33,497 nucleotides of DNA from assembly GCA_002067745.1 (NCBI GenBank), contig MVRU01000025.1:1-33497 (forward strand), given 5' to 3'. The position numbers were made by a program, and so were the translations under genes. Every line of letters starts with the position of its first letter. Position 1 is the first letter of the stretch. The DNA is from Syntrophus sp. PtaU1.Bin005. Lineage in GTDB: Bacteria > Desulfobacterota > Syntrophia > Syntrophales > Syntrophaceae. The notes under the pieces are model-generated. The model was given only the letters and a program-made list of their open reading frames with translations, was not told where the DNA came from and did not search any database. Below are positions 1 through 33,497 of this stretch, piece after piece.

Positions 1-45
1 CCCCCTGTTTCGGCCTGCTTATGGCTAGGCGCTGACGATCCCGGC

Positions 46-573
46 TCATGGGCTCATCTCCCGATAGGCCGCTTCCGCAGCCCGGATATTGCGCGGATCG
101 GGGAACATCTCCCGGATCGCCTTTCTTGCCGAATCCAGGGAGACGACGCCCATTCGCGCAAGAGCCCCCAGCAGCGGCGTGTTCAAAATCAGGTAACCGG
201 CGACAACGAGACGTTCCCTGTGGGCGATTTGGGTCAGATCGGCATGGCTGGAGGAAAACCCCGGAAAAATTTTCCCCTCGCTGCTGTTGATCAAAATTTT
301 TCCGCCCTTTTTTAATTTCTGGAAGACATCGACGGTCTCCAAAAGGCCCTTGTCGAGGATCACGACGAGATCGGGGTTCTGGATGTGGCTGTAGATCCTG
401 ACGGGGAAATCGTCTATCCGGACGAAGGAAATGACCGGGGCTCCGCGGCGCTGGGGGCTGTAAAACACGCAGGCGGTCGCATACTTCCCGTCATGGATCG
501 CGGCCAGGGCAACAAGCCGTGAGGCCGTTACCCCGCCCTGACCGCCTCTGGAATGAATGCGGATCTCAAACAT
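46..573 (-). CDS. porG: 2-oxoacid:ferredoxin oxidoreductase, gamma subunit
   Basis: 175-aa gamma subunit of a pyruvate (or other 2-oxoacid) ferredoxin oxidoreductase, the cytoplasmic CoA-dependent oxidative decarboxylase that reduces ferredoxin. The N-terminal motif IRIHSRGGQGGVTASRL (residues 4-20) is the family signature, followed by YSPQRRGAPV and ILDKGLLE. Length is normal for a stand-alone gamma subunit (about 175-190 aa). It is the last of three genes, and its ATG lies inside the end of porA (8-base overlap), so the three are co-transcribed and probably translationally coupled. No 2x[4Fe-4S] delta subunit lies upstream or is fused to any of the three; only 45 bases remain beyond this stop, so a delta gene could lie outside the window. 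The exact 2-oxoacid cannot be fixed from sequence alone; pyruvate is most likely. Confidence 0.9.
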   Translation of the reverse strand: MFEIRIHSRGGQGGVTASRLVALAAIHDGKYATACVFYSPQRRGAPVISFVRIDDFPVRIYSHIQNPDLVVILDKGLLETVDVFQKLKKGGKILINSSEGKIFPGFSSSHADLTQIAHRERLVVAGYLILNTPLLGALARMGVVSLDSARKAIREMFPDPRNIRAAEAAYREMSP

Positions 574-1678
574 GGCCGTTCACCCCGAACCAGTCTTCCC
601 GGCCGATGCAGCGCCTGCGGACAAAACCGGCGATGTCTTCATAGGACACTTCCTGCCCGCCGAGACCGGCGATGACGCTGTAAACCTCTCTTTTTATCCG
701 GGAGCGGACGGATGTGGCGAGAACGCCTCCAAACCCGAAGGAGTAACTGCGGTCGATGACGACAACCTCCCTGCCGGCGAGATTCAATTCCGGGAAGGGG
801 CGCAGCCAGCGCAGGCGCATCGAACCGGCCTTGATGCCTTCTACGCGGAGCAGATCCACGGCGATCTCGGCCTCCTTCCCCAGCGTCCCCATGGCCATCA
901 CGACCACCTCGGCGTCGCTGCAGAGATAATCCTCCGTAAAGCCGTAGCTCCGGCCGAAGCGGCGGGAAAAGTCCTCCTGGACGGATTGGATGACGTTGAC
1001 CGAGTCGCGCATGGAGCGCTCGATGTCCCAGCGGAATTTGAAATACGATTCGGGGCCGGTCAGAACCCCGTAGCCGGCTGGGTCCCGGGTGTCTATGGCA
1101 TGGGGGAGATGCAGGGGGGCGATAAAATCTCCCACCTCCACCGTTTCCAGCGGCTGAAAAATATGGCTCAAGGCGAATCCGTCGAGATTGACCATGACGG
1201 GAAGAAGGACATCCTCGTGCTCGGCGATTGGAAAAGCCATCAGAACGGCATCGTAGGCCTCCTGCACGGAGCCCGCATAGACCTGAAGCCAGCCGGTGTC
1301 CCGTTCCTGAAGCGCATCGGTATGGTCCGCCCAGATGTTCCATCCCGGAGCTACGGCGCGGTTTACATTGGCCATGACAATGGGAAGCCGCGAACCTGCA
1401 GCCCAGTTTGTCATTTCATGCATGTACAGGAGGCCCTGGGAGCTGGTGGCCGTAAAGGTCCGGACGCCCGTGAGGCTCGCGCCGATGCACGCCGCCATGG
1501 CGGAATGCTCGCTTTCCACGGAGATGAAACGGCTGTTCAGTGTTCCTGAAGACACCGCCTTGGCGATCTGTTCGATGATGGCCGTCTGGGGTGTGATCGG
1601 GTAGGCGGCGATCACCGCCGGCCGGGCCTGTTGGACGGCTTCGGCGACGGCCTTGTTTCCCGTTGCGATGGTCTTCAT
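566..1678 (-). CDS. porA: 2-oxoacid:ferredoxin oxidoreductase, alpha subunit
   Basis: 370-aa alpha subunit carrying the pyrimidine-binding part of the thiamine diphosphate site. Visible family motifs are AAYPITPQT (about residues 24-32), VESEHSAMAACIGAS (about 54-68) and TATSSQGLLYMHEM (about 76-89), with the transketolase C-terminal-like domain in the last third (MRLRWLRPFPELN, VVVIDRSYSFGFGG). Length matches stand-alone PorA proteins. The ATG overlaps the porB stop as ATGA, and an AGGAGG lies just upstream inside porB, so expression is coupled to porB. Its 3' end overlaps porG. It acts in the cytoplasm in acetyl-CoA/pyruvate interconversion with ferredoxin as electron carrier. Other 2-oxoacid oxidoreductases of the family (VOR, KOR) are alternatives for substrate. 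Confidence 0.92.
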   Translation of the reverse strand: MKTIATGNKAVAEAVQQARPAVIAAYPITPQTAIIEQIAKAVSSGTLNSRFISVESEHSAMAACIGASLTGVRTFTATSSQGLLYMHEMTNWAAGSRLPIVMANVNRAVAPGWNIWADHTDALQERDTGWLQVYAGSVQEAYDAVLMAFPIAEHEDVLLPVMVNLDGFALSHIFQPLETVEVGDFIAPLHLPHAIDTRDPAGYGVLTGPESYFKFRWDIERSMRDSVNVIQSVQEDFSRRFGRSYGFTEDYLCSDAEVVVMAMGTLGKEAEIAVDLLRVEGIKAGSMRLRWLRPFPELNLAGREVVVIDRSYSFGFGGVLATSVRSRIKREVYSVIAGLGGQEVSYEDIAGFVRRRCIGREDWFGVNGHV

Positions 1679-2550
1679 CCTTTCGCCTCCTCGGAAGCCA
1701 GCTTCAGCAGGTTCTCTGAGATATGCCGCTTAAGCGCTTCAATGTCGGCCCCGTCCATCCCTTCAAACCGGCCTTGCGGGGACAGGTACTCTTCCAGGGG
1801 CGCCGGATTCTTCAAGGCTGTTTTGGATGGTGCCGAGAGGGACAGCTTTCCATGCCGGCGTTCATAGAGGACCCACATCCCTGTTTTCACCGCCAGCTTT
1901 CCCATCTCAACGGATTTTTCAGGGGGGAAGCGCCAGCCGGGAGGGCAGGGGGCGAGGACGTGAATAAAGGAGGGGCCCCGGAACGTGAGGGCATTTCGGA
2001 CTTTCTGGAAGAGATCCCGGGGATAGGCGGGGCAGGCGGTGGCCATGAAGGGCGGGTCGTGGGCCGCGACAATCGCATCGATGTCCTTCTTTTGATGTCT
2101 TTTGCCCATGGGTGTCGTGGTTGTGCGGGCTCCGAGGGGGGTTCCGCCGGACCGCTGCATGCCGGTATTCCCGTACGCCTCGTTATCATAGCAGATGTAA
2201 AGGAAATCGGTGCCCCGTTCGAAGGCCCCGGACAGGGACTGGATGCCGATGTCGAGGGTCCCGCCGTCCCCGGCGTAGACGATGACATGGGTTTTTCTGC
2301 CCAGGGCGCGCAACGCCTCCGACATGCCGGAGGCGCAGGCGGCGGCAGCGGCGAAGGCGATGTTCACTACGGGAAGATTGAAGGCCGTGTACGGGTAGGC
2401 CCCCTGGATCACGCTCGTGCAGCATGCAGGTACGACCAGGACCGTGTCGGGCCCCGCCGCCTTGAGCACGTAACGCAGGGTCAGCGAATCGCTGCATCCC
2501 GCGCAGGCGGCGGTGCATTTCAGCAGGTATTCCTCTTCGGGGATTTTCAC
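1675..2550 (-). CDS. porB: 2-oxoacid:ferredoxin oxidoreductase, beta subunit
   Basis: Beta subunit with the diphosphate half of the thiamine diphosphate site and a proximal [4Fe-4S] cluster. The first two cluster cysteines are in ACAGC near the N-terminus, and later ones include VVPACCTS and the APCPPGW segment. The TPP motif is AGDGGTLDIG, followed by YDNEAYGNTGMQ, typical of PorB. I place the start at the GTG at 2550 because GAGGAGGG lies 8 bases upstream and the protein then begins VKIPEEEYLLK, as in the family; an in-frame ATG at 2628 would add 26 poorly conserved residues (317 aa) with no comparable ribosome site. First gene of the por trio, overlapping porA by 4 bases. Confidence 0.92.
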   Translation of the reverse strand: MKIPEEEYLLKCTAACAGCSDSLTLRYVLKAAGPDTVLVVPACCTSVIQGAYPYTAFNLPVVNIAFAAAAACASGMSEALRALGRKTHVIVYAGDGGTLDIGIQSLSGAFERGTDFLYICYDNEAYGNTGMQRSGGTPLGARTTTTPMGKRHQKKDIDAIVAAHDPPFMATACPAYPRDLFQKVRNALTFRGPSFIHVLAPCPPGWRFPPEKSVEMGKLAVKTGMWVLYERRHGKLSLSAPSKTALKNPAPLEEYLSPQGRFEGMDGADIEALKRHISENLLKLASEEAKG

Positions 2551-2649
2551 GGCGAAATCCCTCCTCTGCCTACAAAAGGGGTGCGAAAGATCTTTTTCGC
2601 TCAGGTCCCGTTGCCCATGGGCGTTCAAAACCGAATTTAAAAAAGGGGG

Positions 2650-2856
2650 TCAAAATGCCTGCTTGAAGATTTCATGCGCTTCATCGTCGAAATCGGCGCT
2701 TTCAATTTTATTTTCGTGGAATTCCTTCAGCATGTCGTCAACGGAATAGTACTTTCTTGAAAGGGGATTGTTCTTGCCGAACATAACGTTGAAGTGATCT
2801 GTATCGTAAGTGATTTTCACGTAATCTTTCATTTCTCGTGTCAAATTCAATTTCAT
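2650..2856 (-). CDS. 68-aa hypothetical protein upstream of porBAG
   Basis: Small acidic soluble protein, family not recognised. It has no membrane segment, no cysteine and no obvious metal motif; the second half (SVDDMLKEFHENKI, FDDEAHEIFKQ) is likely helical. The start is supported by GGGAG about 7 bases upstream and by a good promoter ending about 25 bases before the ATG. The stop is 99 bases from the porB GTG with no clear terminator between, so it is probably the first gene of the por transcript. Function unknown; the linkage to por is inference. Confidence 0.7.
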   Translation of the reverse strand: MKLNLTREMKDYVKITYDTDHFNVMFGKNNPLSRKYYSVDDMLKEFHENKIESADFDDEAHEIFKQAF

Positions 2857-3188
2857 TTTTATGCTCCCATCACGTTTCTTTTTCTGTAGTATATGCCGAT
2901 TATTCGAAATGTTAAAAGTTTTTTTGTCATATATTTCACTGTCCAGAAGGAGACGTGGACGCGAGCAGATTCCAAGCTCCGGATCGGCGCGATGAAAAAG
3001 AGAAGAATGCAGAGAGGCGGTTCAACAGAAGGTTACGGCAGGGGGAGGGGCTCACGGAAAAGGAAAGATGAGACTTCGGAACCTCCCGGGGAATCCTTGA
3101 TCGGGGCGGGTCGCGTTTGGGGAAGTTTGAAAGAGGCCCTCCCCTTGCCGGCGGATTGAGGAAAAAACACCTGACTGCAGATCCGGGG
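2857..3188. other. gene-free interval between DUF4914 gene and por operon
   Basis: About 330 bases. Apart from the minus-strand promoter at 2888-2915 I see no supported gene. An open frame at 2893-3159 on the plus strand has no ribosome site, runs across the promoter and has low-complexity Arg/Gly/Lys composition. No clear terminator for the DUF4914 gene was found. Confidence 0.5.
2888..2915 (-). promoter_or_regulatory. sigma-70-type promoter for the 68-aa gene and por operon
   Basis: Reading the minus strand, TTAACA (2915-2910) is separated by 16 bases from TATACT (2893-2888). The predicted start of transcription is near 2881, giving a leader of about 25 bases to the ATG at 2856. Confidence 0.6.
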
Positions 3189-5093
3189 TCAGTCTTCAGT
3201 CAACAGGCTTTCATGCTCGATGAGGCCTTCGAAGTCCGCTGTGCCGCCTCCCGAAAGAAAACAGTCGATGATTCTTCGCCCCAGGGGATCAAGGTCATCT
3301 GAAATAAAGGGCTTCAGCTCCCGGGTAAAGTAGTCCCTCAGAATTCCAGCCCCTTCATCGAAGGCTTCCCTTCCGACCTGGGGCTGAAGGGAGGGATCCA
3401 AAAAGGATTTCGGAAAGGAAAATCCCTCGATAATGAGCTTCTCCAGTTGGTAACCCAGGAGGGGCAACGAAGACTCGCTGATCTCGTCGGATGCAAAACG
3501 CGCCCCGCCGCGCCGGGCCAGGTATCCCCGGGCAATCCATTCCGGAACAAACCCCACTCTCCAGGAGCCGATGTGCTGGACGGGGCAGAGGATGTACTGC
3601 ACTTTCGGCGAATCCACGAACTGCCTCAGAAGAAGATTGGCGAACCGGGTCTGCAAGCCTGCCGCAAAGGGCCAGAATGAGCCGACTCCCTCGGAGCCGA
3701 GTCCCTCCGTATCCGTGATGCTGGGGTTGTCGTACCCCCGCGGCGAAACCAGCCTCCACAGCCAGGCGACTGCCGGGGGCAGGATATGGAACACGCCGAT
3801 AATCCCATAGCTGGGTTTTTCCCGCGTGCACGGCGGAGTGCGCACGCCGAAGCTCCTGATGTCGATGCTGACAGGCTGGTTCGTGACATCGGGAACGATA
3901 CTGCGGGGCAGGATAAAGCGGGGATTGGGGCAGGGCCTCGATCCTTCATCGAGAATATGGTCCCACAGCAGGGCGGTGCTGTTCGGCTGGGCATCGATAT
4001 TGATGAACAGGAGCGGTTCACTGGGACGAATGGAGCGCGCCTCGATATCCGGGTCCGTTCCGTATTCCTTGATGTGATCAACGCGGATAAACCAGGAATG
4101 TTCAGCGTCGGCAACCGTCAGCTTGCCGTTGCCTTTCTGAATGGCGGGATGGCACAGGGCCATGTCGTCCGTAACGGGCCGAAGATTGCAGCCTTTCGGA
4201 ATCACGAAGTGCATGCTCTCCCCGGTGACGATGTTGCTGCCGAATAAAATCGATCCGTCGTATTCCCGGTGAATGTGCTCGTTCATTTCGCTCTTGCCGC
4301 TGCCGCTTGCCCCCTCGTGCATGATGGTCACTTTGATGTTGTACGGCGTTACGACCTGGACGACGGACGCATGGGCGGTGACCCAGCCCTCCCGCTCGCC
4401 GAAATGGAGCAGGGCCCCGTAAACGCCCTTCTTGGCGCTGGGGCCCGGGTAGAGGTTGTAGCTGAAGATCTCGTAGGTGCTGCGGGTTCGGCGGTGCACG
4501 ACCCTCTGTTTCCCGTCGAAATGGAGATGCCGGAAGGGCGGTGCGACATAGAGAAAACACCTCGGTGCAAATTTCTTCTCGGCTTTTGAAAGGTCGACGA
4601 TCCCCTGGAGCATGGCCAGCCCGAAGGCGAAAAACCAGGCATTGGCGGGTACGAGGGCGATCGAAGGGATGCCACACTCCTTCTGCCCGGCAAGAAAGGC
4701 GAAGGCCGCCAGATCCTGCCGCCTCAACCAGCGGAATGTTTCTTCCCTGATTGGTGAGAAATCCCGGGAATAAACATCCTGGAACCTCACTTTGTCGGTC
4801 GGAAGTTCGTCGCCGATGAGCATGCTGTCGGGATCCCGCCTGCGCATGTAGGATTCGCGGTAATTCACCGAGATGCCGTTCTTGACCCTGCAGACAAATG
4901 CCTCCTGCACAGTGCCCCTGCCGGGCACATCGTATTCGACCGCCTGCTGTTTATCCTTCAGGGCGGCAAAAAAAGTCTGAAAATCTTCGATGGCGTTCAC
5001 CCACAAAAGGCTTCTGCAGCCTGCCAGGATTTCAGCCACTTCTTCAGGCAGCTTCAGCCGGTCTAACATCGCATGTTTTGTCCGTTCAGGCAT
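3189..5093 (-). CDS. DUF4914 family protein, PEPCK-like P-loop protein
   Basis: 634-aa soluble protein matching, from memory of the family's size and sequence style, DUF4914, a family without assigned function. The clearest motif is HEGASGSGKSEM with the P-loop Lys at about residue 267, of the GxSGxGKS type used by phosphoenolpyruvate carboxykinase and HPr kinase. Later hydrophobic strands (SWFIRVDHI, PLLFINIDA) could carry metal- or nucleotide-binding residues. No signal peptide or membrane helix. The ATG at 5093 has GGAAG about 8 bases upstream. It begins 52 bases after the glgP stop on the same strand with no terminator between, so the two are likely one operon, which suggests a role linked to storage glucan or sugar-phosphate metabolism. 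It may be a kinase, a PEPCK-like enzyme or a nucleotide-regulated protein; the sequence does not decide. Confidence 0.85.
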   Translation of the reverse strand: MPERTKHAMLDRLKLPEEVAEILAGCRSLLWVNAIEDFQTFFAALKDKQQAVEYDVPGRGTVQEAFVCRVKNGISVNYRESYMRRRDPDSMLIGDELPTDKVRFQDVYSRDFSPIREETFRWLRRQDLAAFAFLAGQKECGIPSIALVPANAWFFAFGLAMLQGIVDLSKAEKKFAPRCFLYVAPPFRHLHFDGKQRVVHRRTRSTYEIFSYNLYPGPSAKKGVYGALLHFGEREGWVTAHASVVQVVTPYNIKVTIMHEGASGSGKSEMNEHIHREYDGSILFGSNIVTGESMHFVIPKGCNLRPVTDDMALCHPAIQKGNGKLTVADAEHSWFIRVDHIKEYGTDPDIEARSIRPSEPLLFINIDAQPNSTALLWDHILDEGSRPCPNPRFILPRSIVPDVTNQPVSIDIRSFGVRTPPCTREKPSYGIIGVFHILPPAVAWLWRLVSPRGYDNPSITDTEGLGSEGVGSFWPFAAGLQTRFANLLLRQFVDSPKVQYILCPVQHIGSWRVGFVPEWIARGYLARRGGARFASDEISESSLPLLGYQLEKLIIEGFSFPKSFLDPSLQPQVGREAFDEGAGILRDYFTRELKPFISDDLDPLGRRIIDCFLSGGGTADFEGLIEHESLLTED

Positions 5094-5145
5094 CTCTCTC
5101 TTCCGGTATCATTCCCGGGAAACGAATGTCCCCCGCTGCTCGGTT

Positions 5146-7713
5146 TTACAGCCAGACCATCAATCCTGTTTCGAAGGGGTGTGTCAGGTACTGATTGTAG
5201 GGATAGATCCGGACCCGGTAGAGCAGCTTGCCGCACATCTCCGGGTTCAGCTCCAGATGGAACACCCATTCCTGACCTATCCGCTCCAGCGGTTTCATGC
5301 ACATGGTCTGCAACTTTTTGTCCCTGCCGTTCTTGGATGCGCGGCCCAGGAGCACCTCCACCTTGACGTCTTCCGGTGCCAGCCCGTTCAAGTCTGCCGA
5401 GATCTTGAGGGGCGCGCTTTCCCCGAAGAGGATGCGCCTCTGGGGATCACTGAGACGGCGGATACGGACGCCGCTCCATGCCTGCCTCACTTTGGCCTTC
5501 CAGTCGGCGAGATTCTGTGCCACGGAGAAGATGCCCGCGGAATAACGCCGCCACTGGCGTGAGGCGGGTCCGTAGAACTTGTTTACGTATTCCATGACCA
5601 TCCGGGTCGAACTGAAACTCGGCAGGAGGGTGATAATGGAGAGTTTGGCCATGCGCACCCATTCGTTGGAGAAGCCCAGTTCATTGCGGCGATAGTACAT
5701 GGGGATGACCTGGTCCTGCAGCACTTCGTAGAGGTCGCGGCTGTCCTCCTGATCGCGTCGGGTGTCGTCGAAGTATTCCGGGGCGGGCTTGATGGCCCAC
5801 CCATTGCTTCCGTCATAGCCCTCGTCCCACCAGCCGTCGGTAACCGACAGGTTGATCACGCCGTTCATGGCAGCCTTGATACCGGAGGTTCCCGAGGCTT
5901 CCATCGGGTAGATGGGATTGTTCAGCCACACGTCACAGCCGGCAACGAGGCGGCGGGCCAGGCTCAGGTTGTAGCCTTCCACCATGAGCAGGTTCCCTTC
6001 GAATTCCGGCCAGCGCGATATGTCGTAGATGCGGCGGATGAGTTCCTGGGCGGGCTTGTCGTCGGGGTGGGCCTTGCCGGCAAAGATGAAGAGGACGGGC
6101 CGGTCGTCATTCTTGAGCGTGGAACGAAGCCAGTCCATGTTCTCAAAGAGCAGCGTGGCGCGCTTGTATGTGGCGAAGCGGCGGGCAAAGCCGATGGTCA
6201 GCACGTTGGGGTCGAGAGGATTGGTGAACTTGAGCATGCGTTCCAGGCGGGCTACGGACCCGAAAATGCGCATATGCTGGTTGGTCACGACATCGCGCAC
6301 GGAAGACAGCATCTTGGCCTTCAGCGTCTGGTGCGCGGCCCAGAAGAGATGGTCCGGTATGTCCGCCACCTTCTCCCAGAAGGCGTTGTCGAAATCCGCA
6401 TCCATTCGGAGCCGGCGCCATTCGTAACCAAGCTGGCTGTCGAAAAGATCCTGCCATTCCTGGGCCAGGAAGGTGGAAACGTGGACGCCGTTGGTAATGT
6501 AGTCCATGGGCGACTCCTCGGGGAGCACCTGCGGCCACATGTCGGAAAGGATGCGCGAGGAAACCTGCCCGTGGATCCGGGAAACACCGTTATGGAAGCG
6601 TGATCCGCTGAGCGCCAGTTTGGTCATGTTGAACTCCTGGCCGTAACCTGCGCCGCCGAGCTTCAGAAATTCTTCGCGCTGCAGGCCCAGGTCGTTGCAG
6701 GTTTCCCGGAAGTAGTCCCAGATCATGTCCTCTGCGAAGTGGTCATGGCCGGCTGGAACCGGAGTATGGGTGGTAAACACCGTGCTGGCCGCCACGATCT
6801 CAAGGGCGGCATGGAAGGAGAGTCCGGCTGCTTTCATCTTGCGGCGGATGCGCTCCACGACGAGAAAGGCGGCATGCCCTTCGTTGATGTGGTAAACGGT
6901 CGGTTTCAAACCAAGCTGCTCCAAAGCGCGTGCGCCTCCGATGCCCAGCACGATCTCCTGCTGAATGCGCGTGTGCAGATCTCCGCCGTAGAGCCGATGG
7001 GTGATGTTGCGGTCCTCGGACCAGTTTCCGGGCAGATCGGTATCAAGGAGGCACAGGCGCACATGGCCGACCTGCGCTTCCCAGACCTTCACTTCGACGT
7101 TGCGGCCAGGCAGTTCGATGGTAACATGAAGCTCCCTGCCATCTTCAGTCAGAGCGGGATTAACGGGCAAATCTTCGAAATCGGAATCGGTGTAGGTGGC
7201 GATCTGGTGCCCGTCGCTGTCGATATGCTGGGAAAAGTAGCCCTGGCGATACAGCAGCCCTACGGCAACGAAAGGCAGACGCAGATCGGAAGCGGACTTG
7301 CAATGGTCGCCGGCCAGGATGCCCAGCCCCCCTGAATAGACGGGAAAGCTCTCGTGAAAGCCGAACTCTGCACAGAAATAGGCGATCAGATCATCCGGCT
7401 TGAGGTCAAGGGACATGTCCAGGCATTGAGGCTCCCTCATGTACGTGTCGAAAGCCGAGAGGACGCGATTGTAGTTGCTCCGGAAAATATGGTCATCCGC
7501 CGCTGCGTTCAGCCGTTCTTCGTCCACCCGTTTGAGGAAGGCCTTTGGATTGTGCTTCACCTTGTCCCAGAGGCCCGAGTGGAGGCGGGCAAAAAGGGTG
7601 CGGGTGGGCTGATCCCAGCTGTACCAGAGGTTGTCCGCCAGTTCGGTAAGCCGGGACAGGCGTTGCGGAATGTGAGGATTGACCTCGATAACAAAGGGTG
7701 TGCCTGGGTGCAT
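5146..7713 (-). CDS. glgP: alpha-glucan (glycogen) phosphorylase
   Basis: 855-aa GT35 phosphorylase that releases glucose-1-phosphate from glycogen or maltodextrin using phosphate and pyridoxal phosphate. The N-terminus (PQRLSRLTELADNLWYSWDQ) is the DUF3417 region of the compact bacterial/archaeal phosphorylase type. HINEGHAAFL, FTTHTPVPAGHD and NGVHVSTF follow. The PLP lysine is about K613 within EASGTSGIKAAMNG, and LSVTDGWWDEG follows directly. The C-terminal ~100 residues look beta-rich. Length fits the type. The ATG at 7713 has AGGAAGAG about 6 bases upstream and a candidate promoter further up. It heads a probable two-gene operon with the DUF4914 gene. Active-site signatures appear intact, so a functional cytoplasmic enzyme is expected. 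Confidence 0.95.
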   Translation of the reverse strand: MHPGTPFVIEVNPHIPQRLSRLTELADNLWYSWDQPTRTLFARLHSGLWDKVKHNPKAFLKRVDEERLNAAADDHIFRSNYNRVLSAFDTYMREPQCLDMSLDLKPDDLIAYFCAEFGFHESFPVYSGGLGILAGDHCKSASDLRLPFVAVGLLYRQGYFSQHIDSDGHQIATYTDSDFEDLPVNPALTEDGRELHVTIELPGRNVEVKVWEAQVGHVRLCLLDTDLPGNWSEDRNITHRLYGGDLHTRIQQEIVLGIGGARALEQLGLKPTVYHINEGHAAFLVVERIRRKMKAAGLSFHAALEIVAASTVFTTHTPVPAGHDHFAEDMIWDYFRETCNDLGLQREEFLKLGGAGYGQEFNMTKLALSGSRFHNGVSRIHGQVSSRILSDMWPQVLPEESPMDYITNGVHVSTFLAQEWQDLFDSQLGYEWRRLRMDADFDNAFWEKVADIPDHLFWAAHQTLKAKMLSSVRDVVTNQHMRIFGSVARLERMLKFTNPLDPNVLTIGFARRFATYKRATLLFENMDWLRSTLKNDDRPVLFIFAGKAHPDDKPAQELIRRIYDISRWPEFEGNLLMVEGYNLSLARRLVAGCDVWLNNPIYPMEASGTSGIKAAMNGVINLSVTDGWWDEGYDGSNGWAIKPAPEYFDDTRRDQEDSRDLYEVLQDQVIPMYYRRNELGFSNEWVRMAKLSIITLLPSFSSTRMVMEYVNKFYGPASRQWRRYSAGIFSVAQNLADWKAKVRQAWSGVRIRRLSDPQRRILFGESAPLKISADLNGLAPEDVKVEVLLGRASKNGRDKKLQTMCMKPLERIGQEWVFHLELNPEMCGKLLYRVRIYPYNQYLTHPFETGLMVWL

Positions 7714-8068
7714 AGGACTCTTCCTTTCTGAGATGTCAGCGGCCTGCTGAAGATTTCCTTCAGGTTACTCCTCGTGTAATGAGAGGAATAAAGCCTTGCC
7801 AACTGCTCAGTCAAATGAAATATTGAAAAAGATAATTGAGCTCCGCTACGGATTCCTTGATTCCGGTCAAGGAGAGAATTGATGTTGAATAGATATGATT
7901 AAGGCTATAGTTGTAGCGCCTTTACCGGAAACAGGATGGTGTGTCAAGAAGAATTTGCTTTCAGGTTCGCAAATTTCTACTGTCCGTCTTTGCGACGGCA
8001 TTGGATCACTGAAAGCCGCTGCCGGTATAATTCTTCTGCCGGTGCCGTGCCGAAATGATGAGGAACGC
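7714..8068. other. gene-free interval upstream of glgP
   Basis: About 355 bases between divergent genes. It contains the candidate glgP promoter and the 7-base inverted repeat at 7854-7873. An open frame at 7867-8229 on the minus strand overlaps the rhodanese gene and its leader and has no family resemblance, so I do not call it. Confidence 0.5.
7786..7814 (-). promoter_or_regulatory. possible sigma-70 promoter for glgP
   Basis: Minus strand TTGACT (7814-7809), 17-base spacer, TTATTC (7791-7786). Predicted start near 7779, a leader of about 65 bases. The -10 is weak. A perfect 7-base inverted repeat (TCCTTGA / TCAAGGA, 7854-7860 and 7867-7873) lies about 40 bases further upstream and could be an operator. 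Confidence 0.4.
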
Positions 8069-8155
8069 ATGAAAAGGATAAGCTGCCCGGCATTGACGAT
8101 CCCGATGGCCCCCGGTTCTTTATCGCGGCCTTTGCGCGCCTCGGTGCGGTCGTGA
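8069..8155 (+). other. probable displaced signal-peptide region of the rhodanese gene
   Basis: An ATG at 8069, with AGGA about 6 bases upstream, begins MKRISCPALTIPMAPG and continues in frame to a TGA at 8153-8155. The Lys/Arg start fits the n-region of a signal peptide. The frame used by the following rhodanese domain reads FFIAAFARLGAVVSA just before the domain, like a hydrophobic core plus an Ala-x-Ala cleavage site, but has no start codon after its stop at 8059-8061. Joining the two frames needs one missing base between about 8095 and 8140. Confidence 0.45.
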
Positions 8156-8418
8156 GTGCCGTTGTCGATGTGCGGACGGAGGCGGAATGGAACAACGGCC
8201 ATCTTGAAGGCGCCGTATGGATACCCCATGGGCGGATTGCTGAAAAAATAGCGTCCGTGTCCGGAGACAAATCACAGAAAATCTATCTCTACTGCAGAAC
8301 CGGAAGGCGGGTGCAGATCGCCAAGGAAACCCTCGAAAAGCTGGGATACAGCGATGTTGTCAATCTGGGTTCCATGGAAAATGCCGCCAGGGTCCTCAAG
8401 ATCAGAATCGTGAAGTGA
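8152..8418 (+). CDS. PspE-like single-domain rhodanese (N-terminus probably disrupted)
   Basis: Rhodanese-fold sulfurtransferase domain. VVDVRTEAEWNNGHLEGA is the N-terminal half-signature and the catalytic Cys sits in YLYCRTGRR, followed by LEKLGYSDVVNLGSM. The protein resembles E. coli PspE, a periplasmic thiosulfate sulfurtransferase of 104 aa in which the domain starts immediately after the signal peptide. Here the only usual start in frame is a GTG at 8152 with no good ribosome site, leaving 88 aa and no export signal. The expected signal peptide is visible just upstream in another frame, overlapping this GTG as GTGA. The gene is therefore either frameshifted (mutation or sequencing error) or a truncated cytoplasmic version. 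The catalytic loop itself appears intact. Confidence 0.75.
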   Translation: MSAVVDVRTEAEWNNGHLEGAVWIPHGRIAEKIASVSGDKSQKIYLYCRTGRRVQIAKETLEKLGYSDVVNLGSMENAARVLKIRIVK

Positions 8419-8484
8419 ACCGCATCCGCCATCCCCGATCCGGCGGGAAATTGGGCGCGCCTGCACCGGAGTGTCGGAGTGAGA

Positions 8485-8730
8485 TCAGGAGAAACAGCCC
8501 GGGGAGGTCGAGCTGAGGATATAATGTTCGATGATGAGGCGGTCACGGTCGCCATGAAGACGGCTCAACAACCGGCGCAGAAAGGCTTTTTCGTCCTCGG
8601 TGGTCAGGAAGGATTGCAGGGCGTAATCGATGCCGTCGGTTACAATGTCGAAGGCGTCCATGAAATCGGAGATGCTGGCGGGAGGCTCTGCGATGATGGA
8701 TTTTATTTTTTCTCTGTCGTGATTCGGCAT
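8485..8730 (-). CDS. 81-aa hypothetical protein
   Basis: Small, mostly helical soluble protein, not recognised. It reads MPNHDREKIKSIIAEPP at the start, with conserved-looking helical text (FMDAFDIVTDGIDYALQSF) and a charged helix FLRRLLSRLHGDRDRLI. The ATG at 8730 is chosen because AGGAGG lies 10 bases upstream; a TTG three codons earlier sits directly against that site and is unlikely. It stands alone, convergent with the rhodanese gene. An 89-aa frame on the opposite strand (8479-8748) is its shadow. Confidence 0.6.
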   Translation of the reverse strand: MPNHDREKIKSIIAEPPASISDFMDAFDIVTDGIDYALQSFLTTEDEKAFLRRLLSRLHGDRDRLIIEHYILSSTSPGCFS

Positions 8731-8760
8731 GACCGGCAAACCTCCTAGGAAATCAACGTC

Positions 8761-8796
8761 AAGAAAGGCGCATGAAAATGCGCCTTTCTTGTTTTT
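8761..8796 (+). terminator. rho-independent terminator
   Basis: A perfect 13-bp stem (8761-8773 with 8778-8790), a 4-base loop, then GTTTTT. Oriented for plus-strand transcription, so it could end the rhodanese transcript after read-through of the convergent small gene. The minus-strand flank lacks a T run. Confidence 0.8.
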
Positions 8797-8917
8797 GCAG
8801 TGATTATTTTCGGAGAACTCAGTCCCCCATCGGCAAAGAACGGCCTCCTGGAGATGACACCCCCTTAGAAGACGAGGCCATCCTCCTGAATCCGGATTTC
8901 CCTGTTCATGTGCAGGA

Positions 8918-9475
8918 TCAAGACTTTCTGCTTCTCAACCCGATAAGGCCGACCAGGCCTGAACCGAGCAGGAGCACGGCAGGCGGAAGGGGTACAGGTG
9001 CGCCTGAATTGAGGGCTTCCACCGCGTCCAGATCAAAGCCCGCAACGGCTCCTCCATTGTCCAGCCCTACGAATTTCAGATAATTCACATACGGAAGGCC
9101 GGAGTAGCTGCTCAAGTCATACTCCACATCGTAGGCGGTCCGACCCAGGTAAACATAGGTGATGTTGTCCTTGCTTGCGTAGATGTCGACATTCGAATCG
9201 CCACCTATCACCTGATAGATTTTGAGGTCGTTGCCGGCTCCGTCGTAGGCTGTATTGTCTGTAAAGGCAAGGATAAGGGTTTCCGGGATGTCAATGGAAA
9301 CGTGATTTCCGTCGTTGGGGCCCAGGGCATACTCGGCCGGGCCGCCTGCACTCGAGGATCCCGCCGGTCGGTCGAATGACACAACCTCATCCAGCCACTG
9401 GTCGGCAACACTGTTGGTTGCAAAAGCGAACAGGCCGAAAAGCAAACAGAAAGACAAGATAAAAACTTTTTTCAT
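8918..9475 (-). CDS. secreted protein with VPLP/PEP-CTERM-type sorting tail
   Basis: 185-aa exported protein. A signal peptide is clear (MKKVFILSFCLLFGLFAFA, about residues 1-19, cleaved near ATNSVA-DQW). The mature part is acidic and beta-rich (GPNDGNHVSIDIPETLILAF, DNGGAVAGFDLDAVEAL). The C-terminus is a sorting tripartite: VPLPPAVLLLGSG, hydrophobic helix, then LRSRKS. Known family biology says exosortase recognises and removes such tails on the way to the cell surface or exopolysaccharide matrix. The start at 9475 is set by AGGAGG 5-6 bases upstream; a longer frame to 9721 would bury the signal peptide. No exosortase gene is in the window. Confidence 0.85.
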   Translation of the reverse strand: MKKVFILSFCLLFGLFAFATNSVADQWLDEVVSFDRPAGSSSAGGPAEYALGPNDGNHVSIDIPETLILAFTDNTAYDGAGNDLKIYQVIGGDSNVDIYASKDNITYVYLGRTAYDVEYDLSSYSGLPYVNYLKFVGLDNGGAVAGFDLDAVEALNSGAPVPLPPAVLLLGSGLVGLIGLRSRKS

Positions 9476-9972
9476 GGTTTCCTCCTCTGCATCCGTCGGA
9501 TCATTTCCTGTGTTCGGAACGGTTTCCCCTGCTCGAGGATGCCTGGTATCATCTTGGAAGAACTGTTGAGCGATGCTGTAAAAACCCTTTCCCCGAGTTG
9601 TATCGAACGTTCGTCTGGTGCGAGAAATCACCTCCCCCCTTGTCTGCCAGTCCGGATCCCTGCAGACTCGGCAACGGAATGGAAAAATGATCGATGAGAA
9701 CAGGGTCGTGTCGGTTTCCATCCTGTGCCCCCTGCGGGGGAGCCCGGAAACCGGGAATCAATAAACGCTGTTTTAACTTTAAACGATATTGAAGCCCGAT
9801 GCAATCGGGTTTACCCTGAATTTTCAAAGGCCAAAACTCTTACGCAGCTTGAGCCTCTTGGCCTTTACTTTACGTTCCGGCGCGGGAAATGACGTTTGGC
9901 CCTCAGGTTTTGTCCGTAATGGTTATACGGACAGCCGGCAGGTCTGCGCCTTTTCAGTAGCTCCCTGTAACA
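9476..9972. other. gene-free interval with clustered inverted repeats
   Basis: About 500 bases upstream of the PEP-CTERM-type gene. It holds two small hairpins near 9727-9755 (CCCC-CGGGG and CCCGG-CCGGG) and a folded-looking block at 9795-9950 listed separately. No sigma-54 site, GEMM riboswitch core or gene was recognised. Confidence 0.5.
9795..9950. other. multi-hairpin element, candidate structured RNA or leader
   Basis: Four nested or adjacent perfect pairings occur in 156 bases: CCCGAT/ATCGGG (9795-9800, 9804-9809), AAAGGCCA/TGGCCTTT (9826-9833, 9859-9866), GGCGC/GCGCC (9879-9883, 9946-9950), and inside the last one GTCCGTA/TACGGAC (9912-9918, 9926-9932). On the minus strand it would lie in the leader of the PEP-CTERM-type gene. 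It matches no RNA family I could recognise. Confidence 0.4.
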
Positions 9973-10566
9973 TCAGGGGGAATCCTTCGAGACTGCCGTT
10001 TCAAGTTCCGCTGTCAGTTCCTTCAGTTCGTCACGATCAAAGGTCAGCCGGACTCTGCCGCCCCCGGGATGTGAAAAAATGAGGGTTGCCCCCATGTCCG
10101 TTTTTTCAATCTGCCACCTTTTTTCCCGGGGGAGCTTGACCGCTTCCGACAGCCAGTCATCCGGGTCAAACTCCGCAATTTGTATCAGGACCCCGAAGGC
10201 ATGGCGGGGATGGATGAAAATCTCCTTCCACACAGCGCCGTAATACTCGTTGTATCCAAAAAAGGGGATGCCCTTTTCCTCGAGATGCTTCATCGTTCTG
10301 CGGAGATCCGGTGTCTGGAGCGTGATGTGGTGGACGCCGCCTTCCCTGTGCTTCAGAAACCCCTCAAGATAGCTTCCCTTTCCCGTAGGTGAGATGATCT
10401 CCAGCCGGGAAAGATCGCCCAGGGAAAAGATCTGCCAGAAGTACTTCATCTGGGGGCTCCCCATGGAGCCGACGCAGGCAACAGCCCCCAATACGTCTCG
10501 GAAAAAGTGTTCCGCTCTTTTCTGGTCTCTTACCGCAAGCGATACATGGTCTATTCTCGAAATCAA
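9973..10566 (-). CDS. VOC-fold protein (methylmalonyl-CoA epimerase / glyoxalase-like)
   Basis: 197-aa vicinal-oxygen-chelate protein. The start MISRIDHVSLAVRD and the mid-protein GGVHHITLQTPDL are the paired half-motifs. Candidate metal ligands are H7, E56 (SRLEIISP), H79 or H80, and E132 (IQIAEF), as in methylmalonyl-CoA epimerase and glyoxalase I. The overall pattern (LEIISP, FLKHREGGVHHITL) is closest to methylmalonyl-CoA epimerase, but the protein has about 50 extra C-terminal residues and no mutase or carboxylase genes nearby, so the substrate is uncertain. It is a single gene, with GGGAGGAAC about 10 bases before the ATG. Confidence 0.8.
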   Translation of the reverse strand: MISRIDHVSLAVRDQKRAEHFFRDVLGAVACVGSMGSPQMKYFWQIFSLGDLSRLEIISPTGKGSYLEGFLKHREGGVHHITLQTPDLRRTMKHLEEKGIPFFGYNEYYGAVWKEIFIHPRHAFGVLIQIAEFDPDDWLSEAVKLPREKRWQIEKTDMGATLIFSHPGGGRVRLTFDRDELKELTAELETAVSKDSP

Positions 10567-11445
10567 AACCGTTCCTCCCAGTCACCATTATTTCGAGGAC
10601 CGTGCGAGGCCACTTCCGACGATATCACAACGGCTTTCTGACGGTCCCTCTCTGTTCTCCATTTCCCTTCGGCCGCCTCCCGCGGCGGACAGGGATGGAC
10701 TGCCGATTTATATACAGGAACCGGGGCTAAAGGGAAGCATGAAAGTTTAGAGGCATTTTCCCGCGTGATTCCCAATTGTTTCTGGGCATGAGGCCTGCCG
10801 GTCAACTGGTTCAAGGCAGAAATTTCTCGAGGAATCGATGGATGATGCGTCATGGGATCAACCGGTTTTCAGGCCCCATCGGTCAAAAATAGTCCGAGAA
10901 GGATGTGCTGGCACCGTACTTGCTTTACCATACGTCAAGCAATGTTCATCTTCTTGTCGGCCTGGTCCGCGCATGCCGCCGGACCAGGCCGACACTCCTG
11001 TCATCCAAACCCTGCAAAGCCAGGCATTCCTGTCCGCGGAGGGATCGAAAAAAAACCAAAAAGTGAACGGATGGAGTTGACCCCTTGAAGGGGGCCGTTA
11101 GCGCCTTGCTACGCGAGCGTCAAAAAATATTCATGAGGTTGTCCGGATAGAGGGTTGTAATAGGGATGTATCGACTCTGCCAGTTTTATGCTGGTATATG
11201 TTCCGTAATCGATCCGTATTGAGTTTGTCTTAAATTGTGGCACTATTACAGCGCTTTGGCGATTCGGCCGGCGGAGTTCCAGGAAAAGCCGTCTTTGATC
11301 TGATCCTGGCCGCGTGACCCCTTGTCCGAATCCGAATGCTGAAAGGAAAAGGGGGCTTTCTTCTTAGAGAGAATCCATTTTTTTGCCGCCTGGAAAGATG
11401 CTTCAACGAAGCATGACATGCCGGACGGACTGTAAGGGAAGAGCT
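10567..11445. other. long gene-free interval
   Basis: About 880 bases with no gene I can support. Open frames at 10838-11088 lack ribosome sites and family resemblance. It contains the 14-bp inverted repeat at 10956-10993 and a shorter CCCCTT/AAGGGG hairpin near 11083-11096. Confidence 0.5.
10956..10993. repeat. perfect 14-bp inverted repeat
   Basis: GTCGGCCTGGTCCG (10956-10969) and its exact complement CGGACCAGGCCGAC (10980-10993) flank a 10-base spacer. Neither side is followed by a T run, so it is not a standard terminator. It could be a stable RNA hairpin, a dispersed repeat or a protein-binding site. Confidence 0.7.
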
Positions 11446-11676
11446 ATGAATTACCAACAATACCTGAAAACATTGATCGGCAGGAGAGGGACACTGGACT
11501 TTCCGGAAAAGGGCTCCTGTGGTGTGCTTGAAAACAGTTCCTATTACAAGCTCCGCTTCAACGAATCAAACCTTTCCCATCGGAATGCCCATCTCATCGA
11601 TGTTCAGGATGACTTTGTCGTCATCCAGCACGATGTCCATGGGGCGATGAAAATACCCCTCTCGTTTTTCTGGTAA
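11446..11676 (+). CDS. 76-aa hypothetical protein, likely small beta-barrel
   Basis: Short protein starting MNYQQYLKTLIGRRGTLDF. The alternation of short hydrophobic strands (GVLENSSYYKLRF, LIDVQDDFVVIQHD, MKIPLSFFW) suggests a small beta-barrel, as in SH3- or Sm-like folds; that is inference and no family was recognised. One Cys, no export signal. The ATG at 11446 has AAGGGAAGAG just upstream; an earlier in-frame ATG at 11383 gives poor sequence and is rejected. It stands alone and converges with the FMN-binding gene that follows. Confidence 0.65.
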   Translation: MNYQQYLKTLIGRRGTLDFPEKGSCGVLENSSYYKLRFNESNLSHRNAHLIDVQDDFVVIQHDVHGAMKIPLSFFW

Positions 11677-11742
11677 ATGAGTCAGGACCGGCGACGGTGG
11701 CTTCAGGAAAGGCCCATCGTTCCGGCGGCCGTCGTCAGAACG

Positions 11743-12363
11743 TCAGGGGATCACCCAGGAGGCGTCCATCCGGCTTTCTTTCCACGAGAATTTTGCCCGG
11801 ATATGGCCGGTCAATTTCAGCAGCAGCCAGTCCATTTCATCAAACCGGCAGACAATGGCGGCAAAGTTTTTCCGGGCTTCGGGAATATCAAATAATTTTG
11901 GCGCCTTTTCCAGGAGAAAACCCGGAAGACCCGAACTCGGATTCTCCGTGGGCGACCCCGGCGGAATTTCTGCGCAGTAGTTGATGCGGTGATGCAGGCG
12001 CACCTGGTCCCACTGCGCTTCCGCCAGCTCGTCATCGGTGTGGACCGAAGCGGTTCCTGAAATGCGCAGCTGCAGCCATTTTTCAGGATGATAGAACAGC
12101 CAGCTCACATTGGGATTGTCCCGGATCTGCGGGACCTTTGAACCCCGGGCATCGCAGTGACAGACCAAGGCCCGGTCCCTTTCTGAAAACTCCCTCAGGA
12201 TCACGATCCGCACCTGGGGCCTGCGGCCATCCATGGTGGTCAGGATGGCCTGGTGAAAGGGGTCCCTGAAGTTTTGGACGCCGTTATGGAGTTGTCTCCA
12301 GCTTGATTCGAGAACTTCATCCAGTGTTGAAATCGTTTCTTTTTTCCCAAATACCATAGACAT
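11743..12363 (-). CDS. pyridoxamine 5'-phosphate oxidase-like FMN-binding protein
   Basis: About 206-aa split-barrel flavin-binding protein of the pyridoxamine-phosphate-oxidase superfamily. HQAILTTMDGRRPQVRIVIL, the SKVPQIRDNPNVSWLFYHPE segment and WLQLRISGTASVHTDDEL are the usual FMN-site and dimer strands. The C-terminus (GHIRAKFSWKES) is less like PdxH, so this is probably a general FMN or F420-type family member, not the vitamin B6 biosynthetic enzyme. Three ATGs are possible (12387, 12363, 12357); I prefer 12363 because GCGGGA precedes it and the extra N-terminal residues look unlike the family, but this is not firm. It is divergent from the RND operon. Confidence 0.8.
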   Translation of the reverse strand: MSMVFGKKETISTLDEVLESSWRQLHNGVQNFRDPFHQAILTTMDGRRPQVRIVILREFSERDRALVCHCDARGSKVPQIRDNPNVSWLFYHPEKWLQLRISGTASVHTDDELAEAQWDQVRLHHRINYCAEIPPGSPTENPSSGLPGFLLEKAPKLFDIPEARKNFAAIVCRFDEMDWLLLKLTGHIRAKFSWKESRMDASWVIP

Positions 12364-12387
12364 TCCCGCAGGCCGTGCAGACAGCAT

Positions 12388-12758
12388 GTCAGCTTCTGGG
12401 CACGCCTTCCCTGAAAAGAAGTTACAGCCAACAAATTATTCCCTTTCATATCACAATCTTCAGGAAATACATATCATGATCGGCAAGAGCCTGATGTTCC
12501 GTGACTTTACAGGGAAGAAGGCCTGAAAGGACGGTGGAAATCACGGCGGGAGGCGTGCAGGACCTGATCTCGCTCACTGCGGCGAAAGGAGGAGGACGCG
12601 CGTATTCGTGGACTGGTCGAGTCAGGCCGCTTCTTCTCCATGCCAATGAGAAGGCGGTAAAAACCGGGGCGCTCCAATTAAATCTTGACGGTGCTTTTCG
12701 TATGGCCTATTTTTCCCCATATTTTCTTCCCATGCCGTGTGCGGAAAGGTCGTTCTTC
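12388..12758. other. gene-free interval between FMN-binding gene and RND operon
   Basis: About 370 bases that must carry divergent promoters. No good -35/-10 pair and no regulator gene were recognised. An in-frame upstream extension of the RND adaptor (from 12501) is rejected because it lacks a ribosome site and would bury the lipoprotein signal. Confidence 0.45.
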
Positions 12759-13916
12759 ATGAAAAAGCGCTTTGCCTGTCTGGCCGCTGCCACCCTCGTG
12801 ATATCGTTTTTTCTGATCACCGCCTGTTCGGAAAGTTCCCGGGATGCCGCTCCGGAAAAAACAAGCCGGGACAGACAGATTCCTGTCACCGCCGCCAAGG
12901 CGGTACTCAAAGAAATTCCGATAGAAATCAAAACGTTCGGGAATGTTCAGGCCCGTTCGAGTATCCAGATCAAGTCGGAGGTTGACGGCATTCTCGCCAA
13001 AGTGCACTTCAGCAAGGGGCAGACGATCCGGAGGGGAGATCTCCTCTTTACCATCGATTCCCGATCCTACCAGGCGGAGCTGGATCGGGCCAGGGCCAAC
13101 CTCCTCAGGGATCGGGCCATGGAAGAACATGCCCTCCTCACGGCGGCACGTTTTCGAGAGCTCTTCAAGAGGGAATTGATTTCCCGCAGCGACAACGACA
13201 AGGCCCAGGCGGAAGCGGCCGCCCTGACGGCAACGGTTCGAGCCGACCGGGCGGCGGAAGCCACGGCGGGGCTCCAGGTCGGACGCTGTTCCATCTACAG
13301 TCCGATCACCGGGCGGGCCGGAGACCTTCTCACCGCGGAAGGGTCCTTGATCAGGGCCAGGGAGGCCACCATGGTGACGATCAACCAGATCCGGCCCATC
13401 GAGGTTTTTTTCAGCGTCCCCCAGGCCGATCTGCCCGCGATCCGCAGTGCGATGGCCGGAGGAATCCTGAGAGTCAGGGCAGGATTGCCGGGGGACAGCA
13501 GGCCTCCGGAGGAGGGCGACCTCTTTTTTATCGACAATTCGATCAATCAAGGAACCGGAACGGTGCGTCTTGCCGGGGTGTTCAGCAACGACCGGGAGGT
13601 GCTCTGGCCGGGCCAGTACGTCACCGTGACCCTGGTGCTCGGGATCCGGAAGGACGCCCTGGTCGTGCCGGCGGAGTCGGTTCAGGCGGGTCAGGATGGC
13701 AAATTTGTCTTTGTCGTCAAAGAGGACCAGACGGTTGAACTCAGGCCGGTTGCCGTCCAGATGGCCACCGGGGTTGAGGCGGTCATCGACAGGGGTCTGG
13801 GGGCCGGCGAGCGTGTTGTAACCGACGGCCACCTGGAACTCGTCCCGGGCGCCCGGGTCGAGATCAGGGCTGCCGCCGATAAAGAGCCCGCAAAAACGCC
13901 GGGGGAGCGTCCGTGA
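12759..13916 (+). CDS. RND efflux periplasmic adaptor (membrane fusion) lipoprotein
   Basis: 385-aa adaptor that bridges an inner-membrane RND pump to an outer-membrane channel. Start at 12759 gives MKKRFACLAAATLVISFF, ending in the lipobox LITA-C with the lipidated Cys at residue 23. Then come the barrel-sandwich first half (IQIKSEVDGILAKVHFSKGQTIRRGDLLFTID), an Ala/Arg-rich helical hairpin (about residues 110-165), the second lipoyl half (CSIYSPITGRAG) and beta-barrel strands (LWPGQYVTVTLVL). GGAAAGG lies about 9 bases upstream. Its stop overlaps the permease start as GTGA, so the two are coupled. It resembles MdtA-type adaptors. No outer-membrane factor gene is nearby, so a TolC-like partner must be encoded elsewhere. 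Confidence 0.93.
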   Translation: MKKRFACLAAATLVISFFLITACSESSRDAAPEKTSRDRQIPVTAAKAVLKEIPIEIKTFGNVQARSSIQIKSEVDGILAKVHFSKGQTIRRGDLLFTIDSRSYQAELDRARANLLRDRAMEEHALLTAARFRELFKRELISRSDNDKAQAEAAALTATVRADRAAEATAGLQVGRCSIYSPITGRAGDLLTAEGSLIRAREATMVTINQIRPIEVFFSVPQADLPAIRSAMAGGILRVRAGLPGDSRPPEEGDLFFIDNSINQGTGTVRLAGVFSNDREVLWPGQYVTVTLVLGIRKDALVVPAESVQAGQDGKFVFVVKEDQTVELRPVAVQMATGVEAVIDRGLGAGERVVTDGHLELVPGARVEIRAAADKEPAKTPGERP

Positions 13917-16900
13917 ATCTTTCGGAGCCCTTCATCCGGCGCCCTGTCATGACGATGCTGTGCATGCTGAGCATCGTCCTTGCCGGTCTGATCGGTTATC
14001 GCCTCCTGCCGGTGAGCGATCTGCCCGCGGTGGACTTTCCCACGATCAGCGTTTCCGCCTCCCTGCCCGGTGCAAATCCGGAAACCATGGCCTCAACAGT
14101 GGCGACCCCTCTTGAAAAGGAATTCACGACCATTGCCGGCCTCGACTCCATGATCTCCACCAGCTCTCAGGGGTCGACCCGCATCACCCTGCAATTTGAC
14201 CTGAATCGCAATATCGATGCGGCGGCCCAGGATGTGCAGTCCGCCATCTCGCGCGCCAGCCGTCGTCTACCTGAGGATCTGCCGACCCCGCCGTCCTTCC
14301 GAAAGGTCAATCCCGCCGACCAGCCGATTCTGTACCTGGCCCTGACCAGCCCAACCCTTCCAATGTATCTGCTCAACGAGTACGGGGAGACGCAGCTTGC
14401 GCAGCAGATATCGAGGGTGACCGGCGTGGCGCAGGTGTCCGTCTACGGCTCGCAGAAGTACGCCGTCCGCATCGAGCTGGACCCCCATGCCCTGGCCTCC
14501 CGCGGCATCGGCATCGACGAGGTGTCCTCGGTTATCGGTCATTACAACGTCAACAATCCCCTGGGTACCCTCACCGGCGCGCAGACCCTGGCCACGCTGC
14601 AGTCTGAAAACCAGCTGATGAAGGCCGGCCTGTACCTGCCTCTCGTCGTGGCCTACCGCGACGGCCAGCCCGTGCGCCTTCAGGAGCTGGGGAACGTTCG
14701 GGACAGCGTTGAAAATGACAGGGTGGCGGCATGGTTCGCCACGCCGACAACCCGCAGCCGCGCCATCATCCTGGCCATTCAGCGGCAGCCCGGAACCAAC
14801 ACGATCCAGGTCGCCGACGCCATCAAGGCCCTGCTGCCCGCCTTCCGCGAAAAGCTGCCGGCATCCGTATCCCTGGTCGTCCTGCGCGACAGCAGCATTC
14901 CCATCAAGGACTCGGCAAGGGATGTGCAGTTCACCCTGTATCTGACCCTGGTCCTCGTCGTCCTGGTCATCTTTCTCTTCCTTCGCAATCTGTCCGCAAC
15001 GGTCATTCCGAGCTTGACCCTTCCCGTCTCCCTTATCGGAACCTTTGCCGTCATGTACCTTCTGGATTACAGCATCGACAACCTGTCCCTCATGGCCCTG
15101 ACCCTGTCTGTGGGGTTCGTCGTCGATGACGCCATCGTCATGCTGGAAAATATCATGAGGCATATCGAGATGGGAAAACCGCGGATGCAGGCGGCCCTGG
15201 AAGGGGCCCGGGAAATCGGCTTCACCATCGTATCCATGACCCTCTCGCTGGCCGCCGTGTTCATCCCCGTCCTCTTCATGGGGGGCATCGTGGGACGCCT
15301 CTTCCGGGAGTTTTCCGTTACCATTGCCGTGGCCGTTCTGATCAGCGGCTTCGTCTCCCTGAGCCTGACCCCCATGCTCGCCAGCCGGTTCATCCGCGCC
15401 CCGGGGAGAGAACGGCATGGGCGGGTCTACCTCATGGTGGAGTCGGGGTTTGATGCGATGCTCAGCTTTTACCGCAGCACCCTGCTTTGGGTCCTTTCCC
15501 GCGAGCGCGCAACCCTGATCTTTTCCGCCGCCCTTCTTGCCGCAACGGTCTTCCTGTTTTACGCCATTCCCAAGGGCTTCATCCCCTCGGAAGACCGGGA
15601 CCAGATCTCGATCAGGACGGAGGCGGCAGAGAACATCTCCTTCGATTCCATGGTTCAGCATCAGCTGGCTCTGCTCGATATCGTGCAGAAGGACCCCAAC
15701 GTCGACCGCTTCATGTGCAGCGTGGCCTCAGGAGGCGGCCAGAGCGCCACGAATACCGGGAGCATGTTCATCGTCCTCAAGCCCCGCCGTGAAAGGGAAC
15801 TCAGTGCGGATCAGGTGATCGACAGGCTCCGGCCAAAGCTCGCCTCCGTTCCGGGCATCAGGGCCTTTCCGACCAATCCGCCCCCGATCAACATCGGCGG
15901 ACGTGTGACCAAAAGTCTCTATCAGGTGACATTCCAGGGGATTGAAACGAAGGAGCTGTTCCGCTACGGCGCTGAAATGGAGGATCGGATGCGCCGGATG
16001 GAGGAACTGCAGGATGTGAGCAGCGACCTGCAGCTGAAGAATCCCGAGGTGCACATCGATATCGACCGCGATCAGGCGTTCATCCTGAACGTCACGCCGA
16101 TGCAGATTGAAAACGCCCTTTACAGCGCCTACGGGTCGCGCCAGATTTCGACGATCTACACCCCGAACAACGATTATCAGGTCATCATGGAACTGCTGCC
16201 TCAGTACCGGACCGATCCTTCCGTGCTGTCCATGCTTCATGTCCGGTCTTCCACCGGGCAGCTGGTCCCCCTGAGGGCGATCACGACGCTGCGGGAGGAT
16301 ATCGGCCCGCTGACCATCAGCCATTCCGGACAGCTGCCCTCGGTGACCATTTCGTTCAACCTCAAGCCCGGCTATTCGCTCGGCCAGGCGGTGGAGAGGA
16401 TCCAGGCCATGACGGCCGCCTCCATGCCCTCCGGGATGACGTTCGAATTTCAGGGAACCGCGAAGGCCTTCCAGTCATCCCTTGCCAGTATGGGGATTCT
16501 GTTGATTCTGGCCATCGTGGTGATCTACATCATTCTGGGGATCCTCTATGAAAGTTTCTATCATCCCGTCACCATCCTCTCCGCCCTGCCTTTCGCCGGT
16601 TTCGGGGCGCTGCTGGCCCTTATGGCCTTCCGCCATGACCTTTCCATCTATGCCTTCGTGGGCATAGTCATGCTGGTCGGCCTCGTGAAGAAGAACGGAA
16701 TCATGATGGTGGACTTCGCCATCGAGGCGCAGCGCAGACAGGGGAAAAATCCGCATGACGCCGTCTACGAGGCCTGCCTCGTCCGTTTCCGCCCGATCAT
16801 GATGACGACGATGGCCGCCCTCATGGCCGGGCTGCCCATCGCCCTGGGATACGGCGCAGGGGCCGAATCCCGGCGCCCCCTGGGGCTGGCCGTCGTCGGC

Positions 16901-17029
16901 GGCCTGCTCTTTTCGCAGACGCTGACCCTGTATGTGACGCCGGTGTTCTATGTAGCGATGGAAAAATTGCGGAGCCGGATCGCCAGCGGCCATCGGAAAC
17001 AAGACTCCGCGACGGGGGCGGAGCCCTGA
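13913..17029 (+). CDS. RND multidrug efflux permease (HAE1, MdtB/MdtC-like)
   Basis: 1038-aa inner-membrane proton-drug antiporter with the standard 12-helix, two large periplasmic loop layout. The first helix follows MNLSEPFIRRPVMTMLC. The proton-relay residues are visible: the Asp pair D405-D406 in FVVDDAIVMLENI (TM4) and Lys about 926 in LVKKNGIMMVDFAIEAQR (TM10). MALTLSVGFVVDD and PSEDRDQISIR also match HAE1 permeases. Sequence style (PVSDLPAVDFPTISVSASLPGA) is nearest the MdtB/MdtC group. The GTG start at 13913 overlaps the adaptor stop. No second permease follows, so it probably works as a homotrimer. No clear terminator was found downstream. Confidence 0.94.
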   Translation: MNLSEPFIRRPVMTMLCMLSIVLAGLIGYRLLPVSDLPAVDFPTISVSASLPGANPETMASTVATPLEKEFTTIAGLDSMISTSSQGSTRITLQFDLNRNIDAAAQDVQSAISRASRRLPEDLPTPPSFRKVNPADQPILYLALTSPTLPMYLLNEYGETQLAQQISRVTGVAQVSVYGSQKYAVRIELDPHALASRGIGIDEVSSVIGHYNVNNPLGTLTGAQTLATLQSENQLMKAGLYLPLVVAYRDGQPVRLQELGNVRDSVENDRVAAWFATPTTRSRAIILAIQRQPGTNTIQVADAIKALLPAFREKLPASVSLVVLRDSSIPIKDSARDVQFTLYLTLVLVVLVIFLFLRNLSATVIPSLTLPVSLIGTFAVMYLLDYSIDNLSLMALTLSVGFVVDDAIVMLENIMRHIEMGKPRMQAALEGAREIGFTIVSMTLSLAAVFIPVLFMGGIVGRLFREFSVTIAVAVLISGFVSLSLTPMLASRFIRAPGRERHGRVYLMVESGFDAMLSFYRSTLLWVLSRERATLIFSAALLAATVFLFYAIPKGFIPSEDRDQISIRTEAAENISFDSMVQHQLALLDIVQKDPNVDRFMCSVASGGGQSATNTGSMFIVLKPRRERELSADQVIDRLRPKLASVPGIRAFPTNPPPINIGGRVTKSLYQVTFQGIETKELFRYGAEMEDRMRRMEELQDVSSDLQLKNPEVHIDIDRDQAFILNVTPMQIENALYSAYGSRQISTIYTPNNDYQVIMELLPQYRTDPSVLSMLHVRSSTGQLVPLRAITTLREDIGPLTISHSGQLPSVTISFNLKPGYSLGQAVERIQAMTAASMPSGMTFEFQGTAKAFQSSLASMGILLILAIVVIYIILGILYESFYHPVTILSALPFAGFGALLALMAFRHDLSIYAFVGIVMLVGLVKKNGIMMVDFAIEAQRRQGKNPHDAVYEACLVRFRPIMMTTMAALMAGLPIALGYGAGAESRRPLGLAVVGGLLFSQTLTLYVTPVFYVAMEKLRSRIASGHRKQDSATGAEP

Positions 17030-17400
17030 TCGATCAAGACATCCACAAAAAAACGAACGCCGGAATGCATCCCATTGGCTGAACGAAAAGGACCCTGCCG
17101 CAGGAGAAGAGATCCTGGTGGCGTCTCCGGGTTCCGTCCGCATAGTGTAACTCCGCGGGCGTTGCACATGGCTGCGCTGCGCTGTGATGGTGAAAGGCGG
17201 AAATAATCCGGAAATCCGGAACCGTCAGAGTTCCTCAAGGTGATATGCAGCAAGATGCCGCCGGCTGTTGCCGCCGTATTTTTTTTTGACACTCGCCGCT
17301 GGGGCTTATATACTTTTCCTGCGTGGCGAGGCACGTTTTTATCGGTACTGAGAAAATGGTGCGGGGAACGCCAGGGGGTCAACAGGTGGGGAGGGAGAAA
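17030..17400. other. interval carrying the promoter of the protease operon
   Basis: About 370 bases between the RND permease and the S8-like gene. It holds the strong promoter at 17286-17314 and an ~80-base leader. I see no gene, and no convincing terminator after the permease. Confidence 0.55.
17286..17314 (+). promoter_or_regulatory. strong sigma-70 promoter of the S8-caspase-hydrolase operon
   Basis: TTGACA (17286-17291), a 17-base spacer, TATACT (17309-17314): all six -35 bases and five of six -10 bases match consensus, with optimal spacing. Predicted transcription start near 17321. This makes a GTG at 17323 implausible as a start and supports the ATG at 17401. Confidence 0.75.
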
Positions 17401-18099
17401 ATGCAGGAGAAGAAAGGAAAAGGCTTTTTGCTGGGAGGGCCCGCCGGAACCGGGGCGAACGGCCCGCAGGAGGGCGACATCAGGCTGCGCGACGAGAGGG
17501 GAAACTGGCATGTCGTTCAGGGCATTCCCCTGTATCCGCCACTCTATACCGATCGCTCCGCGACGATAGCCGTCATCGATTCCGGGATCCTGGCCGATCA
17601 TCCGCAGATCAGGGGACTGATTGCCGAGCAGGAGGATTTTACCGGGGAGGGTCCGGAAGACAGGATCGGACACGGCACGATTGTGGCCATTCTGACACTG
17701 CAGGCCCGGAGTGCAGCGCCTCCGGAATTCCAGAACCTGCCCTCTCCGAGGATTCTTGTGGCGAAGGTGGCGGATGCCGACGGCACGGTAGACAAGCACG
17801 CCGTGATTTCAGCAATCGACTGGGCCGCCTCCCGTGGAGCCGGAGTCGTCAATCTCAGCCTGGGGTTTATCGAAGGGACGGACGATTACAGCGATCTGTG
17901 TTCCGCCATCACGAAGCATCCCGAAGTGCTCTTTGTGGCGGCTGCCGGCAACTACGGACCGGATGTCAGGGTGTATCCCGCGGCATGCGCCCAGGATGGG
18001 GCGGCCAATATAATCTCTGTGGGAACGACGGACGATTGGTCCGGGAAAGGCGACATCCAGGCTCCGGGAACGGTCACCCTGAAGCCTCTTGAACCGTAA
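17401..18099 (+). CDS. subtilisin-fold (S8) protein lacking the catalytic serine
   Basis: 232-aa S8/subtilisin-like domain. The Asp motif is AVIDSGI (D60), the His motif is GHGTIVAI (H91), NLSLGF follows, and the oxyanion Asn is in AAAGN (N184). The sequence ends at DIQAPGTVTL, exactly where subtilisins continue to the GTSxAxP serine segment, so the nucleophile and last helices are absent. The stop at 18097-18099 is followed in the +1 frame by a 20-codon open stretch (18083-18142) reading like a C-terminal helix (AVEAALKQI), which suggests a deletion or frameshift. No signal peptide, so cytoplasmic. The ATG at 17401 has GGAGGGAG immediately upstream. First gene of a three-gene operon with a caspase-like protease and an alpha/beta hydrolase. 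It may be a decayed protease or a non-catalytic recognition or inhibitor subunit. Confidence 0.85.
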   Translation: MQEKKGKGFLLGGPAGTGANGPQEGDIRLRDERGNWHVVQGIPLYPPLYTDRSATIAVIDSGILADHPQIRGLIAEQEDFTGEGPEDRIGHGTIVAILTLQARSAAPPEFQNLPSPRILVAKVADADGTVDKHAVISAIDWAASRGAGVVNLSLGFIEGTDDYSDLCSAITKHPEVLFVAAAGNYGPDVRVYPAACAQDGAANIISVGTTDDWSGKGDIQAPGTVTLKPLEP

Positions 18100-18146
18100 G
18101 GCTGTCGAGGCAGCACTGAAGCAGATCCACAGAAGGAGGTTCTGAT

Positions 18147-19901
18147 ATGGAGAGGGCCGCCGTTCTTATCGGTGTCAGCAAAACGGGCAATCTGCCCGAG
18201 CTCCAGGCGGTAACGCCGAGCGTCCAGCGCATGACGGACTGGGCGCGCAGGCAGGGAATCGATGAAGGGCACCTGCAGGTCCTGACGGACGAGAAGAATC
18301 CCGTAACCGTTGAGCAGGTCCATTCGGCGATCACTGCCCTTGTCGACCGGGCCTCGGTGGAGCAGCTTATCGTCTATTTTTCCGGACACGGAATCAACAT
18401 CGACAGCGAATTCTGGCTTCTTTCCGGTGCTCCGAAAAACGTCAACGAGGCCGTCAACGTCGAGGGAAGCGTGCGCCTTGCCCGGTATTGCGGCATCAGC
18501 CATGTCGTCCTGATATCCGATGCCTGCAGGAGTGCCGCGGAAGGCCTCCTGGCCCTGCAGATCAAGGGCGGCGAAGTGTTTCCCAACGAGCCCGTCAGCG
18601 GGACGGAGAAGCCTGTTGACATCCTCTTTTCGTGCGCCCGCGGGAAACCCTCCCTGGAAATTGTCGATCCGGCCGCGGCGGCGGCTGAAGCGGCCAAGCG
18701 CTATTCGGCGCTGTACACGGAGGTGCTGCTGGACTACCTTACCGGGCGGCACCAGGAGACCCTGCATCCCGTTGAAGAGGACGGCAGGGTCGTCGCAGAA
18801 CTCCGCCTGGGAGAGCTGGCAGACTGCCTCAAGAGGGACGTGCCGGCCCGACTGGCTGCCATGAAGATCGACCCGAAGCTCAACCAGCTACCGGACGACC
18901 GGATCAGCCGCCATACGGAGGATGCATGGATCGCGCGCATGCCCTTCAAGGGCAGGCTTCTCTCCCGGACCTTTTCCCCCGGCATTCCCGCGCGCGAGCC
19001 GCCGCCGGTTACGCCCTTTACGGTTTCCGAGGGACTGGTATCCGCGTCCCTCGAGGGCGACCAGCGCAAATGGAAGGAACTGCTCAGCCTGGAATCAGGC
19101 GGCCGCGAAAGGGGGCTGCTCGAGGCGGTGGCCACCCAGGCGGAGCCCTTCGGCCCGATGCATTTCGAAACCCAGTGCGGGTTCAAGATCCGGGGCGCGC
19201 GGATCGTTGACACGGTCCAGCGCGATGTGGCCGTCGAACTTCTGGGAACGGCGGGAGACACTGTCCGGGTCGGGGGGCTGACGGCGCCGGGGGCGAACGT
19301 GCTCCTCGTCCTCGAAAACGGATGCGGAGTCGCGGTTCCCGCACTGCCGGATTTCATCGCCGCCCTCAGCTTCGAAGGGGGGCAGCTGGTGGATGTGAGC
19401 TATGAACCTTCGGAAAACACGTGGCGCTGGGGCGAGTATGCCCATGCGGTCAACGAGCTGCGTTCCCTGCGGGCGACGATCGCGGCATCGGCCGCCCTGG
19501 GCGTATTCCGCCTCAACGAGGAGGGCGGCCTCGCCCTGGCGAGGCGCATGCAATACGCCAAAGGGGTCGATCCGTCCCTGGCGCTCTACGCGGCCTACGT
19601 CTATGACAGCCTGCAGCGGCGCGACCTCATTGACGAAATGCGCTCTTACATGGAAGGCGATCTCGGCCTTGTCTTCTTCGATGTCGCGCTTCTTTCAAGG
19701 GCGCCGATCATGGGGCGTTTTGTCCCGCCTTTTCCAATGCTTTCCCAGGGGTGGGCCCTTCTTTCCGCCTACCGGGCGCAGTTGCCGCCATCACTTCACG
19801 GAATCGAGCAATGCCGGGTTCCCTCGCTCTGGACGATGTTCAACGGGAAGGGTGTCGCCATGCTTCGAAAAGCAATTCTCTCAGGAGGAATAGAACGATG
19901 A
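18147..19901 (+). CDS. caspase-like (C14) cysteine protease with unknown C-terminal region
   Basis: 584-aa protein. Residues about 1-215 are a caspase/metacaspase-type p20 domain: AAVLIGVSKTG, then the catalytic His in IVYFSGHGI (H81) and the catalytic Cys in VLISDACRSA (C127); both dyad residues are present. DILFSCARGKPSLEI and YSALYTEVLLDYL continue the fold. The rest (~370 aa) is not recognised: a beta-rich stretch (about residues 330-415) followed by a helical part (NELRSLRATIAASAALG, LALYAAYVYDSLQRRDLIDEMRSYM). No signal peptide or membrane helix. GGAGG lies 8 bases before the ATG, and the stop overlaps the next gene as ATGA. Prokaryotic caspase homologues are commonly linked to conflict or cell-death systems; the substrate here is unknown, with the S8-like and hydrolase products as natural candidates. 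Confidence 0.88.
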   Translation: MERAAVLIGVSKTGNLPELQAVTPSVQRMTDWARRQGIDEGHLQVLTDEKNPVTVEQVHSAITALVDRASVEQLIVYFSGHGINIDSEFWLLSGAPKNVNEAVNVEGSVRLARYCGISHVVLISDACRSAAEGLLALQIKGGEVFPNEPVSGTEKPVDILFSCARGKPSLEIVDPAAAAAEAAKRYSALYTEVLLDYLTGRHQETLHPVEEDGRVVAELRLGELADCLKRDVPARLAAMKIDPKLNQLPDDRISRHTEDAWIARMPFKGRLLSRTFSPGIPAREPPPVTPFTVSEGLVSASLEGDQRKWKELLSLESGGRERGLLEAVATQAEPFGPMHFETQCGFKIRGARIVDTVQRDVAVELLGTAGDTVRVGGLTAPGANVLLVLENGCGVAVPALPDFIAALSFEGGQLVDVSYEPSENTWRWGEYAHAVNELRSLRATIAASAALGVFRLNEEGGLALARRMQYAKGVDPSLALYAAYVYDSLQRRDLIDEMRSYMEGDLGLVFFDVALLSRAPIMGRFVPPFPMLSQGWALLSAYRAQLPPSLHGIEQCRVPSLWTMFNGKGVAMLRKAILSGGIER

Positions 19902-20785
19902 AACAGCTGGTGTTCATACACGGTCGTGCGCAGGAGCACAAGGATGCCGCCGAGCTCAAGATGCAGTGGATTGCCGCATTTCGTGAGGGGCTTGAAAAGA
20001 ATGGTCTTTCAATGCCGATTTCCGAGGATGCCATCCGGTTTCCCTATTATGGCGAAACCCTCCATGGCCTCGTGAGCGGACTGCCGCCGGAGAAGGTGGC
20101 GGAGGTCATTGTCAAGGGGGACAACGCCGACGATGAGGAGAGGACTTTCATGCGGGCCGTGATCCAGGAGGTGCAGCAGCGGGCGGGAATCAGTGACGCC
20201 ATGCTCGCCGAGGCGGCCGGAGCGGACGTCATCGCAAAGGGGCCGCTCAACTGGGAATGGCTCCAGGGTGTGCTGAAGGCGATCGACCGCTTCGTGCCGG
20301 GAGCGAGCGGGGCCAGCATCGCCATCGCCACGAATGACGTGTACCAGTATCTTTACAATATCGGCATCCGGGACGAGATTGAAACGGGAATCCGGAAAGC
20401 CATGCTTCCGGACGTTCCGACGGTGGTTGTCTCACATTCACTGGGTACCGTTGTTTCCTACAGCCTCCTCCGCCGTGAAGGGAAGGAGCTCCGCTGGAAC
20501 GTCCCGCTGTTTGTGACGGTCGGCTCTCCGCTGGCGATCACGGCGATCCGGAAATCTCTCGCACCGAACAAGCATCCGGCATGCGTCGGGAAGTGGTTCA
20601 ACGCGATGGACGAGCGCGACGTCGTCGCCCTGTACCCCCTGGACAAGGAAAATTTTCCATTGAATCCTGCCGTGGAAAACAAGACGGATGTGCGGAATCA
20701 TACGGAGAACCGTCACGGGATTGCGGGGTACCTGAACGACAAGGAGGTGGCCAGGCGCATTTACGATGCGCTTGTTCAGCCGTGA
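19898..20785 (+). CDS. alpha/beta hydrolase of the caspase operon
   Basis: 295-aa alpha/beta-hydrolase-fold protein. The N-terminal LVFIHGR supplies the oxyanion HG, the nucleophile elbow is VVSHSLGTVVSY (S181), the acid is probably D238 or D241 in FNAMDERDVVALY, and the catalytic His is likely H273 in ENRHGIAGYL. The triad order is correct, so it should be active as an esterase, lipase or peptidase; the substrate cannot be read from sequence. An extra helical insert (about residues 60-150) separates strand 1 from the elbow. No signal peptide. AGGAGGAA lies about 7 bases upstream and the ATG overlaps the caspase stop (ATGA), so it is tightly coupled. It could be the toxic effector of the module, for example a phospholipase held in check until proteolysis, but that is hypothesis. 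Confidence 0.85.
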   Translation: MKQLVFIHGRAQEHKDAAELKMQWIAAFREGLEKNGLSMPISEDAIRFPYYGETLHGLVSGLPPEKVAEVIVKGDNADDEERTFMRAVIQEVQQRAGISDAMLAEAAGADVIAKGPLNWEWLQGVLKAIDRFVPGASGASIAIATNDVYQYLYNIGIRDEIETGIRKAMLPDVPTVVVSHSLGTVVSYSLLRREGKELRWNVPLFVTVGSPLAITAIRKSLAPNKHPACVGKWFNAMDERDVVALYPLDKENFPLNPAVENKTDVRNHTENRHGIAGYLNDKEVARRIYDALVQP

Positions 20786-20867
20786 CGCAGGGGGCATGTT
20801 TCACGAAGCAGCATCCGGATGAAGAGTTCCCGATCCGCTCAGCGCGCCGCTGTCCGGAGCCGTTGCC

Positions 20868-21122
20868 TTACGGGGCGAAGGGGTTGATCATCTCTGTGCA
20901 GCTTACGCCCGTCTGGGGATCATGACTGCAGATGTATCTTTTCCCCTTGCAGATTGCCTCCCAGCTCTGCGTACCCAGGAAGCCGATCAGAGGCGCGTTT
21001 TCAATTTCGATCTGGTCAGCCTTGCAGTCGATGACGGTCGATGACATCCGGGCGTACTTTTCGGAGACGGCGCAGCCGCTCACCATCAGGCAGGCAATCA
21101 CCCATATGATCGTTTTTTTCAT
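20868..21122 (-). CDS. small outer-envelope lipoprotein, hypothetical
   Basis: 84-aa lipoprotein. The signal is MKKTIIWVIACLMVSGC with lipobox VSGC (Cys at residue 17). The mature part has further cysteines (VIDCKAD, AICKGKRYICS, VSCTE), which could form disulfides in the periplasm. The motif SWEAICKGKRYICS recalls small uncharacterised Gram-negative lipoproteins, but I cannot name a family. The ATG has AAGGAGAG about 6 bases upstream. It converges with the alpha/beta hydrolase and is followed on its own strand by nothing related. Confidence 0.8.
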   Translation of the reverse strand: MKKTIIWVIACLMVSGCAVSEKYARMSSTVIDCKADQIEIENAPLIGFLGTQSWEAICKGKRYICSHDPQTGVSCTEMINPFAP

Positions 21123-21240
21123 TCCAACTCTCCTTGGCGATGATTGTGATGCAATTGAACCGGGATCCTATACGACTTCGGCCTTGAAGGCAATGCCGCG
21201 TTTTCCGCCGGAAGGGCGCAAGCAGGCCGGGCAACGGAAA

Positions 21241-22596
21241 TCAGTGCTTGACGAGAATGGCCGCAAAAAATCCATCCATGCCGGACGTGTCGGGAGCCGT
21301 CCGGAAAAACCCATCCTCCCCGATCAGGGTGGAGGCCTCCGAAGAAGCTCCGGGAGATGAACGGATGGAAAACTCCCCGTGACGGGAGAGAAAGTTTCCG
21401 ATGAGAAGCTCGTTTTCTTCGGGAAGGATCGTGCAGGTGCTGTAAACGAGACGTCCGCCGCGGCGGAGAAGAGCGGCGGCGCGATCCATGATGCCGGCCT
21501 GAAGGCGGCCGTGGGAAGAAGGGTCCTGAGGCTTCAGGCGCCATTTGATTTCCGGATTTCTCCGCAGGGTTCCCAGACCTGAACAGGGTGCGTCGACGAG
21601 AACGCGGTCGAATGTTCCCTGGAGCAATTCCCCCCATTTCGTCGAAGCATCCGCCTGGAGGGTCTCAACCATGGTAATGCCCATCTTCGCCGCCAGGCGA
21701 TTCAGGGCGTCCAGCTTGCCCGGATAGAGATCCACCGCCAGAACGCGGCCCCCATTCTTCATCAGGGCGGCCAGGTGGGTCGTCTTGACGCCGACGCCGC
21801 AGCACAGGTCGAGGATTTCCTCTCCCGGCTCCGGTGAGACCAGGCGGGCAATCAACTGGGAAGCCTCGTCCTGGAGAAGGAAAAGACCCTGGCGGCCCGC
21901 GGAAGATGACCGGAGATCATCGGAGGGGCCGTTCAATTGCAATCCGTCCGGGGAGAAATGCGACTCGGTGACGGAGAATCCCTCCTCCTCCAGCAGTGCC
22001 TTTAAAAGGGGACGCGACGATTTGAGGGTGTTGACTCGAAGGGTCACGGGCGGGACCTGGTTGTTGGCGCGGCAGAGGGACAGGGTCCGCTCCGGACCGT
22101 ACATCCTGCTCCAGCGGCGCACCAGCCAGAGCGGATGGGAGCAGACAACGGAGATATGCTCTTCCGGATTTTTTCCCATATCCGGGTAGGGAAAATCGTG
22201 GTTCCGTCCCCTGCGCACGGCGTTTCTCAGCAGGGCGTTCACCAGATGTTCCCGGCCGGGGTAGCGGTTCCTCGTCAGCTCGACAGCTTCATTGACCAGG
22301 GCAAAATCGGGGATCCGCTCCAGAAACAGAAACTGATAGAGGGCCGTCCTCAGAATGTTTTTGATCCCATCCTGCATGGATGCGAACTTTCCCTTGTAAA
22401 GCCGCTCAATGATCCAGTCGAGATGCCCCCTCATCCTCAGTGTGCCGTAAACCAGGGAGGTGAGGAGATGGCGGTCCGCGGCATTGGCGAGGGCATGACG
22501 GCGGAGACAGGCGTCGAGGAGGGGCTCGGCGAACGCCCCCGTTCGGTCGATGCGATCAAGGAGATCTACGGCCAGGCTGCGCGGGGAGGGAATCAT
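21241..22596 (-). CDS. rsmB: 16S rRNA m5C967 methyltransferase
   Basis: 451-aa Sun/RsmB-type enzyme that methylates C967 of 16S rRNA with S-adenosylmethionine. The N-terminal ~140 residues form a NusB-like RNA-binding helical domain (RSLAVDLLDRIDRTGAF, LLTSLVYGTLRMRGHLDWI). The methyltransferase part shows SAM motif ILDLCCGVGVKTTHLAAL, motif IV VLVDAPCSGLGTLRRNPE with its Cys, and YSTCTILPEENE containing the nucleophile-region Cys. The ATG at 22596 is one base after the fmt stop; a TTG at 22605 inside fmt is an alternative adding three residues. Last gene of the fmt-rsmB pair. Confidence 0.94.
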   Translation of the reverse strand: MIPSPRSLAVDLLDRIDRTGAFAEPLLDACLRRHALANAADRHLLTSLVYGTLRMRGHLDWIIERLYKGKFASMQDGIKNILRTALYQFLFLERIPDFALVNEAVELTRNRYPGREHLVNALLRNAVRRGRNHDFPYPDMGKNPEEHISVVCSHPLWLVRRWSRMYGPERTLSLCRANNQVPPVTLRVNTLKSSRPLLKALLEEEGFSVTESHFSPDGLQLNGPSDDLRSSSAGRQGLFLLQDEASQLIARLVSPEPGEEILDLCCGVGVKTTHLAALMKNGGRVLAVDLYPGKLDALNRLAAKMGITMVETLQADASTKWGELLQGTFDRVLVDAPCSGLGTLRRNPEIKWRLKPQDPSSHGRLQAGIMDRAAALLRRGGRLVYSTCTILPEENELLIGNFLSRHGEFSIRSSPGASSEASTLIGEDGFFRTAPDTSGMDGFFAAILVKH

Positions 22597-22597
22597 T

Positions 22598-23536
22598 TCA
22601 GCCAAGAACCGTGTCGGGAAGCAGCTCGTAGCCCCGGAGAAAATCCGACGCGTTCATGCGCTTGCGGTTTTCCATCTGAATGTCCTTCAAGATAACATAG
22701 CCGTTTTTTGCGGTCACCGGCAATCCTTCCTTCGTTCCGCTTCCTACCTGACCGGGTTTTCCCGATACGGGCTGCTCGATTCCCCTGGCCGCAAAGATCT
22801 TCAGGGTCTTGCCGTCCAGGAGCGTGTAAGCGCAGGGGGCAGGGGACAGGCCCCGGATCTGATTGACGATTGCGGAAACCTCCTGGTCCCAGCGAATACG
22901 TCCGTGCTCTTTTTTCAGCATCGGCGCATAGGAGCTCAACGAGTTATCCTGGGGGATCCTGGGCGCCTGGTGGCTCTCGAGCAGTTGAACCGCCTGAACA
23001 AGAAGATCCGCTCCAAGGGCCGCCAGGCGGTCATGAAGCTGGCCGAAGGTTTCCTCCGGGCCGATCGGGGTTTCTTCCTGAAGAAGAATATCCCCTGTAT
23101 CCAGCCCCTCATCCATGTACATGATGGTGACGCCGGTGCGGGTTTCCCCGTTGATCAGGGTCCAGTTGAGCGGCGCTGCCCCGCGATATCTGGGGAGCAG
23201 GGAGGGATGGACATTGATGCAGCCCAGGGGCGGAAAATCCAGGACCTCCCTGGGCAGGATCTGCCCGAACGCGGCAACGGCGATCAGGTCCGCCGGGAAC
23301 TGCTTCAGGATCTCCAGAAAGGAGGGATCTCTGACCTTCTGGGGCTGGAGAACCGGGATGCTCCAGCGGGCCGCCGCGACTTTGACCGGCGGCGCCACCA
23401 GGTGCTTTCCCCGTCCTTTCGGGCGGTCCGGCTGCGTGACAACGGCGGCGATTTCATAACCCCTTTCAACCAGCTTTTCCAGCGACGGCAGGGCAAATTC
23501 GGGGGTCCCCATGAACAGTATGGTTGGTTGCGCCAT
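22598..23536 (-). CDS. fmt: methionyl-tRNA formyltransferase
   Basis: 312-aa enzyme that formylates initiator Met-tRNA using 10-formyl-tetrahydrofolate. ILFMGTPEFALPSLEKLV opens the formyltransferase fold, VVTQPDRPKGRGK follows, and the catalytic Asn/His/Asp segment is seen in CINVHPSLLPRYRGAAP and DEGLDTGDI. The C-terminal OB-fold tRNA-binding domain covers about residues 205-312. Normal length. AGGAGA precedes the ATG by 10 bases. The usual upstream partner, peptide deformylase, is not here; a TPR-like gene lies 33 bases upstream instead. It is adjacent to rsmB, as in many bacteria. Confidence 0.96.
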   Translation of the reverse strand: MAQPTILFMGTPEFALPSLEKLVERGYEIAAVVTQPDRPKGRGKHLVAPPVKVAAARWSIPVLQPQKVRDPSFLEILKQFPADLIAVAAFGQILPREVLDFPPLGCINVHPSLLPRYRGAAPLNWTLINGETRTGVTIMYMDEGLDTGDILLQEETPIGPEETFGQLHDRLAALGADLLVQAVQLLESHQAPRIPQDNSLSSYAPMLKKEHGRIRWDQEVSAIVNQIRGLSPAPCAYTLLDGKTLKIFAARGIEQPVSGKPGQVGSGTKEGLPVTAKNGYVILKDIQMENRKRMNASDFLRGYELLPDTVLG

Positions 23537-23569
23537 TTTGGAAAATCTCCTGTCATTCCAGCCGAATGG

Positions 23570-24553
23570 TTATTTCAAGCCGGCATGTCTCCTTTCGATC
23601 CATGTCAAATAGCCTGCGAAAAGCGACGGGTCAAGGCTCTTCATCGTTTTGCGAAGATCGATAAAATTCACGGTTTTTATAAATTTCAGGTGGGGCTCCT
23701 GTTCGCAGAGCAGGAGCGCGCGCAGAAAAAGTCCTGCCTCGAGGCCGGGCTCAGGCGTTTGCCGGAATTTCCTCTGCAGGGCAAGATAGTCCTCCACGAG
23801 TTCCTTCAAGCCTTCATACAGACCCAGCAACCCGGGTTTGAAAAGGTCACGAAGCACGGCATGGACCGGAAGCCATGCCAGGGCAAGGGATTCATCCCCA
23901 TATCGTTCCACGAGTTGATCCCTCAGGGATAGAAGATTTGAATCCTTCAGAAATTCCCAATCCAGTGCCTTCGGGTCGTTCAGACAGGCATTCAGGTAGC
24001 ATTGCCGAGCCTGCGCGAACTCATGGCGCATCAGGTAGGCATCACCGAGATAGCCGTAAATAAGGGCATTTCTCGGCGAAAGAGGAAGGCAGACCTGCAG
24101 GGCCGCGATGGCCTCGTCCGGTCGACCGGCCTGCAGATAAATAAACCCCGTGGGGACCGCATTGGAAAGATAAGGGGTGCCGGCCAGGTGATGATCTTCG
24201 ATCGCCTTCAGAATCCTTTTCTGAAGAGAGGAGCGGATTCCGTCCAGGATGTCCTTTGAGATGCAGGCAACTATGCCGGCATCAGCTTCAAGGGCATTCA
24301 CGAGGTTGTAAAGGTAAACAGGTTCCTCGATGCCGTCGGGAGCCTGTATCAACTTTTCCTCCAGGAAATCGATGATTTGAAGGAAATGTTCAACCTGCTC
24401 CCGCGCCCGGTAGATTGCCCCATAATGCTCAAGGGAATTCTTGGCTGACTGCAGGTCCAGTGACATGAGATCGGCGAGGCCGCTGTTGAGCAGGGTATAG
24501 GCATCATCGAACAGGGAAATCTGTTCAAAAACAGGATGGGCTTTCGGGCTCAT
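23570..24553 (-). CDS. TPR-like helical repeat protein, hypothetical
   Basis: 327-aa soluble, almost all-helical protein. The middle (about residues 140-190) looks like tetratricopeptide repeats: TGFIYLQAGRPDEAIAALQ and YGYLGDAYLMRHEFAQARQC show the Gly/Tyr/Ala pattern. The C-terminal third has LxxxL-rich helices (EGLKELVEDYLALQRKF). No export signal. TPR proteins act as scaffolds; the partner is unknown. It sits between minE and fmt on the same strand; a hairpin at 24579-24612 may separate it from min. The ribosome site is weak (GGGGAT about 13 bases before the ATG). Confidence 0.75.
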   Translation of the reverse strand: MSPKAHPVFEQISLFDDAYTLLNSGLADLMSLDLQSAKNSLEHYGAIYRAREQVEHFLQIIDFLEEKLIQAPDGIEEPVYLYNLVNALEADAGIVACISKDILDGIRSSLQKRILKAIEDHHLAGTPYLSNAVPTGFIYLQAGRPDEAIAALQVCLPLSPRNALIYGYLGDAYLMRHEFAQARQCYLNACLNDPKALDWEFLKDSNLLSLRDQLVERYGDESLALAWLPVHAVLRDLFKPGLLGLYEGLKELVEDYLALQRKFRQTPEPGLEAGLFLRALLLCEQEPHLKFIKTVNFIDLRKTMKSLDPSLFAGYLTWIERRHAGLK

Positions 24554-24578
24554 GACGTTGCGGACATCCCCAAGAAGA

Positions 24579-24612
24579 AGGCCTCCGCTTGCCGCAGAGG
24601 CCTGTTTTTTAT
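24579..24612. terminator. hairpin between minE and TPR gene
   Basis: AGGCCTC (24579-24585) pairs with GAGGCCT (24597-24603). On the plus strand it is followed by GTTTTTTATT; on the minus strand only by TCTTCTT. It may end the min transcript weakly and block opposing transcription. Confidence 0.45.
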
Positions 24613-24647
24613 TGAATCAGTCCTTATTTGTAAGGAAAGGAGGCAGA

Positions 24648-24929
24648 TTATGGAAGACTGAAACGGCCTTCTGCATCGGCCAAGGCGATATTGACTTCCA
24701 GGACTTCATAATTGCCGTTCTTTTCCACGTTGACCTTGATCTGATCATCGGACACGTTGACATACTTCCTGACGACGTCCAGCAGTTCCTTCTGAAGAAG
24801 GGGAATGAAATCAAAAGAACCGCGATAAAGCGCATTGCGCTCATGGGCCACGATAATCTGGAGACGCTCCTTCGCGATCGCCGCGCTTTTTCGTTGCTTC
24901 AGGAAACTGAAATAGCTAAAAATATTCAT
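24648..24929 (-). CDS. minE: cell division topological specificity factor MinE
   Basis: 93-aa MinE. The N-terminus MNIFSYFSFLKQRKSAAIAK is the membrane-targeting and MinD-contacting region, followed by ERLQIIVAHER, the anti-MinCD helix/strand, and a C-terminal topology domain (VNVSDDQIKVNVEKNGNYEVLEVNI). MinE stimulates MinD ATPase and drives pole-to-pole oscillation so the Z-ring forms at midcell. It begins one base after the minD stop, with GGGA inside the end of minD as the probable ribosome site. An in-frame ATG eight codons earlier (24953) lies within minD and gives an atypical N-terminus. Confidence 0.95.
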   Translation of the reverse strand: MNIFSYFSFLKQRKSAAIAKERLQIIVAHERNALYRGSFDFIPLLQKELLDVVRKYVNVSDDQIKVNVEKNGNYEVLEVNIALADAEGRFSLP

Positions 24930-24930
24930 G

Positions 24931-25734
24931 TTAATTCCCAAATAAACGAGCAAAAAAACTTCTTTTGTTCAAAAAACGGTGCGGACGATCTTCGCCGAGA
25001 AAACGCGCAACGACATCGAGATAGGCCTGTCCGGCGTCGCTGTTCTTGTCCAGCGCAACGGGAATTCCGGAATTGGAGGCCTGCAGAACCGAAGGGGACT
25101 CTGGGATAATGCCCAGCAGTGGGATCGCCAGGATTTCCTGGATATCCTTGGCGCTCATCATGTCCCCGGTGTTGACCCGCTTGGCGAAGTAACGCGTTAC
25201 CAGCAGATGTTCCCGGACCGGCGCGTCTCCATTCTGCGCCCGCTTGGTTTTGCTCGCCAGGATGCCGATGATCCGGTCTGAATCGCGGACGGATGAAACT
25301 TCCGGGTTGGTCACAATAATGGCTTCGTCGGCGAAATACATGGCCATGATCGCCCCGTGTTCGATTCCGGCCGGTGAGTCGCACACGATGAAATCAAAAC
25401 GCTCCTTGAGCTCTTCAAAAACCTGCTCGATTCCTTCCACGGTCAACGTATCCTTGTCCCGGGTCTGGGATGCGGGGAGGATATAGAGGTCGTCGACGCG
25501 CTTGTCCTTGATCAACGCCTGATTGAGATTCCCCTCCCCCCTGATGACATTGACGAAATCGTAGACGACGCGGCGTTCACATCCCATGATGAGATCCAGA
25601 TTACGCAATCCGATGTCAAAATCGATGACGACCGTTTTATGTCCGCGCATGGCGAGACCTGTAGCAAAAGCGGCGCTGGTCGTGGTCTTTCCCACGCCAC
25701 CCTTTCCGGAGGTAACAACAATGACTCTAGCCAA
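24931..25734 (-). CDS. minD: septum site-determining ATPase MinD
   Basis: 267-aa deviant-Walker-A ATPase. GKGGVGKTT (residues 10-18) has both the signature Lys and the P-loop Lys; DFDIGLRNLDLIMG and FIVCDSPAGIEHGA follow. The C-terminal amphipathic membrane-targeting sequence is visible (FLNKRSFFARLFGN). MinD recruits MinC to the inner membrane and is displaced by MinE. The start is a TTG at 25734 with AGGAG 8 bases upstream; no ATG upstream gives a sensible N-terminus. A 110-base spacer separates it from minC. Confidence 0.96.
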   Translation of the reverse strand: MARVIVVTSGKGGVGKTTTSAAFATGLAMRGHKTVVIDFDIGLRNLDLIMGCERRVVYDFVNVIRGEGNLNQALIKDKRVDDLYILPASQTRDKDTLTVEGIEQVFEELKERFDFIVCDSPAGIEHGAIMAMYFADEAIIVTNPEVSSVRDSDRIIGILASKTKRAQNGDAPVREHLLVTRYFAKRVNTGDMMSAKDIQEILAIPLLGIIPESPSVLQASNSGIPVALDKNSDAGQAYLDVVARFLGEDRPHRFLNKRSFFARLFGN

Positions 25735-25844
25735 GGGAAAATCTCCTTAAAACAAAATGCAATCTTATAAAAAGCAACGTCTCTGACATTAAAAACAAAA
25801 AGGGTCACACAAGATCCTGGACCCCTGCATGGCCTTGATCGAGG

Positions 25845-26552
25845 CTATCCTGCAAAGGGCTGGATCACCAGACGATCCTGTTCGAGATAAATCTGAACGG
25901 CCCTGCCTCTTACCGAATCGTCAAAGTCTTCATTCAGCTTGTACTGGCCCGCGATGGAAACCAGTTCCGCATCGAAATTCCGGCAGAAAATCCGGGCTTC
26001 GGAATAGCCGTGTATGCCTGCGACGGCCCGCCCCCGAAGGGCTCCGTATACGTGGATGCTTTTTCCCGCCAGAACTTCCGCCCCGGGATTGACCGCCGAC
26101 AACACCACGAGATCGCCCTGGAGGGCCGCCACCTGCTGTCCGGAGCGGACGGGCTGGGATACGATCTTGTCCTTCGTTGCCGGGAGTGTCCGCTCCTCCT
26201 GCGGTTCGGTCCGGGAGATCATGGGTTTGGTGTCGGGAAGAATCCCCAGGGACAGGCTCAGCGCCACCTGACGCATCTGAGGGCTTCCTCCCCGGATTCC
26301 GACCGGCACCAGCCCGTGTTTCCTCACCAGATCGACCAGGTGCGGAACATCAAGCGGAGCATCCACATTCTGCAGCGCATTCAGATCGAGCACGAGGGGG
26401 GCGCTCTGGAAAAAATTCTTTGCCTTGCCGATTTTCTCGGCGAACTGCTGCTCAATGCGCTCCCTGTCGCTGTCGTAAAGGTAAAGCACCATCAGAGACA
26501 AAAGGTTGCCTTTCAACTCTAGGACTGGTGTATGTGCGACAGATGAGGACAT
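25845..26552 (-). CDS. minC: septum site-determining protein MinC
   Basis: 235-aa FtsZ inhibitor. The N-terminal domain (VLELKGNLLSLMVLYLYDSD, residues about 10-29) contacts FtsZ. The C-terminal right-handed beta-helix, which dimerises and binds MinD, is marked by AGKSIHVYGALRGRAVAG and the ARIFCRNFDAELVSIAG segment. A linker of about 40 residues lies between. The start at 26552 (MSSSVAHTP) has ACAGGA 5 bases upstream; a longer frame from 26684 begins at the predicted transcription start and is rejected. First gene of the min operon. Confidence 0.94.
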   Translation of the reverse strand: MSSSVAHTPVLELKGNLLSLMVLYLYDSDRERIEQQFAEKIGKAKNFFQSAPLVLDLNALQNVDAPLDVPHLVDLVRKHGLVPVGIRGGSPQMRQVALSLSLGILPDTKPMISRTEPQEERTLPATKDKIVSQPVRSGQQVAALQGDLVVLSAVNPGAEVLAGKSIHVYGALRGRAVAGIHGYSEARIFCRNFDAELVSIAGQYKLNEDFDDSVRGRAVQIYLEQDRLVIQPFAG

Positions 26553-26692
26553 GTTATCCTGTAAACATCCCGCGGGCCGATGGTTCTGGAATCTCTTGTC
26601 AGCTTTTCTGCTTCGGCAAGGGCAACGTGGTCGAACCGGTTCCCTGGATACGGATGGCAGCTTGTGATGGCCGATATTTTTCAAGTTGAGGA

Positions 26693-26721
26693 ACTATAAA
26701 TGGAAGGCTGGTTTGTGTCAA
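26693..26721 (-). promoter_or_regulatory. sigma-70 promoter of the min operon
   Basis: Minus strand TTGACA (26721-26716), 17-base spacer, TATAGT (26698-26693). Predicted start near 26686, giving a leader of about 134 bases before minC. Confidence 0.75.
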
Positions 26722-26924
26722 GGAAATTAGAATGGAGCGGGGAAAATTTGTCCGGATTGTCTAACATTCTGGAATTATGAAGGATGCAGAGAAACGAGTC
26801 CTGTCCGCACCCGGCAGGTTCTTCCTGGTGAACGATGCGCGTGATTTCAGCAACGGTCAACCGCCGGCCGGCGGATCGGGTAAAATTGTCTTGACTTATT
26901 CATCATTGAGCCTATCCTGAAGAT

Positions 26925-27027
26925 CTTCATGTAATTGACATCTGCTGATCCGTAAATCTCCCTTCGGCAAGGGGAAAAGAAAGAGCTAACGAAGTCCTGC
27001 CCATTACAGTGAGGCGGGGCTTTTTTT
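26925..27027 (+). ncRNA. candidate ~105-nt small RNA or attenuated leader
   Basis: TTGACT (26891-26896), 16-base spacer and TATCCT (26913-26918) would start transcription near 26925. The transcript contains a CCCTT/AAGGG hairpin with loop CGGC (about 26968-26981) and ends in a terminator: GTCCTGCC paired with GGCGGGGC (8 bp including G-U pairs), then seven T's. No open frame fits. It ends about 59 bases before a 105-aa gene on the same strand, so it could be a free RNA or a regulated leader. No known RNA family was recognised. Confidence 0.45.
26994..27027 (+). terminator. rho-independent terminator of the candidate RNA
   Basis: An 8-bp stem with G-U pairs (GTCCTGCC / GGCGGGGC), loop of about 10 bases, followed by TTTTTTT. 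Confidence 0.65.
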
Positions 27028-27085
27028 ATGGCAGAAATCCCTCAGGGGATGTGATCAATGAATTTTTTTATGGACGGAGAACGAT

Positions 27086-27403
27086 ATGAACATACACATT
27101 TTGGAACCGTTGAATCATTTTGTGAAGCTGCAGGGTGATGAATGGGAAAGCGGCTGGTGGAGCCTTGAAGAAGACAAGGCGAAAGGGTTGGTCGGCGGTG
27201 AAATCTATTTCCACAAAAAGCTGCAGGAGCCGTCTTTTTTCGGGGGGGTCATAACGGGCTACCGGGTCGAGCAGGACGGCCAGCACAGGGGCGATGTCGT
27301 TTTCACGCTCCAATATCAATCGGAATGCAGAAATGTGAGGACAGGGAAATACGGGTGGTCTAAAAAAATCAAGATCATCAGCGAGGGAGAAATCTCTTCC
27401 TGA
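27086..27403 (+). CDS. 105-aa hypothetical protein, possibly PUA-like
   Basis: Small soluble protein beginning MNIHILEPLNHFVKL. The pattern of a WESGWWSL segment, GGEIYFHKK, FFGGVITGYRVEQDG and then GWSKKIKI resembles short uncharacterised proteins with PUA/EVE-like beta-barrels that I recall from mobile-element contexts; this is inference from pattern only. No export signal. The ATG has GGAG about 8 bases upstream. It is a single gene downstream of the candidate RNA, converging with the helicase. Confidence 0.65.
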   Translation: MNIHILEPLNHFVKLQGDEWESGWWSLEEDKAKGLVGGEIYFHKKLQEPSFFGGVITGYRVEQDGQHRGDVVFTLQYQSECRNVRTGKYGWSKKIKIISEGEISS

Positions 27404-27478
27404 TGACCCGTCCCGTCCGGTGACGGATCAGGCCTGTCCCGATTGCCCCCTGAAAAGGCGGGCGTCCATGCGGTCAGC

Positions 27479-27515
27479 GAAAAATTCCCCCGGACCGTGA
27501 CGGATCGGGGGAATC
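27479..27515 (-). terminator. rho-independent terminator of the helicase gene
   Basis: A 9-bp stem ATTCCCCCG/CGGGGGAAT (27484-27492, 27506-27514) with an inner CCG/CGG pair; on the minus strand it is followed by TTTTT. It lies about 45 bases after the helicase stop. Confidence 0.8.
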
Positions 27516-27557
27516 CAAAAACGAAGCGCGCGCCCTTGACGGGACGGCTCTGCAGGG

Positions 27558-28829
27558 CTATCGGCCTCGGCGGCCCGATGCTCGTGGCGAAAAATGATGA
27601 GAGGAAGGTTTTTTCGCCGGAACGGCGCTCAGGAACTCGGCGGGGAGTTCGCGTCTCGTGTGGCTGACGCTGGAGCGCCGACCTCCGCCGCTTCCTGCAG
27701 GAGCAGGCAGCGCGTAATCAAAACCTTCCAGGGTGCGCCGTTCGATTCGCTCTCCCAGGACATGCTCGATGTTTCCCACCAGATCCCGCTCCTCAGGGGT
27801 CACAAAGGAAAAGGCATCTCCCTCCTGTTCCGCCCGGCCTGTACGGCCGATGCGATGGGTATAGGCATCGACCGTGTCGGGCATGTCATAATTGATCACA
27901 TGGGAGATCCGGGTAACATCGATCCCTCTGGCGGCGATGTCCGTGGCGACCAGGATCTGATACCTTCCGTTCCGAAAGCCGCTGAGGGCGTCCTGGCGCC
28001 GACTCTGAGATAGATCGCCCTGCAGGGATGCCACGGGGAAACCGGCTGTTTTCATCTGCATCGCAACCCGTGTCGTTCGATGCTTGGTGCGCGTGAATAT
28101 GAGAACCGATTCTGTCTGCGTTTCCCGCAGAAGCTTCATCAGCAGGGCTGTCTTGAGGTGCTGTTCAACGGGATACAGGGCATGGGACACCGTCGACGCA
28201 GGAGCGTCATCGCCGACCCTGAGAATCACGGGATCGCGAAGGACTTCCCTTGCGAGGAGGCGGATATCCGAGGGCATCGTGGCAGAGAACAGCAGCGTCT
28301 GACGCTTCTCCGGCGTCCTCTTGGTGATCTTCCGGATATCCGGCAGAAAACCCATATCGAACATGCGGTCCGCTTCGTCCAGAACGAGGATTTCGATCCC
28401 GGACAGGTCGGCGGCTCCCTGGTCCATCAGATCGAGCAGGCGGCCCGGACAGGCGACAACGATTTCAGCCCCCTCCCGGAGCTTTGAAATCTGCGGATTT
28501 TTATTGACTCCGCCATAAACAGCGACACTTCTCAACGTTGTCTTCCTGCCCAGTTCCTCGATGGACTCATGAATCTGCTCCGCCAGTTCCCGCGTTGGCG
28601 CAACGATTAACGCACGGGTCCCTCTGCGCGGGCTGTCGATCAGGTGCTGCATGATGGGCAGCACAAACGCCGCTGTTTTACCCGTTCCGGTCTGTGCGAG
28701 CCCCATGACATCCCTGCCTTGGAGTATTACCGGAATGGATTTCTGCTGGATAGGGGTCGGTGTCGTGTAACCCATGGCCTGGATGCCGCCCTGGATCCGG
28801 GGGTGAAAATTAAACTTTGTAAAACTCAT
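27558..28829 (-). CDS. rhlE: DEAD-box RNA helicase, RhlE family
   Basis: 423-aa ATP-dependent RNA helicase. Motifs in order: Q-motif GYTTPTPIQQKSIP, motif I AQTGTGKT, Ia PTRELAEQ, GG, motif II VLDEADRM, motif III SAT, then in the second RecA domain VLIFTRTKH, ATDIAARGIDV and HRIGRTGRA (motif VI). The C-terminal tail is short and basic (SHHFSPRASGRRGR), as in RhlE. The start at 28829 has AAGGAA about 7 bases upstream; an open frame continues 138 codons further but overlaps the small basic gene in another frame. It lies in a cold-response cluster with a cold-shock protein, which fits roles in ribosome assembly or RNA unfolding at low temperature. Confidence 0.93.
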   Translation of the reverse strand: MSFTKFNFHPRIQGGIQAMGYTTPTPIQQKSIPVILQGRDVMGLAQTGTGKTAAFVLPIMQHLIDSPRRGTRALIVAPTRELAEQIHESIEELGRKTTLRSVAVYGGVNKNPQISKLREGAEIVVACPGRLLDLMDQGAADLSGIEILVLDEADRMFDMGFLPDIRKITKRTPEKRQTLLFSATMPSDIRLLAREVLRDPVILRVGDDAPASTVSHALYPVEQHLKTALLMKLLRETQTESVLIFTRTKHRTTRVAMQMKTAGFPVASLQGDLSQSRRQDALSGFRNGRYQILVATDIAARGIDVTRISHVINYDMPDTVDAYTHRIGRTGRAEQEGDAFSFVTPEERDLVGNIEHVLGERIERRTLEGFDYALPAPAGSGGGRRSSVSHTRRELPAEFLSAVPAKKPSSHHFSPRASGRRGR

Positions 28830-28929
28830 TGAAATTCCTTTTTCATGATAATTTGCCGGGATCATCCCCGGCATGGTTGTCCCTTCAGGGGACGTGATGA
28901 TTGATAAATCCTTGTCTTGCGAAAACCTG

Positions 28930-29097
28930 TCAGGATTCCGAGGGAAGCGTTTCCTCGGAATGTCCGTTTGCCGTGTCTTCCTGTAGCTCTTCGTCTTTCT
29001 TTTCACGATGGCGCTTTGCCATTTTCTCTCTGGCTTTTTGCGCGCGCTCCATTTCCTTCTGCCGCTTGATAAATTGCTGCGGGTTTTTCCGTGCCAT
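28930..29097 (-). CDS. 55-aa highly charged protein upstream of rhlE
   Basis: Short reading frame, easily missed: it starts MARKNPQQFIKRQKEMERAQ, continues KAREKMAKRHREKKDEEL and ends in an acidic tail (EETLPSES). The N-terminal ~35 residues are strongly basic and predicted to form one long helix, suggesting RNA or ribosome binding; this is inference. GGAG lies 5-7 bases before the ATG. It stops 100 bases before rhlE with no terminator between, so co-transcription is likely. I recall similar short MARKNPQQFIKR-type proteins in delta-proteobacteria but cannot name a family. Confidence 0.65.
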   Translation of the reverse strand: MARKNPQQFIKRQKEMERAQKAREKMAKRHREKKDEELQEDTANGHSEETLPSES

Positions 29098-29145
29098 AAC
29101 TTCTCCACTGCTTTTCGGTATGGATGCCTCGTTCCTGAAAGATGC

Positions 29146-29198
29146 CTCTTCGAAAAAGAAACAACCCCGGAAACCTTATTTTTAACAGGCTCCGGGGT
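29146..29198 (-). terminator. probable terminator of the cold-shock gene
   Basis: ACCCCGG (29164-29170) pairs with CCGGGGT (29192-29198); on the minus strand the stem is followed by TGTTTCTTTTT. It lies about 100 bases after the cold-shock stop. Confidence 0.55.
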
Positions 29199-29295
29199 GG
29201 AATGAACAGCCAAAACCAAATCAAAAAATTGATGACAATGCACTTTTGAGGCCCAAAAAGATCGGGGCTTTTAAATGCAGCGCGATGGGCGGGTT

Positions 29296-29496
29296 TTAAA
29301 GCTTGCGGACATTTCCCGCCGCAGGTCCTTTTTTTCCTTCAACGACATCGAAGCTGACCCTGTCACCCTCTGACAAGGATTTGAACCCTTCACCAAGGAT
29401 GGCGGAATGATGTACAAAAACATCGTTGCCCCCGTCTTTTTCAATAAAGCCAAATCCCTTTGAATCGTTGAACCATTTTACTGTTCCTTCCGGCAT
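29296..29496 (-). CDS. cold-shock domain protein (CspA family)
   Basis: 66-aa single cold-shock domain, a five-strand OB-fold RNA chaperone. It has [19 protein letters not shown] with RNP1 (KGFGFIE) and RNP2 (DVFVHHS), both intact, plus [17 protein letters not shown]. Length is standard. GGAGAG lies about 5 bases before the ATG. The gene is upstream of the 55-aa gene and rhlE on the same strand. Which Csp paralogue it is, and whether it is cold-induced, cannot be read here. Confidence 0.95.
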
Positions 29497-29567
29497 TTTT
29501 CTCTCTCCTTTATATTCGGTTCCATCCAGGAACCTTTGTGAAACTGTCCAGCCACTCGACTTGAAGC

Positions 29568-29618
29568 GTTTAAAAAAAACCGCACATCCCTAAATCTGGT
29601 TTGTGCGGTTCGTTTTTC
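29568..29618. terminator. bidirectional rho-independent terminator
   Basis: AACCGCACA/TGTGCGGTT forms a 9-bp stem with a 15-base loop. The minus-strand side is followed by TTTTTTTT and the plus-strand side by CGTTTTT. On the minus strand it ends the DUF374 acyltransferase transcript and insulates the cold-shock gene. Confidence 0.8.
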
Positions 29619-29753
29619 GTATTTTGTTAACTACAATCAAGTACTGCACTTGTGATGGAAATACCGATAACGGATTTTTATTGAAAATGCAACCGTTTTT
29701 CTAAGGATTTTCTCAGAAAAATGAAATGGCCCTTAAAAAAATGGAGCGGACAG

Positions 29754-30401
29754 TCAGCAGACCAGGTTGGGCAACATGATCTGCTGAAGATGGAGCCGAT
29801 GCTCTTCGAAGGCCTCGTCATCCTCCCCGGCTGTAACATCCAGCAAATCGCCGAATCGAAGGCGCACCTTCGCGAAGGGCTTTGGAAGCATGAAGCGGTC
29901 CCAGCTCTGGAAATACAGGGTCCGGTCGGAGCACGTGTAGAAGGGGACAATGACGGCCCCAGCCGAACGCGCCAGGCTCAGAGCGCCCGCCTTGATGACC
30001 CCGGCCGGGCCTCGTGGGCCGTCCACAATGTGGGCGGCAAGGCCTGAGATTTCCAGCCGTTCCACCATCTCGCGCAATGCCCTGCCGCCGCTGCGGGAAG
30101 AGGACCCTCTTACGGCAAGCCAGCCGGACTTCTCGGCAATCCGGGCGATAATATCGCCGTCCCTGCTGCGGCTGATCATGAGGGACGGGTGGTAAACGGC
30201 GTAGGTTTTGAAATGATAGATTGCCGCGAAAAACTGCTGGTGCCATCCACATAGAAGAACCCTGCCACCGCCTTCCAGGTGATCCATCCAGGGCTTCTCG
30301 TTTTCGATCTGAACCCGGAAGGTCCGGCTGTAGCATCGGACAAGGTAATAAAGGGAATTCTGAATAAGGCCTATGAGAGGATACCGGTATTCTTTCAGCA
30401 C
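29754..30401 (-). CDS. DUF374 lysophospholipid acyltransferase-like protein
   Basis: 215-aa protein of the DUF374 branch of the LPLAT acyltransferases. The acyltransferase-style His is in LLCGWHQQFFAAI; LMISRSRDGDIIA, RGSSSRSGGRALREM and AAHIVDGPRGPAG are the characteristic blocks. A hydrophobic N-terminal segment (YPLIGLIQNSLYYLV) probably associates with the inner membrane. Members are thought to transfer acyl groups to lipid or lipid A precursors. It starts at a GTG (30401) with GGAG 8 bases upstream. It is divergent from a heptosyltransferase gene, fitting envelope or LPS synthesis. Confidence 0.85.
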   Translation of the reverse strand: MLKEYRYPLIGLIQNSLYYLVRCYSRTFRVQIENEKPWMDHLEGGGRVLLCGWHQQFFAAIYHFKTYAVYHPSLMISRSRDGDIIARIAEKSGWLAVRGSSSRSGGRALREMVERLEISGLAAHIVDGPRGPAGVIKAGALSLARSAGAVIVPFYTCSDRTLYFQSWDRFMLPKPFAKVRLRFGDLLDVTAGEDDEAFEEHRLHLQQIMLPNLVC

Positions 30402-30922
30402 GGAACTGTCTCCGATAGTTGAACATACAAGCGTTTATGAACGAGTGCTGTAGAAAACCGCAGCTTTGCCCGTGTGGTGATCGAATAAACAGCCATTCGC
30501 ATCCCGGCCATCGAGCTTCACAGGTAAAGCACCATCCGCCGGGTTGTGTCAACTGTTTTGTTTTTGTCTTTGGCATTCCCGGATCCCGGGGGATATGCCG
30601 CCAGGCTGCCGCCGGCCCGCAGCAAGCCCTCCTGATCCGCATTTGAAGGGGTGCATATTTACGGAGCAAGACTTCCGGGAAGACCGGGAAAGGGAAATGC
30701 GGGCCGGGGAATTCGGCAGGGCGGACAGAAAAGCCCTCAAGTATTTTTTCATGGGAGGTGCACTGCCGGTGGATTATTTTTCCGTTTTCCTATAAGAACA
30801 GGCGGGTCGAAATGAGGCCGGTTAACGAGCACCGGAGGCGGTGCCGGGCATTGCCGGAGATCGATGTGAGTAGGGCATGCTTCATTTTGTCCGACCTTTG
30901 ACGCCAGGGGGGAACACCGAAT
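30402..30922. other. interval between divergent envelope genes
   Basis: About 520 bases. The right half contains a possible gene remnant (30643-30795). No clear promoter pair or regulator site was recognised. Confidence 0.4.
30643..30795 (+). pseudogene. possible remnant or very short gene
   Basis: An open stretch ending at 30795 reads TEQDFREDREREMRAGEFG and then ALKYFFMGGALPVDYFSVF, more protein-like than its surroundings. There is no ATG before this part and no ribosome site; a TTG at 30643 is the only near-by start. It could be the 3' remnant of a lost gene or chance. Confidence 0.25.
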
Positions 30923-32056
30923 ATGTCCAGAAAGCGGGAACAATTTGCTGATCTTCCGGATCGAGAGGGCAGCGGTTCGTCGTCGGAGATTCCTCTGTTG
31001 AGCGTCCGCGGCGGGAAGCGGCTCCGGCGTGAAGGAATACGTAATCTCCTGATCCGGGGCACCAACTGGATCGGGGACGTGGTGATGACCCTTCCGGCCA
31101 TCGCGTGCATCCGCCGGACCTTTCCCGATGCGCACATCGCGATTCTCGTCAAACCCTGGGTGGCCGATGTCCTTCGCCTTTGTCCCGATGTGGACGAAAT
31201 TCTGCTCTACAGAAGCCCGGGCATTCACGCAGGGCTGAAGGGGAAGGTCCATTTGGCCGGGGAGCTGCGGGAGCGTCATTTCGACGCGGCGATCCTGCTG
31301 CAGAACGCCATCGAGGCGGCTATTCTAACCCGCATGGCGGGGATTCCGATCCGGGCCGGGTACAACAGCGACGCCCGTGGAGCCCTGCTGACCCATGCTG
31401 TCCGGCGGACCAGGGACGTGCGCCAGATCCACCAGGTGGAATATTATCGCGCCATGGTGCATGCCCTTGGCTGCGATCTGGTGGAGTCCGGGGTGATGCT
31501 GCGGCCGAGAGCAGAGGACCAGGAGCTTGCGGATCGGCTGATGGCACATCATTTCCTGGAAAAGGGGGCCTTCCTCGTGGGAATCGCACCCGGCGCGGCC
31601 TATGGACCGGCAAAAATGTGGTTTCCCGAACGTTTTGCCGCGGTGGCCGACCGGTTTGCCTCGCAGTTCAACGCACGGATTCTCCTGTTTGGCAGCTCCG
31701 GGGACCGAAAAGCCATTGAGGACGTCCAGCGGAGTTCGAGCGTCCCCCTCCTCGATCTGGCCGGACAAACCTCCCTGCGGGAGGCGATTGTCCTCATTTC
31801 CCGCTGCGGTCTCTTTGTTTCCAACGATTCCGGCTTGATGCATGTAGCCGGCGCCCTGGGAGTTCCCACTGTGGCCATCTTCGGATCCACAAATCCTGCG
31901 GCTACCTCCCCGATGGGCACAAAAACCATCGTGGTTCGGGGTAAAGCCGACTGCAGCCCATGCCTGAAAAAAGTCTGCCCGACGGATTTCCGGTGCATGA
32001 AATCCATCGGTGTGGAGGATGTGTACCAGGCGGCCAGAGCCATGATGGAGGCGTAG
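30923..32056 (+). CDS. waaF: LPS heptosyltransferase II (GT9)
   Basis: 377-aa GT-B glycosyltransferase that adds the second L-glycero-D-manno-heptose to the inner core of lipopolysaccharide, using ADP-heptose at the cytoplasmic face. LLIRGTNWIGDVVMTLPA is the acceptor-side GT9 motif with the catalytic Asp; VGIAPGAAYGPAKMWFPE and SNDSGLMHVAGALGVPT with AIFGST form the nucleotide-sugar site. The tail CSPCLKKVCPTDFRCMKSI is typical of WaaF. An N-terminal extension of about 38 charged residues precedes the domain; the ATG at 30923 is nevertheless supported by GGGGGGAA about 9 bases upstream. Confidence 0.9.
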   Translation: MSRKREQFADLPDREGSGSSSEIPLLSVRGGKRLRREGIRNLLIRGTNWIGDVVMTLPAIACIRRTFPDAHIAILVKPWVADVLRLCPDVDEILLYRSPGIHAGLKGKVHLAGELRERHFDAAILLQNAIEAAILTRMAGIPIRAGYNSDARGALLTHAVRRTRDVRQIHQVEYYRAMVHALGCDLVESGVMLRPRAEDQELADRLMAHHFLEKGAFLVGIAPGAAYGPAKMWFPERFAAVADRFASQFNARILLFGSSGDRKAIEDVQRSSSVPLLDLAGQTSLREAIVLISRCGLFVSNDSGLMHVAGALGVPTVAIFGSTNPAATSPMGTKTIVVRGKADCSPCLKKVCPTDFRCMKSIGVEDVYQAARAMMEA

Positions 32057-32546
32057 GGGCGTTTGGCCAGTCCTTCTTCCTGGGAGGTATCAGGGAGTCA
32101 AAAAGAGGAATAAAAATGCTTTGACAGGGTTGTCCTCATATGCTAGGGGACACAATCACTTGGGGTAACGGAGTTATTTCCCTGCGTGCTTCCAGGACAT
32201 TCTTTAAACGTGCATTTCTGATCCATCCGTTCAGCCTTCCGGGTATTCGGAGCTGCGCAGGGCAACAGGACCTTTTTTTTCATGGCGACCAATCTGAGTC
32301 ATCTAGTTCAGGCAGACACAAGCAGAATTTCCAGCATCTGTTATTTTTATTATTATTATTACGGTGGAATGCGCTTGTGTGCCTTTTCGCGGTAGTTAAA
32401 AAAGGCCATGGGCGCAAAGCCCATGGCCTTTTAAATTTTGGACGGACAGCGCTGCTGCCGGTTTGTTTGTACGAACGAACCTGGCCCTTCTGTGCGCTGT
32501 AAGCAGAAACAAACAATAAACTGCTAACCTTTATAAAGGAGGATTT
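32057..32546. other. long leader interval before the beta-eliminating lyase
   Basis: About 490 bases. It contains a run of eight T's at 32272-32280, a TTA trinucleotide run near 32345-32360 and the strong hairpin at 32398-32435. A TTGACA at 32121 has no well-spaced -10. An open frame at 32140-32502 crosses the hairpin, lacks a ribosome site and is rejected. Confidence 0.45.
32398..32435. terminator. perfect 14-bp hairpin, bidirectional terminator or attenuator
   Basis: AAAAGGCCATGGGC (32400-32413) and its complement (32419-32432) enclose GCAAA. T runs flank both directions (TTTTAAATTTT on plus, TTTTTTAA on minus). It lies about 115 bases before the lyase start, so it could end waaF transcription or act as an attenuator. 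Confidence 0.7.
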
Positions 32547-33497
32547 ATGAATATCAAACTGTCCAATGGGAAAGTGCTCCCAGTGGAAATGCACAAGATC
32601 AAGATCATTCAGCAAACACGGCTGCCAAGCGCCGATGAGCGGTTGAAGGCCATGGAGGAGGCGGGCTACAACACCTTCCTGCTTCGAACCCGGAACGTTT
32701 TCCTGGATATGTTGACGGACAGCGGCACCAACGCCATGAGCGACAACCAGCTGGGCGCCATGATGGTGGCCGATGACGCCTATGCCGGAAGCGAAAGCTT
32801 TTACAAACTGGAGGATTCCGTCAGGGACGTGTTCGGAACCCAGTACCTGCTCCCGGTGCATCAGGGGCGGGCCGCTGAGCACCTCCTGGCCAAGGTTTTG
32901 GTCAAGCCTGGCGACGTGGTTCCCATGAACTATCACTTTACGACCACCAAGGCCCATTTCACCCTGGCCGGGGGAACCGTCCTGGAGATTTTCACCGATG
33001 AAGCCCTGAAGACGGACAGCAAAGAGCCTTTCAAAGGCAATATCGATGAGAATAAATTTCTCGATGTCATCAAGACCTATGGGCCGGAGCACATTTCCTT
33101 CGTCCGGATGGAAGCCACAACCAACCTGCTGGGCGGACAGCCCTTTTCCATGGCAAATTACAAAAGGATCAAGGAAATCGCCGCGGAAAACAAGGTGAAA
33201 TTCGTCCTGGACGCCAGCCTGATCTCCGAGCAGGCCTATTTCATCAAACAGCGGGAACCCGGTTACGAGAACCGCTCCGTTGCGGAAATTATCAGGGAGC
33301 TGGCGGACTTGGCGGATATCGTTTACCTCTCCGGAAGGAAGAGCTGTGCCGTCCGGGGCGGGTTTATCGCCACCAACACCAAGGAAATCTATGATCTCAT
33401 TCTTCCCTGGCTTCCCGTCTACGAAGGATTTGCAACCTATGGCGGCATGTCCACGAAAGAGATCGAGGCCATGGCCGTGGGCGTCCGGGAAATGACC
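32547..33497 (+). CDS. tyrosine phenol-lyase/tryptophanase family enzyme (partial, atypical)
   Basis: First 317 residues of a PLP-dependent beta-eliminating lyase cut by the window end. It follows tyrosine phenol-lyase closely: EAGYNTFLL, LTDSGTNAMSDNQ, DDAYAGSESFY, PVHQGR, FTTTKAH, GGQPFSMAN, QAYFIKQREPGYENRSVAEI, VYEGFATYGG. Expected PLP lysine is K265 in SGRKS, where family members have S(G/A)KKD. D222 aligns with the pyridine-N Asp, but the Arg three residues later (R217 of Citrobacter TPL) is Leu225. The Tyr general-acid candidate Y79 and R108 are kept. AAGGAGG lies 5 bases before the ATG. The substrate may differ from tyrosine or tryptophan. Confidence 0.88.
   Translation, partial: MNIKLSNGKVLPVEMHKIKIIQQTRLPSADERLKAMEEAGYNTFLLRTRNVFLDMLTDSGTNAMSDNQLGAMMVADDAYAGSESFYKLEDSVRDVFGTQYLLPVHQGRAAEHLLAKVLVKPGDVVPMNYHFTTTKAHFTLAGGTVLEIFTDEALKTDSKEPFKGNIDENKFLDVIKTYGPEHISFVRMEATTNLLGGQPFSMANYKRIKEIAAENKVKFVLDASLISEQAYFIKQREPGYENRSVAEIIRELADLADIVYLSGRKSCAVRGGFIATNTKEIYDLILPWLPVYEGFATYGGMSTKEIEAMAVGVREMT

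Follow-up and report, generated by a model that had tools for sequence, protein, structure and literature searches.

A subtilase reading frame without its serine segment at the head of a caspase and alpha/beta-hydrolase cassette in Syntrophus

The pairing of an alpha/beta-hydrolase gene with a caspase gene, and the alternative in which a trypsin is the partner, were described by Kaur, Burroughs, Iyer and Aravind 2020 (PMC7159879). In the vWA-MoxR systems most of the caspases in effector position, and nearly all of the trypsins found there, are inactive, and dominant-negative or peptide-binding roles have been proposed for them (PMC7159879). Among the subtilases (family S8), CspA and CspC of Clostridioides difficile germination are established pseudoproteases, in which two triad residues are changed (PMC6636752). 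Here we analyze a three-gene cassette on contig MVRU01000025.1 of Syntrophus sp. PtaU1.Bin005, within a stretch of 33,497 nucleotides that we refer to as the window (Table 1). The cassette resembles the pair of Kaur et al. in that a caspase gene and an alpha/beta-hydrolase gene lie next to each other in the same direction and have kept their catalytic residues, so that the pairing is present here as well. It differs in being free-standing and in having a truncated S8 gene at its head. No MoxR, vWA or VMAP gene is found among the three genes of the inserted segment, which places that segment outside the definition of the VMAP or vWA-MoxR systems.

In NCBIfam the caspase protein matches the EACC1-associated caspases (NF047832) and nothing else, but its 44.2 bits are far under the curated cut-off of 140, and the place upstream is taken by the S8 reading frame rather than by an EACC1 membrane gene. 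Models of IetS match the S8 core (E 5.6e-13), but at 40.2 bits against a cut-off of 900, and the anti-phage system IetAS consists of the IetA ATPase and a full-length IetS, whereas no ATPase is among the three cassette genes. With the subtilases themselves (PF00082; QhpE, NF049966; PDB 3afg; thermitase, 1tec) the frame has in common the D/H/N motifs and, over the first two thirds of the domain, the core. The C-terminal third, Ser segment included, is missing, and there is no propeptide match. The frame is like CspC and CspA in being subtilase-derived without a functional triad. However, those proteins keep the whole fold and the prodomain and have substituted triad residues, whereas here the segment itself is gone.

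Table 1. Positions in the window of the cassette, its genes and the elements around the end of the S8 reading frame.
Feature	Position	Strand	Remark
Segment missing at the same site in congener G002	16985..20874	.	empty site: 60 bases vs ~3.9 kb
Sigma-70-like promoter TTGACA-17-TATACT upstream of the S8 frame	17286..17314	+	consensus scan, 11/12 matches; consensus match only
S8 subtilase reading frame, 232 aa, truncated	17401..18099	+	D60/H91/N184 kept, no Ser segment
DIQAPG, last element conserved with S8 homologues	18055..18072	+	
TVTLKPLEP + stop	18073..18099	+	breakpoint here or slightly downstream
+1 'orphan' open stretch, 20 codons + TGA	18083..18145	+	no support as S8 tail
AAGGAGG, probable ribosome-binding site of the caspase gene	18133..18139	+	read from sequence
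Caspase-fold protein, 584 aa	18147..19901	+	His81/Cys127 invariant among relatives
Alpha/beta-hydrolase-type protein, 295 aa	19898..20785	+	S181/D241/H273 invariant among relatives

The S8 reading frame terminates in DIQAPGTVTLKPLEP and a TAA stop (18097-18099), 9 residues past its APG motif. Positions 3-193 of the 288 in the PF00082 profile align to its residues 53-216, and in a 57-homologue S8 profile nodes 9-177 of 265 align to residues 50-214. In the consensus of the latter, APG occupies nodes 187-189 and node 208 is the catalytic Ser; about 75 of the 265 domain positions are missing from the frame, including GTSxA and the helix that bears the Ser. A sequence-only reading of this DNA had called D60, H91 and N184 intact, and all three do fall on columns invariant in the homologues (two residues of the triad, Asp and His, and the Asn of the oxyanion hole). 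It had also placed the end exactly before the catalytic Ser; the Ser segment is indeed absent, but the stop comes some 8-20 residues ahead of the expected Ser. Over the covered part, the frame agrees at 23 of the 28 columns that are conserved at 80% or more, which ranks it 5 of 58, at the divergent end and within the range of the homologues. By coding statistics based on ten genes of the window, the coding signal is clear up to the stop, with no second lesion across the 232 codons, and the frame has its own ribosome-binding site. An AlphaFold model of the product was too poor (mean pLDDT 49.7) and was set aside. Lacking the GTSxA nucleophile segment, the predicted product would not be an S8 peptidase and, judged from its sequence, cannot be a protease.

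We give a probability of roughly 0.55 to the reading that the frame is a truncated relic of a cytosolic-type subtilase gene, heading a peptidase/alpha-beta-hydrolase cassette that was probably acquired horizontally. About 75 codons, for the GTSxA nucleophile and the helix that follows it, would have been lost, presumably recently, between the APG motif and the caspase start, through either a deletion or a recombination that joined the gene to the caspase leader. In subtilisins the helix after the Ser is buried in the core. Deprived of this central helix, the product would probably not reach the fold of a complete subtilisin. The two partner genes, caspase and hydrolase, would function as the pair that other bacteria have without an S8 gene, and the dead frame may persist because it is situated between the promoter and the working genes, with which it would be transcribed.

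We collected 66 distinct S8 homologues, one of which runs off its contig, and the Ser segment (G-[TS]-S or a recognizable variant at the expected place) is kept in 64 of the 65 informative ones, with a Chloroflexota protein, L135, as the single exception. Two further S8 matches, in phage and Deinococcus records, carry GTSMATP and GTSLSAP. None of the six frames of the window contains the segment: a Ser-segment profile scores at best 1.4 bits there, whereas two positive controls gave 66 and 33 bits. A Ser-segment query across the source genome gave no match, in a search that is weak because it had no positive control in that genome, and the source genome has no second PF00082 match. Relocation of the segment to another place in the window or genome was rejected, as it was found in neither. 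The same absence makes it extremely improbable that we are looking at a split protease, with the Ser half supplied in trans from a gene elsewhere. The retained D, H and N would suit such an arrangement, for which we know of no precedent. Another source of error could be the draft assembly of 165 contigs from which the window is taken, in that the S8 gene might be complete in the source population, its Ser segment having dropped out during assembly or binning. We consider this quite improbable, given that the sequence on either side is in frame and has good coding signal, that the breakpoint has no repeat that could explain a collapse, and that no stray Ser segment turned up on any contig.

The position of the breakpoint deserves some care. 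One of the two explanations offered by the sequence-only reading was that an internal deletion removed the Ser segment and left an orphan C-terminal helix in the +1 frame. The loss of the Ser segment stands, and that frame is open for 20 codons (18083-18142), but a surviving tail finds no support in either profile score or significant coding signal. The stretch scores -1.8 bits against the S8 profile, thus showing no similarity to an S8 C-terminus. In shuffles of this base composition a given frame stays open for 20 codons with P = 0.40. For coding, the stretch scores 0.03 bits per codon, compared to 0.33 in the body of the S8 frame, and its final codons coincide with the AAGGAGG of the caspase gene. 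The TGA (18143-18145) stands one base before the caspase ATG (18147), rather than two as had been read. This spacing is like that of a tight operon junction, and the position-specific G+C of the stretch is coding-like (0.50/0.40/0.75, over 20 codons only). Additionally, LNRKAVEAAL can be placed by eye on the post-Ser helix of the homologues, which we do not count as evidence. Even so, the normal domain end that should lie beyond that helix is missing too. It is therefore unlikely that the original S8 C-terminal helix was left out of frame here (18083-18145), a proposal that would in any case be mostly a special case of the relic reading. Given the lack of profile score and coding signal and the overlap with the ribosome-binding site, these data are explained just as well by a 3' truncation at the point where the gene meets the caspase leader. 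The breakpoint is between 18073 and the caspase leader, and at this locus 3' truncation and internal deletion are indistinguishable.

The partner genes and their surroundings fit with the relic reading. In a blastn comparison of the window to L030, a stretch of the congener G002, window position 16984 corresponds to 10486 and 20875 to 10546. G002 thus joins the two flanks with 60 bases between, and the three genes sit in a segment that is absent there. The caspase was searched for in three congeners and found in none, which makes gain here a simpler explanation than loss in G002 and suggests that the cassette was probably acquired by horizontal transfer. The 3' end of an RND-type transporter gene (window 16950-17060) differs from that of G002 exactly at the left edge of the segment. 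The caspase protein scores 25.7 bits against PF00656 (cut-off 21.4), as expected of a C14 caspase fold, and its H81/C127 dyad is invariant in nine relatives; its AlphaFold model was set aside as too poor (mean pLDDT 38.2). In the hydrolase S181, D241 and H273 are invariant in 12 members, in keeping with an alpha/beta hydrolase; several relatives match PF12146 and PF12697, although the window protein itself is below threshold. The two genes overlap by ATGA. From these residues both proteins appear catalytically equipped, and they presumably work as a two-gene pair. A second, distant hydrolase relative is encoded in the source genome (L152, G000:C9:14125-14496; 32% over 111 aa), with no caspase in the stretch examined.

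That such a pair can do without an S8 partner is suggested by its occurrence elsewhere. Adjacent caspase and hydrolase genes are found on more than 10 plasmid loci of Ensifer, Sinorhizobium, Bradyrhizobium, Agrobacterium, Rhizobium and Hymenobacter, and none of the rhizobial and Hymenobacter plasmid loci that we read has a co-directional adjacent S8 gene. On a plasmid of Sinorhizobium medicae T10 (L022 1-3008) the pair is adjoined by a divergent 661-aa S8 gene, with CspBA as its best NCBIfam match, and by an MBL-fold gene; these two may be a separate defense module. The idea of a recurrent S8 gene upstream of the rhizobial pairs was rejected, as none is co-directional, and the divergent one of S. 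medicae was set aside. Active-type S8 partners of the same hydrolase family do exist. In the Chloroflexota genome G662 an 863-aa fusion (L167 6102-8693) joins the cassette's hydrolase family to an S8 domain with GTSMSAPH, possibly as a distinct hydrolase-subtilase architecture. The product of the gene directly upstream of this fusion looks like a ThiF/E1-type protein with an aminotransferase-like domain attached. In Streptomyces jietaisiensis the fusion partner of the family is a trypsin domain, and next to this fusion lies an S8 of active type with GTSMATPH. On a Sinorhizobium fredii NXT3 plasmid (L140 5998-8003) a hydrolase of the family precedes a gene for a CHAT-domain protein, a further partner of peptidase type. 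The peptidase partners of the hydrolase family thus vary and include subtilases, and the fusion in Chloroflexota together with the trypsin fusion beside S8 in Streptomyces makes an S8 partner for the hydrolase plausible, which here would be dead. No close relative with the same cassette was found in the genus, the class, the own-phylum and Chloroflexota samples, IMG/VR or phages.

The main alternative is that the frame has been retained as a pseudoprotease, a selected non-catalytic decoy, peptide-binding sensor or regulator of the caspase, in which the substrate-binding half was kept and the nucleophile half discarded. We regard this as distinctly less probable, but it draws on the points that weigh most against a relic, namely that the frame is open and free of lesions, has its own ribosome-binding site and shows coding signal all the way to the stop. 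The S8 branch of the window is also long (1.24, the third longest of 60 tips in the S8 tree), which could reflect an old change of function. Inactive peptidase domains are, furthermore, common in related conflict systems, and in vWA-MoxR systems these include the caspases and trypsins of the effector position (PMC7159879). On the other hand, D and H are kept although they are useless without the Ser, and retention of D, H and N would be expected if catalysis was under selection until recently. No part of the fold is lost in the known subtilase pseudoproteases (PMC6636752), but this frame lacks both the Ser helix and the end of the domain. The caspase-hydrolase pair, moreover, occurs elsewhere without an S8 frame. 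An orthologue sharing the end of the frame was found neither in 395 genomes of the own phylum nor in 301 of the Chloroflexota sample. The sequence-only reading had allowed for an evolved pseudoprotease, and one unrelated Ser-less S8 of similar length does exist.

This protein, L135 (Chloroflexota genome G574; 1351-2073, equal to L168 5178-5900), is a 240-aa S8 with D, H and N and without the Ser segment, and it ends at a structural point similar to that of the window frame. The tree does not support it as an orthologue, and groups it with the hydrolase-fused S8 (support 87, within the limits that long branches set on this tree). The two are not sisters, and they would thus represent two independent losses. 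A partial OLD-like AAA ATPase gene lies near L135, a setting in which decay is also possible. It is nonetheless conceivable, if rather doubtful, that Ser-less half-subtilases form a retained non-catalytic class of decoys, peptide sensors or caspase regulators in peptidase/hydrolase conflict cassettes, having arisen independently in at least two phyla by loss of the whole nucleophile segment and not by point substitution.

Either outcome would be informative about the putative defense cassettes to which this locus may belong. If the S8 frame is only a relic, it records how one conserved hydrolase family has exchanged its peptidase partners (caspase, trypsin and subtilase), and an S8 protein would seem dispensable for the caspase-hydrolase pair. 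A retained frame would instead encode a non-catalytic component that derives from a subtilase yet does without a segment of the structural core, unlike the known subtilase pseudoproteases, and the cassette would offer a simple three-gene system for asking what role inactive peptidases have in bacterial conflict systems.
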